Source: Saprospiraceae bacterium | GTDB lineage: Bacteria > Bacteroidota > Bacteroidia > Chitinophagales > Saprospiraceae | Assembly (NCBI GenBank): GCA_029263015.1 | Contig: JAJCYI010000092.1 | Span: 1 to 57,393 of the forward strand | DNA: 57,393 nucleotides | Reading direction: 5' to 3' | Shown: positions 1-57,393 of the stretch, piece after piece | How positions within the stretch are numbered: position 1 is the first letter of the stretch | Layout of the letters: each line of letters begins with the position of its first letter | The notes under the pieces: generated by a model | The model's input: the letters and a program-made list of their open reading frames with translations, nothing else | What the model was told of the DNA's origin: nothing | The model's database searches: none | Program-made: the position numbers and the translations under genes

Positions 1-317
1 CCAACGGTATTTTTCGTGCCGTAGGTACGTAACATTTTCCACGTTGCGTACCTACGGCACGGTGAAAACCCCTGCAAATGCTTGGCTACCCATGTTCCGT
101 CCCTAACGGGACAATAAGATTGCTATCCAGAACTCACGTTAAAATAGAAAATCGGAGAATATTGCAAATGTTTATATGGTGTTTCCGCATCAATAGGAAA
201 GCCACCAAGGGAGGATTTGCCACCCAGTTATTAAGGGATACAAAATTGGAAATAGAGAAATAACGTAATCCGTTGATTCTCAATTTTTAATTTCCAAATT
301 TCTAATTTCTATCCTGG
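1..317. other. Non-coding left edge with an inverted repeat
   Basis: No convincing gene is seen here. A 61-codon open frame at 78-263 has no recognisable protein features and overlaps repeat-like sequence. Positions 15-33 and 43-61 form a 19-bp inverted repeat with one mismatch around a 9-nt loop; the arm begins CGTGCCGTAGG. A shorter palindrome (GTCCCTAACGGGAC) follows near 100-113. Both look like dispersed intergenic repeats. The region lies downstream of the minus-strand gdhA gene and may contain its 3' end signals. Confidence 0.6.
15..61. repeat. 19-bp inverted repeat (hairpin)
   Basis: Left arm 15-33 and right arm 43-61 are complementary except for one position, with a 9-nt loop. There is no T-tract directly after either arm, so a repeat element is more likely than an intrinsic terminator. 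Confidence 0.75.
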
Positions 318-2183
<1,866 letters not shown>

Positions 2184-3236
2184 ATGCGTAAAAAACTGGT
2201 AATTATTGTTTTGGTGATACTTACAGCAATATCGTTCCAAATTTTTAGGGTATTAAATGCTGCGGGTTCATTCAAGGATATTTCTCCATCAAAAGTCGGA
2301 GAATCAAAAGTATTAAACGGCATGGTCGGAGCTGAAGACTTGACCATAGATCACAGCATCAAAAAAGCCATAGTTGCTGCTGACGACCGCAGGGGGCACC
2401 GTAATGGAAAAACAGGCAACGGTGCTGTTTATCTGCTGGATTACTTGTCTGAAGCCCCATCGTTCATAAATTTGACTGCTGGTCTTGGCTTAACCGATTT
2501 TCACCCGCACGGCTTATCACTTTACCAGCATCAGGCTGATAATACTAAATGGGTGTTTGTTGTCAATCATCGCCGAGATGGACATTTTATTGAAATATTT
2601 CAGTTTACCGACAGTACATTGGTTCATTCAGAAAGCATTTCTAATGAAAAAATTATCAGTCCGAATGATGTGGTGGGTATTGGTAAAAGGTCTTTTTACT
2701 TCACCAACGACCACGATGAAAGCGGAGGGTTTTCACAATGGAAGGACTTTATGATGATTGGGACTGCACAGGTAGGCTATTTTGATGGCACCGATGTCGA
2801 AATCATTGATGACGGACTCGGTTATGCCAATGGCATCAATCTTAGCAACGATGGAAAGCATATTTTAGTAGCAACTACTACAGACCGACAGGTAGTGGTT
2901 TATAACAGAGCGACCCACGAGTTGGAAGGCAAGGTTGACTGTTACACTGGTCTTGACAATATTGAGTTGGATGAAAATGGTAGTCTTTGGATTGGCAGCC
3001 ATCCCAAACTGCTTGTTTTTCTGGACCATGCAAAAGATGCCGCCAAGCGTTCGCCTTCACAGGCCATTAAAGTTGATCTTGACTATTCAGATTTCAGTAA
3101 AAGTACCGTGACTGAAATATACCTAAATGATGGCGACCCACTTTCTGGCTTATCGGTGGCAGTTATGACGGACAATGTATTATTGCTAGGGACGGTATTT
3201 GAGGATGGGGTTTTAATAATGAAGAATGATGAATGA
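2184..3236 (+). CDS. Paraoxonase/SMP-30-like lactonase or arylesterase, membrane-anchored or exported
   Basis: A 350-residue six-bladed beta-propeller hydrolase of the paraoxonase (PON) family. The N-terminus (about residues 4-20) is one hydrophobic helix, as in PON proteins that keep an uncleaved signal anchor. Residues that match the calcium and active-site set of PON1 are all visible in order: Glu51-Asp52 (GAEDLTID), the His of FHPHG at 109, Asn161-Asp162 (SPNDVV), Asn216 (YANG) and Asp258-Asn259 (GLDNIELDENG). Family members hydrolyse lactones and aryl esters; the natural substrate cannot be told from sequence. The stop codon lies at the edge of a nested palindromic repeat. It appears to be a single-gene unit. 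Confidence 0.85.
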   Translation: MRKKLVIIVLVILTAISFQIFRVLNAAGSFKDISPSKVGESKVLNGMVGAEDLTIDHSIKKAIVAADDRRGHRNGKTGNGAVYLLDYLSEAPSFINLTAGLGLTDFHPHGLSLYQHQADNTKWVFVVNHRRDGHFIEIFQFTDSTLVHSESISNEKIISPNDVVGIGKRSFYFTNDHDESGGFSQWKDFMMIGTAQVGYFDGTDVEIIDDGLGYANGINLSNDGKHILVATTTDRQVVVYNRATHELEGKVDCYTGLDNIELDENGSLWIGSHPKLLVFLDHAKDAAKRSPSQAIKVDLDYSDFSKSTVTEIYLNDGDPLSGLSVAVMTDNVLLLGTVFEDGVLIMKNDE

Positions 3237-3457
3237 ACAACGAGCAATGAATATTTGCTGGGTGTATTTCAAAATGTCGGTGGAAACGTAGCGCGGATTT
3301 CCCAATCCGCCCTGTTTACAGCCGGATTGGGAAATCCGGCCTACCTTCTTACCGACATTTTGAAATGCACCCTATTTGCTCGTTGTTCGTCACTTATTAG
3401 ACTTATTCGCAAATAAGATTTTTTCATATCCTAAACCTTTATTTGCGAACTAGTCTA
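3235..3457. repeat. Nested palindromes (three layers) plus a further inverted repeat
   Basis: Three inverted repeats sit inside one another. The outer arms are 3235-3247 and 3376-3388 (13 bp, perfect). The middle arms are 3260-3281 and 3351-3372 (22 bp, one mismatch). The inner arms are near 3293-3310 and 3322-3339 (18 bp, two mismatches). A separate inverted repeat follows with arms 3398-3416 and 3439-3457 (19 bp, two mismatches). Together they fill the gap between two convergent genes. Each layer has its own sequence, as if one palindrome had inserted in the loop of another. Confidence 0.8.
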
Positions 3458-3464
3458 TTATTCA

Positions 3465-5822
3465 TTAAAAATTATAATCCATCCTCAGCGTAAAATTCCT
3501 TGGGGCGTCCAACTTGCCAGGCCGACTGGAATACTCATGGTTGGTGACGTTTTTTACCAAGATAGATGCTTTCAGTTGATTGGTGAGGAAATAAGCCCCT
3601 CTGAGGTTCAGCACCAAATCCCCATTGTTATGGGTTTGACGGAATTCCCTCAAACCAATTGATTGACCTTCTTGGTTGACGAGGAAGAGTTCAAAAACCA
3701 CGTCAATGTTTTCCATATAACTTGTATAAAATGCAGCCAACCCGATCGAGACTTTTTTGAAGCGGGTTTCCATATCAAATTTTGCGGTGTGCTTGTACCG
3801 GTATTTCAGGATATTGACACAATCGTCAGGATCCCCAGTACTGCAAACGGAAGAATTCTGCGCGTTTAACCGACCCCTCGAGCCCTCAGGGAAATCAACA
3901 CCAAATTCTTTGAATTTTGGATCGATATAAGTGTAGCCGGCCAACAGGGTTGTCTGAAGTCCAAACAGTGAACCTTGCCCATTTATGCTGATTTCGTAAC
4001 CTTTGATCCTGGTGTCACCAATATTCTGTGATTGAAAAAATGCGTTAAAATTTTCAATAATAAAGGTGAATTCCATCATGTCGGAATATTCAGACAAAAA
4101 GGTAGAAACATCAACAAAGGCATTAAAATTACTGACTTTGAACCCCTTCCGGATGCCAATTTCAGCAGTCCAACCTGTCTCGGATTGCAGGTCAAAATTG
4201 GGTATGATCGGCAGGCCACCAAATTGAGTGAATATGAACTTCTCAGCGATTGTTGGGAATCGGTATCCCTGCCCCCACGATGCCCGCAAGAAGGAAGTGG
4301 GACTCATTTCATAACTCGCGCCGATACGTAATACAGGCTTCGATTCTTTGATTTTCCCGCCTGGCACCGAACCACCAACAGTCAACAGGTCTGATTTGTA
4401 AAGCATTGAATCGGGAGTTCTAAGGGTATTGTCTTCAAATCTAAACCCTGCCGATATGTTGAGCCTATCGTCAAATTTTTTCTCCACTTGCAAGTAGCCA
4501 GCAAAATTGTCTGAAACAAAAGTCGTATCACCATAGAGTGGCGCTCTAACCCTTGTGCCATTGTACACAATACCAGAGGTAAGCATCATGTCCAGTTTCT
4601 CCATTTTTCTTTGAAACTGGTATTCACCATAATATACTTGTGAAATATTGGATTGGTCAGCTTCGGCTGACCCGGTTTCATTATCCACATTGAAAAAACG
4701 CCCCATGAATTTGTGGCGGTTGTTCGATTTATCGAAATAAGTCAAAAAGGGATCGATATTATACCTCAAGTTTTTTGAATTGGAAACAGGCGCCCCAGGA
4801 CGGTACATGTTGTCAAGATCTTGCCAGAAGAAAAAAGAACTGCCTTTTGACTTGTTGAAATTGCTGTTGAGGCCGACCGATAATCGGTCGTTGATGCGGT
4901 AACGGGTATTAACTGTAATCCTTCCTCTTCGTGTAAAAGAACTGTCTTGATAACTGTCCGCTCGATAATAATTGGTGCCCAGAACCAAGTCAAACTTGCC
5001 CATCCTCCGGCGGTGTGCGGCACTGAAACCAGTAGTATAAGGTACGTCACCCCACCATTTTAGCTGTTCGTTATCAGGCGTGCCAACCACATTGTAGAAA
5101 GGAGCGAAAGAAGTTTCAGGTTTTGATTTGGCATAAGCGGTGCGCACATTCACAATGCCGTTGAGCGCTGAAGAACCATATAAAGCAGAGGCTGCTCCTT
5201 TCACCACTTCTATCTGTTCCACATTTTCAAGGGGGACGTCCTCCCATTGAGGAAACCCTGCGTCGGCCTGATATATCGGCATGTCGTCGATTAAAAGCAA
5301 GACCCGACTACCGGCGCCATAGGAAAATCCAGATCCACCTCTGATATTGGCTTGATCGCCGATCATATTAATCCCCGGCACTTTTTCCAATAGTCCGCTG
5401 AGTGAAGTTTGGTTGGTACTTTGAATGAGGGCAGGTTTGATGACATCGATGGATACGGTCACTTCTCCTAATGCGACCTCGTGTTTTCCACTGGTCACTG
5501 TGGCTGTTTCCAAAAGATTGAAACTTTCGGTGAGTGGGATATTCAGGATTTTTTCTTCGTTTGGGGCCAGGGAAACCCGTTCTTTGTGGGGTTCGTACCC
5601 GACATAGCTCACGGCTAATTCATAAGTGCCGGGAGCGATATTGACTTCAAAACGACCGTCCAGATCGGTTATACTGCCTTCCCCTTCAACGATAACAGTA
5701 GCTGCAATAAGAGGCGTGTTTTTCGAATCGGTAATTGTGCCGGTAATTTTTGCTGTTTGTGATTGTACCAAGGAAAGGGAACCCGTGGATAAGATGATAA
5801 GAGTAAATAAGATTTTGTTCAT
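3465..5822 (-). CDS. TonB-dependent outer-membrane receptor
   Basis: A 785-residue outer-membrane transporter. Residues 1-21 form a signal peptide ending at a QSQ site. Residues about 24-110 are a carboxypeptidase-regulatory-like domain (ITGTITDSKNTPLIAATV, then FEVNIAPGTYELAVSYVGYEPH), usual in Bacteroidota receptors. The plug follows (PGINMIGDQANIRGGSGFSYGAGSRVLLLIDDMP; VEVVKGAASALYGSSALNGIVNV), then the 22-strand barrel, ending in the typical aromatic terminal strand (FTLRMDYNF). The plug wording resembles siderophore and vitamin B12 receptors, but the ligand cannot be named. No SusD partner is adjacent, so it is not a SusCD pair. A candidate promoter lies about 215 nt upstream. Confidence 0.93.
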   Translation of the reverse strand: MNKILFTLIILSTGSLSLVQSQTAKITGTITDSKNTPLIAATVIVEGEGSITDLDGRFEVNIAPGTYELAVSYVGYEPHKERVSLAPNEEKILNIPLTESFNLLETATVTSGKHEVALGEVTVSIDVIKPALIQSTNQTSLSGLLEKVPGINMIGDQANIRGGSGFSYGAGSRVLLLIDDMPIYQADAGFPQWEDVPLENVEQIEVVKGAASALYGSSALNGIVNVRTAYAKSKPETSFAPFYNVVGTPDNEQLKWWGDVPYTTGFSAAHRRRMGKFDLVLGTNYYRADSYQDSSFTRRGRITVNTRYRINDRLSVGLNSNFNKSKGSSFFFWQDLDNMYRPGAPVSNSKNLRYNIDPFLTYFDKSNNRHKFMGRFFNVDNETGSAEADQSNISQVYYGEYQFQRKMEKLDMMLTSGIVYNGTRVRAPLYGDTTFVSDNFAGYLQVEKKFDDRLNISAGFRFEDNTLRTPDSMLYKSDLLTVGGSVPGGKIKESKPVLRIGASYEMSPTSFLRASWGQGYRFPTIAEKFIFTQFGGLPIIPNFDLQSETGWTAEIGIRKGFKVSNFNAFVDVSTFLSEYSDMMEFTFIIENFNAFFQSQNIGDTRIKGYEISINGQGSLFGLQTTLLAGYTYIDPKFKEFGVDFPEGSRGRLNAQNSSVCSTGDPDDCVNILKYRYKHTAKFDMETRFKKVSIGLAAFYTSYMENIDVVFELFLVNQEGQSIGLREFRQTHNNGDLVLNLRGAYFLTNQLKASILVKNVTNHEYSSRPGKLDAPRNFTLRMDYNF

Positions 5823-6236
5823 AAAACGATGTGGTTTGTATCAGGTAAATGTACTGAATAAATGTGTGATATAGTGACTATATCAGGTGGCAAATTAGTG
5901 TGTGATGAATTTTTGCTCTGCGATAAAGATTGACGATGTTCGAGTTGGGATGACATTCCGGACGGGGCGTGTCCGCGATCAAAGAGTGGGCATAGTTTGG
6001 CATTCCATATTGGAAACCAGTGCGGATAAAGCGCTGCAAAAATAAGTCTAAGAGATTGCAAAGCAAGCGTCATTTGCCATTTTCACACATTTATTTTTTG
6101 GAAATAGGCTTAGGTCACACATATTTTATGGAGATTTGTCCATTGAAAAAAGGAATGCAAGGCTTTTTTCCTAATCAGCCTACACTTGCCCAATTGCTGT
6201 TTCCTTGCTATTTTCTAAATCCTTAAACTATATTTT
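5823..6236. other. Divergent intergenic region
   Basis: These 414 bases separate the minus-strand TonB receptor from the plus-strand T9SS cargo gene. The only signal I can support is a minus-strand promoter at 6037-6066 (listed separately). Small open frames here (6020-6226 plus, 5819-6073 minus) look like chance frames. Confidence 0.5.
6037..6066 (-). promoter_or_regulatory. Candidate Bacteroidota promoter for the TonB receptor
   Basis: Read on the minus strand, TTG (6066-6064) is followed after 19 nt by TATTTTTG (6044-6037), a full match to the Bacteroidota TTG / TAnnTTTG consensus and spacing. It would leave a leader of about 200 nt before the receptor start, which is long, so another promoter may also exist. 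Confidence 0.4.
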
Positions 6237-7055
6237 ATGAAGAAAGTACTACTTATGCTTTTGGCTTTTGTGCCATTGACATTTCTAGCTTCGCAAAATT
6301 GTGAACCAGACCTTGCTTACGAAGACTCAACTGGCGTATTTCCAGCTCCTTTCCACCCAATATTAGCTCCCGATGGCGGAATCAGCGAATGTGCTGTCAT
6401 CGGTGAAAATTATGAGTTTGTATTTACGGTGCCAGTGGGCGACAGCATCAGCGTGCCCTTCGGAGGTGCTTCTATTTCATTACCGTTGGACAAGATCGAG
6501 ATATTAGATGTAACAGGCTTGCCAGAAGGTATTAGCTACTTGTGTGAACCCGCAAATTGTGTTTTTGAAAATAACACACTTGGTTGTGCCAGGTTAACAG
6601 GTATCCCTACCGCTGCAAATGTACCAGGCGATTATGACTTGGAAATTAAAGCAAAGGTGTTTTTCACTATTGCATTTCCACCACCGATTGAAGTTACTTT
6701 TCCCGATTCTTTGTTAGCACCGGGAATTTACACTGTAAGATTGTTGGCCAATTCGAGTGAACCTTGCGACCCTGTCAGTACCAATGATCAGTTACAGGAG
6801 AAAGTCAGCTTGGGTGTCAACCCTAATCCAGCTGCCGATCTGGTAAATATTGAAATAAACGCTGATATTTTTGGTGATTTTGACCTTCGTGTTTTAGACT
6901 TGCTTGGTAAGTCTGTAGATAATCAAAAGGTAAGGATCAATAAAGGATACAATCAGTTTTCCTTTGATGCAAACCAACTTGCAAATGGATTATACATAAT
7001 TGTGCTGGAGAACAACCTGGGTACTATTGCCCAAAAAATGACAATCCAGCATTAA
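6237..7055 (+). CDS. Secreted protein with T9SS type A sorting domain
   Basis: A 272-residue exported protein of unknown function. Residues 1-19 are a signal peptide (MKKVLLMLLAFVPLTFLAS). The middle (about 20-185) has paired cysteines (CEPD, ECAV, YLCEPANC, LGCARLTGIP, EPCDP) and Ig-like beta-rich character. The last 75 or so residues are a type A sorting domain: SLGVNPNPAADLVNIEI, then DFDLRVLDLLGKSV, then ANGLYIIVLEN. Such domains direct cargo across the outer membrane through the type IX system and are usually cleaved on secretion. A good terminator follows directly. The passenger has no domain I recognise. Confidence 0.85.
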   Translation: MKKVLLMLLAFVPLTFLASQNCEPDLAYEDSTGVFPAPFHPILAPDGGISECAVIGENYEFVFTVPVGDSISVPFGGASISLPLDKIEILDVTGLPEGISYLCEPANCVFENNTLGCARLTGIPTAANVPGDYDLEIKAKVFFTIAFPPPIEVTFPDSLLAPGIYTVRLLANSSEPCDPVSTNDQLQEKVSLGVNPNPAADLVNIEINADIFGDFDLRVLDLLGKSVDNQKVRINKGYNQFSFDANQLANGLYIIVLENNLGTIAQKMTIQH

Positions 7056-7091
7056 GCGAAAATATTATTGTTTTTAACAAACCTATGTACA

Positions 7092-7124
7092 AACGTTTGG
7101 CGCCTTTGCCAGGCGTTTTTTTTT
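7092..7124 (+). terminator. Intrinsic terminator of the T9SS cargo gene
   Basis: A 10-bp stem (7092-7101 with 7108-7117, two G-U pairs, arm AACGTTTGGC) with a 6-nt loop is followed by an unbroken T-tract, 37 nt after the stop codon. Confidence 0.8.
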
Positions 7125-7133
7125 TGATTCCCT

Positions 7134-7239
7134 ACCGCACACTTTTTTGAATTTATCCAATGTTCCCGATCGGACCGCCGCTAAGGCAATCCGATCGAGC
7201 CTTGGAGAAGAAATTGACTAATCTTAAAAAGTGTACGGT
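7134..7239. repeat. Nested imperfect palindrome
   Basis: The outer arms are 7134-7147 and 7226-7239 (about 14 bp, one mismatch). An inner pair sits near 7166-7174 and 7190-7198 (CCGATCGGA-type arms). The layout is like the three-layer element at 3235-3388 but the sequence differs. Confidence 0.55.
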
Positions 7240-7451
7240 TGAGAACATTTTGAGTAGCTTGACCTTTTGCTTTTGGTAAGGCCATGACATTTCTTAAAGG
7301 AACCTGAAACCATTTACACCAGCAATTGTCTATGTTAATTGATAAATAAAAGTTGGCCAAAATAAAGGTATCGTCCTTTTTCCTACTTCCAAATAATAGC
7401 TGGATAATAAAAGATTGTAAGGTGCAGTTAAAGCGTCGGTTGATATTTCAC

Positions 7452-7459
7452 TACTTTTG
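7452..7459 (+). promoter_or_regulatory. -7 promoter box (TACTTTTG) of the subtilase gene
   Basis: A full TAnnTTTG match lies 35 nt before the ATG. No TTG is found at the expected 19-21 nt upstream, so only the -7 element is supported. Confidence 0.4.
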
Positions 7460-7494
7460 CCCACTTTTTCTTAAAACTTAAAAACTCAGTTTAG

Positions 7495-9177
7495 ATGAAG
7501 ATTAAAAATTCTCTGTTCATCCTTTTATTATTATTTTCCGTAACTGGATACACTCAGTATTCTGTCTCTACACCACCAGAAAACTGGCAGCACTTAGATA
7601 AAATGCAAGATGGTATCATGGGTGTCAGTGCCGACAAGATGTATTCCGATCTTTTGAATGGAAAAAGCTCCGAGACTATTATAGTAGCTGTCATTGATGG
7701 GGGCGTTGACCCGCTGCACGAAGACCTAAAAGATGTTATGTGGAACAATCCAAACGAAATACCCAATAATGGAAAAGATGATGATGGCAATGGTTATATA
7801 GATGATTATTATGGCTGGAATTTCATTGGAGGAAAAAATGGAGAAAATGTTCATCATGACCAATTGGAGGTTACCCGCCTATATAAAGTTTACCGCGAAA
7901 AATTCAAAAATGTTGACCCTTCGTCCTTGTCGAAAAAAGATAAAAAGCTTTATGACAAATACTTGGAAATGGGTCAAACCATAGAAGAACAGCGATCAGA
8001 AGCTGGCGAAAACGCTGCATTTTATGGCAATTTGCTAGAAGTTGTCAACGTACTGATCGAGGCCACCGGCAAGGATGACCCGACCATGGAGGATGTTCAG
8101 AAATTGGATACTGACGATGAGGCGGTTGGGCGAGCAGTGCAAGTTGCCATGAGCATGTTGTCAGAAGGAGGGTCTGTCAAGGAAATCAAAAAAGAATTGG
8201 AATTTGGGCTCAAATATTTCAGCGGCCATGCGGAATTTTATTACAATCCAGATATTGAAGTTCGGGGCATTGTTGGCGATGATTATTCCAACAGTAAAGA
8301 GAAATACTACGGAAACAATAATGTGAAAGGCCCTGATGCTAGCCATGGAACGCATGTTGCTGGCCTCATTGCAGCATCGCGGAAAAATGGTGTAGGTATG
8401 GACGGCATTGCCGATAATGTGAAAATTATGGCCATCCGCTGTGTGCCAGATGGAGATGAGCGGGATAAGGATGTGGCCAATTCAATCATATATGCAGTTG
8501 ATAATGGTGCGTCGATCATCAATATGAGTTTTGGCAAAGGCCAATCTTGGGACAAAAAAGCTGTTGACAAAGCAGTCAAATACGCGATGAAAAATGACGT
8601 ATTGCTTGTTCACGCTGCTGGAAATGACGGTAAAAACACTGACAGCGAAAGCAATTTCCCTAATGATAAATTTAAAAAGAAAGGATTGTTTGGTCCTAAA
8701 AATGCTAAGAATTGGCTTGAGATAGGCGCTCTTTCCTGGAAAGGCGGGAAGGAATCTGCTGCCAGTTTCTCCAATTACGGCAAAGACAACGTGGACCTGT
8801 TTTCACCAGGTGTTGATGTCTATTCTACCAAGCCGGACAACCAGTATGAAAGAGAAAACGGCACAAGCATGGCGTCTCCCGTTGCCGCTGGTGTTGCAGC
8901 AGTTATTCGTTCCTATTATCCAGAATTATCGGCGGTGCAGGTAAAAGAAATCCTCATGGAGACGACCACCATGACAAAGAGTGCGTCTGTAGTGAAACCA
9001 GGTACAAAAGGTGAAATGATTTCTTTTTCCGAACTATGTGTTACTGGTGGTGCTATCAATGCTTATGAAGCTGTCAAAAAAGCCGAAAATGTGAAGCCAA
9101 AAAAGAAGAAAAATAAATGGCGCAAGAGTGGCGTGAAAGCTGGAAAGAGCGCAAAAGCCAATAAAGACCGGGTTTAA
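7495..9177 (+). CDS. Exported S8 family serine protease (subtilase)
   Basis: A 560-residue subtilisin-type endoprotease. Residues 1-21 are a signal peptide. The catalytic triad is visible: Asp68 (AVIDGGVD), His284 (SHGTHVAG) and Ser458 (GTSMASP), with the oxyanion Asn at 377 (AAGND). About 215 residues separate Asp and His, far more than in classical subtilisins. The insert is charged and helical (KKDKKLYDKYLEMGQ and so on) and includes a short WNNPNEIPNNGKDDDGNGYIDDYYGWNF stretch common in Bacteroidota relatives. There is no T9SS sorting domain; the C-terminus is a lysine-rich tail (about 535-560). A periplasmic or outer-membrane-associated location is therefore more likely than T9SS export (inference). 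Confidence 0.92.
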   Translation: MKIKNSLFILLLLFSVTGYTQYSVSTPPENWQHLDKMQDGIMGVSADKMYSDLLNGKSSETIIVAVIDGGVDPLHEDLKDVMWNNPNEIPNNGKDDDGNGYIDDYYGWNFIGGKNGENVHHDQLEVTRLYKVYREKFKNVDPSSLSKKDKKLYDKYLEMGQTIEEQRSEAGENAAFYGNLLEVVNVLIEATGKDDPTMEDVQKLDTDDEAVGRAVQVAMSMLSEGGSVKEIKKELEFGLKYFSGHAEFYYNPDIEVRGIVGDDYSNSKEKYYGNNNVKGPDASHGTHVAGLIAASRKNGVGMDGIADNVKIMAIRCVPDGDERDKDVANSIIYAVDNGASIINMSFGKGQSWDKKAVDKAVKYAMKNDVLLVHAAGNDGKNTDSESNFPNDKFKKKGLFGPKNAKNWLEIGALSWKGGKESAASFSNYGKDNVDLFSPGVDVYSTKPDNQYERENGTSMASPVAAGVAAVIRSYYPELSAVQVKEILMETTTMTKSASVVKPGTKGEMISFSELCVTGGAINAYEAVKKAENVKPKKKKNKWRKSGVKAGKSAKANKDRV

Positions 9178-9201
9178 TAAAATTGATTATTCCTATTCAT
9201 A

Positions 9202-9239
9202 AAAAAAGGGGTGCAGCGGTTGCTGCACCCCTTTTTTGT
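9202..9239. terminator. Strong terminator of the subtilase gene, possibly bidirectional
   Basis: A 16-bp perfect stem (9202-9217 with 9222-9237, arm AAAAAAGGGGTGCAGC, loop GGTT) starts about 25 nt after the stop. The A-tract and T-tract on its flanks allow termination in both directions, and the neighbouring genes converge here. Confidence 0.9.
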
Positions 9240-9307
9240 TAACTTACAAATCGGATGTTAACAATTGATTGTCAGTGCTTTATATCCAAAAAAATCAAAA
9301 ATGCCAA

Positions 9308-9368
9308 CCGGAACGTTTTTCCAATAGGGAGGGAATTTAATTCCCTCCCTATTGGAAAAACGTTCCGG
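9308..9368. repeat. Perfect 28-bp inverted repeat
   Basis: Arms 9308-9335 and 9341-9368 pair without a mismatch around a 5-nt loop. The arm begins CCGGAACGTTTTTCC and its inner end is GGGAGGGAA. It lies between convergent genes that already have a terminator at 9202-9239, so a dispersed palindromic element is the better reading. Confidence 0.85.
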
Positions 9369-9417
9369 ATTTCGGTACTGAAAAACTCAAACCACAAGCG
9401 CTCAAAACTCACCCCCC

Positions 9418-9708
9418 TCACCTGATTATGACTGATTTTACGAATTCGCCCCCCAGTTCAATGTTCATCATTTCCATGACCTTGTCCCGGTCGTAAGTCA
9501 GTTCTTGTTTCAATGAAGCGGATTCAATTGAAATGAATAACTTCTCTTTTCGGAATTTAATATCCTTGGTGTAATGGTTGATAGTTGTACCCATTTTGTC
9601 TTTCCAAACCTGCCGGATTTTGGTCTCGTTCAGTTTTTCTTTCCATTTTGGTGAGTCAACCATTCCTTTTAAGACCTCACTCAATTTTTTTTCATTTTCA
9701 AATTGCAT
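9418..9708 (-). CDS. DUF721 (DciA-like) domain protein
   Basis: A 96-residue protein filled by a DUF721 domain (VWKDKMGTTINHYTKDIKFRKEKLFISIESASLKQELTYDRDKVMEMMN). The longer proteobacterial and actinobacterial relatives include DciA, a loader of the replicative helicase DnaB. In Bacteroidota only this short form is common and its role is less clear. Key family marks are the W-x-x-x-x-G start and the L-x-I-x-x-x-S-x-x-x-x-x-E-L strand-helix. It follows the VWA gene on the same strand with a 62-nt gap, so the two may be co-transcribed. Confidence 0.8.
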   Translation of the reverse strand: MQFENEKKLSEVLKGMVDSPKWKEKLNETKIRQVWKDKMGTTINHYTKDIKFRKEKLFISIESASLKQELTYDRDKVMEMMNIELGGEFVKSVIIR

Positions 9709-9770
9709 ATGCCGGAAAATCTAATTTCTTAATTTCTTAATTTCTAATTCCCTGCCTGTAAAGCAGGGAA

Positions 9771-10868
9771 TCATTTCCTCTTCCGCTTATTGTTTTTGTA
9801 ATCCAGGAAAATAAATTCACCTAAGCCCTGGAGGCTACTGTAAAAAGCTTTGCCATTGTTGGCCCGGGTGAATTGGTCAACAAACCGAACCAAGTAGGGG
9901 TCTTTCGCAATCATAAAAGTAGTAATGGGAATCTGTATTTTCCGGCAGCGTTGTGCCAGGTTCAAGGTGCGATTGACAATTTTTCGGTCGAGCCCAAAGC
10001 TGTTTTTATAGTAACCCTTCCCCTTTTTGATGCAGGTAGGTTTTCCGTCTGTAATCATGAATACCTGCTTGTTGGGGTTGCGGCGTTTCTTTAAAATGTC
10101 CATAGCCAGTTCAAGCCCAGCTACCGTATTTGTGTGATAAGGGCCAACTTCGAGATAGGGCAAATCCTTGATTTCAATCTGCCAGGCGTCGTTCCCGAAA
10201 ACAAGAATGTCCAGCGTGTCTTTCGGGTATCGGGTAGTGATCAATTCCGACAGTGCCATAGCCACTTTTTTGGCAGGGGTGATTCGGTCCTCCCCATATA
10301 GGATCATGGAATGGGAAATATCAATCATCAACACAGTACTCGTCTGGCTTTGGTAAAAAGTTTCCCGTACTTCCAGGTCTTCGGGAGTAAGCATGAAATC
10401 ATCAATGCCGTGGTTGATATGGGCATTGCGCAAGCTCTCTGAAATGGCAATGTTTTCAATGCTGTCACCAAACTCATAGGGTTTCAATTCTGCTGAACGC
10501 TCGTCCCCTTTTCCACTGTACTTTGTGGAGTGGTTGCCGTGTTTGGTTTTTTTCAACTGGCCAAATATTTCTTCCAATGCCTGCCGGCGCAGTGCAATTT
10601 CCATTTTTGAAGTTGGAACATAGCCGGGCTTCCCGTTAAGTTCGCCATCTTTAATAAAGCCTTGGTCAATCAAGTCCTGTATAAAATCTGCCATGCCGTA
10701 CTCATTGGTCGAAAGGCCATATTGCCGGTCAAGCTCGGTCAACCACGAAAGAGCCTCCCTTACATCGCCAGCCGTATATAGCAGTAGCTCTTGAAAAAGC
10801 TTGAGCAGTTTTTCAAAAGGAGACTCGTCATCGCCAGGAATGAATTCAGAAAATTGCCAACCGATCAT
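9771..10868 (-). CDS. VWA domain protein (CoxE/YehP-like)
   Basis: A 365-residue cytoplasmic protein. Residues about 1-170 are helical and contain [14 protein letters not shown] and a short glycine-rich stretch. Residues about 176-355 are a von Willebrand A domain with a complete metal-ion-dependent adhesion site: D183-x-S185-x-S187 (MIDISHS), a downstream conserved Thr ([11 protein letters not shown]) and the MITDGKPT strand. In other Bacteroidota, relatives usually sit beside a MoxR or magnesium-chelatase-like AAA ATPase and act as its partner. No such ATPase is adjacent here. The start is supported by a -7 box about 60 nt upstream. Confidence 0.85.
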
Positions 10869-11170
10869 TTTAGAAGAATGATTGAGAACGTAATTAACCT
10901 TTGTTACTTAATTGATTCAATGGGTACAAATATAATGTGATAATGTTGAGATTGGTATTTTTTGAAGTTACGATGCTGATGGCATATGAAGCTCGCTTAA
11001 ATTAGGGCGTAAGTTTAAGTTACACCCTAATTTGAATGGCCATTCACGACAGTGTTGCTGATTCCGTTTTTGTATAAATGCTTCAACAGATAATTTTAAT
11101 AATAAACCGTAATTTGCTTCTTATGAATGATTTAGGATGATAACCGTAATTGTTAATTTTAGGGACGTTC
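10869..11170. other. Gap with promoter box and a small hairpin
   Basis: These 302 bases lie upstream of the VWA gene and downstream of the MscS gene (both minus strand). They contain a minus-strand -7 box at 10927-10934 and an inverted repeat with arms 10999-11012 and 11020-11033 (14 bp, one mismatch), which may end transcription from the MscS gene. No gene is seen. Confidence 0.5.
10927..10934 (-). promoter_or_regulatory. -7 promoter box of the VWA gene
   Basis: On the minus strand this reads TATATTTG, a full TAnnTTTG match, about 59 nt before the start codon. No -33 TTG was seen at the right spacing. Confidence 0.35.
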
Positions 11171-12013
11171 CTAAATATTGATTTTCTTTTTTGTGTCCCT
11201 GAGCCAAACATCCCGTTGCGGAAATGGGATCTGGATATTGTTCTCCCGGAACAAACGGTCTATTGAAAACCGGATATCGCTCTTGACATATTCAATCCCA
11301 AAGGCTTCCTTGCTAAAGAAATACAAATCAAAATCGAGGGATGAATCACCAAAGTTGGTGAACTGGATAGAAGGGGAGGGGTCCTTTTCGACTTTAGGAT
11401 GCTCTGTAGCTGCTTGGATGATGAGTTCTTTTACATTGAAAAGGTCGCTGCCATACGCCACCCCAACGCTAACCAAAAAACGGTTCGGGTATTCATTGTG
11501 CGTCCAATTGGTCACTTGGTTGATGATAAGTTTGGAGTTTGGAATTAGAATACTAACCCGGTCTCTCGTCTCCACATATGAGGTACGAATTCCTATGTTG
11601 GTGACAGTGGCAACCATCCCCTCTATTTCTATTATATCCCCAACTTCAATTGTGCCTTCAATCAAAATAACAATGCCGGATATTACGTCTTTAAAAATAT
11701 CCTGAATCCCAAAACCAATTCCCACCAAAAGTGCCGCTAAACCTGCCCAGATCATCGACGTGACACCGAATATTTCTATAATGACAAATATAACGAGTGT
11801 CCAGATGATATAGCTAATGAACTGTTTGAGTGCATACTGACGACCTGAATCAATTTTTTTCCGGTGGAAAAACCCGCGGAGTATTAAATTATTTATTGTC
11901 CACAAAAGAACTTTTGCCACTAATATGGCGAGCAATGCCAAAATCACATCTTCCACAGAAATCGAATAATTGCCAATTTTTATTGAAAAGTTTAGTATCC
12001 TTGAAAAATCCAT
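11171..12013 (-). CDS. MscS-family mechanosensitive channel
   Basis: A 280-residue inner-membrane channel of the small-conductance family, which opens under membrane tension. Three hydrophobic helices occupy about residues 22-44, 66-85 and 90-115. The last, AGLAALLVGIGFGIQDIFKD, is the pore-lining helix. The beta domain follows (GTIEVGDIIEIEGMVATVTNIGIRTSYVETRDRVSILIPNSKL), then the mixed alpha/beta domain up to FRENNIQIPFPQRDV, which is the classic family ending. It stands alone on the minus strand, with a possible -7 box about 70 nt upstream. Confidence 0.93.
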   Translation of the reverse strand: MDFSRILNFSIKIGNYSISVEDVILALLAILVAKVLLWTINNLILRGFFHRKKIDSGRQYALKQFISYIIWTLVIFVIIEIFGVTSMIWAGLAALLVGIGFGIQDIFKDVISGIVILIEGTIEVGDIIEIEGMVATVTNIGIRTSYVETRDRVSILIPNSKLIINQVTNWTHNEYPNRFLVSVGVAYGSDLFNVKELIIQAATEHPKVEKDPSPSIQFTNFGDSSLDFDLYFFSKEAFGIEYVKSDIRFSIDRLFRENNIQIPFPQRDVWLRDTKKKINI

Positions 12014-12081
12014 AAAATGCTGTTTTGTCAGCGTAAATGTATGAAGTGTATTGACTGAAAGACGAATTATTGCTATCTTTC

Positions 12082-12089
12082 CAAACTTA
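12082..12089 (-). promoter_or_regulatory. Possible -7 box of the MscS gene
   Basis: On the minus strand this reads TAAGTTTG, matching TAnnTTTG, 69 nt before the start codon. No -33 element was found. Confidence 0.3.
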
Positions 12090-12270
12090 ATATTTGGATG
12101 TATTGCTTGTTCAGAAACCTGATTTTTGGTAAAATATGTTCTGACAAGAATAATGAGACAGCATACATTTAGGGGTTTCCGTTACAAGAATAGTTATCAA
12201 TACTAAAACCTAACATCCGAGCAAGTCCCTTCAGCCCAATCACGTGATTTCATTTTAAAAATATATTGAT

Positions 12271-13737
12271 ATGAAAAAATTTCTATTCCTCACCGCATTT
12301 TTATCAATCACCTCACTTTCTATAAATGCTTTGGACGCAAACATCTCATTCTGCACTTTCAAAAGTTCCACAAGTGGGTACGTTGAAATATATCTCCAAG
12401 TGGTTGGTCAGACCGTTGAGTATAAAATGTTGCAGGACTCCTCGTTTCAGGCAAATGTTGAAGTGGTCATTTTATTCAAGAAGGATGGGGACGTTGTAAA
12501 ATTTGATAAGTACCTTCTGAATAGCCCGACTTTCGATATTCCTCAGGATTTTGTGGATATGAAAAGATATGGCCTCGACGATGGAGAGTACGAACTCGAA
12601 GTTTCTGTAAGCGATCAAAATGGAAAAGAAAATGTAAAGCACTTCAACCAGGCCCTTATTATTGATTTCGGTAAGGAGCGCATTTATCAATCTGATATTC
12701 AATTATTGGCTTCTTTGAGAATGCCAACAGAAAGCCAACAAAATGAGCCAATGGCAAAAGGCGGCTATATTTTCGAGCCACTCCCATCACATTTTTATGA
12801 CAGGTATTGTGACCGGTTGATTTTTTACAATGAAATATACGACACTGATAAATGGGTAAAAGATGATTTTATGGTGAGTTGTTTTTTGGAAAAAATTTCG
12901 AATGAAACCAGTCCAAATACCATCGGATTGATGCACAAGCGGAGGTCTCCAGAGCCAATGATTCCTTTTTTGAACCAAATTGACATCAGTGAACTGTCAA
13001 GTGGTAATTACAATCTGGTCGTCGAAGTAAAGAACAAGCAAGGGGAGTTGTTGTCTAAAAAATCAATCGAATTTCAACGGAGCAATCCTTTTCTTAACAC
13101 TTCGAGGGAAGCAATAGCAGCAGGGGCCAATAGCTTGGGGGAGGCATTTGTTGCCGACCTCTCAATGGATGAACTCAGGTATTCTTTAAAGGCGATTGCC
13201 ATGCAGGTGGACGATACCGATGGTGAGTTGATGAACACGATAATTGCGGAGCAAAAAAGGGAAGCGATGGAACTGTATTTGTTCAGTTTTTGGGCACGTG
13301 AAGACCCCGTAAACCCCCATGCAGCCTATCTCGGCTACATGGAGGTGGCCAAAGCTATCGATATGAAATTCAAAAGTGGCTTTGGCTTTGGTTTTGAAAC
13401 AGACAGGGGATATGTCTATATGAAATATGGAGTGCCCAGCGACATAGCTTCTGTGGAAGATGAGCAGAGCGCCCCACCTTATGAAATATGGTTTTATAAT
13501 CAGTTTCCTCAGACTGGTCAGAACAATGTGAAATTCGTTTTTTATAACCCGATATTGACGACCAATAGTTTTGTGATGCTGCATTCAACTGCGAGAGGGG
13601 AAATAAATAACCCCAGATGGGAAGTAGATCTTTACAGGGATGCTCCTACCGATTTAGATGGCAGTAATTACATTGATGGTAGAAGGGTGCAGGATAAAAT
13701 AGGCATGAAAGCACGCCGTATATTTGAGAGCTTCTGA
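12271..13737 (+). CDS. Exported GWxTD domain protein
   Basis: A 488-residue protein with a signal peptide (MKKFLFLTAFLSITSLSINAL). Residues about 22-270 form beta-rich, Ig-like segments. The C-terminal part (about 280-480) matches the GWxTD domain found across Bacteroidota and Acidobacteriota: the eponymous helix appears in a variant form (FSFWAREDPVNPHAA instead of GWxTD-type wording), followed by RGYVYMKYGVPSDI, YEIWFYNQFPQTGQNNVKFVF and NPRWEVDLYRD. The domain's biochemical function is not established. It is a single-gene unit whose upstream region shows no clear promoter. Confidence 0.85.
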   Translation: MKKFLFLTAFLSITSLSINALDANISFCTFKSSTSGYVEIYLQVVGQTVEYKMLQDSSFQANVEVVILFKKDGDVVKFDKYLLNSPTFDIPQDFVDMKRYGLDDGEYELEVSVSDQNGKENVKHFNQALIIDFGKERIYQSDIQLLASLRMPTESQQNEPMAKGGYIFEPLPSHFYDRYCDRLIFYNEIYDTDKWVKDDFMVSCFLEKISNETSPNTIGLMHKRRSPEPMIPFLNQIDISELSSGNYNLVVEVKNKQGELLSKKSIEFQRSNPFLNTSREAIAAGANSLGEAFVADLSMDELRYSLKAIAMQVDDTDGELMNTIIAEQKREAMELYLFSFWAREDPVNPHAAYLGYMEVAKAIDMKFKSGFGFGFETDRGYVYMKYGVPSDIASVEDEQSAPPYEIWFYNQFPQTGQNNVKFVFYNPILTTNSFVMLHSTARGEINNPRWEVDLYRDAPTDLDGSNYIDGRRVQDKIGMKARRIFESF

Positions 13738-13951
13738 ACCAAGAAATGCGGCAAGACAAATTGATCAATTTGTTTTAACCGCATTCCCAATAGGCGGTAC
13801 AATATTTGACTTTCGATATTTTCTTTGCAGAAAGTTCAACAAGAGCAGGTGTTGTATTTTAGAATAGATTTACTTTTCCGCTTCGGAATGATCTGAAATT
13901 CTCCAAATCAATCTGATTGCTTATTTTTTACCGAACTTTCTACCAAGTTCA

Positions 13952-14764
13952 GTGTATTACAACAAAAATCATCAACGTATCACATTACCCGCTTTGTCGA
14001 AGAATCTAGTTATCATACCGACCTACAATGAGCATGAAAACATTGAAAAGATGCTTCATGCTGTACTCTCACTTTCCAAGCCTTTTCACGTTTTGGTTGT
14101 TGACGACGGTTCTCCTGACGGTACTGCCGAAATAGTGAAAAAAGTGCAATTGGCCCATCCCGAAAAAATTACACTAAAGGAACGCAGTGGCAAATTGGGG
14201 CTTGGCACCGCCTATATTGTTGGCTTTGTTTGGGGCTTGGAACAGGGGTTTGATTTTATTTTTGAAATGGATTGTGACTTCTCGCATAACCCAAAGGATT
14301 TGCTGAGGTTGTTAGAAGTGCTTTCGACAGGGCAGGGAGATGTTGTCGTGGGTTCGCGATATGTAAAAGGTGGCAAATGCGTTAATTGGCCATTCGACAG
14401 GAAAATCCTATCATATGGTGCTTCGATATACACCCGCCTTATTACCTGGATGTGGGTGAAAGATCCGACAGCTGGGTTTGTCGGTTATCGCAATGAAGTG
14501 CTACAAGCCATTGATTTTGATAAGATTAAGTTCATCGGATATGCTTTTCAAATAGAAATGAAATATGCTGCCCGGCAGCTTGGTTTTAAGATAAAAGAAA
14601 TCCCTATTACTTTTACCGACCGCATTGTAGGTGAATCAAAAATGAATAAAGGGATTGTGAAAGAAGCAGTTTGGGGCGTGATCCAAATGCGGTGGATCAG
14701 TTTTGCAAAAAAGAAAAAGAAAGTAATGGCCAGCCTCAACCTTGCTGAGCGTTCAAGGAGATGA
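13952..14764 (+). CDS. Polyprenol-phosphate mannosyltransferase-like glycosyltransferase (GT2)
   Basis: A cytoplasmic or membrane-associated family 2 glycosyltransferase of the dolichol-phosphate-mannose synthase type, which moves a sugar from a nucleotide donor to a polyprenyl phosphate. Visible motifs are VIIPTYNEHENI, VVDDGSPDGT, the metal-binding EMDCDFSHNP, and VVGSRYVKGG. There is no C-terminal membrane domain, as in the soluble class. The start is uncertain: there is no suitable ATG. GTG at 13952 gives 270 residues; TTG at 13994 begins 14 residues later, directly before the first beta strand, and may be the true start. The gene lies about 420 nt upstream of the dcw cluster. Confidence 0.88.
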   Translation: MYYNKNHQRITLPALSKNLVIIPTYNEHENIEKMLHAVLSLSKPFHVLVVDDGSPDGTAEIVKKVQLAHPEKITLKERSGKLGLGTAYIVGFVWGLEQGFDFIFEMDCDFSHNPKDLLRLLEVLSTGQGDVVVGSRYVKGGKCVNWPFDRKILSYGASIYTRLITWMWVKDPTAGFVGYRNEVLQAIDFDKIKFIGYAFQIEMKYAARQLGFKIKEIPITFTDRIVGESKMNKGIVKEAVWGVIQMRWISFAKKKKKVMASLNLAERSRR

Positions 14765-14869
14765 GGTCGTTTCGATTCCTGTTCTATGATTGATACTTGT
14801 TGAGCCCAATATAATATTGAATTTGGATTCTTTATTTTTTCCCACCATCAATTTCAAAATATAGTATCT

Positions 14870-14883
14870 CCACTTTTTCCCAC
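14870..14883 (-). promoter_or_regulatory. Possible inverted pair of MraZ boxes
   Basis: CCAC at 14870-14873 and 14880-14883 give, on the minus strand, two GTGG cores exactly 10 bp apart, the same period as the plus-strand boxes before mraZ. Two cores are weaker evidence than three, and the distance to mraZ is about 300 nt. Confidence 0.3.
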
Positions 14884-15113
14884 CATATTGCGAACCAGCT
14901 AATCCATTCTAAGATTTTTACCCATTTTATGCAAAATTGTCAAGATGTGGGAATGATTCCATCAGATTTATAGATTGTGACCAAACACTGCGCTAATACA
15001 TTTTCAAAATTAAGGTTTGTATTTTCGATTTAGTTAAATTTTTGGAAATGATATGATTACAAAGTGCAATAAAAAATCATGCGTATAGGTATGTGGAAAA
15101 CTTTTTTACACAA

Positions 15114-15140
15114 AAAGTGGAGGAAAGTGGGCGATAGTGG
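15114..15140 (+). promoter_or_regulatory. Three MraZ-type operator repeats
   Basis: The cores AAAGTGG (15114-15120), AAAGTGG (15124-15130) and ATAGTGG (15134-15140) recur with an exact 10-bp period, 46 nt before the mraZ start. MraZ of E. coli binds TGGGN repeats separated by 5 nt, and MraZ of Mollicutes binds AAAGTG-type boxes, both at 10-bp period in front of mraZ. Position, period and core all fit, so autoregulation of the dcw cluster by MraZ is likely. Confidence 0.7.
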
Positions 15141-15185
15141 GGTCTAATGTCTATTTTTGGACTATTATTTGACAAAGATTGAGAC

Positions 15186-15662
15186 ATGTACCAACTTCTG
15201 GGGGAATTCCCTTGTAAAATTGATGCGAAAGGACGGCTAAGGTTGCCTTCTGGTCTGACCGACCAGCTGCCGGGCGATGAGCGTGACCTTTATGTCATCA
15301 ACAGAGGTTTTGAGGGTTGTCTCAACCTGTACCCCAAAAAAGTTTGGGATGAAAAAACGGTGCAAGTTAACAAATTAAACGATTTCGACCTGAACAGCAG
15401 GCGTTTCAAACGTGCTTTTCTTAATGGGGCTTCTCACCTAAGAAAAGACGGCTCTGGCCGAGTAAACCTGCCTAACGGCTTATTGGACTTTGCCAAGATC
15501 AAGGGCGATGCGGTTTTGGCCGCAGTGAACGACCGGGTTGAAGTCTGGTCGCTTGAGCAATGGGAGGCCCAGATGGATGTAGATCCAGCTGAATTCGCCA
15601 AGTTGGCTCAATTTGCTTTAGGCAATGAAGGGAAGGGAGAATCGATTGTTGCACCAGGATAA
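15186..15662 (+). CDS. mraZ: Transcriptional regulator MraZ
   Basis: First gene of the division and cell-wall cluster. The 158-residue protein has two SpoVT/AbrB-type DNA-binding motifs: LGEFPCKIDAKGRLRLPSGL (about 4-23) and ASHLRKDGSGRVNLPNGLLDFAKI (about 81-104). MraZ forms ring-shaped oligomers and represses its own operon by contacting direct repeats; three such repeats lie just upstream. The stop is followed after 11 nt by rsmH, so the two are transcribed together. The ATG is preceded by a weak AGATTGAG-type ribosome-binding site. Confidence 0.95.
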   Translation: MYQLLGEFPCKIDAKGRLRLPSGLTDQLPGDERDLYVINRGFEGCLNLYPKKVWDEKTVQVNKLNDFDLNSRRFKRAFLNGASHLRKDGSGRVNLPNGLLDFAKIKGDAVLAAVNDRVEVWSLEQWEAQMDVDPAEFAKLAQFALGNEGKGESIVAPG

Positions 15663-15673
15663 AATATTGGCCG

Positions 15674-16573
15674 ATGAGTTACCACAAACCCGTATTGGCT
15701 AAAACATGCATCGAGGCACTTGCTATCAAAAAGAATGGTAGATATGTCGATGCAACATTTGGCGGGGGAGGGCACAGCCGGTTGATGCTGAACGAGTTGG
15801 GTGAGGATGGTCGGTTGTATGCTTTCGATCAGGATGATGATGCACTGCAAAACATCATTGAAGACGAGCGATTTGTTTTCAACCATCACAACTTCCGTTA
15901 CCTGAAACGTTTTTTGCGCTTGCATGGCGTGAATCAAGTGGATGGCATTCTTGCTGACCTTGGGGTTTCTTCCCATCAGTTGAATGTTGCAGAGCGGGGT
16001 TTTTCGTACCGCTTTGAAGCTGATTTGGACATGCGCATGAACAGGCAGGATGGCAAAACGGCTGCAGATGTGCTAAATGATTATTCGGTCGCTGAATTGC
16101 AAAATGTTTTCGGGAAATACGGCGAAGTAAGAAATGCAAAAACGCTTGCCCAAAAAATAGTCCAAGATCGTGGAGCAAAACCGTTACAAGCTATCGGCGA
16201 TTTTTTACGAATTGTCGAGCCAATGATCAGGGGGCAAAAAAACCGGTATTTGGCGCAAGTGTTTCAGGCATTGCGCATTGAAGTGAACGATGAAATGGGC
16301 GCCTTGAAAGAATTTCTCCAAGAAGCGCATGAAGTGTTAAAGCCCGATGGTCGGTTAGTGGTTATTTCTTACCACTCTTTGGAAGACCGGCTGGTCAAAA
16401 ACCTAATGAAAACAGGAAATACGGAAGGAGTGGTCGTCAAGGATTTTTATGGAAAAATCGACCGTCCTTTTAAGCTGTTATTTAAAGGTGTAAAAACGCC
16501 CTCGGAATTAGAGATGGCAGAAAATCCGAGGTCGAGAAGTGCTAAACTAAGAGTTGGAATAAAGAAGTTATGA
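15674..16573 (+). CDS. rsmH: 16S rRNA (cytosine-1402-N4)-methyltransferase
   Basis: A 299-residue SAM-dependent methyltransferase (formerly MraW) that modifies C1402 in the ribosomal P site. SAM-binding and family motifs are GRYVDATFGGGGHSRLML (about 16-33), the acidic YAFDQDDDAL, ILADLGVSSHQL with the following FSYRFEADLDMRMN, and VISYHSLEDRLVK. Its TGA stop (16571-16573) is the first unit of an 11-copy heptanucleotide repeat that fills the gap to ftsL. Confidence 0.97.
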   Translation: MSYHKPVLAKTCIEALAIKKNGRYVDATFGGGGHSRLMLNELGEDGRLYAFDQDDDALQNIIEDERFVFNHHNFRYLKRFLRLHGVNQVDGILADLGVSSHQLNVAERGFSYRFEADLDMRMNRQDGKTAADVLNDYSVAELQNVFGKYGEVRNAKTLAQKIVQDRGAKPLQAIGDFLRIVEPMIRGQKNRYLAQVFQALRIEVNDEMGALKEFLQEAHEVLKPDGRLVVISYHSLEDRLVKNLMKTGNTEGVVVKDFYGKIDRPFKLLFKGVKTPSELEMAENPRSRSAKLRVGIKKL

Positions 16574-16646
16574 GTTATGAGTTATGAGTTATGAGTTATG
16601 AGTTATGAGTTATGAGTTATGAGTTATGAGTTATGAGTTATGAGTT
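16571..16646. repeat. Heptanucleotide tandem repeat (TGAGTTA)x10 plus a partial copy
   Basis: Ten perfect TGAGTTA units run from 16571 to 16640, then TGAGTT to 16646. The period of 7 is not a multiple of 3, so each reading frame meets both TGA and ATG every 21 nt (ATGA overlaps). The array starts with the rsmH stop codon and ends 48 nt before ftsL. Such arrays change copy number by slippage. Confidence 0.95.
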
Positions 16647-16694
16647 GTCCAACTTCTCAAAGCTTAAAGTTCACTACTCCAATTAGCAAGTTAG

Positions 16695-17015
16695 ATGGCA
16701 AGTAAGAAAAATTCATTTGGGAACTATTTTGCGATCGGGAGCATGACGGCTTCCCTGGTATTGAAGAACTTTCCTTTTGTGCTGTTCCTGAGTTTTCTCA
16801 CCGTCGTCTATATCGCCAACGCACACTTTGCGGAAAAACAAATCCGGCAGATACAAACCCTGCAACACGAAGTAAAAAATTTGAGAAGACAATACAATTC
16901 GCTCAAATCTGAAAATATGTACAAAAGTCGCCTCGCAAAGATCGAAGAAGATGTGGAAGGGTTGGGGCTGACAAAAAAAGCTGGACGTGTAAAACGGATT
17001 ATTGTTGATAAATAA
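16695..17015 (+). CDS. ftsL: FtsL-like cell division protein
   Basis: A 106-residue single-pass membrane protein in the ftsL position of the cluster. The cytoplasmic N-terminus (about 1-24) is followed by one transmembrane helix (about 25-46, FPFVLFLSFLTVVYIANAHF) and a periplasmic coiled coil (about 47-90, EKQIRQIQTLQHEVKNLRRQYNSLKSENMYKSRLAKIEED). FtsL forms a complex with FtsQ and FtsB and helps switch on septal synthesis by FtsW-FtsI. Sequence identity in this family is low, so the call rests on topology, length and position. The ATG is chosen because it sits just after the repeat array and gives the right topology. Confidence 0.85.
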   Translation: MASKKNSFGNYFAIGSMTASLVLKNFPFVLFLSFLTVVYIANAHFAEKQIRQIQTLQHEVKNLRRQYNSLKSENMYKSRLAKIEEDVEGLGLTKKAGRVKRIIVDK

Positions 17016-17081
17016 ATGTTGGTTGTTAGCTGTCGGTTGTTTTCCAAAACACCCAATATCTAATTTCCAATTCTTTGGTAA

Positions 17082-19256
17082 ATGGCTTTCACTGTAAAAA
17101 ACGAGGTACTGGTAAGGGTGTATGTGGTCGCTGTGCTGGTCGTACTGGTTGCCTTGGTGATTGCTCATAAGACATTCCAAATTTCTGTATTGGAGGGTGA
17201 GAAGTGGAGGGCCAGAGGCGAATCCCTTTACATAAAGGAAGTGCCTGTGGAGGCAGAAAGGGGAAATATCCTCACGGAAGACGGCAGTTTGTTGGCGACT
17301 TCCATGCCGTTCTTTGACATTGCTTTCGATCCAAATTCATCTGCAATGGACACGGCGGATTGGAATCAGCACATCGACAGTCTTGCTTTCTGCTTGGCTA
17401 CGTTTGTTGACCCATCTTTTACGCCTGGTGGAATGCGGGATTATCTAGAAGAGCAAAAATTGGCGATTAAAGAATTCTTGCAAAAGCAAAGGCAGGCGGG
17501 GAAGCGGTTCATTATGATAAAAAAAGATGCAACTATAAAAGAACAAGAATTGATAAGCAGCTTCCCTCTTTTTAATAAAGGCCAATTCAGGGGTGGGCTA
17601 ATCAGCGTTTCTAAATATAAAAGGGATAGGCCATTTGGGCTGCTTGCAAATCGGACTATTGGTTATGTGCAAGGTGATTCTATCAATGTTGGGCTTGAAG
17701 GGTATTTTAATGAATATATAAAAGGTGAAAAAGGCCAACAGATGATGTACCGGGTTGGCAATGGGATGTGGATTCCCTTGGATAATCTCGCCAAAATCGA
17801 ACCTAAGTCAGGTCAAGATGTGGTGACCACTCTAGACATGGACATTCAGGGGATTGCTGAAAAAGCACTTTCCAAAGCTATGTACCGGCACGATGCAGAA
17901 TATGCCACTGCCATTGTAATGGATGTGAAAACAGGAGCGATCAAGGCGATTGCCAACCTTGATTGGAGGAAAAATGGAACGCTTTGGGAAAACTATAATC
18001 ATGCAGTCGGTACTTTGGTTGAGCCAGGGTCAACATTCAAACTTGCCTCTATGCTGGCCTTGCTTGAAGATGGGCTGATTGACTTGAGCGACAGCATAGA
18101 TCTCGAACAAGGAAGAACACTGTATTATGACGTAGAACTGGAAGATGCTTCTCCCCACACTTTAAACAAAGCGTCTATTCAGAAAGCATTTGCCATGTCA
18201 TCCAATGTGGGTATTTCACGACTGGTTTATAAAAATTATGCAACGGAGAACAGGGCAGATGATTATATTCAACGCCTGAACAGCTTTTTCCTCGACTTAC
18301 CTACGGGCATTGAAATAAATGGTGAGCCAAACCCATATTTCAAACGTGCCTACAATCAAGAAGATCAATGGAGTGGTACCACATTGCCTTGGATGTCAAT
18401 TGGTTACGAACTGGCACTTACTCCTTTGCAGTTGCTTACTTTTTACAATGCGGTGGCGAACAACGGCATTTATGTCAAACCGTATTTAGTTAAAAAAGTC
18501 CAACAGCACGGTGAGACCTTGAAGCGGTTCCCGGTCACAGAGGTGAAAGGAAGGATTGCTTCGCAAAAAAGTATCGACCAGGTGCAAGAACTTCTTCGGG
18601 CTGTAGTTGACAGTACTTATGGAACAGCCTACAAACACCGCTCGGACAAATTCAGCTTTGCTGGAAAAACGGGGACGACCCAATTGGGTTATCAACGTTT
18701 GGAAAACAAAACCAAGGTAAAGGGCTATCAGGCTTCCTTCGCAGGTTTTTTTCCAGCGGAAAACCCAGTTTATTCTTGCATTGTGTTGATAAGCAAACCC
18801 AAAAAAGCAGGGATTTATGGGAGCAAAGTAGCTTTGCCGGTTTTTAGGGAAATAGCTGAAAAAACATTCCGAGCCAACTTGGAACTGTACCCAATCGTGA
18901 ATGCAGGGCCAAAAGTAGCCATGGCCAAAGCAAAAATGCCAAACTATGACGCTGGTTACTTATCCGATATGAAATATGTATTGAAAGAATTGGATATGAA
19001 ATATTACAACAGGTCAGCTGGCGAGTGGGGCATGGTGAAAGCAGCCATGCCGGATTCCCTGAAATTGATTAAACGATCAATAAGCAAAACTACCGTACCA
19101 AATGTACTTGGAATGGGGTTGCGGGATGCACTTTTTTTATTGGAAAACAAAGGTATGCAGGTAGAAGTGAACGGCAAATATGGTAAGGTGAAACAGCAGT
19201 CCATCAAGCCCGGAACAAAGTCCAAAGGGCAAACGATTTGGATCAGATTAGGATGA
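17082..19256 (+). CDS. ftsI: Septal penicillin-binding protein (FtsI-type transpeptidase with PASTA domain)
   Basis: A 724-residue class B penicillin-binding protein that cross-links septal peptidoglycan. One N-terminal transmembrane helix (about 9-30) is followed by the pedestal domain (GEKWRARGESLYIKEVPVEAERGNILTEDGSLLATS) and the transpeptidase domain. Active-site motifs are intact: S317-T-F-K (EPGSTFK), S373-S-N (SSNVG) and K529-T-G (AGKTGTT). The last 60 or so residues are a PASTA domain (TVPNVLGMGLRDALFLLENKGMQV), a module often found on such enzymes in Bacteroidota. It sits between ftsL and murE as in other dcw clusters. Confidence 0.95.
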   Translation: MAFTVKNEVLVRVYVVAVLVVLVALVIAHKTFQISVLEGEKWRARGESLYIKEVPVEAERGNILTEDGSLLATSMPFFDIAFDPNSSAMDTADWNQHIDSLAFCLATFVDPSFTPGGMRDYLEEQKLAIKEFLQKQRQAGKRFIMIKKDATIKEQELISSFPLFNKGQFRGGLISVSKYKRDRPFGLLANRTIGYVQGDSINVGLEGYFNEYIKGEKGQQMMYRVGNGMWIPLDNLAKIEPKSGQDVVTTLDMDIQGIAEKALSKAMYRHDAEYATAIVMDVKTGAIKAIANLDWRKNGTLWENYNHAVGTLVEPGSTFKLASMLALLEDGLIDLSDSIDLEQGRTLYYDVELEDASPHTLNKASIQKAFAMSSNVGISRLVYKNYATENRADDYIQRLNSFFLDLPTGIEINGEPNPYFKRAYNQEDQWSGTTLPWMSIGYELALTPLQLLTFYNAVANNGIYVKPYLVKKVQQHGETLKRFPVTEVKGRIASQKSIDQVQELLRAVVDSTYGTAYKHRSDKFSFAGKTGTTQLGYQRLENKTKVKGYQASFAGFFPAENPVYSCIVLISKPKKAGIYGSKVALPVFREIAEKTFRANLELYPIVNAGPKVAMAKAKMPNYDAGYLSDMKYVLKELDMKYYNRSAGEWGMVKAAMPDSLKLIKRSISKTTVPNVLGMGLRDALFLLENKGMQVEVNGKYGKVKQQSIKPGTKSKGQTIWIRLG

Positions 19257-19278
19257 TAATTTTTTACTCAACCTTTCA

Positions 19279-20730
19279 TTGAGAAAATTAGGAGAAATAT
19301 TAAAAGGAATAAGACTTAATACAGTCATCGGCTCAAAGGAGCTGATTATCAGTCGAATAGATTTTGACAGCCGGGAAGTGGAAAGGGGTAGCCTGTTCGT
19401 CGCAGTAAAGGGAACGAAGGTAGATGGACACGATTTCATTGAAAATGCCATTCGTTCTGGGGCCTCTGCGATTATTTGTGAAACGCTGCCCGGAACCCTT
19501 GAAAAAGGGACAACCTACTTACAGGTACCTGACAGTGCCGAAGTATTGGGCTGGGCAGCTTCGAATTTTCATGGGCGCCCATCTGAAAAGCTAAAACTGA
19601 TCGGTATCACTGGGACAAACGGAAAGACAACTACGGCCACTTTACTCCATGATCTATTTTTAGCATTAGGCTATAAGGCCGGACTGATTTCGACTATTGA
19701 AAATAAAGTGAACAAACGCAGCATAAAATCCACCCATACTACGCCAGATGCGGAGTCTATTAATTTACTGATACAACAAATGGTGGAGGCTGGCTGCGAT
19801 TACGCCTTTATGGAAGTTAGCTCACATGCTGTTTCACAAAGGCGTATCGCAGGGCTTTTTTTTACTGGAGGCATATTTACAAACATTACGCACGAACACC
19901 TTGATTATCATAAAACCTTCCAGGCCTATATTGAGGCGAAGAAGATGTTCTTTGACAAACTGCCAAAAACTGCTTTCGCCCTCGTCAATGCCGACGACAA
20001 GCGGGGCATGGTGATGTTGCAAAATACCATTGCGAAACGGTACACTTTTGCACTCCGAAAACCAGCTGATTTTAAGGCGAAAATCCTTGAAAATTACATG
20101 ACTGGCCTGCACCTCGATCTCGACGGCGAAGATTTTTACGCCAGGTTGATCGGGGATTTCAATGCTTACAACTTGCTTGCGGCTTATGCGGTGGCCAATT
20201 TACTTGGTCAGGAAAAGCAAGAAGTTCTGACGGCTTTGAGCAACCTGAAAGCTGCCGAGGGCCGATTCGATTTTGTAAAAAACCATGAACGGAATGTGAT
20301 CGGGATTATTGATTTTGCTCACACACCAGATGCTTTGGAAAAGGTGCTCAATACCATTCACCTGATGCGGAAAGGAGGTGGGAAAATCATTACAGTTGTT
20401 GGCTGCGGTGGAGACAGGGACAAGAAAAAAAGACCACTTATGGCGAAGGTTGCCTGCAACTACAGCGATCAGGTCATTTTTACTTCGGATAACCCCCGTT
20501 CTGAAAACCCTGACGAGATAATCAAAGAAATGGAAGTGGGTATTCCACCGTATGCAGCTAAAAAGGTTCTTTCCATTACTGACCGTTTACAAGCAATAAA
20601 GACTGCAAGTAAATTGGCTCAAAAAGGTGATGTCATTTTAGTAGCAGGAAAAGGCCACGAAAAATATCAAGAAATAAAGGGCGAGAAGCACCCTTTCGAC
20701 GATAAAGAAATAATGATTGGTGAATTATAA
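19279..20730 (+). CDS. murE: UDP-MurNAc-tripeptide synthetase, meso-diaminopimelate type
   Basis: A 483-residue ATP-dependent Mur ligase that adds the third amino acid to UDP-MurNAc-L-Ala-D-Glu in the cytoplasm. The start is TTG at 19279 (MRKLGEILKGI), which matches the family N-terminus and begins 22 nt after ftsI; no ATG fits. Motifs are the uridine-binding DFDSREVERGSLFVAVKG, the P-loop GITGTNGKTTTA (about 109-120), and HEHLDYHKTF. DNPR at 404-407 is the meso-diaminopimelate specificity signature, so the wall is of the mDAP type. Confidence 0.97.
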   Translation: MRKLGEILKGIRLNTVIGSKELIISRIDFDSREVERGSLFVAVKGTKVDGHDFIENAIRSGASAIICETLPGTLEKGTTYLQVPDSAEVLGWAASNFHGRPSEKLKLIGITGTNGKTTTATLLHDLFLALGYKAGLISTIENKVNKRSIKSTHTTPDAESINLLIQQMVEAGCDYAFMEVSSHAVSQRRIAGLFFTGGIFTNITHEHLDYHKTFQAYIEAKKMFFDKLPKTAFALVNADDKRGMVMLQNTIAKRYTFALRKPADFKAKILENYMTGLHLDLDGEDFYARLIGDFNAYNLLAAYAVANLLGQEKQEVLTALSNLKAAEGRFDFVKNHERNVIGIIDFAHTPDALEKVLNTIHLMRKGGGKIITVVGCGGDRDKKKRPLMAKVACNYSDQVIFTSDNPRSENPDEIIKEMEVGIPPYAAKKVLSITDRLQAIKTASKLAQKGDVILVAGKGHEKYQEIKGEKHPFDDKEIMIGEL

Positions 20731-20925
20731 TTGATGATTGATTTTCAAAATCCTTAGCAATTATCATTCAACAATTATAAATTATAATTCCTTGCGGCGG
20801 TGGAGGGACTGTCGCTTATTTCCCAAACGGGAAAAAAACAGTGAAAGCGGCGGGGCTGTGGGAGGTTCCCGCTGTTTGAACTGTTCAAAGAAAAGAACGC
20901 AAAACGAAAAAATTGAGATAAAGAC
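20731..20925. other. murE-mraY gap with AT-rich inverted repeats
   Basis: The left half holds AT-rich mirror-like sequence (ATTATAATTGATGATTG and a near-reverse copy ending AAATTATAATT at about 20791). The right half is GC-rich with a possible hairpin of GCGGCGG and CCCGCTG segments. Open frames across here (20738-21034 plus, 20775-21101 minus) run into mraY and are not convincing genes. Confidence 0.45.
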
Positions 20926-22185
20926 ATGCTGTACGTATTGTTCCAATGGCTTGAAGAAAACTTTGACATACCAGGTGCTGGACTCTGGAATTTCATTTCT
21001 TTCCGTGCAGGTATGGGAGCAGTTTTCTCCCTGATAATCAGCATGTTGTTTGGCGGAAGGATCATCCGATTTTTGAGGACACTGCAAATAGGTGAGGACA
21101 TTAGGGACCTCGGACTTGCAGGTCAACTGGAAAAGAAAGGGACGCCAACAATGGGCGGAGTTATTATCATCATGGGAATTGTGATCCCAGTGCTATTGGT
21201 GGCCGATCTGACAAATATTTATATCCTCGTGATGCTCTTGGTAACGACCTGGATGGCCATCATCGGATTTACGGATGACTACATAAAGGTTTTTAAAAAA
21301 GACAAAAAAGGATTGAGCGGGAAGGCCAAAATTATTGGTCAAGTAGGATGTGGGCTGATCGTCGCCTTGGCCATGATTTCCAGCGATGAAGTTGTTGTGA
21401 GGATGGAAAAAGAAAAGGCAGTGGATGAATTGAAGTACGAGACGATTGGAGATCCTTATTATTCGGTTGATTTACAGGGAGATACGGTCGAAATGGTGAA
21501 TGCGAAAGCTTATGTGACCAATCTTCCTTTTTTTAAAAACAACCAAATTGATTATGCTAAATTTTTGCCTTTCAAAAGAGAAACGGCAGTCAAATATACT
21601 TGGATACTTTTTGTCCTGCTGGTCATTATCGTCATTACCGCGGTTAGCAATGCAGCGAATTTGACAGATGGGCTGGACGGACTGGCAACAGGCGTGAGTG
21701 GGGTAGTAGGTGTGACTTTGGCCATATTCGCTTATGTGTCGAGTAACATCATCCTCTCCAATTACTTAGGGGTACTTTACCTGCCTGGAGTCGAGGAGCT
21801 GGTGATTTTTGCGATGTGTTTTTTGGGAGCTTGTATTGGGTTCCTTTGGTACAATGTCTTTCCCGCTGAGGTTTTCATGGGAGATACTGGCAGCTTGACA
21901 TTGGGAGGGATCATCGCCACAATGGCCATCATGCTCAGAAAAGAGCTATTGATCCCTGTTTTTTGCGGGGTATTTTTGGCAGAAAACCTTTCGGTGATGA
22001 TCCAGGTAGCCTATTTCAAATATACCAAAAAGAGATATGGCGAAGGGCGAAGGATATTTTTAATGTCTCCACTTCACCACCATTTTCAGAAGAAGGGAAT
22101 GCCTGAAATGAAAATTGTGATGAGGTTTTGGATTGTGAGTATTCTTTTGGCGGTGGTGGCAATATTGACTTTGAAAATCAGGTAA
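20926..22185 (+). CDS. mraY: Phospho-MurNAc-pentapeptide translocase MraY
   Basis: A 419-residue, roughly ten-helix inner-membrane enzyme that transfers phospho-MurNAc-pentapeptide to undecaprenyl phosphate, giving lipid I. Conserved acids are visible: Asp117-Asp118 (FTDDYIKVFKK), NLTDGLDGLATG and GDTGSLTLGG, with the C-terminal SPLHHHFQKKG histidine motif. The loop of about 60 residues between helices (MEKEKAVDELKYETIGDPYYSVDL and on) is the enlarged loop typical of Bacteroidota MraY. The stop is one base before the next ATG. Confidence 0.97.
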   Translation: MLYVLFQWLEENFDIPGAGLWNFISFRAGMGAVFSLIISMLFGGRIIRFLRTLQIGEDIRDLGLAGQLEKKGTPTMGGVIIIMGIVIPVLLVADLTNIYILVMLLVTTWMAIIGFTDDYIKVFKKDKKGLSGKAKIIGQVGCGLIVALAMISSDEVVVRMEKEKAVDELKYETIGDPYYSVDLQGDTVEMVNAKAYVTNLPFFKNNQIDYAKFLPFKRETAVKYTWILFVLLVIIVITAVSNAANLTDGLDGLATGVSGVVGVTLAIFAYVSSNIILSNYLGVLYLPGVEELVIFAMCFLGACIGFLWYNVFPAEVFMGDTGSLTLGGIIATMAIMLRKELLIPVFCGVFLAENLSVMIQVAYFKYTKKRYGEGRRIFLMSPLHHHFQKKGMPEMKIVMRFWIVSILLAVVAILTLKIR

Positions 22186-22186
22186 C

Positions 22187-22585
22187 ATGAAAATAGTAGT
22201 ATTATTAATACTCTTCGCTGCTGTGCTTATTTCATGTTCAGTTGAAAAGAAGGATGCTGTGGGCATCATTGTTGAAAAAATGGAAATGAGGTTGAATGCT
22301 AGTGATTCCTTCAAAGAGGAACGAGATGAAATGATAAAGGGACAAGGGATGAAAAAGGTATTGAATATTGAATTTTTTGATTGTAAAAATATTGACTTGA
22401 TGGATGTCAACTTAAAAATTGAAATAAAAGCATTTGTCCAGGAATTGAAAAAGGAAATAAAAGGATCCGAAAGGATTGAAAAATACAGAGTGAAATTGGT
22501 AAAAGACCCCAACGATAAAACCCCGGTTAAATCCGGATTTAATTTTTCGGAAAAAGGATATACGTTTAATAGGGAAGATTTATAA
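22187..22585 (+). CDS. Small predicted lipoprotein of unknown function inside the dcw cluster
   Basis: A 132-residue protein that I do not recognise. Residues 1-16 are a lipoprotein signal with the lipobox LISC, so Cys17 would carry the lipid. The rest is highly charged (many Lys, Glu and Asp) and predicted mostly helical, with FFDCKNIDLMDVNLKIEIKAFVQELKKEIKGSERI near the middle. It begins one base after the mraY stop, which points to co-transcription and possibly translational coupling. Such a gene is not part of the standard dcw set. A role in envelope assembly is only a guess from position. Confidence 0.65.
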   Translation: MKIVVLLILFAAVLISCSVEKKDAVGIIVEKMEMRLNASDSFKEERDEMIKGQGMKKVLNIEFFDCKNIDLMDVNLKIEIKAFVQELKKEIKGSERIEKYRVKLVKDPNDKTPVKSGFNFSEKGYTFNREDL

Positions 22586-22664
22586 GGGTATAGGGAACTC
22601 AAAACTCTTTACTCTACACTTTGAAAGCAGTCTATGAGAGCACGGAAACACAAACGAACAAACC

Positions 22665-24005
22665 ATGAAAGTAACAGTATTGGGGGCAGGCGAAAGCGGC
22701 GTTGGTGCTGCTTTATTGGCCAAAAAACTTGGCCATGATGTGTTTGTCTCCGATGCTGGTACGATTAAAAACAACTTCTCAAGAGAGCTTACAGATAAAG
22801 GCATTCCAAACGAGGAAAGCAAACATACTTGGACTAACATCTGTGATTCGGATATCGTTGTAAAAAGCCCGGGCATTCCTGATGCAGCCCCCCTTATCCT
22901 CCAACTTATTGCACAGGGAATACCGGTGATATCTGAAATCGAATTTGCGTGCCGATACACGTCGGCACCAATTATTGGCATTACGGGGAGTAACGGGAAA
23001 ACTACGACTGCCAGGTTAACTTACCACCTGTTCAAATCCGCTGGACTGAACGTGGGACTTGGGGGAAATATCGGAATCAGTTTTGCCCGGAACATTACAG
23101 AGAACAAGTACGATTATCAAGTGCTGGAGCTGAGCAGCTTTCAGTTGGATGGCATCGTGTCCTTTCGGCCCAAAGTCGCCATTTTGCTCAATATCACACC
23201 AGATCACCTGGACAGATATGATTACAAAATGGAGAATTATGTAAGGTCGAAATTCAGGATAACGATGAACCAACAAGAAGACGACCTGCTCATCCTCAAT
23301 GCAGATGATGTGGAAATTTCGAGGTTTACTAAACTTCAAAAGTTTAGTAAACCAGAGAGCCCACGTTTGATAAAAGTCTCCAACCACTTTGAGAACACCC
23401 ACCGCTTGGTCATCCCTCCACTTTTAGGGGGAGGTCAGGAGGGGGCTTTTGACATGAAGCAATGTGTGCTGAAAGGTCAGCACAATTTTTTTAATGCGGC
23501 TTGCGCCATTCTTGCTGCCAAGTCATTTGACATAGAAGATGAGGTCATTCAGGAGGGTTTGAACACATTTGTGAACGATCCGCACCGCCTGGAATTTGTG
23601 GCTACCATCAATGGGGTTGATTATATCAATGACAGTAAAGCTACCAATATTGACAGTGTTTTTTATGCATTGCAGGCCATGGAAAAGCCAGTTGTATGGA
23701 TCGCGGGAGGATTGGATAAAGGCAATGATTATCAGCTACTTATGCCACTTGTGGAAGAGAAATTGAAAGCACTTATCTGCCTTGGTGAAGACAACGAAAA
23801 ACTTTTGGAGAATTTTTCTCCCATTTTGAAAATTATTGAAGAAACAAAGAGCGCAAAGGAAGCAGTTGAACGTGCAACAGTTTATGCAGAGGATGGAGAT
23901 GTGATTTTGCTTAGTCCGGCTTGTGCCAGTTTCGACCTTTTTGAAAATTATATGGATAGGGGCGAGCAGTTCAAAGCCGCCATAAGAGGTTTGGGAAAAG
24001 CCTGA
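22665..24005 (+). CDS. murD: UDP-MurNAc-L-alanine:D-glutamate ligase
   Basis: A 446-residue Mur ligase that adds D-glutamate to UDP-MurNAc-L-Ala. Motifs are the N-terminal VTVLGAGESGVGAALLAKK, the P-loop GITGSNGKTTTA with Lys112, ELSSFQLD, ITPDHLDRY, HRLEFV, NDSKATN, WIAGGLDKGNDY and the C-terminal LSPACASFDLF. Between ITPDHLDRY and LKGQHNFFNA, in the central domain, two short palindromes lie in frame: arms 23323-23336/23340-23353 (encoding RFTKLQKFSKP) and 23414-23446 (encoding PPLLGGGQEGAF). The reading frame is intact and all catalytic motifs are present, so the enzyme is expected to work. Confidence 0.96.
   Translation: MKVTVLGAGESGVGAALLAKKLGHDVFVSDAGTIKNNFSRELTDKGIPNEESKHTWTNICDSDIVVKSPGIPDAAPLILQLIAQGIPVISEIEFACRYTSAPIIGITGSNGKTTTARLTYHLFKSAGLNVGLGGNIGISFARNITENKYDYQVLELSSFQLDGIVSFRPKVAILLNITPDHLDRYDYKMENYVRSKFRITMNQQEDDLLILNADDVEISRFTKLQKFSKPESPRLIKVSNHFENTHRLVIPPLLGGGQEGAFDMKQCVLKGQHNFFNAACAILAAKSFDIEDEVIQEGLNTFVNDPHRLEFVATINGVDYINDSKATNIDSVFYALQAMEKPVVWIAGGLDKGNDYQLLMPLVEEKLKALICLGEDNEKLLENFSPILKIIEETKSAKEAVERATVYAEDGDVILLSPACASFDLFENYMDRGEQFKAAIRGLGKA
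23323..23353. repeat. In-frame palindrome in murD (first)
   Basis: Perfect 14-bp arms (23323-23336, 23340-23353; GGTTTACTAAACTT) around a 3-nt loop. It encodes a low-conservation surface stretch of MurD. Confidence 0.85.
23414..23446. repeat. In-frame palindrome in murD (second)
   Basis: CCCTCC-type and GGGGGAGG-type arms about an ACTTTTAG centre, followed by a second G-rich copy (TCAGGAGGGGG). The composition is like the G/C-run repeats in the gap after ftsZ (33541-33588). It encodes a PPLLGGGQEG stretch. Confidence 0.6.
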
Positions 24006-24075
24006 ACCAACATTTTGAAATTTGATAAGCAGCAGGTACGATCAGGAATATTTTAACAACCAAAAACAATTTGAC

Positions 24076-24921
24076 ATGAAAAAGCAACAAAGCAAATTGG
24101 TCGTATTCCAAGAAAAAGAAATCCGCCGTATTTGGCAGAATGATGAATGGTGGTTTGTAGTCGTGGATGTGATCGAAGTGCTATCTGGGAGCACGAAACC
24201 CCGAGACTATTGGTACCGGCTTAAAAAAAGGGTAGCTGATAGTTCTGAAGTTGAACTGTCGACAAATTGTCGACACTTCAAAATGAAAGCGTCTGACGGT
24301 AAAATTAGAAAAGCTGAATGTGCCAATACTGAGCACATATTTAGGATCATCCAATCAATCCCTTCCCCTAAAGCTGAACCATTCAAAAGGTGGCTGGCAA
24401 AGGTCGGCTACGAAAGGGTAAAAGAAATTGAAAATCCTGAATTGGCAGCAGAGAGGGCAAGGCAGCTATACCGGGAGCTTGGTTACGCTGAGGAGTGGAT
24501 AGAAATGAGGATGAAAAGCATAGAGATCAGGGGCCAACTAACTGATGAATGGAAACAACGTGATGTTAAAGAAGGGCTTGAATATGCCATTTTGACTGCT
24601 GAAATATCAAGAGCCACATTCGGAATGACACCGAAAGAATACAAGGAACACAAAGGATTAAAAAGGGAAAACCTGCGTGATCACATGACAAATCTGGAAT
24701 TGATTTTTACAATGTTGGGAGAAGAAGGAACAAGGAAAGAAGCAATAGATAGCGACGCACAAGGTCTTGTTGAAAACGAACAAGCTGCAAAAAAAGGTGG
24801 CAAAGCAGCCGGAAAAGCACTAGATGCTTATGAAGAAGAAACCAACAAAAAGGTGGTAACTGACCAAAATTATCTAAATCAAATTGAATCGGCAAAACAG
24901 AAAAAACTCAAAGCCGACTAA
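24076..24921 (+). CDS. Bro-N domain protein with DinD-like C-terminal region
   Basis: A 281-residue protein (from ATG 24076; a TTG 54 nt earlier is also possible). Residues about 5-120 are a Bro-N domain: VVFQEKEIRRIWQNDEWWFVVVDVIEVL, YWYRLKKRV, ELSTNCRHFKM, and IFRIIQSIPSPKAEPFKRWLAKVGYERV. The C-terminal half (AEISRATFGMTPKEYKEHKGLKRENLRDHMTNLELIFTMLGEE) matches the region shared with DinD-type DNA-damage proteins. Bro-N domains occur in phage antirepressors and bind DNA. The protein lies between murD and ftsW, where dcw clusters normally have nothing. A DNA-binding regulatory or damage-linked role is inferred from domains only. Confidence 0.88.
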   Translation: MKKQQSKLVVFQEKEIRRIWQNDEWWFVVVDVIEVLSGSTKPRDYWYRLKKRVADSSEVELSTNCRHFKMKASDGKIRKAECANTEHIFRIIQSIPSPKAEPFKRWLAKVGYERVKEIENPELAAERARQLYRELGYAEEWIEMRMKSIEIRGQLTDEWKQRDVKEGLEYAILTAEISRATFGMTPKEYKEHKGLKRENLRDHMTNLELIFTMLGEEGTRKEAIDSDAQGLVENEQAAKKGGKAAGKALDAYEEETNKKVVTDQNYLNQIESAKQKKLKAD

Positions 24922-24944
24922 CTCAAAACTCAATAACTCAAAAC

Positions 24945-26309
24945 TTGAATCTCGGAGCTAAAATATACGCAGAACTAAGAGGTGACAAGGTCATCTGGAT
25001 GATCCTGGCAGTGCTGTCCATATTCTCCATTTTGGCAGTTTATAGTAGCACCGGAACAATTGCTTGGCGGCTGAGCGGAGGCAATACGACGGCCTATTTG
25101 GTCAAGCATTTGTTCATCTTGGGTTTTGGCTTGTTCCTCGCGTACTTGGCCTACATGACACCTTATATAAGGTTCAAAATGTTAGCGCCGTTTCTGTGGG
25201 CAACTGCGATGTTCTTGCTGGTCTATACGTTGATGTTTGGAGTAGAAATAAATCATGCCAGGAGGTGGATACAAATCCCATTTATCAACTTGACTTTTCA
25301 AACCTCAGATTTTGCGAAGCTGGCCCTGATACTCCTGGTCGCACGGGAAGTCACGAGACATAAGAATTATATCAAAGATTTCAGCAAGGCATTTGTGCCT
25401 ATCATTTTACCGATCCTAGTCATTTGTGGCCTGATTGCTCCAGCAGATTTATCAACTGCCCTAATTCTTTTTTCCACCTGTTTGATGATGATGTTTATCG
25501 GTAGGGTGGATGTGAAATACATGATGTTACTTCTGTTACTTTGGGTGGTTTTATTTGCTGGGTTGATCGTATTGGCGCAGTTGTACCCAGAAGCTGATGT
25601 AATAAGGTTGGAAACCTGGACCTCACGGATTTCAGAATTCATGACTGGCACAGCGGATGGGAGTTTTCAGAATCAGCAAGCAAAAATTGCCATTGCCAAT
25701 GGGGAAATTTTTGGCAATGGTCCTGGCAACAGCATTCAACGCAACTATTTGCCGACCCCTTATGCCGATTTTATATATGCCATTATTTGTGAAGAATATG
25801 GGCTGATAGGAGCATTCTTGATCTTGTCACTTTATGTGCTGCTTTTCTTTCGGACTACTCGGCTGGTTACCATCAGCGAAAAATCTTTTGGTGCAATGGT
25901 CGCAGTAGGGTTAAGCCTCAATATTGTTATCCAAGCGCTGGCTAATATGGCCATTGCTACCAACCTCACACCTGTGAGCGGTTTGACCCTGCCGATGGTT
26001 AGCTGGGGTGGTACATCTGTATTGTTTACCTGTATTTTTTTCGGCATAATACTTAGCGTGAGCAGCCATATTGAACAGTCAAACGAGCGGTTGGCAAGAG
26101 CGGAAGTTGCGGAAAAAAAGAAGGGTTTCCGTCAGGATGGGAATAAAGATGACAGAACTCCAAGCGGACGAGGGAAACGGAGTTATGACCAAGATGGAGG
26201 CCATAAACAAAACCGATCTTATGACAACAAGGGGACTGGCAAAAGTACTGGCCGTGGCAATAGAAGTGGTAACGACCAAGGTGGCAATAAGCCACCAAAA
26301 CAATATTAA
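24945..26309 (+). CDS. ftsW: Septal peptidoglycan glycosyltransferase FtsW (SEDS family)
   Basis: A 454-residue, roughly ten-helix inner-membrane polymerase that builds septal glycan strands with FtsI. Start is TTG at 24945 (MNLGAKIYAEL). SEDS motifs include FGVEINHARRWIQIP, LTFQTSDFAKLALIL, the conserved aspartate loop around IAPADLSTALILF, FGNGPGNSIQRNYLPTPYADFIYAIICEEYGLIGAF and LTLPMVSWGGTSVLF. After the last helix comes an unusual tail of about 75 residues rich in Gly, Asn, Lys, Arg and Asp (GRGKRSYDQDGGHKQNRSYD), with no predicted fold. It ends 3 nt before murG. Confidence 0.95.
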   Translation: MNLGAKIYAELRGDKVIWMILAVLSIFSILAVYSSTGTIAWRLSGGNTTAYLVKHLFILGFGLFLAYLAYMTPYIRFKMLAPFLWATAMFLLVYTLMFGVEINHARRWIQIPFINLTFQTSDFAKLALILLVAREVTRHKNYIKDFSKAFVPIILPILVICGLIAPADLSTALILFSTCLMMMFIGRVDVKYMMLLLLLWVVLFAGLIVLAQLYPEADVIRLETWTSRISEFMTGTADGSFQNQQAKIAIANGEIFGNGPGNSIQRNYLPTPYADFIYAIICEEYGLIGAFLILSLYVLLFFRTTRLVTISEKSFGAMVAVGLSLNIVIQALANMAIATNLTPVSGLTLPMVSWGGTSVLFTCIFFGIILSVSSHIEQSNERLARAEVAEKKKGFRQDGNKDDRTPSGRGKRSYDQDGGHKQNRSYDNKGTGKSTGRGNRSGNDQGGNKPPKQY

Positions 26310-26312
26310 ATT

Positions 26313-27410
26313 ATGAAAATTGTCATTTCTGGTGGCGGTACTGGTGGACATGTTTATCCTGCTATTGCCATCGCAGATGCGATAAAGAAGATCAAGCCAG
26401 AAGCAGACATTTTATTCGTTGGTGCGGAAGGCAAGCTGGAAATGGAAAAAGTGCCTAAAGCCGGCTACCCGATCAAAGGATTGTGGATCAGTGGCTTCCA
26501 GCGAAAATTGACATTGAGGAATTTGCTATTCCCGATCAAACTGATTAGTAGTTTGTGGAAAGCTGGACGGATAATCAATAAATTCAAGCCAGAAGTTGTG
26601 ATTGGGGTAGGCGGATATGCGAGCGGGCCAACCCTTAAAATGGCAAACCGGAAAAAGGTTTCCACAGTGCTGCAAGAACAGAATTCATATCCAGGCGTGA
26701 CAAATAAATTGCTGGCCAAAGGAGCTGCAAAAATTTGTGTGGCATACGATGGGATGAGCCGCTTTTTTGAAAAAGAAAAAATTGTTTTAACGGGCAATCC
26801 GGTTCGTGCTGATTTTTTTAAAAACTTAATTGATAAAAAAGAAGAAGCATACCGCCATTTTGGATTTGATAAAAACAAAAAAACTGTTTTTGTTTTTGGT
26901 GGCAGTCTCGGAGCCAGGACGATCAACCGGGCGATGGACGCAAATTTTGAATTATTGAAGAATAATCAAAATATCCAGGTGCTCTGGCAAATTGGTAAAT
27001 TGTATATCGAGGATTTTGGGAAGTGCAATACTGCAAAGTTGGCCAATATTAAAACGGAAGTTTTTATTGACAGAATGGATCTGGCTTATGCTCTGGCAGA
27101 TGTGGTAATTGGCAGGGCAGGTGCATTGACAATTTCTGAATTATGCTTGGTTGGAAAACCAATAATATTAATTCCTTCGCCAAACGTGGCAGAGGATCAC
27201 CAAACAAAAAATGCTTTGGCCTTGGTTGAAAAAAATGCAGCGATATTGGTGAAAGATACTGATGCAAAAAAGGAAATGATAAATGCCGCTTTTGAATTAT
27301 TAAATAATTCAAAAAAAAAGGTTGAGTTGTCAAAAAATATAAAACAATTGGCCATGCCAAATGCGGCTGAAAAAATTGCCAAAACAATTATAGGATTAAT
27401 TGAAAAATAG
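26313..27410 (+). CDS. murG: Lipid II synthase, UDP-GlcNAc:lipid I transferase
   Basis: A 365-residue peripheral membrane enzyme that adds GlcNAc to lipid I on the cytoplasmic face. Two Rossmann-like lobes show GGGTGGHVYPAIAIA (about 7-21), VIGVGGYASGP, LQEQNSYPGVTNK, FGGSLGARTIN and VIGRAGALTISELCLVGKPIILIPSP, which is the donor-binding region. Length and motif order are normal. It starts 3 nt after ftsW, so the two are probably co-translated. Confidence 0.97.
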   Translation: MKIVISGGGTGGHVYPAIAIADAIKKIKPEADILFVGAEGKLEMEKVPKAGYPIKGLWISGFQRKLTLRNLLFPIKLISSLWKAGRIINKFKPEVVIGVGGYASGPTLKMANRKKVSTVLQEQNSYPGVTNKLLAKGAAKICVAYDGMSRFFEKEKIVLTGNPVRADFFKNLIDKKEEAYRHFGFDKNKKTVFVFGGSLGARTINRAMDANFELLKNNQNIQVLWQIGKLYIEDFGKCNTAKLANIKTEVFIDRMDLAYALADVVIGRAGALTISELCLVGKPIILIPSPNVAEDHQTKNALALVEKNAAILVKDTDAKKEMINAAFELLNNSKKKVELSKNIKQLAMPNAAEKIAKTIIGLIEK

Positions 27411-27464
27411 GCAGGGTGAAAGTGGGCTTGACATTCTAAAATGCGAATCCCACTAAATTTAAAA

Positions 27465-28880
27465 ATGAATTTTTCAGAATTAAAAAAAATATATTTCCTC
27501 GGCATCGGAGGCATCGGCATGAGCGCAATAGCACGCTATTTTAATGGCCGGGGAATGGAAATTTTTGGTTACGATAAAACAGAAACAGCCCTGACCAAAA
27601 AGTTGGTCAACGAAGGGATGACAATACATTACGAAGAAGACCCGTCGCAAATACCTGACGGTGTGGATCTCGTCGTGTGGACACCTGCTGTGCCCGAGGA
27701 ACACCTGGAATTAAAGTATTTTTTAACAATAGGTATTCCAGTTAAAAAGCGGGCGGAAGTATTGGGCATAATAAGCCGAAACAATAGGACCATCGCTATT
27801 GCGGGCACGCATGGAAAAACAACTACGTCCTCGCTCGTCACGCATTTATTGCGGACGGGCGGGGTTGATTGCACAGCTTTTTTGGGTGGCATCGCCCAAA
27901 ATTATATGTCCAACTACGTCGAAGGGAAAAGTGATTGGGTCGTCGTGGAAGCGGATGAATACGACCGAAGCTTCCTGCACCTTTCGCCCAATATTGCGGC
28001 CATTATGTCCATGGATCCTGACCACCTCGATATTTATGGTGATGAGGCTCAAATGCATGAATCGGGGTTTCAAGCTTTTGTGCAAGAAGTTGATATTAAA
28101 GGTAGTATTTATGTGAAAAATAGTTTGGCACAATTCTTTGAAAATCAAAAGGTTGAAACCTTTGGTGTCGATACGGGACAATACCGAGCAGAGCACGTAA
28201 GAGTTGAGGATGGATGGTTCGTATTTGACTTCGTAGCTCCGGTTTCTAGCATTAGTTGGGAGGCTTTTCCGAGAAATCGGGATGTTGGGAATCGGAGCCA
28301 CGGAGAAATACGCTGGGAGGGGATAAGGACTGCGATGCCGGGCAGGCACAACGTTGAGAATGCGGTGGCTGCGACTGCCATCGCAGTGCAGCTCGGCGTT
28401 AGTGAATCGGATGTCCGCAGGGCATTGCAAACATTCAAAGGCATCAAACGTCGCTTTGAATTTATTCACCGCAGCGCCAAGACTATCTTCATTGACGACT
28501 ACGCACATCACCCGACTGAAATTAAGGCAGCTGTCAGTGCGGTACGAGAACTATATCCCGGCAAAAAGTTGACGGGCATTTTTCAGCCACATTTATATTC
28601 TCGGACAAGGGACTTTCAAGATGGTTTTGCTGAAGCATTGGATGGATTGGATGAAATTTTATTAATGGAAATTTATCCAGCGAGAGAACTTCCAATTCCT
28701 GGCGTGACATCTGAAATTATTTTTGATAAAATGAAAAATCCAAATAAGGCATTGGTGACCATAAAAAATGTCTTGGATGTTTTAAAAAATAAAAATATTG
28801 AAATATTGATGACGCTCGGAGCAGGTGATATAGATACGTTGGTGGAGCCGATAAACCGGTATCTGAAATTAAGAAATTAG
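27465..28880 (+). CDS. murC: UDP-MurNAc:L-alanine ligase
   Basis: A 471-residue Mur ligase that adds the first amino acid, L-alanine. ATG 27465 (MNFSELKKIYFLGIGGIGMSAIA) is chosen over an in-frame ATG 24 nt upstream because family members begin here. Motifs are the dinucleotide-like GIGGIGMSAIA, the P-loop GTHGKTTTSSL with Lys118, VVEADEYDRSFL, MDPDHLDIYG, PGRHNVENAVAA and IDDYAHHPTEI. A stretch near residues 255-290 (VSSISWEAFPRNRDVGNRSHGEIRWEGIRT) is longer than I expect before PGRHN, but shows no clear palindrome. Confidence 0.96.
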   Translation: MNFSELKKIYFLGIGGIGMSAIARYFNGRGMEIFGYDKTETALTKKLVNEGMTIHYEEDPSQIPDGVDLVVWTPAVPEEHLELKYFLTIGIPVKKRAEVLGIISRNNRTIAIAGTHGKTTTSSLVTHLLRTGGVDCTAFLGGIAQNYMSNYVEGKSDWVVVEADEYDRSFLHLSPNIAAIMSMDPDHLDIYGDEAQMHESGFQAFVQEVDIKGSIYVKNSLAQFFENQKVETFGVDTGQYRAEHVRVEDGWFVFDFVAPVSSISWEAFPRNRDVGNRSHGEIRWEGIRTAMPGRHNVENAVAATAIAVQLGVSESDVRRALQTFKGIKRRFEFIHRSAKTIFIDDYAHHPTEIKAAVSAVRELYPGKKLTGIFQPHLYSRTRDFQDGFAEALDGLDEILLMEIYPARELPIPGVTSEIIFDKMKNPNKALVTIKNVLDVLKNKNIEILMTLGAGDIDTLVEPINRYLKLRN

Positions 28881-28948
28881 AAATTCCGGCCTCGAAAACA
28901 ATTTTAGAAGCAGTACCCAAATACATAAAACCAAAACTTTGAACAACC

Positions 28949-29659
28949 ATGGCTGAAATCACAAAATTTGATTACGAGGGTCAGAAGATTTCATTTGAAT
29001 TTGCGGATGGCAAGAAGATGATTAATGCCTCTGAAATGGCAAAACCTTTTGGGAAACAGGTTGGACATTTCCTGTTACTCAAAGGGACGAAAGAATATAT
29101 CATTTTGCTTGAATCCCGTTATCGCGATCGCGATAACGGAGCAAGCACCGAGGTACTGAGGGTGATTCAAGGAGGAACACCAGAATTACAAGGCACATGG
29201 ATGGAGGAGAAACTGGCCTTGAAGTTTGCAGCTTGGCTCTCCCCAGCATTCGAATTGTGGGTTTACGATAAGATCCAAGAACTCTTGACAACCGGAATAG
29301 CAGAACTGAAAGAAGTTCAACCGACTGGGTTTTCGGCAACGTTGAGATTGCTGGCCAAACAATGGGAAGAGCAGGAAAAGATAAATTCAGCAGTGAAACA
29401 AGAATTGGATGATACTGCTGAAAGGCTGGATGAGTTGGAGGCAAAAATTTTGAGCGTGGACGATAAGTATTTCACAATAGCTGGATACTCCTCATTGAAA
29501 AAAATTCCCTGCCCTTTGCACTTGGCCAAAGAATGGGGAAAGAAAGCAGTCATTTTAAGTAAAGGAAAAAACATCGCAATGGGTACTGCCCATGATGAAA
29601 GGTTCGGGAAAGTAAGAACTTATCATCAAGATATTTTAAAAGAAATAGTAAAGAGATAA
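28949..29659 (+). CDS. KilA-N domain protein in the dcw cluster
   Basis: A 236-residue protein. The N-terminal half is a KilA-N domain, a DNA-binding fold common in phages and large DNA viruses: GKKMINASEMAKPFGKQVGHFLLL, then GGTPELQGTWMEEKLALKFAAWLSPAFELWVYDKIQELL. A helical, probably coiled-coil segment follows (KQWEEQEKINSAVKQELDDTAERLDELEAKI) and a C-terminal domain ending FGKVRTYHQDILKEIVKR. The stop is one base before the GTG start of ftsQ, so it is firmly in the operon. A perfect 24-bp palindrome lies within the domain's coding sequence. A regulator role is inferred from the domain; no target is known. Confidence 0.88.
   Translation: MAEITKFDYEGQKISFEFADGKKMINASEMAKPFGKQVGHFLLLKGTKEYIILLESRYRDRDNGASTEVLRVIQGGTPELQGTWMEEKLALKFAAWLSPAFELWVYDKIQELLTTGIAELKEVQPTGFSATLRLLAKQWEEQEKINSAVKQELDDTAERLDELEAKILSVDDKYFTIAGYSSLKKIPCPLHLAKEWGKKAVILSKGKNIAMGTAHDERFGKVRTYHQDILKEIVKR
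29116..29139. repeat. Perfect 24-bp palindrome inside the KilA-N gene
   Basis: Arm CCGTTATCGCGA followed at once by its complement, with GCGATCGC at the centre. It encodes SRYRDRDNG. It may be a self-operator, an inserted palindrome or a by-product of codon choice. Confidence 0.9.
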
Positions 29660-29660
29660 A

Positions 29661-30443
29661 GTGCAAATTAACCAACAAACATATCAATCAATAAAACGCG
29701 TTGCATTTGCCGGCGGGATTTTACTCCTGGTATTGCTAATTACTGCAGCGGCAGAGCGGAAAAAAGAAATGCCACTTGGAGAAACGGGCGTAGAAGTTAA
29801 GCCATTATTGGGAGGGTATTGGTTAATTGATAGTTCGGATGTTTTAAAAATAATAGAGAGAAACCTTGGAATGCCTTTAAATGAACAAGCTTCGGGGATC
29901 ATAGATGAAGATAGGGTTGAGCGGATATTGGAGGAAGATCCATTTGTAAAAAATGCAGAAGTCACCATTGCGGCAAACAATAAAGTAAAAATTTTGATTG
30001 AGCAGAGGGAGCCGATCTTGCGCATATTTGACAACCTGGGTGCACAATATTATTTGGATGCGAAAGGATTTAGAATGCCATTGTCTCCGCATTTTACAGC
30101 AAGGACTTTGGTTGCAACTGGCGACATCCAACCGCATAGCCCTGAATTCCTTGAAAGGAGGAATCACGAGATGAAAGACCTTTTTGCCTTGACTCAATTT
30201 ATCATAGCAGATAAGTTCTGGAATGCGATGATTGAACAAATTTATCTGAATAAACGAGGCGAGTTTGTCCTCATTCCAAAGATAGGGGACCAAACGATTA
30301 TTTTCGGAAGATATACAGATGTGGAAGATAAATTTTATCGGTTGAAAACATTTTATGAAGAAGCCATGAACAGGGAGGGGTGGAAGAAATACCATTCAAT
30401 CGACCTAAGATATAAAGGTCAGGTGGTCTGTGAAAAGAATTAA
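29661..30443 (+). CDS. ftsQ: Cell division protein FtsQ/DivIB
   Basis: A 260-residue single-pass protein. The GTG start at 29661 is needed to keep the transmembrane helix (about 12-28, RVAFAGGILLLVLLITAAA). A POTRA-like region follows (GYWLIDSSDVLKIIERNLG, then EDPFVKNAEVTIAANNKVKILIEQREPILRIFDNLGAQYYLDAKGFRMPLS), then the beta domain to the end (HSIDLRYKGQVVCEKN). FtsQ links FtsA/FtsZ to FtsL/FtsB and the synthases. It begins one base after the KilA-N stop, which suggests that translation of ftsQ depends partly on that gene. Confidence 0.9.
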   Translation: MQINQQTYQSIKRVAFAGGILLLVLLITAAAERKKEMPLGETGVEVKPLLGGYWLIDSSDVLKIIERNLGMPLNEQASGIIDEDRVERILEEDPFVKNAEVTIAANNKVKILIEQREPILRIFDNLGAQYYLDAKGFRMPLSPHFTARTLVATGDIQPHSPEFLERRNHEMKDLFALTQFIIADKFWNAMIEQIYLNKRGEFVLIPKIGDQTIIFGRYTDVEDKFYRLKTFYEEAMNREGWKKYHSIDLRYKGQVVCEKN

Positions 30444-30500
30444 AGAAACCTAGAACCAAGAACTATATAACCAACAAATTGAGATAATAAACCATAAATC

Positions 30501-31835
30501 ATGAATTTACCAAACAACCCTCAACAGCAGGAACTGGTGGTTGCACTGGACATTGGAACTACAAAGGTTTGCGCTATTGCAGGCCGGAAAGACGAGCATG
30601 GACGATTAGAAGTTTTAGGAGTCGGAAAAGTAGATAGTGAAGGTGTCATGCGAGGTGTAGTTTCCAATATTGACAAAACAGTGCGGGCTATTTCGGATGC
30701 CATTTCCATTGCGGAAAGATCAGCAAAGACAGAGTTCAGCATTGTCCATGTTGGCATTGCTGGGCAGCACATCAAAAGCCTCCAGCACCGGGGCATGCTG
30801 ACCCGCGACAATCTCCACACAGAAATCCACCAAGAAGACATTGACCGTTTGGTGAAGGATATGTACAAGCTCGTGTTGCCACCAGGCGACAAGATCATCC
30901 ACGTACTTCCACAGGAATATACAGTAGATGATGAGCAGGGAATTGTTGATCCAATCGGTATGTCAGGGGTGAGGTTGGAAGCCAATTTCCACATCATTAC
31001 AGGTCAAATCACGGCAACACAGAACATTGTGAAATGTGTGCAACGTGCTGGACTTCAAGTAGCTAACCTCACTTTGGAGCCAATAGCGAGTGCTTCCTCT
31101 GTGCTGAGTGATGAAGAAAAAGAGGCAGGGGTGGCGTTGGTTGATATAGGTGGTGGGACAACAGATATTACCGTTTTCAAAGATGGTATTATCCGTCATA
31201 CCGCAGTGATCCCGTTCGGGGGCAATGTAATTACCAAGGATATCAAAGATGGTTGTAACATCATGAAGCAACAGGCTGAAAAACTGAAAGTAAAATTCGG
31301 ATCAGCTTTGGCAAATGAAGTTTTTGACAACCGCATCATAACTATTCCAGGACTTAAAGGCAGGGAACCGAAAGAAATTTCTGAGAAAAATTTGGCTCGG
31401 ATCATCCAGGCCAGGGTAGAAGAAATATTCGATTACGTGATCTGGGAAATCCGCCGGAGTGGTTACGATAATAAGCTGATCGCTGGTATCGTGCTTTCAG
31501 GAGGAGGTTCTTTATTGAATCACATTGACAAATTAACTGAGTTCCATACGGGTTTGGATACTCGGATCGGAGTGCCGGTCGAGCAGCTTGCCCACGGATA
31601 TAGTGAACAATTGAGTAGCCCGGTTTATGCTACTGCAATTGGATTATTGTTGAAAGGCATCAATGATGTAGAAGAAGGACGTGTCGTTTACCAATCCATT
31701 GAAACGAAGCAAGGGCCAATTGAAAATGAGTTGAAAGAAGAAGTGCTGGTAGAATCTGAGGCTGGTAAATGGTTTGACTCAATTTTTCTAAAAACTAAGG
31801 AATGGTTTCAGGCTGAACCTGATGCTGAATTTTAA
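30501..31835 (+). CDS. ftsA: Cell division protein FtsA
   Basis: A 444-residue actin-like ATPase that tethers FtsZ filaments to the membrane. Motifs are VVALDIGTTKVCAIAG (about 13-28, phosphate 1), the SHS2 insertion (IVHVGIAGQHIKSLQHRG), ALVDIGGGTTDITVFKDG (phosphate 2) and GIVLSGGGSLLNHI (adenosine). The C-terminal end (WFDSIFLKTKEWFQAE) fits an amphipathic membrane-targeting helix. It lies directly upstream of ftsZ as usual, separated by an 86-nt AT-rich gap. Confidence 0.97.
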   Translation: MNLPNNPQQQELVVALDIGTTKVCAIAGRKDEHGRLEVLGVGKVDSEGVMRGVVSNIDKTVRAISDAISIAERSAKTEFSIVHVGIAGQHIKSLQHRGMLTRDNLHTEIHQEDIDRLVKDMYKLVLPPGDKIIHVLPQEYTVDDEQGIVDPIGMSGVRLEANFHIITGQITATQNIVKCVQRAGLQVANLTLEPIASASSVLSDEEKEAGVALVDIGGGTTDITVFKDGIIRHTAVIPFGGNVITKDIKDGCNIMKQQAEKLKVKFGSALANEVFDNRIITIPGLKGREPKEISEKNLARIIQARVEEIFDYVIWEIRRSGYDNKLIAGIVLSGGGSLLNHIDKLTEFHTGLDTRIGVPVEQLAHGYSEQLSSPVYATAIGLLLKGINDVEEGRVVYQSIETKQGPIENELKEEVLVESEAGKWFDSIFLKTKEWFQAEPDAEF

Positions 31836-31921
31836 TGATTTATAATTAATGATTTATAATTTATGAAAATGCCGAGCCTGCAAATTCATAAATCATAAAT
31901 CATAATTCAAACTTAGCAGTT
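31836..31921. repeat. AT-rich inverted repeat between ftsA and ftsZ
   Basis: ATTTATAATTAATG-type sequence on the left (about 31838-31864) faces TTCATAAATCATAAATCATAATT on the right (about 31888-31911). It resembles the AT-rich repeat before mraY. It may fold in the mRNA and alter the ftsA to ftsZ ratio (inference). Confidence 0.6.
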
Positions 31922-33355
31922 ATGATTTTCAAACTAATGGACGAAAATAACGAATCCCCGATCATTAAAGTTATTGGCGTCGGCGGAGGGGGCAGCAACG
32001 CTGTCAATTACATGTTCGAGCAAGGTATCATCGGTGTTGACTTTGCCATTTGCAATACGGATAAACAGTCCATGGAACAAAGTCCCGTGCCTGTTAAAAT
32101 CCAACTTGGCCCAACCCTTACGGAAGGGCGGGGAGCAGGAAGCAAACCCAATATCGGTAAGTTGGCTTGTGAGGAAAGCATTGAGGAAGTGAAAACTTAC
32201 CTCGCCAATGATTGCAAAATGCTGTTTATCACTGCCGGAATGGGCGGTGGAACTGGCACCGGAGCAGCTCCCATAATTGCCAGAGCTGCTCAGGAAATGG
32301 ACATCCTGACTGTTGGGATTGTGACATTGCCTTTTACTTTTGAAGGAAATAAAAGAGTGACGCATGGCCACGAAGGGCTGGAAGAATTGAAAAAATATGT
32401 CGATACGATCATCATTATTTCCAATGACAAATTGAAAGCGATCCACGGCAACCTTACCATTTCAAAGGCATTCTCTGAGGCAGACAATATCTTGTCCACT
32501 GCAGCAAAGGGGATTGCTGAAATCATTACTGTACCAGGCTATGTGAACGTAGATTTCGAAGATGTCAATACGGTAATGAGGGGCAGCGGCGTGGCCATCA
32601 TGGGAACTGCTATTGCTGAGAATGAAAACCGGGCAAAACGTGCGGTGGATGAAGCACTCAATTCTCCGCTTTTAGAAGACAATAATATTAAAGGTGCTCG
32701 GCATGTCCTAATTAATATTTCTTCTGGCAACAAAGAGGTTACGATGGAAGAGATTTTTGAAATCACAGAATTCGTACAAGAAGAAGCTGGCCAAGGAACC
32801 AACCTCATTTGGGGTAATTGTTTTGATGAAACGTTGGGAGATAGCATAAGTGTGACAATTATTGCAACTGGTTTTGATGAAAACCAGAGTAAAAGATCCC
32901 TGAGAGGTGAGAGGCCTGAATCCAATGCAACACAAGTCAAAGTTTCGCTTGATGATGACATTGCGCAAAAAAATGTGTTTGAGGCACTTGGCTTGGAAGA
33001 TAGCAGCAATAATGCACAAACGGTTGATTTTCCAGAATTGGGTAGCAATTATGGAAAAAGAGGTGAACCATATGTGCGCGAACCACGTGACACAGAATCG
33101 GAGAACCGCCGCCACCGAATAGAAGCAGAACGTCGTCGCAAAGAGCGCCTGGCACAAATTAGCCAGAAACCAAAACTCAGTAACCCACAGACAGTCAATG
33201 AGTTAGAAAATGAACCTGCATATCTACGGCGTGGTATTAACCTCGAAAATGTGCCAGATTCTGCCGAGCCTGCTTTGTCCAAATACGTTGTGACCGACGA
33301 GGACGAACCGAGGCTCAGGGACGGAAATTCATTCCTGCACGATAATGTGGATTGA
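31922..33355 (+). CDS. ftsZ: Cell division GTPase FtsZ
   Basis: A 477-residue tubulin homologue that forms the division ring. Motifs are IKVIGVGGGGSNAVNYMFEQGI at the N-terminus, NTDKQSMEQSPVPVKIQLG, the tubulin signature GGGTGTG at 108-114, and the synergy loop NVDFEDVNTVM near 210. After the core (about 330 residues) comes a long charged linker and the Bacteroidota-type conserved tail (PAYLRRGINLENVPD, then SKYVVTDEDEPRLRDGNSFLHDN). ATG 31922 is preferred over 31937 because it gives the usual length before the first strand. It is the last dcw gene. Confidence 0.98.
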   Translation: MIFKLMDENNESPIIKVIGVGGGGSNAVNYMFEQGIIGVDFAICNTDKQSMEQSPVPVKIQLGPTLTEGRGAGSKPNIGKLACEESIEEVKTYLANDCKMLFITAGMGGGTGTGAAPIIARAAQEMDILTVGIVTLPFTFEGNKRVTHGHEGLEELKKYVDTIIIISNDKLKAIHGNLTISKAFSEADNILSTAAKGIAEIITVPGYVNVDFEDVNTVMRGSGVAIMGTAIAENENRAKRAVDEALNSPLLEDNNIKGARHVLINISSGNKEVTMEEIFEITEFVQEEAGQGTNLIWGNCFDETLGDSISVTIIATGFDENQSKRSLRGERPESNATQVKVSLDDDIAQKNVFEALGLEDSSNNAQTVDFPELGSNYGKRGEPYVREPRDTESENRRHRIEAERRRKERLAQISQKPKLSNPQTVNELENEPAYLRRGINLENVPDSAEPALSKYVVTDEDEPRLRDGNSFLHDNVD

Positions 33356-33357
33356 AG

Positions 33358-33590
33358 GCCCCGACCCCAGGGCTGTTAAGTGCTAAGGGTTTTAATGTAA
33401 AATGTAAAATGATAAATAATAAATGTAAAAATCAAACACACATACCTACCTGATGGCAAGCGTTTTACGTGGCGGCCATTTTTACATTTTAAATTTATCA
33501 TTTTACATTTTAAATTTAAAAACGAGAACTTAACAGCCCTGCCCCTAAGGGGGAACCATCTTTAAGCCCCCTTTGGGGGTTGGGGGCGAA
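33358..33590. repeat. Nested palindromic repeat cluster after ftsZ
   Basis: Outer G/C runs (GGCCCCGACCCC at 33358-33368 region, GGGGGTTGGGGGC at about 33575-33587) enclose 12-bp arms 33369-33380 and 33529-33540 (AGGGCTGTTAAG, perfect). These enclose long AT-rich arms about 33390-33431 and 33478-33519 built of TAAAATG units and their complement. A further hairpin (CCCTAAGGGGG) lies at 33543-33553. Layering is like the element at 3235-3388. Confidence 0.75.
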
Positions 33591-33635
33591 AATGCAACTT
33601 AGTTTTAGCCATCATAACTTGCTAAACCATGATCG

Positions 33636-33665
33636 GACTTGGGCATTCTTGCCCAAGTCTTTTTT
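33636..33665 (+). terminator. Intrinsic terminator downstream of ftsZ
   Basis: A perfect 10-bp stem (33636-33645 with 33650-33659, arm GACTTGGGCA, loop TTCT) and a T-tract. It lies 280 nt after the ftsZ stop, beyond the palindrome cluster, and is the first good terminator of the dcw cluster. Confidence 0.85.
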
Positions 33666-34143
33666 GTTTTTATCAGTGTTTTGCCTGTCACAGTTATATT
33701 GGTATGTGGCATAAATTTTGACCAAAATCCTTGAATTTCCCTCCGTATTGATTTCACTTTTATTCTATCCCTCCAAGTTAAATTATCAATTATCATAGAC
33801 TGTTGATTTGTATATTGTTAGTTATCAATGGTTTGTGAGAGTAAAAGCAAAGGACTTTGAAGCCTACGTAACCCTATTCGATATTAATTCTTCCTCAATA
33901 TTAATTTTCTCCTAATCCTTTTTTGGCGGGATTCAAGGGCCATTTATTTAAGAAAAAGAACCAAAACGAAAGTTTGTAAAGCGGTTCAGCCCTGTTTTTT
34001 CCTTTGTTTTTCAGTGTAAAAAATTCACTTAAACCCAGGTTTGAAAAGAAGATTTCACTCACTATCCGATTATGTTTTGAATGGGAGGAGTTTGATCAAT
34101 GCTTACACAAACACCATCATTCAAACATCAGATTCTAACAATT

Positions 34144-37100
34144 ATGAACAAAGGGTTACTTATCGGTCTATCGATGCTGATGTACGCAGCATTTTTGCAA
34201 GCACAAAATCCAAGTGGTGATTTGCGCATTGAGATGTTTGATTATTTCAACCTTGTAGTTGACCACAATGTCCAAACGCCAGCAGGTGCTAGCCCAAAGT
34301 CTGTTTATATTGGCGTGAAAATATGCAATGATGGCAGCAATGACATGTCTGATGTCTTTGCTTTCATTGGGGATTACAATAATTCCACCCCTGGTATTTA
34401 TCCAGAAGTGACACACTCGTCAGGCCCATTTACAGGCACATTTTCATTTACACATGAAGGAGGTACGGATGATGCTACAAGGTACCTAGGCGATCTAGGG
34501 GCTGGAGAATGTATAACCCAGTATTGGTTGCTTAGCTATCCTTTGGTGGATGCGAGTAATAATAATGTAACAGGTGCCAACTCGAATCAAAATGATGATC
34601 TGCACTTAACTTACGATGTCTGGTCAACAGCCATCGATAATGGAAATCCCAGGGAAGCGGAAGACAGCAAAACGGTTCATTTACGAGCCATGCTGTCCGC
34701 GAGCGCTAATAAAATATGGCCGAACACAACCAGCAAAGTACCTAACTCATTTTTAAACTCATTTCCTGATGAAGAGCTGGGCTGGAGGATGACAACCGAT
34801 GTCACCCATCCTGGCGCTTCGGTGGTTTTGGAAGGAATCTGGTTTGACTGTGGCAATGTGAATAAAGGGTTTGACAATGATGGGGACTATCAATACGATT
34901 ACAATTTCATGTTGCAACCTGTCGGGAACCCAGCGGTATTTGACCCTAATTGTTTTCGGTTGGTCAAGGTTTCAGGCCTGATAGTAGTGAAACCAAAAAA
35001 TAGCAGTAATTATAGTTTTGAATTTGAAGACCAATTGCATTTTGAAGATTTACCTAAAAATACAGGTGCAGTAGGGATGGTGTTTTATGAATTTGCAATA
35101 ATTAATGGCCCATGTAGCGCAGACTTAACGCCGTACCAGGCAGCAGCATCTGGAAAGAACAGGGAAAAATTTAACAGTGATTTTGGGTTGACAGGTGGCA
35201 CACTTGGTTCTCTTGAACCTACTGTCGATGTTGAAGTTACTGCACCTGCTAGTGCCAGTCCAGGTGACCAAATTGAAGTCACACTCCAAGCGGACAATAC
35301 CAGTTCAGTACCTATGGGAATGCCTGAATACGGTGCACACTTAGTTATAGAAGCAGAAATTCCTTCAGGGATATCTTACACCAGTGGCTCTGCCCAAAGC
35401 AATAATTCATTGCCAGTTGGAATGACTGCGGACATCCTATATTCAACTGATAACGGAACCACTTGGCAAACCAATGAACCCTTTCCTTCGACCTCCATCA
35501 ATCTGATTCAGTGGTGGGTGAGTGACCCTTTACAGCCAACAGATAATGCGACTGTAACCTTCGATGTTAATATTTCACCTACTTATTCCAGCTCTTCCAT
35601 CATTTTTAACGGCGCGTTGTCCACGGGCAATAGAGACCCTTTTGCTACTGTTTTGGCAACGGTCAATTTGCAGGGAGGAAATTCTATCAGTGGTATCGTA
35701 TTTCTTGACGATGGTGCTGAAGGGGGGATTATTGGGAATGGTATCCAAGATGGATCGGAAGTGGGAATCCCCAGTATTTCAGTAGAATTATACAATGACC
35801 TGAATGGCAATGGCACATCCGATTACAGTGATGTCCTTGTTGCTCAATTCTCCTCTCTTGGAACTGGGGCTTTTTTATTCTCGGCTTTATCAGATGGAGA
35901 TTATGTTGTAAAAGTGGATGAAACGGATGGAGACCTTCCTGTTGGGACAATTAATACCACACCATTAGAGTATGCTGTCAATATTTCAGGTAGTGATGCC
36001 CAAGTTGATTTTGGCTTTGCAGCTATCTTGGAAGTGACTAATACACTGACCAGCAATCCGATTGTTTCAGAATCTGATTTTGTGAATTATCAGGTTCAAT
36101 TGCAAAACTTGAGCTATACCACTGATACGGACAATTCCAGTACGGTCACTGCCTGGGCGAGTGCCCTTGATCCAGCAACTAATTTTGACAACAATCCGAA
36201 TAATTTATTGGGAGCACCAGATGTAGGACTGGCATGGCCGAATAATTGGTCAAAAACTGCCAAAGTCAAGGGGTTTGATTTTGGTGTGCAGCCAGGAACG
36301 ATTGAAAAGGTGGAAATCATCATTTCCATTTGTTTGGATTATGATATTTACAATGATTATTTGACCGTATCATTTGAGAAAGAAAGTGGTGGAACGGCCT
36401 ATGTTCCGGATCCGGCTTTAAGTAAAAATTCGACACCAAGTCTTAATGATTATGTTGGCCCGCCAAATATTGGTTGGCTCATTTTGGACATCACCGACAT
36501 TCAGGATTGGGACTGGAGTGTTTTTGATGCCAATTGGGCAATTACCATGGATGGTATTGTCGTAAACAGTGATGATGGCTCCAGACAATATACTGATGCC
36601 ATTGGGGTGAGGGTGACAACTACCTGTTGTGCCAGCGAGGAGGGCGAGCCTGGCAACTGCCAATCTACGCTCACTGAATTGCCCATGGAATATGAATATG
36701 ATGAAACGAAATTGGAGTTTGTATCATCAGCCCCGCCCGCCGATGGTGTTTCAAACGGCGTGGTGACTTTCAACCAACTTGGGCCATTGTACCCAAACGA
36801 AACTAAACTGGTTGACCTCCAATTCAGGGCGCTGAACCCGCCCGTACTTGATAATAATTGTACACTCCCTGAGCCGGTGTCATATTGTACGCCACCAACA
36901 AGTGGCTATCACAATGATGTCACGATAAATGGCAATGTAAATTGGAATTCAATACTTAGCAGCGTGGATCCTTCCAATATGTATAAAAAGGTTAGGATTT
37001 CAGGTACTGGGACCGTGACTGTTCCAAGTGGTGATTTGAATTTGTCTTCCAGTAGTTCCCTTTTGGTTCTCGATGGAGTTGAACTGGTCGTTGCAAGCGG

Positions 37101-40100
37101 AAATTTAATACTTGAAAACTCGGCATGTGCCATTTTTACAAATGCAGTTTTGCGTACTTGGGGAAATATTGAACAGAAAGGAGGTTCCTATTTCTGCATT
37201 TACAGTTGTGAAGTTGAGTGTGGTGACGAAGAGTCAAACGGTTATTTCAGTGGAGGGTCAACCTCAGCCAATTTCACCAATGATGGGGGAACTCGCCATT
37301 TGGAAAATGTATGTTTGAACGTAACCCAAAACTATACGCTACTGAGTACCAGCGGTGGAAATGATGTGCTGATAAATGTATGCGCTGAAATAGGTGATCA
37401 AGGTGCTAATGATGCAGCTACCGGAATAATTGATGGATCGGACAGCGGAAGTTTTTCCACTTCCAAATCAATCAAGATTTTTAACTCAAGGATTACTGTA
37501 ATAGAAAATGTAACGGCGCAAAGTGGCGGCTCAATGGATGTCTGTGCTACCAATTTTAGAACACTTAATGGGAATTTCCAAAGTTCAGGAACCCTGGGAG
37601 GATACGACCTGGCCATTTGGGTGGATGACAGCCACACGATAGATAATAATGGTGGATCATGGGATGCCGCAATTGAAGCGAGAAGAGGAAACACCACTGG
37701 TTCTATTTCGGGCTTACCTGCTAATTTATCCGTAGTTGATATCACACCTCATTTTGAAAATTGTGCTTGCTCTGGTGATATTACGACTGGAGACCCTAAC
37801 TCTACTACAACCTTAGCCAGCGTAACAGATGCAAAAAACTGTGACGGGTTCGGATTGCCTATCTCCGATTCAGATGAAGCAGATGGCGTTACTTTAATCA
37901 ATTTGGGTTCAGTTACTGGTTATGTATTTGGCGATTCGGATAATGATGGGTGGCAAGGCATTTATGGCTATGAAAATGGTACAGACAATTTTATCCCAGG
38001 TGTCGAAGTCAACTTATATGGCTGTTTTGATGACAATGGTGATTTGATTTACGATAATGCATCTGTTACCAAAAGATGTACCCATGGCTGGAATGATGGG
38101 CATTGGGAATTGGTGGAATCAGATACCACAGATGCAAATGGAATCTATCGGATGGCAGGAATTGACAACGGTTATTATTATCTTGAAATTGATGAAACGA
38201 CCTTGACCAACGCTGCCGATCAAACTGCTGACCCAGACGTAACAAACGGCCTTGCCGGACAATGGGCTGATAAGCGTTGGAAAGACCCCAACGAAGACCT
38301 GCGCGATATGGGGATTATAGGTATTGGTAATGACCATACTCAAATCAATTTTGGATATTATATTCTGACAACAATTGCAGGAGTGGTGTGGAACGATATA
38401 AATGGAGATGGCGTGAAAGACCCTTCTGAACCTACGATCCCAAATGTTCCTGTGGAATTCAACCACAGTGGCTGCACTACAGGATCGAACTGTGCGGTTC
38501 GATATACAAATGGGCAGGGGGAATATGAGTTGACCACAGCAGTTGCAGGGGTTAATTACAATTTATCAGTTGACCTCAACAGTGTGCAAGGCGCAGATAC
38601 TTGGATCATTACATTCGAATCAGATGGTACGACTGATAACTCGAACGCCATTACCGTTTCCCAGGGTCAACAGGTTTTCAATGTAGATTTTGGACTGCAA
38701 GCATCTGGGCCATTAAACATGGGTGGAACTGTTTATTTTGATTGGATTGGAAATGCCCACCAGGATGCAGGTGATGAAGGGATGCCTGGTGTTAGAGTTC
38801 AATTATACAAAGACAATAACCAAAATGGTTCGGTACAGCCATCTGACCAATTGGTCCAGACAATTGTCACGGATATCAATGGAGCCTATTTGTTTGCAAA
38901 TAAACCTTCTGACAGTTACGTCATCACGCTTGATGAAAGCTCCGTACCTATTTTCCCCAAACAAACAGAAGACCCTGACGAATATGGTCCTTGTACCGTT
39001 TGCGATGCTAAAACAGCGGTGACTACTACAAGTGACAACTTTATTGTGTCTATCACAGATGTTTGGGATTACTACAATGCTTTCAATTCTGGCTGTGAAA
39101 TATGTGATGAAGGATATACCTCCAGTTCTGATCCTCCATACATCAGCAATGATCTTGACCTCATAGATTTTCAGGATCCGATCAATGATCCTGGAGCTTG
39201 TGTGACGGAATTGGTGGTGACATTCAATATTGCTGCTTCTGATATTGAAAAAAGTTACAATACTGCTTATGTCGACAATGTAGAATATTTTTACCCGATC
39301 GAACTGAACGGTGTGCAGATAGGGACTTTCAACCCTACTGAATTGCCGTATTGGTGTGGCATCTGTGAAAGTATTGAGGTGGTTTTTCCTGTTGACCTAA
39401 ATGTCATTCCTTATAATTTTGGAGGAACGAATACCTTGGACATTAATTTCAGGTCTTATAATTTGACACTGCCGAGCAATCAAAGGCAGGATATGTGTGT
39501 GGCAGATATCAAAATGGAGTTTTTGGCTACTAATTGTTCCACCGATTATTTAACCCTTGATTTTGGATATGAACCGACTGGTGGGACAGGTGAAATAATT
39601 GGGTATGTGTTTCTGGATGACAATGCAAATGGCGTACAAAACAACGGTGAAGAAAGAATAGGGGAAGTAGAAGTAAGGTTGGAATGCGATCTAAACAAGG
39701 ATGGAGTTTTTAATTGGGTTGAAAGTACCGTGACTGACAATATCGGAAATTTGAGTTTCAACGAGTTGTTGGATGGTGATTATAAGATAGTGGTGAATGA
39801 AGTGGATTCGGATTTGCCGATCGACTATACCGGAGCACCTGCTCAACTCACCACCCTTGGCAATCAATCATGTGAGATTGATAACTTTGAATTGGTCGAA
39901 GTGAATGGTTTGCCGTGCTCTGGGCCATGCGACACTGAGCAGCCTGCCTTTGGATTTGCCATGCCTGGGGCAGCTACAGGATATGTGTTTTCTGATGACA
40001 ATGGTAACGGCACACAAGACGAAAAGGAACAGGGTCTTGGAAATGTTGACCTATACATTTGCAATGCTGTAGATGGTTTTTGCAACGCCACCAATGCGCT

Positions 40101-43100
40101 AGACACAGTCTCGTCGGCAAACGGAGCAGGCATTGAACCAATGGGGTTTTACATATTTGCAGGGCTTCCTGCAGGGAATTATGTGATTGCCGTTGACCAA
40201 CCATCAGTCCCAACTGGTTACGAACTGACCGCTGATCCGAGCACGGATGGCATTCCTTGTTATTCGCCGCTGGATGTTTCCGATCCAAATTTTGCTTTCC
40301 TCACCGCCGAGTGCGACCATGAGACCAATGGTATTTCCATTTCTTTGGGGTCACAATATACAGGAGCTAATTTTGGCTACAAACCTCCTGGTGTTATTGG
40401 TGGCCTGGTCTGGTTTGATGACAATGAAGATGGGGTCATTGATGATGACGAAGATGGTTTGGAAGAAATAAAACTGGAATTGACCAATCTAACTGCGGTG
40501 ACAATTGCTTGGGTACTCTACAATCCAGGTGAATATGTGGCTGAAAAATATTCAGACATTGATGGCAACTATGTTTTTACAAATATGCCAGATGGCAGCT
40601 ATCAGATTGAGGTAGAATTGCCAACCGATTATTTTTTGACGTTTGATGCCGATGGGGTTTTGGACAATATTACCCAAGTTGTAATCAGCGGTGGAGATGT
40701 TACAAACACAGGTAATCCCTGGTGTGCCAATTCTGATTGTTCCTTGGAGGTCGATTTTGGAATGTCCCCTAATTTTATCAATACTTTAGCAGGAGTAGTC
40801 TGCCTTGATGGAGATGAAGATGGCCGCTGTGATACTGGTGGAGAAACATTCCCGGAAGGGACTGAAGTTTCCATATTTGACCTTTCGGGAATTTCATTTG
40901 GTGAAACGACTGCCGCAGCAGACGGAACTTTCTTTTTTGACAATTTACCAACGGCTGACATGGTCGTATCTGTTTCTAAAACAGTTGCGCCACTGCGCCT
41001 TACATCGCTTACTACTTCGTTGGGGGATACCCCGGCTTATGATATAATTGACAGTGATAACAACGCCATCCAATATGTTTCGGTTAGTGGTGCTATTACT
41101 AACATGCACAATGGTTTTACGTTTAGTGACACTTTTGATTTGGGCGACTTGCCAGCGCCGTTTTTGACCAGGGCAGATGGAGCCAGCCCTGGCCCTGCTC
41201 ACATTATTCCAGCCATACCGACCCTGTACTTGGGTGCTGCCATAGACGCCGAGGTAACGCCGACTATCTCTGTGGATGCTGATGGTGACGATAATTCAGG
41301 TTTGGACGACGAAGATGGCGTAACATTTACAAATGCAGGAACTTGGGTAACAGGAGCTGGTGGCGGCGGTTTGTCCGTTGTTGTAAATGGAAATGGCTAC
41401 CTCGTCGGATTTGCTGATTTCAATGTAGATGGTGATTTTGATGATGGTGGGGAAATGATATTGAATGAAACAGTAGCCCCAGGAACCTATAATTACAATT
41501 TTGATATTCCAATCGGGACTGACCTCAGTGGCGGACAGGATTTTTATTTAAGGTTTCGATTGTTTGAGAATGCACCTTTCTCTGCCAGTACTTCTTATAA
41601 TGGAATAACTGACAATGGAGAAGTAGAGGATTATATGGTTTCCGTTTGTAAAAACTTGGCAGATGCTGGAACTGTTAGTGGGGCCGAAACAGGGTGTAAT
41701 GGCTACGATCCTTCTAATATTTCTGAAACATTGGCTGTTTCCGGAGGTGGAGGTAATATTGAATATTTATGGGAAGAAAGTACGGATGGTGGGCTAACAT
41801 GGTCAGTAATTGTAGGTGCCACCAGTGCTTCTTTCGATCCAGGCGCCATTATTCTGACGACCCGTTACCGAAGAGGTGCAAGGCGTTTCCGTTGTGCAGC
41901 TTATATTTATTCAAATGCGGTAATCAAAACAGTCGTTACCAACTACACCAATGCTGGACTCATTGTTGGGGACGAAGATAATTGCGGCATTTTTGATCCA
42001 GACCTGATCTTGAACGTGATCGCTCCGAGCGGAGGTACTGGCACAACTTCCCCTTTTTACCAATGGGAACAAAGCATTGATAATGGGAATACATGGGGCA
42101 CAATCTTAAATGCGAATGAGGAATTCTACAATCCAGGTGTAATTAGTCAAACCACACTCTACAGGCGGGGCGCCCAGAAAACGCCGTGTGCCGTTTTCCT
42201 TTATTCCAACGTTGTCACAAAAATGGTTTCTGTAAATTATATTGATGCAGGAAGCATTGATGGTGATGAGTCGGTTTGTGGTACTTTTGATCCTACACTA
42301 ATCACAAGTTTGTCATTGGCGTCAGGTGGCGTGGATGGTTTTGAGATGATGCTGTGGCAGGAAAGCACAAACAATGGTGCCTCTTGGTCCGACATTCCTG
42401 GAGCAACCAATGCAACCTATAATCCAGGCCTTATTTCCCAAACAACTTGGTACAGAAGAAAATCCAGACGGGTGCCCTGTGTTGTATGGGTCAATTCAAA
42501 TGTTGTGACCAAAACGGTCAGGCCATTTCCAACAGCTAATATTTTAACCTATCCGATCAGTGCCAGTGGGTACTTGTGCGAATTGACAGGATACGATTTT
42601 GAGGCTGAAGATGCAGGTGCAAATGTTGCGTATTCTTGGGATTTTGGTGCTTATAGTACCCCGTCAGCAGCTTTAGGACAGGGTGCCCATCAAGTTGAAT
42701 TTGATGTGCCCGATAACATTGCGTTGACTTCTACCATTGTCACGCTAACGACCAGCATGGATGGATGTGTTTCTAATGATAATAGGGTATTGACGTTCAG
42801 GCCAGAAATAATAATTGATAGCATTTCAACACAAAACCCAACCATGTGCCTGACCAACGATGGTATTATTTGGGTTCATGCCACTTATCCCACAGGGACA
42901 ACGATAGAATATAGTGTGAATGGTGGTATCACCTGGAATATTAGTTATGAAACGAATAGCCTTGCAGCTGGGGTTTACGATGTAAGAGTCCGGTATCAAG
43001 GAGGAGATTGTGTTGAATCTTATGGTATCGTGGCACTTTCCGACCCGCCCCCACAAGCCGATCTGTTGGTTTCCTCAAGTGAAGAATGTACAGGACAAAC

Positions 43101-46100
43101 TGTAACAATCGAAGCAGTGCCTACCAACGGAAGTCCAGTGTTCACTTGGGCATTTGGAAATGGAGCGATACCTAATACTGCTTCTGGTGCAGGGCCGCAC
43201 AGTGTCTATTTTACCAATGGAGGCTACGCAAGTATAGCTGTTACTATGATAGAGAATAACTGTGTCGGGGTACGCGATACTTCAATTTCAATAGTGGAAA
43301 ACTACTCTGACGGAGGAACGGTATTGGGAGGCGAAACCCTTTGCAGTACGTTCGACCCAGCAAATATTGTTGCCGGGGCCAATCCATCTGGTGGCACAGG
43401 AGGCACATTGGTTTACCAATGGGAAAACCGGGAAGATGACGGTGCCGGAGGTTTCACAGCTTGGGGAGATGTCGTTGGAGCAAATTCAGCTTCATACGAT
43501 CCCAGTATTATTGGTGCAACAACTGAATTCCGAAGAAAATCAAGAAGGGCACCATGTGCCAATTGGGTAGCTTCCAATACCGTCTTGGCATTATTGGTAC
43601 AAAAACCCAATCTTATTGATGATAATTACGCTACTGTCTGTCCTGGGTTTGCTTATGCAGATAATGTGAGCGATAACGACCTTGACTTGGTTAACCCAAC
43701 ATACAGCTTACTTGTTTTTCCAACCAATGGAACACTTGATTTTGAAGTAGATGGGGAATTTATTTACGATCCAAATTCTACTTATTGCGGTACGGACGAA
43801 TTCCAATATTTGGTTTGTAATGATGGCACGGGATGTTGCGACACCGCGCAGGTCATCATTGATTTGACCGACAATAATCCTCCTACTATTCTGAATGTAC
43901 CAAGTAATCTGACCATTAGCTGTGACGACCAAATACCTGTGGCGGACGCTGTCGATGTAGTTGAAGATTGTCAAACTGTTTCGATTGGCACTGACCAAAT
44001 CTCTACTCAAGGGGTGGATAGTTGTGCGTTGAACAATTACCAGATAACCAGGATTTGGAAAGGGGTAGATTATTGTAGCAACACTGCCACTTCCCAGCAG
44101 GTAATTGTAATTGAGGACAAAACAAGTCCAGACATTTACAGGATATACACTTTGCCCAACGGCCAACGCATGGTAGCAGGGGTAATGGAAAACGTCTCAA
44201 ACCACTGGAAGACAATCAGTTTGCCGATCCAGTTTAGTCAGCAGCCGGTGATTTTCACACAACTGACTACCCGGAACGATGCCACGCCAGCAGTTGCCCG
44301 TTTGCGGAATGTTTCAACCACACAGTTTCAATTGAAATTGCAAGAGGAAGAAGGGAATGATGGGGTTCATGCAAAGGAAAGCGTGGCCTGGGTTGCATTT
44401 GAAAAAGGAATATATAACGGTACGAATCCATTTGAGGTAAATACCTGGTTGCTTACGAGTAGCCCAACCAATAATCCCTTTAATAATAGCTATGCCTCAA
44501 CGCCAGACTTTTTCTTGAACATTCAGTCAAACAATGAAATAGATCCAGCGAATCCAAGGGTTCAGAACCTTTCAAATATTGGTGTGGATGCTTGGATCAG
44601 CGAGGAAACTTCTTCTGATGGTGAAATTACCCACAACATTGAAACAGTGGGATATTTGGCCATGCTCGGAACAGGTAATATTACCAACAATGCTGGTGAA
44701 GTGATTGGCGAATTGGGTAGGGTTGACCTGACCAATGTTAGCTTACATATCGACTTTTTAAATGAATACCATAATCCAGTAGTCGTTATCGGTGCAATTG
44801 GATTAAATGAAAATGATCCTGTGACAACTAGGGTAACAACAGTAACCAACACGGGATTTGATGTTTATCTCGACGAATGGGATTACTTGGATGGGGTTCA
44901 CGGCATCGAAAACTTGAGCTATTTGGTTGTTGAAGGGAGCCTGCCGCTGAACCAGACAGTAAATTGTGATGGGGTACCAGAACCTTTACACATTGGTACA
45001 CAGATAATTGCAGTGGATAATTGCGATGCGACTATCCAATTATTGATGACAGAAAATGATCTTGATTTTAATTGTCAATCCGATACTACTTTTTCAAGGA
45101 CCTGGACTACGGTCGATGACTGTGGTAATATTACCACACTGATCGAGACCTATATTTTGTTAGACACCGTGCCACCGACTTTTACCGTTCCAGCGAGCTT
45201 GACCATCGTTTGCAACGACGATAAAGATGACCTTGCATTGACTGGGGATGTTCCGGATGAGCTGGACAATTGTTCGGAAGTAGTTACAGTGGTGTATTCA
45301 GACAACTTAGATAATTTAATAAGCTGTAACGGCTATATCGAACGAACTTGGACAGCGACAGATAATTGTGGCAACCAGACCATCAAGACTCAACTGATTT
45401 ATGTCTCACCTGAAGAAGATACTGACAGGGATGGAACAGTGGATTATTTTGATTTGGACGATGACAACGACGGAATCCCAGATTTGATCGAAACAAATGC
45501 CGATGCTGATGGAGATGGTATTCCCAACGACAAGGATTTGGATTCTGATAATGATGGTATTCCTGATATCATTGAAATTGGTGGGACTGACATCAACGGA
45601 GATGGAGTCGTTGACAATGTGGGTGAAGACAATTGGGACAACGATAACGACGGTTTTGCTTTTGGTTTTGATGGAAACGATATTGACCCTAGTGTGGTCG
45701 CATCAGTTGTACTCAATCCCTTAAGTTTGGAAAATGACCGGGATGGCGATGGAGTATCAAATTTCATAGATCGGGATAGTGACAATGACGGCATTCCAGA
45801 CTTGGTAGAAATAGGTGGTGTTGATACAGATGGAGACGGAGTCATCGATTTTCCAGTTCTCACAGACCCGCTGACTATGCAGGACAATGACAATGATGGT
45901 TTTGCAGATATTTATGATCCTGACATTGACAACCTGCCAGGAATAGAAAGCCCTGACAAGCCATTGGTTATTTATGATGGCTCAAATTATTCTGGTGGAC
46001 TCAGTTCTGACCAACCCGACAATGATGGCGACATGGTGCCTGACTTTTTTGATAGTGATTCAGACAATGATGGTACAGGGGATTTAATTGAGGCTGGAGG

Positions 46101-47787
46101 AATAGATGTCAACGGAGACGGACGGCTTGAATTGACAGCTTCTTTTATTGACCTAAATAATGATGGATTCAGTGACATTTATGTCAGCTTCCCATTGGTT
46201 TTTACTGATGGAGATGGAATAGTAGTAGATGGCCGTCCAGAAGATATGGATGGTAACGGCACTGTATATGAAAGTGGGGACATTGACCAAGATGGAAGCC
46301 CAAACCACCATGATTTGGATAGTGACGGTGACAATATTATAGATATTCTCGAAACGGGGCTTGCTGTCCACGATGGAGATGGAGATGGTATTTGGGATAA
46401 TTGGACGGATACCAATCTCAATGGATATGATGATGAAGCTGAAGCTTTGGGCAATATTATGACAGAAGGTGATGGGGCAAACCTAGATGGGCGAGCGGAA
46501 GATAGTGGAGACGCAGATGAAACGGCCTATTTAGGTGCACAACCAGACGGGACTTTCGCCGAAGCAAATGGCAATCCAGATATTGATGATGATGCAGATG
46601 GCCTGCTCAATTTCCTCGATACCGATTCTGATAATGACTTTTTGCCCGATGGCGTTGAAGATCAAAACCACAACAATATTCAAGATGAAGGGGAAACAGG
46701 TATTTATAACCCTGATTCAGATTTTGATAATATTTTGGATGGTATTGAAGATCACAATCAAGATGGGGTTTACTCTCGTGGTGAGACCAATCCTTTGAAT
46801 CCGAATACAGACGGGGATGGACTCCAAGATGGAGAAGAAGATTTGAACGGCAACGGAATAATTGATCCAATTGAAAGTGATCCTACCAATGCATGTGATC
46901 CAGTTTTGAATGAAGCTTGTCGTGGAATAGTTTTGGACATTAAAGTCAAGTTGTTAGGGGCCTTGGTTGACCAAGATTCAATTGGCTTGATGCGGGACGA
47001 CCTTCGGTTCAAGAAAAAAATTCCATACGAGGAACCATATACTGGCATTGTCCACCTGGCCCATTTTGGAGAAGATAATATTCCTGAATACAACGATCCA
47101 AATGGGGGAGGGGGCAACAATGAGCCTCCAAACAGCGGGGGTGGCCTTTTTAGAGAATCATTCGACCTTGGCATGATGTACGTCACGGGAACCGATGCTC
47201 CGGTAGATTGGATATTGGTGGAACTGAGGGCTGCGAGCAATCCCGATAGTATTGTCGCTACCAAAGCAGGGTTACTGCAAAGGGACGGTGACATCAGGGA
47301 CGTGGACGGGCTGGCTTATGTGACATTTGATAATGTGTCGAGTGGTAATTATTATGTGGCCGTGCGCCATAGGAACCACTTGGGCATTATGTCTGCATCG
47401 CCTTATTTATTGTCACCAGATGTTGCTGAGATTGATTTTACCAAAGTAGAGACTGAGGTGTATGGTGAAAATTCCAGAAGTAGTCTTGGAGGTATAATGT
47501 CGCTGTGGGCAGGTGATTTGAATGGGGATGGCAACATTATATATCAGGGTCAATTGAACGACGTACTACCACTCTTCATAAACATTGTTTTAGATGGAAC
47601 GAATGCTGATCTATTAGCCAACTTTATAGTCAGTGGTTACAATGTCGCAGATTTCAACCTTGATGGTGATGTGATTTTTCAAGGCCCCAATAATGATAAA
47701 GCAAAACTCTTGATCTATTCTGTATTGGGTTCACCTGAAAACTCATTACAGTTGGCCAATTTTGTATTGATGGACAAGTTGCCGTAA
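34144..47787 (+). CDS. Giant secreted mosaic adhesin-like protein with dockerin-like C-terminus
   Basis: About 4547 residues. ATG 34144 is chosen because it begins a signal peptide (MNKGLLIGLSMLMYAAFLQAQ); an ATG 45 nt earlier would bury it. Order by nucleotide: N-terminal region and DUF11-like segments (to about 36830); a repetitive beta-helix-like part (36890-37770); eight SdrD_B-like units starting near 35685, 37908, 38368, 38713, 39590, 39969, 40390 and 40781 (GYVFxDDNxNG wording); a GEVEDY domain (41137-41655); four units of about 95 residues with an RRxxRRxPC-type motif (41656-42520, 43304-43590); HYR-like domains (43883-44130, 44946-45410) around a duplicated lectin-like insert (44130-44945); TSP3-like calcium repeats (45418-46910); and two dockerin-like loops (47505-47784). 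There is no T9SS sorting domain. Probably a calcium-stiffened surface or matrix protein (inference). Confidence 0.9.
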   Translation: MNKGLLIGLSMLMYAAFLQAQNPSGDLRIEMFDYFNLVVDHNVQTPAGASPKSVYIGVKICNDGSNDMSDVFAFIGDYNNSTPGIYPEVTHSSGPFTGTFSFTHEGGTDDATRYLGDLGAGECITQYWLLSYPLVDASNNNVTGANSNQNDDLHLTYDVWSTAIDNGNPREAEDSKTVHLRAMLSASANKIWPNTTSKVPNSFLNSFPDEELGWRMTTDVTHPGASVVLEGIWFDCGNVNKGFDNDGDYQYDYNFMLQPVGNPAVFDPNCFRLVKVSGLIVVKPKNSSNYSFEFEDQLHFEDLPKNTGAVGMVFYEFAIINGPCSADLTPYQAAASGKNREKFNSDFGLTGGTLGSLEPTVDVEVTAPASASPGDQIEVTLQADNTSSVPMGMPEYGAHLVIEAEIPSGISYTSGSAQSNNSLPVGMTADILYSTDNGTTWQTNEPFPSTSINLIQWWVSDPLQPTDNATVTFDVNISPTYSSSSIIFNGALSTGNRDPFATVLATVNLQGGNSISGIVFLDDGAEGGIIGNGIQDGSEVGIPSISVELYNDLNGNGTSDYSDVLVAQFSSLGTGAFLFSALSDGDYVVKVDETDGDLPVGTINTTPLEYAVNISGSDAQVDFGFAAILEVTNTLTSNPIVSESDFVNYQVQLQNLSYTTDTDNSSTVTAWASALDPATNFDNNPNNLLGAPDVGLAWPNNWSKTAKVKGFDFGVQPGTIEKVEIIISICLDYDIYNDYLTVSFEKESGGTAYVPDPALSKNSTPSLNDYVGPPNIGWLILDITDIQDWDWSVFDANWAITMDGIVVNSDDGSRQYTDAIGVRVTTTCCASEEGEPGNCQSTLTELPMEYEYDETKLEFVSSAPPADGVSNGVVTFNQLGPLYPNETKLVDLQFRALNPPVLDNNCTLPEPVSYCTPPTSGYHNDVTINGNVNWNSILSSVDPSNMYKKVRISGTGTVTVPSGDLNLSSSSSLLVLDGVELVVASGNLILENSACAIFTNAVLRTWGNIEQKGGSYFCIYSCEVECGDEESNGYFSGGSTSANFTNDGGTRHLENVCLNVTQNYTLLSTSGGNDVLINVCAEIGDQGANDAATGIIDGSDSGSFSTSKSIKIFNSRITVIENVTAQSGGSMDVCATNFRTLNGNFQSSGTLGGYDLAIWVDDSHTIDNNGGSWDAAIEARRGNTTGSISGLPANLSVVDITPHFENCACSGDITTGDPNSTTTLASVTDAKNCDGFGLPISDSDEADGVTLINLGSVTGYVFGDSDNDGWQGIYGYENGTDNFIPGVEVNLYGCFDDNGDLIYDNASVTKRCTHGWNDGHWELVESDTTDANGIYRMAGIDNGYYYLEIDETTLTNAADQTADPDVTNGLAGQWADKRWKDPNEDLRDMGIIGIGNDHTQINFGYYILTTIAGVVWNDINGDGVKDPSEPTIPNVPVEFNHSGCTTGSNCAVRYTNGQGEYELTTAVAGVNYNLSVDLNSVQGADTWIITFESDGTTDNSNAITVSQGQQVFNVDFGLQASGPLNMGGTVYFDWIGNAHQDAGDEGMPGVRVQLYKDNNQNGSVQPSDQLVQTIVTDINGAYLFANKPSDSYVITLDESSVPIFPKQTEDPDEYGPCTVCDAKTAVTTTSDNFIVSITDVWDYYNAFNSGCEICDEGYTSSSDPPYISNDLDLIDFQDPINDPGACVTELVVTFNIAASDIEKSYNTAYVDNVEYFYPIELNGVQIGTFNPTELPYWCGICESIEVVFPVDLNVIPYNFGGTNTLDINFRSYNLTLPSNQRQDMCVADIKMEFLATNCSTDYLTLDFGYEPTGGTGEIIGYVFLDDNANGVQNNGEERIGEVEVRLECDLNKDGVFNWVESTVTDNIGNLSFNELLDGDYKIVVNEVDSDLPIDYTGAPAQLTTLGNQSCEIDNFELVEVNGLPCSGPCDTEQPAFGFAMPGAATGYVFSDDNGNGTQDEKEQGLGNVDLYICNAVDGFCNATNALDTVSSANGAGIEPMGFYIFAGLPAGNYVIAVDQPSVPTGYELTADPSTDGIPCYSPLDVSDPNFAFLTAECDHETNGISISLGSQYTGANFGYKPPGVIGGLVWFDDNEDGVIDDDEDGLEEIKLELTNLTAVTIAWVLYNPGEYVAEKYSDIDGNYVFTNMPDGSYQIEVELPTDYFLTFDADGVLDNITQVVISGGDVTNTGNPWCANSDCSLEVDFGMSPNFINTLAGVVCLDGDEDGRCDTGGETFPEGTEVSIFDLSGISFGETTAAADGTFFFDNLPTADMVVSVSKTVAPLRLTSLTTSLGDTPAYDIIDSDNNAIQYVSVSGAITNMHNGFTFSDTFDLGDLPAPFLTRADGASPGPAHIIPAIPTLYLGAAIDAEVTPTISVDADGDDNSGLDDEDGVTFTNAGTWVTGAGGGGLSVVVNGNGYLVGFADFNVDGDFDDGGEMILNETVAPGTYNYNFDIPIGTDLSGGQDFYLRFRLFENAPFSASTSYNGITDNGEVEDYMVSVCKNLADAGTVSGAETGCNGYDPSNISETLAVSGGGGNIEYLWEESTDGGLTWSVIVGATSASFDPGAIILTTRYRRGARRFRCAAYIYSNAVIKTVVTNYTNAGLIVGDEDNCGIFDPDLILNVIAPSGGTGTTSPFYQWEQSIDNGNTWGTILNANEEFYNPGVISQTTLYRRGAQKTPCAVFLYSNVVTKMVSVNYIDAGSIDGDESVCGTFDPTLITSLSLASGGVDGFEMMLWQESTNNGASWSDIPGATNATYNPGLISQTTWYRRKSRRVPCVVWVNSNVVTKTVRPFPTANILTYPISASGYLCELTGYDFEAEDAGANVAYSWDFGAYSTPSAALGQGAHQVEFDVPDNIALTSTIVTLTTSMDGCVSNDNRVLTFRPEIIIDSISTQNPTMCLTNDGIIWVHATYPTGTTIEYSVNGGITWNISYETNSLAAGVYDVRVRYQGGDCVESYGIVALSDPPPQADLLVSSSEECTGQTVTIEAVPTNGSPVFTWAFGNGAIPNTASGAGPHSVYFTNGGYASIAVTMIENNCVGVRDTSISIVENYSDGGTVLGGETLCSTFDPANIVAGANPSGGTGGTLVYQWENREDDGAGGFTAWGDVVGANSASYDPSIIGATTEFRRKSRRAPCANWVASNTVLALLVQKPNLIDDNYATVCPGFAYADNVSDNDLDLVNPTYSLLVFPTNGTLDFEVDGEFIYDPNSTYCGTDEFQYLVCNDGTGCCDTAQVIIDLTDNNPPTILNVPSNLTISCDDQIPVADAVDVVEDCQTVSIGTDQISTQGVDSCALNNYQITRIWKGVDYCSNTATSQQVIVIEDKTSPDIYRIYTLPNGQRMVAGVMENVSNHWKTISLPIQFSQQPVIFTQLTTRNDATPAVARLRNVSTTQFQLKLQEEEGNDGVHAKESVAWVAFEKGIYNGTNPFEVNTWLLTSSPTNNPFNNSYASTPDFFLNIQSNNEIDPANPRVQNLSNIGVDAWISEETSSDGEITHNIETVGYLAMLGTGNITNNAGEVIGELGRVDLTNVSLHIDFLNEYHNPVVVIGAIGLNENDPVTTRVTTVTNTGFDVYLDEWDYLDGVHGIENLSYLVVEGSLPLNQTVNCDGVPEPLHIGTQIIAVDNCDATIQLLMTENDLDFNCQSDTTFSRTWTTVDDCGNITTLIETYILLDTVPPTFTVPASLTIVCNDDKDDLALTGDVPDELDNCSEVVTVVYSDNLDNLISCNGYIERTWTATDNCGNQTIKTQLIYVSPEEDTDRDGTVDYFDLDDDNDGIPDLIETNADADGDGIPNDKDLDSDNDGIPDIIEIGGTDINGDGVVDNVGEDNWDNDNDGFAFGFDGNDIDPSVVASVVLNPLSLENDRDGDGVSNFIDRDSDNDGIPDLVEIGGVDTDGDGVIDFPVLTDPLTMQDNDNDGFADIYDPDIDNLPGIESPDKPLVIYDGSNYSGGLSSDQPDNDGDMVPDFFDSDSDNDGTGDLIEAGGIDVNGDGRLELTASFIDLNNDGFSDIYVSFPLVFTDGDGIVVDGRPEDMDGNGTVYESGDIDQDGSPNHHDLDSDGDNIIDILETGLAVHDGDGDGIWDNWTDTNLNGYDDEAEALGNIMTEGDGANLDGRAEDSGDADETAYLGAQPDGTFAEANGNPDIDDDADGLLNFLDTDSDNDFLPDGVEDQNHNNIQDEGETGIYNPDSDFDNILDGIEDHNQDGVYSRGETNPLNPNTDGDGLQDGEEDLNGNGIIDPIESDPTNACDPVLNEACRGIVLDIKVKLLGALVDQDSIGLMRDDLRFKKKIPYEEPYTGIVHLAHFGEDNIPEYNDPNGGGGNNEPPNSGGGLFRESFDLGMMYVTGTDAPVDWILVELRAASNPDSIVATKAGLLQRDGDIRDVDGLAYVTFDNVSSGNYYVAVRHRNHLGIMSASPYLLSPDVAEIDFTKVETEVYGENSRSSLGGIMSLWAGDLNGDGNIIYQGQLNDVLPLFINIVLDGTNADLLANFIVSGYNVADFNLDGDVIFQGPNNDKAKLLIYSVLGSPENSLQLANFVLMDKLP

Positions 47788-47812
47788 CAAAATATAGCTT
47801 TTGATGAAATTA

Positions 47813-47850
47813 AAATCCCTGAACTTCGGCATGAAGTTCAGGGATTTTTT
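47813..47850 (+). terminator. Intrinsic terminator of the giant gene
   Basis: Perfect 15-bp stem (47813-47827 with 47833-47847, arm AAATCCCTGAACTTC), 5-nt loop and T-run, 26 nt after the stop. Confidence 0.92.
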
Positions 47851-47956
47851 AATGTTGGATATTTTTACTCATTTGATAATTTCTTGCAATAAAAATATAA
47901 AACAAAAAAACACAGAAGTGGGACTACGTCTGTGCGTCGTTAAAACTTATTATGGA

Positions 47957-48009
47957 ACAGCGTAAAAACGCAATAGCCCCGAATAGGGGCTATTGTGTTT
48001 TTACGCTGT
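47957..48009. terminator. Long hairpin, probable terminator for the minus-strand gene
   Basis: A 24-bp stem with one G-U pair (47957-47980 with 47986-48009, inner arm CAATAGCCCC, 5-nt loop) lies 25 nt beyond the stop of the convergent minus-strand DUF2231-like gene. The arms carry internal A- and T-runs. It may serve both directions. Confidence 0.7.
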
Positions 48010-48034
48010 TATATTACGGCCTTGCTTTGACTGC

Positions 48035-48541
48035 CTAATCGTCATCGTCATCATGTCGGTCAATAATCCCGTTGCCGGTTTCTCCCTGAAAACCGGTATT
48101 GTTTTCCCTGATTTCAGAATGGCGGATTTGCCCGCCCAAGTTGCCGACTTTCGCAAAAACCCCAAAGGTGGCCAATGAAATAAGCAAGGTGATAAATGTA
48201 ATTGCCTTTGCAAAGGATAATTCCTTGACTATGCCAATAAAACCAATAAGGGAAAATACACCTAACAGCCCCATAAGCCAAATTGCCTTTTCAGCCAATT
48301 CTTCGTGTTCTTCTATAATATTCTCAGAAATACCAGCAATTTGCTCGACAGATTCTTCCGCTTCTTCTCCCGTTAAAAAAACGGGTATTGTCAAAATTGC
48401 CATTAAAATAAATATAACCAGCGCCACCTTTTTTGTGGTGTTGTTATTTGAATACTGGCCATGAGCCAAAATCCCGATCCCGATTAAAGTTCCTATGATC
48501 GGGAAATGGGTCAATACTAAATGAACATGTGTTAAATCCAT
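48035..48541 (-). CDS. DUF2231-like small membrane protein
   Basis: A 168-residue inner-membrane protein with four hydrophobic helices at about residues 10-28, 38-57, 86-105 and 111-130. The N-terminus DLTHVHLVLTHFPIIGTLIGIGILA and the GGQIRHSEI motif after the last helix match the DUF2231-type membrane proteins of Bacteroidota. The His of HLVLTHFP and of RHSEI could bind metal or haem, but that is a guess. It ends in a run of Asp (DRHDDDDD). The next gene upstream on the same strand starts 42 nt away, so they may form a two-gene operon. Confidence 0.72.
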   Translation of the reverse strand: MDLTHVHLVLTHFPIIGTLIGIGILAHGQYSNNNTTKKVALVIFILMAILTIPVFLTGEEAEESVEQIAGISENIIEEHEELAEKAIWLMGLLGVFSLIGFIGIVKELSFAKAITFITLLISLATFGVFAKVGNLGGQIRHSEIRENNTGFQGETGNGIIDRHDDDDD

Positions 48542-48582
48542 GATTTTACTTTTTAAATTATTTTTAAATTCTGTTAATCCGT

Positions 48583-49011
48583 CTAAGTAAAACCAAAATT
48601 GGGCGGAGCTCTCAATCCATTTTCCAGTATTAAAAATCCATTGAATATATTTTCAAACCGTGTTACCTGACATAGGCTTTTGCCTGTACTAATAAATTCA
48701 CCTTCGGCAAAACAAGTGTTTGCCAGAAAATCAAAGCCATTGAAATTAAAATCCTTGAGTCGATTTTGTGCTGATGGCGTATAATTTTTTAAACCATAAT
48801 CCGGGTCGAGATGAAATGTCAATCCCAAATAATCAATAATATCATCGGCATTCTCATGACTTAAATTGTGTTCCTTATAAGTCATCTCCGTATGATGCTT
48901 ATGAGGTATAAAGGAGTGGAGGAGGATAATTGCCACCACTTTGAAAAACAATATATTTTTGATGATACTCATCTGAATCAAAATAGGCGGGAAAAAATTA
49001 AAGTTGTACAA
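48583..49011 (-). CDS. Hypothetical Bacteroidota protein with HKHH motif
   Basis: A 142-residue protein (or 129 from the Met at 48972, which begins SIIKNILFFKVVAIILLHSF, a likely signal or anchor). The mature part begins with a histidine cluster (PHKHHTEM) and has an NLSHENADDIIDYLGLTFHLD region and the terminal ENGLRAPPNFG. Short proteins with a PHxHH start and LRAPP or LRGPP end are common near metal-transport genes in Bacteroidota, so metal binding is possible. I assign no function. It lies upstream of the DUF2231-like gene. Confidence 0.6.
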   Translation of the reverse strand: MYNFNFFPPILIQMSIIKNILFFKVVAIILLHSFIPHKHHTEMTYKEHNLSHENADDIIDYLGLTFHLDPDYGLKNYTPSAQNRLKDFNFNGFDFLANTCFAEGEFISTGKSLCQVTRFENIFNGFLILENGLRAPPNFGFT

Positions 49012-49164
49012 GCCAATATTTTCACCCTGATTTTTATTGGCTTCAAAGCTAATAGGTTTTTATTTTGTTGGAAATGATATAGGAGGACGTTGGCGATGAC
49101 TTATGTCATGTACGTATTGCCTGCCCGTCACGAGCAGTCGTACTCAATTAAAGCAAGGCTTCCC

Positions 49165-49231
49165 CAAAGATAAGTTTTACCTGCCAAATTGAAAATTGAT
49201 TTTTCAATTTGGCAGGTAAAACTTATCTTTG
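49165..49231. repeat. Perfect 31-bp palindrome with outward -7 boxes, at the 5' end of the ATPase gene
   Basis: Arms 49165-49195 and 49201-49231 are exact reverse complements around a 5-nt loop (TTGAT). The outer 8 bases of the right arm are TATCTTTG (49224-49231); the left arm holds the same box on the minus strand (49165-49172). Both match TAnnTTTG and point outward. The right box ends 4 nt before the ATG of the AAA_14 gene, so a transcript from it would begin at or next to the ATG. Confidence 0.92.
49224..49231 (+). promoter_or_regulatory. -7 box (TATCTTTG) that implies a leaderless transcript
   Basis: With the TTTG ending at 49231 and start sites about 4-7 nt further on, transcription would begin about 49235-49238; the ATG is 49236-49238. 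There is no room for a ribosome-binding site after that point. A TTG at the -33 spacing is not present, so activity is unproven. Confidence 0.45.
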
Positions 49232-49235
49232 CTGC

Positions 49236-50399
49236 ATGATTGAAAGACGTTTGACCGGAATCCTGCTTAGAGATCTGGAATGGTCGCCCATTCTGGGCTT
49301 GGTTGGCCCTCGACAAGTTGGGAAGACCACCTTGGTGAGGCACCTGCAAACATTGATTGAAAAACCATCCCTTTACCTCGACCTCGAATTGGCATCCGAC
49401 CTCCAAAAGCTCAATGACGCTGAGTACTACCTCTCTGGCCATGCTGAAAAATGCGTGCTGATTGACGAGGTGCAAACTCGCCCCGAGCTCTTTCCTTTGC
49501 TTCGCGCACTGACCGACCAAAGCAGAAAGCCTGCGCGGTTTATTTTGTTGGGTTCGGCTTCGCCGTATGTGGTCCGGCAAATAACGGAAACCCTTGCCGG
49601 GCGGATCGCATACCATGAACTGGCACCTTTTTCCTTTTCCGAAATCAGTACTCTTTATTCGATGGAAGAACATTGGTTCAGGGGTGGCTTTCCGAGATCG
49701 CTTTTGGCAGGAAAACCTTTTATTGCCCGCAAATGGATGGCTGATTTTATCGAAACCTTTGTACATAGAGACTTAGCAAGGCTCGGCTTCCAAGTGCCTG
49801 TTACGCTTATCCAGCGCATGATTTCGATGCTGGCGCACTTGCATGGAGGATTGTTGAACCTCAGCAATTTGGGCAAATCGCTTGGTATAACGCACCCTAC
49901 TGTCAACAAATACCTCGAACTGTTGGAAGGCAGCTTTCTGGTCCGGCGCTTGCCACCTTATTTCCCGAACCTTGGCAAGCGTCTTGTCAAAACGCCCAAA
50001 ATTTATTTGCGTGATACTGGTTTGCTGCACCACCTGCTGCACATCAATGATGCGGAACAGCTCAAAGGGCATCCTTCTATCGGTGCATCCTGGGAAGGTT
50101 ATGTCATCGAGCAGATCATTCGGGAAGCCCCGGAGTTTACTGAATTTTATTTTTACCGCACCAAAAGTGGGGCAGAAGTGGATCTCCTCCTCATCACTTC
50201 CAGCGGTAAGATGGTCTGTTTAGAAATAAAGTATTCGGTGGCTCCTTCCATTTCAAAAGGCTTCTTCGTCAGCCTCGAAGACCTGAAACCCGACTACCGT
50301 TTTGTCATCATCCCTTCAGGTGAAACCTACTCGCGCTCTGAGGGCATTAAAATTTGTCCGTTGGGCCATTTCCTCGAAAGGGAGTTGAAAAACCTGTGA
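49236..50399 (+). CDS. AAA_14 / DUF4143 ATP-binding protein with nuclease-like C-terminus
   Basis: A 387-residue protein. ATG 49236 is preferred; a TTG 27 nt earlier lies inside the palindrome. The N-terminal AAA domain has Walker A GPRQVGKT (24-31) and Walker B VLIDEVQ (Asp77-Glu78), then RFILLGSASPYVVRQITETLAGR. A winged-helix-like segment (LLNLSNLGKSLGITHPTVNKYLELLEGSFLVRRLPPY) leads into DUF4143. Near the end SGAEVDLLL (Asp316) and CLEIK (Glu330, Lys332) match the PD-(D/E)xK nuclease pattern. The family is abundant in Bacteroidota and archaea, often in many copies per genome, and its role is unknown. Base composition does not stand out from the neighbouring kinase gene. Confidence 0.93.
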   Translation: MIERRLTGILLRDLEWSPILGLVGPRQVGKTTLVRHLQTLIEKPSLYLDLELASDLQKLNDAEYYLSGHAEKCVLIDEVQTRPELFPLLRALTDQSRKPARFILLGSASPYVVRQITETLAGRIAYHELAPFSFSEISTLYSMEEHWFRGGFPRSLLAGKPFIARKWMADFIETFVHRDLARLGFQVPVTLIQRMISMLAHLHGGLLNLSNLGKSLGITHPTVNKYLELLEGSFLVRRLPPYFPNLGKRLVKTPKIYLRDTGLLHHLLHINDAEQLKGHPSIGASWEGYVIEQIIREAPEFTEFYFYRTKSGAEVDLLLITSSGKMVCLEIKYSVAPSISKGFFVSLEDLKPDYRFVIIPSGETYSRSEGIKICPLGHFLERELKNL

Positions 50400-50511
50400 G
50401 AAGCTCTTTGCCAAAGGACACACCTGCGCCAGAATTCTTGAGTTGAGCCTTATGGCTTCAAGACCAATTACTTATTATCAGGCGTCATGCAAGTGAAACC
50501 AACAATTTTCC

Positions 50512-50519
50512 TACATTTG
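50512..50519 (+). promoter_or_regulatory. -7 box (TACATTTG) of the hybrid kinase gene
   Basis: Full TAnnTTTG match 35 nt before the ATG at 50555. No -33 TTG at the expected distance. Confidence 0.35.
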
Positions 50520-50554
50520 ATTTTAGATCAAAAAAGCAGCACTTGAACCTTTTT

Positions 50555-53500
50555 ATGCACCCATTTTATAGGTTGTTCTTTCCACTAATCACCCTTTTGT
50601 TCTGGGGGCATGGGTTGCTATTATCGCAGGACTACCTCGCCAACGTACAATTTTACAACCACGAAAACGGGCTTGCCGGGCGCTTCGCCAACTGCACCTT
50701 CAAAGACAGCCGGGGGTTGATATGGATCGGCACCCAGTTCGGGCTGAACCGCTTTGATGGGCGGGATTTCCTCCTTTTCAACGAAGCATCAGGTTTGCCC
50801 TTTCCGCAGGTGATGGAAATACACGAAGATTCGGAGGGGTGGCTCTGGCTTTTCAGAAACTGTTTCCACAAGCAGGGCTGCACCCGGAACCTGGCTTTTT
50901 TGCACAGCATCACACATGAGGTCCACACTTTTGAAGAACACTTAGGAGACAAGGTGGATTTCAGGCCGGAGGATGTGGTGAGCATTGTGACCAACGAATT
51001 TGGCGATGTTTTTTTAAGTGCAGAACGGCAGGTTGTTCAGTGGTCGGGAGAAGAAATCTTGCGGAAAATTGATTTAACAGGTTTGGCAGCTACCCCCAAC
51101 TTATTGTGTGTGTTAGGGGCAGACAGGCTGGCCGGATGGTATCATGCAGAAAATGAAACAAACAACGATTACCTCATCTATTTAGCATTCGATTTGCACG
51201 GAAAAACTCAACATTCTCAAATTGTCCCCAACCAAAGTAAAAAGAATGCAAAGGATGAACTGCAATTGATCGGCAGGGATCACCTGGGGCGAAAAATGGT
51301 CAGTCATAGTTATGCTTTTGATGATGCCGATCCCCATTTTGTACTCCGGGATGACGGCAAGCTCTTGAGGGATACTTCGGCCTGGTCAAACTATCCGAAC
51401 CCGCAGGATTTTTTTTACGACCCATTCCACCCGGTAGCATGGCAATATGGAAGTGACGGCCTGAATGTCTTTACCCTTTCGGGTGGCTTGGTCTATCGTT
51501 TTGGGGACGAATTTCCAGAATTGGGAAAAAATCGGCAAAATCGGCAGATCCGCTTTGATGGAGACCATATAACCTGGCTTTCAGGACGTTATGGCGTTTT
51601 CAGGATACAGTTCAGGCCCAATCCTTTTCAACGTGTCCTGTACAACCCGCTCCCCGACCTTGAATCCCCGATAAAAAATATTTGCCAAGGGGTGACACCT
51701 ATTGGAAACGGAAAACTGTTGTTGAGTACCCAACAATTTGGCTTTTATGAAAAGCAAAGCGGGACACCCGCCCCACCTGTCAGATTGGAAAAAAAAGAAC
51801 CAGGTGCAGTTCCCGTCACCTTGAGCAAAGGCTATCAGGGCGATTATTGGGGCGTGCAATATTCTATCCTACACCGATTGACAAAAATAGGTGGGGATTA
51901 CAGCTTTGAACGGCAATCTTTTGAACAAGGAAAAGCATTTAATAAAACGTTGTCCCAATACTCCAAAGGAAACCGCTTGTGGCTGGGCACGGACAAAGGC
52001 CTGCATTATTTTGACCACAAGCAACTGCGATTTTTGAATCTGGCCAACTACAATGGATTCGATGAATTAAAAGAAAGCACGGTACACCAGATTTATGAGG
52101 AAAACGGAGACCGGATCTGGCTCTGCACCTCCAGCGGCCTTTATCTTTTTAATGTAGAAAAAGGTATTCAGGAACGCTATTGGGAAGGCGGGAACAGCAC
52201 GCTCAAAATACCCGGCACTGCATTCTACCAGATACTGCCTGCCGAGCAGGGTGGTTGGTGGCTGGCTTCCCAGCAAGGCCTCGTCCTTTGGAACCCTGAC
52301 AAAAATACGACACAACTTTTCACCACCAAAGATGGCCTGGCTGCTAATGAAATCCTGGCAATCCATGAAGACGGTTATGGCTTTTTGTGGCTGGCAACGG
52401 ATGCAGGCCTGGTCCAATATCAAACAGGCACAAGCTTGTCAATGATTTGGCTGAAAGCGGACGGCATCAGTTCAAATGACTTCGAACCCTACACCTATTA
52501 TTGCCAGGAAGACGGGACGGTGTGGTTCGGCAGCACCAATGGCTACACGGTTTTCCATCCAAAAGATTTTAAGGATATTGACTTTACTGCCCAACCCGAT
52601 ATTCGGCTGAACATCCTCGACTTTGAGCAGTTTTCCATCGAAACGAACAAGCTCGAAAACCGGACGAACCAACTCCTCAAAAACCAACAGATCACTTTGC
52701 AGCCCGGCGAACAGCTGTTCAATCTCCGGATCGCCCTCGCCGATTATGTGAACGGCGCTGATGCAAAATATACCTACCGCATCCTTGGCTTTCAGGATTT
52801 TTGGCAGGAGGGCAAAGAGAACCTGATCCGCATCAGTGGCCTGCCTTACGGCAATTTCACATTGGAAATAAAGGGCCGGTTGGCCAACGGGCAGTACTCC
52901 TCCCAGGAAATCCACCTGCCAATTCGAATCCTGAAGCCCTTTTATTTAAAAACCTGGTTTTTAATATTTGCTATGGCAGTCATATTTTGCTCGGTTTTTC
53001 TTTGGTTCAAGTGGCGTACCTCCCAAATGAAGGAGCGGCAGATACAATTGGAGCGCACCGTTCAGGAACGGACGGAAGAACTCAAAAAAGACAAGGAAAC
53101 CATTCAGCTGCAGGCCAAAGAGCTGCGCCTTCTCGACAAACTGAAATCCCGCTTCTTCGCCAACGTTTCCCATGAACTCCGCACACCCCTGACCCTGATG
53201 CTGGGCCCCGTGCATTCCTTGCTGAAACGGAAGAAAAGGGACGGCGAGGAAACAAAGCTGCTACAGTTCATCCAGCGCAATGCCCAACAACTACAAAAGC
53301 TCATCAACGAAATATTGGACTTGTCCAAACTGGAAGACAACAAACTGGAAGTGATCGAAAAACCTGTGCTTTTCTATCCCTACCTCAAAGATCAAATGGC
53401 GCAGTTCCACTCCTTTGCGGCAAGTATGCAGCAGGAATTTGACATGAAGTTTGAGGCCGACGAGTCCCTGCAAATACTTTTGGACAAAAACAAATTTGAG

Positions 53501-54814
53501 AAAATCGTCCACAACTTCCTGTCAAATGCCCTGAAGTTTACACCGCCCAGCGGCAAGGTGGCATTAAAGGTGGAACAATTGGGCAACCACCTCCAGGTCA
53601 GCGTGAGCGATACGGGAAGGGGCATCCACCCCGACGACCAGCCCCACATCTTCGACCGTTTCTACCAAGCCCCCTCCCGGCCTCCCCAAAATGGGGAGGA
53701 ATTATCTTCCCAAATTGGGGAGGGCTGGGAAGGGGCGGAAGGCGGCACCGGCATCGGCCTGTCGCTCTGCAAGGAACTGGCCGAACTGCTGGGCGGAAAG
53801 GTCTGGGCAGAAAGTGAACTGGGAAAAGGGAGCGTGTTTTATTTCAAATTCCCAAAAGTCGAGGTGACATCTTTGGGGGATGGCCATGAGACCATGCAAA
53901 AAGGTGTCAACTCTGAACCAACTATTGCACTTGAACCAGAGATGACACCTTTCCCATTTCCCACAAAGCCACTCCTCAAAGATGTCACCTCGAAGCCTGG
54001 AATGGCAAACATCCTCATCGTCGAGGACAATGCCGACCTGCGGGAATACCTTCAGTTCCTTCTATCTGACTATCAGGTATTTACGACAGCAAACGGAAAA
54101 GAAGCTTTAGAATGGTTGACGGCGGACGATGGACGGCGGACGACGGATACAAACCGTCTGCCGTCTGCCGTCCGCCGTCAACCAGATTTGATAATCTCCG
54201 ACCTCATGATGCCTGTCATGGACGGCTTCCAGTTCCTAGAAAAACTCAAGTCCGATGACCGCTGGCGGCACCTGCCCATCATCATGCTGACCGCCAAGGT
54301 GAACGCCCGGGCCAAGCTCAGGGCACTGCGCATCGGGGTGGACGATTACCTGACCAAGCCGTTCCAGGAAGAGGAATTGATAGTCCGCATCGAAAACCTG
54401 CTGGGCAACTACCGGAAACGGATGGAAATGTTCTCGAAAATGGGGGACGGGACTCTCGGCGCCCTCGACAAAAACCGTCCTGTGATTGCGGAAGTAGATG
54501 CGGAATGGCTAAAAGAAGTGGAGGCGGTTTTTGAAAAACACTTCGGCGACCCTGGCCTTTCCGTTGAAAGGGCTGCCTGGGAACTGCACCTGAGCATCCG
54601 CCAGTTCCAACGCAGGCTCAAAATGGTCACCGGGCTTTCGCCCATACAATACATCCGGGAAATGCGCCTGCAAAAAGCCAAGGATTACCTCCTTGCCGGG
54701 AAATACGCCACTGTCCAAAAAACGGCACTGGCCACCGGGTTCAAAGATGCCCGGTATTTTTCCGAACTGTTCCAAAAACATTTCGCAGTCAGCCCTTCGT
54801 CCTTTTTGCGCTGA
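50555..54814 (+). CDS. Hybrid two-component system protein (periplasmic propeller, histidine kinase, receiver, AraC-type HTH)
   Basis: About 1419 residues from ATG 50555. A signal-like N-terminus is followed by a periplasmic two-propeller sensor made of Reg_prop blades (SRGLIWIGTQFGLNRFDG, RLWLGTDKGLHYFD, RIWLCTSSGLYLFN, FLWLATDAGLVQY). A Y_Y_Y domain (about 700-790), one transmembrane helix (about 802-822), a coiled linker, HisKA with His873 (NVSHELRTPLTL), HATPase_c, a receiver with phospho-acceptor Asp1216 (ISDLMMP) and a C-terminal AraC-type HTH complete it. Such proteins sense an extracellular ligand and switch on nearby genes; in Bacteroidota many respond to glycans. Three palindromic stretches lie in frame at about residues 1039-1063, 1103-1146 and 1188-1210. 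The downstream T9SS gene is a possible target. Confidence 0.95.
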   Translation: MHPFYRLFFPLITLLFWGHGLLLSQDYLANVQFYNHENGLAGRFANCTFKDSRGLIWIGTQFGLNRFDGRDFLLFNEASGLPFPQVMEIHEDSEGWLWLFRNCFHKQGCTRNLAFLHSITHEVHTFEEHLGDKVDFRPEDVVSIVTNEFGDVFLSAERQVVQWSGEEILRKIDLTGLAATPNLLCVLGADRLAGWYHAENETNNDYLIYLAFDLHGKTQHSQIVPNQSKKNAKDELQLIGRDHLGRKMVSHSYAFDDADPHFVLRDDGKLLRDTSAWSNYPNPQDFFYDPFHPVAWQYGSDGLNVFTLSGGLVYRFGDEFPELGKNRQNRQIRFDGDHITWLSGRYGVFRIQFRPNPFQRVLYNPLPDLESPIKNICQGVTPIGNGKLLLSTQQFGFYEKQSGTPAPPVRLEKKEPGAVPVTLSKGYQGDYWGVQYSILHRLTKIGGDYSFERQSFEQGKAFNKTLSQYSKGNRLWLGTDKGLHYFDHKQLRFLNLANYNGFDELKESTVHQIYEENGDRIWLCTSSGLYLFNVEKGIQERYWEGGNSTLKIPGTAFYQILPAEQGGWWLASQQGLVLWNPDKNTTQLFTTKDGLAANEILAIHEDGYGFLWLATDAGLVQYQTGTSLSMIWLKADGISSNDFEPYTYYCQEDGTVWFGSTNGYTVFHPKDFKDIDFTAQPDIRLNILDFEQFSIETNKLENRTNQLLKNQQITLQPGEQLFNLRIALADYVNGADAKYTYRILGFQDFWQEGKENLIRISGLPYGNFTLEIKGRLANGQYSSQEIHLPIRILKPFYLKTWFLIFAMAVIFCSVFLWFKWRTSQMKERQIQLERTVQERTEELKKDKETIQLQAKELRLLDKLKSRFFANVSHELRTPLTLMLGPVHSLLKRKKRDGEETKLLQFIQRNAQQLQKLINEILDLSKLEDNKLEVIEKPVLFYPYLKDQMAQFHSFAASMQQEFDMKFEADESLQILLDKNKFEKIVHNFLSNALKFTPPSGKVALKVEQLGNHLQVSVSDTGRGIHPDDQPHIFDRFYQAPSRPPQNGEELSSQIGEGWEGAEGGTGIGLSLCKELAELLGGKVWAESELGKGSVFYFKFPKVEVTSLGDGHETMQKGVNSEPTIALEPEMTPFPFPTKPLLKDVTSKPGMANILIVEDNADLREYLQFLLSDYQVFTTANGKEALEWLTADDGRRTTDTNRLPSAVRRQPDLIISDLMMPVMDGFQFLEKLKSDDRWRHLPIIMLTAKVNARAKLRALRIGVDDYLTKPFQEEELIVRIENLLGNYRKRMEMFSKMGDGTLGALDKNRPVIAEVDAEWLKEVEAVFEKHFGDPGLSVERAAWELHLSIRQFQRRLKMVTGLSPIQYIREMRLQKAKDYLLAGKYATVQKTALATGFKDARYFSELFQKHFAVSPSSFLR
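53681..53738. repeat. In-frame palindromic insert in the kinase ATP-binding domain
   Basis: CCTCCCCA/TGGGGAGG arms with a 3-nt loop (53681-53699 region) are followed by a related CTTCCCAAATTGGGGAGGG unit and TGGGAAGGGG. It encodes RPPQNGEELSSQIGEGWEGAEG, directly before GGTGIGLSLCKEL. Relatives usually go from the QAP stretch to the G box within a few residues, so this looks like about 20 extra residues in the ATP lid. Confidence 0.7.
53861..53991. repeat. In-frame nested palindrome in the kinase-receiver linker
   Basis: Outer arms 53861-53875 and 53977-53991 (15 bp, perfect, GAGGTGACATCTTTG). Inner arms 53900-53915 and 53937-53952 (16 bp, one mismatch, AAAGGTGTCAACTCTG). The 131-bp element encodes the whole linker between the ATPase domain and the receiver, without a stop. 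Confidence 0.85.
54116..54181. repeat. In-frame palindromic insert in the receiver domain
   Basis: TTGACGGCGGACG at 54116-54128 faces its exact complement at 54169-54181. Between them are direct and inverted GACGG units (GGACGGCGGACGACGG; CCGTCTGCCGTCTGCCG). It encodes TADDGRRTTDTNRLPSAVRRQ, between the second helix and the PDLIISD strand. Confidence 0.85.
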
Positions 54815-54943
54815 TTTCAGCCCCCCTACGCCCGCTTTTCTATAAAATGTCGCTTTTGACCCGCTAGTTCGTCGCATTTACCTCGTGTCGCCTGCCCGAT
54901 CTTTGTGTCATCCTAAATAATGGTTTTCTTCCATTATTATTCG

Positions 54944-55064
54944 GAGTATGATTTATCCAATTTCACTTAAAAAACTGATAGACCAACTTCCAGGAAGTTC
55001 TAAAACTTCCTGGAAGATTGCTTCAGACTATCACTTTACTAGGTGAAACTGTAAAATCATACTC
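54944..55064. repeat. Nested palindrome
   Basis: Outer arms 54944-54954 and 55054-55064 (11 bp, GAGTATGATTT, perfect) enclose inner arms 54987-54999 and 55004-55016 (13 bp, CTTCCAGGAAGTT, perfect). TTTCACTT/AGGTGAAA segments between them also pair. Confidence 0.8.
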
Positions 55065-55214
55065 TCAGCCTTTCACCTATTGAAGAATATCAAAGAATAA
55101 GTTTCTTGTTCGGGCTTCTGGTATCCAGTCCATATTTGGACGGGTTTCTTCCATTCGGCCTTTTTTCTGGGCCTGCCCAAAAAGAACAACAAGACAAAGG
55201 CAACCGGGCACTCC

Positions 55215-55257
55215 TGCCTGACGGCAGGCAGGCATCATTCCTGCCTGCCGTCAGGCA
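55215..55257. repeat. Perfect 18-bp inverted repeat
   Basis: Arms 55215-55232 and 55240-55257 (TGCCTGACGGCAGGCAGG) with a 7-nt loop, 65 nt before the T9SS gene start. The arm itself contains a smaller palindrome (CCTGACGGCAGG). Confidence 0.88.
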
Positions 55258-55327
55258 AGTTATTTTTAAAGTGAGCCGCCCGGGGGGCTTTTTGGAATCC
55301 TCATTTCTCACTTTAAAAATTATGATT

Positions 55328-56971
55328 ATGAAAAAATTAATTTTACTCGTCGTTCTACTTCTACTTAATCTTCCCTTCCTTCAAGCTGCCGATATCACTT
55401 GGGATGGTGGCGGAGACGGGACAACCTGGACACAAGGGACCAATTGGGTGGGTAATGTGGCGCCCTTAACTACCGATAATGCAATTTTTGATGCTGTCAC
55501 CGTAACCATTACATCTGGTTCTGCTATTACTATAGTTGGTTTAACAATAAGAAACAGCGGAAATATCACTTTCACACCAAACATTACTCATAATGGAGTT
55601 TTGACTATTCAAAATGCGTCAACAGTAGTATTCAACGGGACTGTATCCGCATCCGGATCTGCGATAAACTCAGATACTGGTGGACCTAATGCTATCACAT
55701 ATAGCCTTTCAAGTACTATGAAGGATATGAATATAAATGCGGCGACGACAATAACCGTAAATACCACTTTCTCTTTCCGACGATTCGTAGGTGCCTTCGA
55801 TTTGACGTTCAATGGATCAGGCACTATCACAAATGGTACTAAGATCAGTTCCGTCGCATCAGGTGCAACTTTTACATACAGCGGTACCGGAACATATACA
55901 CATAATGTTAATACCCTTGCAGTATTAACAGGTGGTGCGATTGTAAACAGCGGCAATTTTATAAGCAACAGCACTATTACAAACGACGGTACTTTTACGA
56001 ACAACAGCACTTTTACGAACAACGGCACTATTAAAGGTATCGGTACGATTACCCAAAGCGGGACTTTTACCAATGCAGCAGGTTCCTTTGTAGAACCCGG
56101 TCAATCACCTGGCACACTCACTATTACCGGTGACTTGTCTATAAATTCAGGTACGCTCAAATGCGAAATAAATGGAACCACTGCCAGTACCTTATATGAT
56201 GTATTGGATGTATCGGGTACGGCAACTATCGTCAACGGAAGTTCCAAATTAAACCTTGTGTTTGGATATGTAGCTTCTGCCAACGATGCTTTCGATATCG
56301 TCACAGCAGGGACTGTATCTGGGACTTTTGCAATTGGCGACATCACTTTTTCAGGTGGCAATGTCACTGCGGTGGATGTTACCTATCCCGGAGGTAAAGT
56401 TACGGTCACAGTGTCAGCAATACTACCGGTAGAATTGGTCTTCTTCGATGCCCGCCTGCAAGGAGAAACCACCCTGCTCAGCTGGCAAACCGCCTCCGAA
56501 ACCAACAACGAAGGCTTTGAAATAGAGCATAGCCCAGACGGAAAAAACTGGCGCAATCTTGCCACCATAAAAGGGCAAGGCACTACTTTCGAGCTTCAAA
56601 ACTATTCTTACCTCCATGAAAACCCACAACCCGGCCTTAACTACTACCGCCTCAAACAAATGGACTACGACGGGAAGTTTGAATATTCAAAAATTGTGAG
56701 TGTGGATTTGACAGACCTTGAAAACCCGTCAAGCTTCTGGGTCTATCCCAATCCCGTCAGCAAGGGTGAACTTACCTTGTATTTTCCTAAAGGGTTGGAA
56801 GAAGAAGCCTTCACCCTCACACTGTATAGTCTAGCAGGCCAGCTGCTAATACAACAAAAGGACGTGGAACTGCCGAAGACACTGGACATCAGTGGATTAG
56901 GGGCCGGTGTTTACCTGTTGGAGGTTATCAGTGGCAGTAAATCCTGGAAGGAGAGGTTTGTTGTCCAATAA
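55328..56971 (+). CDS. Secreted repeat protein with T9SS type A sorting domain
   Basis: About 547 residues. ATG 55328 (MKKLILLVVLLLLNLPFLQAA) begins a signal peptide; ATG 55322 two codons earlier is also possible. The passenger starts ITWDGGGDGTTWTQGTNWVGN, a stretch typical of autotransporter-like or beta-helix proteins, followed by repeats of the type TFTNNSTFTNNGTIKGIGTITQSGTF and an EPGQSPGTLTITGDLSI motif. Then comes an FN3-like module with LLSWQTASETNNEGFEIEHSPDGKNW and LNYYRLKQMDYDG. The last 75 or so residues are the sorting domain (VYPNPVSKGELTLYF, LTLYSLAGQLL, GAGVYLLEV). It is likely surface-exposed or released. The kinase/AraC protein upstream may control it (inference). Confidence 0.88.
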   Translation: MKKLILLVVLLLLNLPFLQAADITWDGGGDGTTWTQGTNWVGNVAPLTTDNAIFDAVTVTITSGSAITIVGLTIRNSGNITFTPNITHNGVLTIQNASTVVFNGTVSASGSAINSDTGGPNAITYSLSSTMKDMNINAATTITVNTTFSFRRFVGAFDLTFNGSGTITNGTKISSVASGATFTYSGTGTYTHNVNTLAVLTGGAIVNSGNFISNSTITNDGTFTNNSTFTNNGTIKGIGTITQSGTFTNAAGSFVEPGQSPGTLTITGDLSINSGTLKCEINGTTASTLYDVLDVSGTATIVNGSSKLNLVFGYVASANDAFDIVTAGTVSGTFAIGDITFSGGNVTAVDVTYPGGKVTVTVSAILPVELVFFDARLQGETTLLSWQTASETNNEGFEIEHSPDGKNWRNLATIKGQGTTFELQNYSYLHENPQPGLNYYRLKQMDYDGKFEYSKIVSVDLTDLENPSSFWVYPNPVSKGELTLYFPKGLEEEAFTLTLYSLAGQLLIQQKDVELPKTLDISGLGAGVYLLEVISGSKSWKERFVVQ

Positions 56972-57286
56972 TTTAAGTTGGGAGTCAACTCTAAGTTGTC
57001 TTCCAACTATGCATCTGCAAACCCTTGATTTTCAGGCATATATATTTTCAGGCCAATATTCACAAAAATCACATTATCAATGCCAGTGACACCTGAACAC
57101 GATATTGGCGAGCTGCATTGCCCATCTGCAATGGGCAGCCCGTCAGCAACTTTGGCCTGTAACCAAAAAAATGCATCCACCGTCACCTGCACCCTGCTCG
57201 ATGTAAAAGGCCGGGCAAGGTTTATGGAGATTTATACCCTGAACAAGGGAGCGTGTATATAACAATTGAAAACTCCCCCACCTAAC
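56972..57286. other. Gap with small hairpins and a possible gene fragment
   Basis: Holds AAGTTGG/CCAACT segments near 56976-57008, a hairpin near 57116-57134 (ATTGCCCAT with ATGGGCA), and a possible remnant of a T9SS sorting domain (57080-57262, listed). No intact gene is seen. Confidence 0.45.
57080..57262 (+). pseudogene. Possible remnant of a T9SS sorting-domain gene
   Basis: A 60-codon frame contains STVTCTLLDVKGRARFMEIYTLNKGACI, which resembles the middle of a type A sorting domain (beta strand, LLDVKGR turn, beta strand, L-x-K-G). The N-terminal half has no such likeness and there is no PNP start motif or typical C-terminal end. It could be a decayed gene end next to an inserted element, or chance. 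Confidence 0.25.
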
Positions 57287-57393
57287 AGTTGAAAAGGGTA
57301 CCAAAAAACGGGGCAAAAAATCATCTTTGGAATTTTTCCAAAATGATAAAACCGTGATAAAGATGGTAACCAAACAAGAGATCCTATTAATGC
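57285..57393 (+). mobile_element. Possible left end of an IS21-type insertion sequence (cut by window edge)
   Basis: From about 57287 the sequence CAGTTGAAAAGGGTACC and the following AAAAAACGGGGCAAAAAATC stretch are followed after 76 nt by an open frame beginning MVTKQEILLM, which runs off the window. Both features are like the left end and istA start of Bacteroidota IS21-type elements as I remember them. The right end is outside the window, so neither terminal repeats nor target duplication can be checked. Confidence 0.35.
57363..57393 (+). CDS. Start of a possible IstA transposase (partial)
   Basis: Only the first ten codons (MVTKQEILLM) are present. The wording fits the start of the helix-turn-helix of IS21-type transposases, where it is usually followed by a GKSQRxIAR-like segment. 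The evidence is too short for a firm call. Confidence 0.35.
   Translation, partial: MVTKQEILLM

What the first reader, a model, noticed from the sequence alone, without database searches (positions are those of the whole stretch)
49165..49238. Perfect 31-bp palindrome with outward promoter boxes abuts an AAA_14/DUF4143 gene
The palindrome has no mismatch, and each end is a TATCTTTG box (TAnnTTTG, the Bacteroidota -7 consensus) pointing outward. The right box ends 4 nt before the ATG, so the mRNA would have little or no leader. This family exists in many copies in Bacteroidota, has a PD-(D/E)xK-like end, and its function is not known. A palindrome tied to the gene start could be a mobile cassette end, a site the protein itself binds or cuts, or an autoregulated promoter. 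It is the best candidate here for an undescribed system.
Basis: partly seen in the sequence, partly recalled or inferred. Interest (0 to 1): 0.72.

Follow-up and report, generated by a model that had tools for sequence, protein, structure and literature searches.

The report
Self-recognising promoter palindrome of ATPase-nuclease gene
A palindrome in front of an uncharacterised ATPase-nuclease gene appears to be the DNA site that the gene's own protein reads, and comparing relatives suggests which amino acids read which bases; this gives a first foothold on a very common candidate defence gene of microbes.

Summary
The palindrome is real: 31-bp arms without mismatch, 5-nt loop, ATG 4 nt beyond. 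It is one case of a family-wide feature. AAA_14/DUF4143 genes carry a 39-bp inverted repeat of two 12-bp half-sites over the core promoter near the start codon (score >=25: 129 of 201 genes, 2 of 402 shuffles, 8 of 559 control genes), in many bacterial phyla. Its sequence differs between genes and tracks the protein. Residues 310-311, at a hairpin tip beside the nuclease motif, covary with outer bases; residues 219-221, at the start of the winged-helix recognition helix, with inner bases. Most pairs hold on a masked tree; 310-311 also in 28 held-out genes; clade splits agree (five of six scorable). From five residues the window's protein ranks its own site above all 176 decoys. The protein therefore very probably reads its own promoter; autorepression is the likeliest role. 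ATPase and nuclease residues are nearly invariant, so cleavage is open. Mobile-unit ends mapped in two plasmid groups lie outside the palindrome. PADLOC calls the family PDC-S01, a common phage-defence candidate.

The parts
49165..49231 (.). whole palindrome, arms 49165-49195 and 49201-49231, loop 49196-49200
49179..49217 (.). 39-bp core shared with the gene family (two 12-bp half-sites ACCTGCCAAATT); 18 nt lie between core and ATG
49179..49190 (+). left half-site
49206..49217 (-). right half-site
49165..49178 (.). 14-bp extension, left; holds TATCTTTG on the - strand (49165-49172); extension of this length seen in 1 of 184 sites
49218..49231 (.).
49236..50399 (+). AAA_14/DUF4143 ATPase gene (387 aa), matches PADLOC PDC-S01 models
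49890..49898 (+). codons 219-221 (T-H-P), start of the winged-helix recognition helix; covary with inner site bases 12-14
50160..50168 (+). codons 309-311 (T-K-S), tip of the hairpin before E314/D316; 310 and 311 covary with outer site bases 3, 5 and 6 (309 shows no co-change on the tree)
50175..50231 (+). E314, D316, E330, K332: nuclease-type motif; D316, E/D330 and K332 all intact in 254 of 259 members

Best explanation
The palindrome is the recognition site of the very protein encoded behind it. A dimer (or larger assembly) binds the two half-sites head to head. In each half the winged-helix recognition helix (residues 219-221) reads the inner bases, and the hairpin tip beside the nuclease motif (residues 310-311) reads the outer bases. 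Because the site covers the core promoter and often reaches the start codon, binding blocks RNA polymerase and keeps the gene low. SHOWN by computation: the conserved site, its fixed geometry, its link to the gene, and residue-base covariation. INFERRED: physical binding, dimer state, repression, leaderless transcript. UNKNOWN: what lifts repression, and whether and where the protein cuts DNA.
For: Site score >=25 in 129 of 201 genes, 2 of 402 shuffles, 8 of 559 control genes, six of these 8 having the same half-sites as the DUF4143 site of their locus, read from another ORF. Span 39 in 141 of 190 sites though 35-41 was allowed. MI top pairs: 311-pos3 z 16.7, 221-pos13 13.6, 220-pos12 12.0, 221-pos14 11.0, 310-pos6 10.7; 20 label shuffles reached 8.2 at most. 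Co-changes on a tree with these residues masked: 311-pos3 21 against 6.0 expected, 221-pos14 17 against 4.4. Hold-out: pos3 right in 37 of 54 half-sites, 0 of 2000 shuffles as good. Five-residue model AUC 0.935; window's own site above all 176 decoys; own site first for 6 of the 7 own-genome paralogues that entered the model. TATAAT-like hexamer (4 or more of 6) at -14 to -12 in 41 of 64 sites that reach the start codon; no shuffle control. Genes without the palindrome often carry direct repeats instead: 22 of 67, controls 38 of 543, which fits a protein site rather than a hairpin.
Against: No binding or expression data were made here. Some pairs are weak on the tree: 220-pos12 p 0.06, 225-pos15 p 0.07; 309-pos2 p 0.7. 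Paralogue L032 ranks its own site 4th of 7. In the hold-out all 4 half-sites with S311 have A or C, not T, and both with R311 have T, not G. Only 8 of 18 own-genome paralogues have the site at score >=22; 38 of 259 genes score <15. Five of 15 sites in 49 genomes lie away from any DUF4143 gene. Near-invariant catalytic residues are not needed for a pure repressor.
Confidence: 0.76

Rival explanations
1. The palindrome is foremost the target of an ATP-gated, site-specific nuclease. The own-promoter copy is bound but spared, and incoming DNA carrying the same site, such as a sibling element, is cut.
For: ATPase and nuclease residues are nearly invariant. The outer-base-reading residues sit beside the nuclease motif. 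PADLOC places the family as phage-defence candidate PDC-S01. Homologues are found on 370 of 72,556 plasmid records.
Against: No cleavage data. Why the host site would be spared is unexplained. In viral contigs 75 stretches hold the CTTGCAAWT form, but 35 of 75 share one recurrent sequence inside the site and only 1 lies near a DUF4143 gene, so there is no sign of targets there.
Confidence: 0.3
2. The palindrome is the end or attachment site of a mobile cassette.
For: Three of 256 genes (L131, L192, L237) have a second copy just 3' of the gene. Five solo sites exist. The gene moves: 7 genus-mates keep the neighbour gene and none has DUF4143 in the fetched stretch beside it.
Against: In Thermus the recurrent ends are 98 nt 5' and 46 nt 3' of the gene, the site lying at -39 to the ATG. 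In Agrobacterium they are about 53-72 nt 5' and 166 nt 3', the site lying at -38 to the ATG. The site's position is tied to promoter and start codon.
Confidence: 0.07
3. A host regulator, not the protein, reads the site.
For: The constant AAAT part overlaps promoter elements.
Against: Paralogues within one genome have different sites that follow each protein (6 of 7). The same residue-base pairs are found again in disjoint clades.
Confidence: 0.03
4. It works as an RNA hairpin or as a terminator of the upstream gene.
For: Long hairpins are common in this genome.
Against: Downstream regions of the same genes lack them (score >=15 in 5 of 98, against 30 of 99 upstream). Likely transcription starts lie inside or after the right half (inference). 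Some members use direct repeats. Covariation with protein residues.
Confidence: 0.04

Closest known systems
PADLOC PDC-S01 (phage-defence candidate)
   Same: The window protein matches seven PDC-S01 models, best E 8.7e-87. PMC12988326 (passages seen) calls it the fourth most common defence across all prokaryotes, with an ATPase domain fused to a PD-(D/E)-X-K member.
   Different: The passages seen say that validation is pending for most such candidates; they mention no palindrome, operator or recognition residues.
RptR, autorepressor of a defence island (PMC12255303, passages seen)
   Same: Represses its own promoter through palindromic sites overlapping the -10 box.
   Different: RptR is a helical homodimer reading 6-bp palindromes; here a 387-aa AAA+ ATPase with winged helix and nuclease-type domain would read a 39-bp site.
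Archaeal ATPases SSO1545 (2fna) and PABY2304 (2qen)
   Different: The match does not cover the nuclease motif region; any DNA site of theirs was not examined.
Orc1/Cdc6-type initiators (recalled: they bind repeats near their own gene)
   Same: AAA+ plus winged helix; ORC chains are among the Foldseek matches.
   Different: No origin function was tested; each gene here has its own site sequence; a nuclease-type motif is present.

Membership tests
AAA_14 / DUF4143 (Pfam) | scores above both Pfam cut-offs | tested here: met
   DUF4143 158.2 bits (cut-off 28.1), AAA_14 93.2 bits (cut-off 27)
PDC-S01 (PADLOC) | match to PDC-S01 models | tested here: met
   seven models, best E 8.7e-87
PDC-S01 (PADLOC) | anti-phage activity | not testable with these tools
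PD-(D/E)xK nuclease superfamily | D ... (E/D)xK motif | tested here: met
   D316, E/D330 and K332 all intact in 254 of 259
PD-(D/E)xK nuclease superfamily | fold | tested here: inconclusive
PD-(D/E)xK nuclease superfamily | DNA cleavage | not testable with these tools
autorepressor with palindromic operator | inverted repeat over the gene's own core promoter | tested here: met
   promoter elements are consensus matches, not mapped
autorepressor with palindromic operator | sequence of the site follows DNA-reading residues of the protein | tested here: met
   for residues 310-311 also the hold-out
autorepressor with palindromic operator | binding and repression | not testable with these tools
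mobile element with palindrome as terminus | element ends coincide with the palindrome | tested here: not met
   recurrent ends of homology lie outside it in Thermus and Agrobacterium plasmids; tested there only, not at the window locus

The most novel reading that the evidence does not exclude
AAA_14/DUF4143 proteins are ATP-gated palindrome nucleases with a modular two-domain recognition code: recognition-helix residues 219-221 for inner bases and nuclease-hairpin residues 310-311 for outer bases. Each carries its own cognate site in its promoter, which serves as sensor and self-tag: while bound there the enzyme is silent and repressed; incoming DNA with the same site titrates or activates it. 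The family would be a diversified self/kin-exclusion or defence system whose targets can be read from protein sequence.
Probability: 0.25. Interest if true: 0.93.

Novelty: new variant of a known kind. Interest (0 to 1): 0.84.

Why it matters
The family is among the most abundant candidate defence genes of bacteria and archaea (PMC12988326, passages), and the passages seen list it among candidates most of which await validation. This work gives it a DNA target, a likely regulatory circuit and residues to mutate. A protein that reads DNA with both a winged helix and the hairpin of a nuclease-type domain, with base choice largely predictable from five residues (AUC 0.935), would also be a compact natural specificity code. 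It makes the question 'what does PDC-S01 act on?' directly testable.

Tried and rejected
Copies of the window palindrome elsewhere in its genome: none convincing; beyond the site itself the best match had E 0.03. Plasmid DNA search with the palindrome: no match. Long hairpins as such: too common in this genome to argue from. Viral contigs: 75 stretches carry the CTTGCAAWT form, only 1 near (142 nt) a DUF4143 gene; 35 of 75 share one recurrent sequence, probably one phage gene (not checked), so this neither supports nor maps targets. Loose pattern in 398 genomes of the phylum of G242: 27 sites (reversed-pattern control 2); of the 24 read, 7 lie 1 nt before a DUF4143 start and 17 do not; 3 were not read. 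'-' strand loci of the genome search are not turned round; my first reading of some hairpins as 3' of the gene (note) was wrong and was put right. My notes give 28 sites; the right count is 27. Base-exact empty site of the window gene: not obtained, relatives are too far. Right flanks of L352-L355 were not found by exact match; I rely on the BLAST ends. Literature, listings and abstract starts only unless said otherwise: DUF4143, COG1373, AAA_14, PF13635, PF13173, PDC-S01, SSO1545 and combinations; no paper shown ties this family to a palindrome, but one search showed 15 of 3,362 papers and one search showed 20 of 61, and most subscription papers are outside the library. The structure job for the C-terminal domain had not returned.

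Full report
WHAT IS THERE. The palindrome is exact: 31-bp arms (49165-49195, 49201-49231), 5-nt loop, no mismatch. TATCTTTG lies at each outer end, pointing outward. The gene starts at 49236 and encodes 387 aa with AAA_14 and DUF4143. Three simulated windows gave no hairpin above 11, but 400 kb of the same genome hold 5 hairpins of 30 or more, and 2 of 270 genes there have one within 150 nt upstream. So the question is whether this hairpin belongs to this gene family.

OTHER MEMBERS. The genome holds 18 callable paralogues (L030-L046 and L048, L047 being the same gene as L046). Eight of the 18 have the site described below at score 22 or more; several others have different palindromes, and some have none. 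In 99 genes from the genome, relatives and the phylum, an upstream hairpin scoring 15 or more occurs in 30 of 99; downstream it occurs in 5 of 98. Nine protein hits without a usable P-loop or start were dropped.

THE SITE. With 201 distinct genes (209 called; duplicates and those with under 90 nt upstream dropped), a half-site model of 12 bp was fitted. Spans of 35 to 41 were allowed; of 190 sites 141 took 39 and 32 took 40; in 50 of 190 the last base of the site is the first base of the start codon. Score 25 or more: 129 of 201 genes, 2 of 402 shuffles, 8 of 559 other genes in the same loci; six of those 8 have the half-sites of the DUF4143 site of their locus, seen from another ORF. A model-free count gave the same picture: 11 or more of 13 outer pairs in 128 of 201 genes, 28 of 1005 shuffles, 14 of 559 controls. 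In 400 kb of the window's genome no site of score 33 or more was found; in 1.16 Mb of DUF4143 loci there were 97, of which 94 lie within 150 nt of a called DUF4143 start and 3 at the 3' side of such a gene. Conversely, a pattern of the site in 49 genomes (those of 49 of the 80 loci) gave 15 sites, 10 of them 1 to 16 nt before a DUF4143 start (reversed-pattern control: 1 site); the other five show no DUF4143 homology in the fetched stretch, 1.5 kb either side except about 0.2 kb on one side of L240. In 398 genomes of the phylum of one of these, 27 sites were found (control 2). I read 24: 7 lie exactly 1 nt before a DUF4143 start. These 7 are the strict sites (CTTGCAAWT in both halves) of span 35-36; one more strict site, of span 32, was not read.

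THE WINDOW'S SITE. The core is 49179-49217, half-sites ACCTGCCAAATT twice, span 39, 18 nt before the ATG. The remaining 14 bp on each side, which hold the TATCTTTG boxes, are peculiar to this gene: no other of 184 sites extends beyond 6 bp. Most sites are not perfect palindromes: the median is 14 of 19 pairs and 9 of 184 are complete. In 64 sites that reach the start codon, a TATAAT-like hexamer (4 or more of 6) sits at -14 to -12 in 41 (no shuffle control), so the site covers the core promoter and the transcript may lack a leader (inference). In the window the right TATCTTTG ends 4 nt before the ATG, which suggests the same.

WHO READS IT. Mutual information between protein columns and site bases was computed on 151 sites and then on 144 span-39 sites with inner bases included (the 58 hold-out genes were added in between). 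The best pairs were residue 311 with position 3 (z 16.7), 221 with 13 (13.6), 220 with 12 (12.0), 221 with 14 (11.0), 310 with 6 (10.7) and 219 with 14 (8.0); 20 label shuffles reached at most 8.2, so 219-14 alone would not stand by this measure. In the predicted structure (pLDDT 94.4) 220-232 is a helix in the place of a winged-helix recognition helix, and 309-313 is the turn between the strands 303-309 and 314-320 that lead to E314 and D316. The pairs read like a code: 311 A, G or V with T, N or Q with A, H or K with G, D mostly with C (23 of 38 half-sites); 310 H with A at position 6, N with AC at 5-6; 220 H with G (43 of 48), D with C (14 of 14), Y with A (12 of 12); 221 P with AA (66 of 76), K with GG (47 of 56).

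CONTROLS ON THAT. (a) Hold-out: 60 new regions gave 58 new genes; 28 had a site and under 80% identity to the first set. Rules for 310 and 311 were written down first (note); for a few rarer residues they were completed in the script before scoring. Position 3 was right in 37 of 54 half-sites (shuffled mean 0.29, 0 of 2000 as good), position 5 in 45 of 50 (3 of 2000), position 6 in 36 of 42 (36 of 2000). Misses include all 4 half-sites with S311 and both with R311. (b) Tree: with these residues masked, changes fall on the same branches more than expected: 311 and position 3, 21 against 6.0 (p 3e-10); 221 and 14, 17 against 4.4 (p 8e-9); 221 and 13, 15 against 4.4 (p 8e-7); 310 and 5, 8 against 1.7 (p 2e-5); 219 and 14, 10 against 3.5 (p 7e-4); 310 and 6, 9 against 3.4 (p 0.002). 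Weak or absent: 220 and 12 (p 0.06), 225 and 15 (p 0.07), 309 and 2 (p 0.7). Sixty random columns at each of five positions gave no p under 8e-4. In an earlier run with residue classes, 22 of 23 joint changes went in the predicted direction. (c) Prediction: with proteins of 50% identity or more removed, five residues rank the own site with AUC 0.935 over 180 sites; random columns give 0.46-0.64. The pairs had been picked on much the same data, which (d) guards against. The window's site ranks above all 176 decoys. Of 7 own-genome paralogues with a site of span 38-40, 6 rank their own site first; L032 ranks it fourth. (d) Nested splits, pairs chosen in one set of clusters and tested in another: AUC 0.78-0.885 in five of six splits; the sixth had no decoys. 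311-3, 220-12, 221-13 and 221-14 were chosen in all six.

NOT A HAIRPIN AS SUCH. Among 67 genes with site score below 20, 22 have direct repeats upstream, 14 of them at 22, 23 or 32 bp; control genes 38 of 543, genes with the palindrome 23 of 192. Half-sites in direct order suggest a protein-binding site.

MOBILITY. The gene moves. Seven genus-mates keep the neighbour gene and none has the DUF4143 gene in the fetched stretch beside it (up to 1.5 kb either side); the 70% identical copy in G009 lies elsewhere. Homologues are on 370 of 72,556 plasmid records. In Thermus, homology ends recur 98 nt 5' and 46 nt 3' of the gene, with the site, a weak one of score 23.7, at -39 to the ATG; in Agrobacterium about 53-72 nt 5' and 166 nt 3', with the site (score 36.5) at -38 to the ATG. 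The palindrome is inside these units. For 3 of 256 genes a second copy lies just 3' of the gene, unexplained.

FUNCTION. Simplest reading: the protein binds its own promoter and shuts it. But D316, E/D330 and K332 are all intact in 254 of 259 members and the Walker residues K30 and D77 in 258, so ATP use and probably DNA chemistry are under selection. PADLOC lists the family as PDC-S01. PMC12988326 (passages) counts it as the fourth most common defence across all prokaryotes, with validation pending for most such candidates. In T. thermophilus HB27 one AAA_14/DUF4143 gene, TT_P0211, rose 6.6-fold with a plasmid present, only when Argonaute was present (PMC4406477, section 7 read); I did not examine that gene's upstream region.

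CLOSEST KNOWN. RptR shows that autorepression by palindromes over a promoter occurs in defence islands (PMC12255303, passages). Structurally the first 269 residues match SSO1545 and PABY2304. The library searches showed no paper tying this family to a palindrome, within capped lists.

Noticed in passing
window 9308-9368: 30-bp perfect hairpin with 1-nt loop, 131 nt after a subtilisin-like gene and before a convergent VWA-like gene (names by eye); looks like a terminator; not picked up by the DUF4143-site scan.
   Followed up: partly
window 47956-48010: 25-nt-arm hairpin between the 4562-aa protein gene (34099-47787) and the gene at 48035-48541.
   Followed up: no
L238, L240, L243, L246, L250: Five DUF4143-type sites without DUF4143 homology in the fetched stretch; L240, L246 and L250 are near-perfect palindromes; L238 lies 125 nt before an ORF that looks like an AbiEi-type antitoxin by eye.
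   Followed up: partly
L131 2187-2225, L237 5217-5254, L192 5189-5226: Second copy of the same kind of site just 3' of the DUF4143 gene in 3 of 256 genes.
   Followed up: partly
L045, L110, L156, L286, L308, L321, L327, L333: Members with tandem direct repeats upstream (often about 22 or 32 bp apart), a possible second site architecture.
   Followed up: partly
L344 with L352-L358 (Thermus plasmids): DUF4143 gene lies in a unit of about 1.3 kb with recurrent homology ends; several plasmids keep only 3' parts of the gene ending at the same base.
   Followed up: partly
L349, L350 (Agrobacterium, Rhizobium plasmids): The DUF4143 gene sits near a site-specific integrase in a modular region whose module boundaries recur in many plasmids; neighbours include VapC-type and Fic genes.
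   Followed up: no
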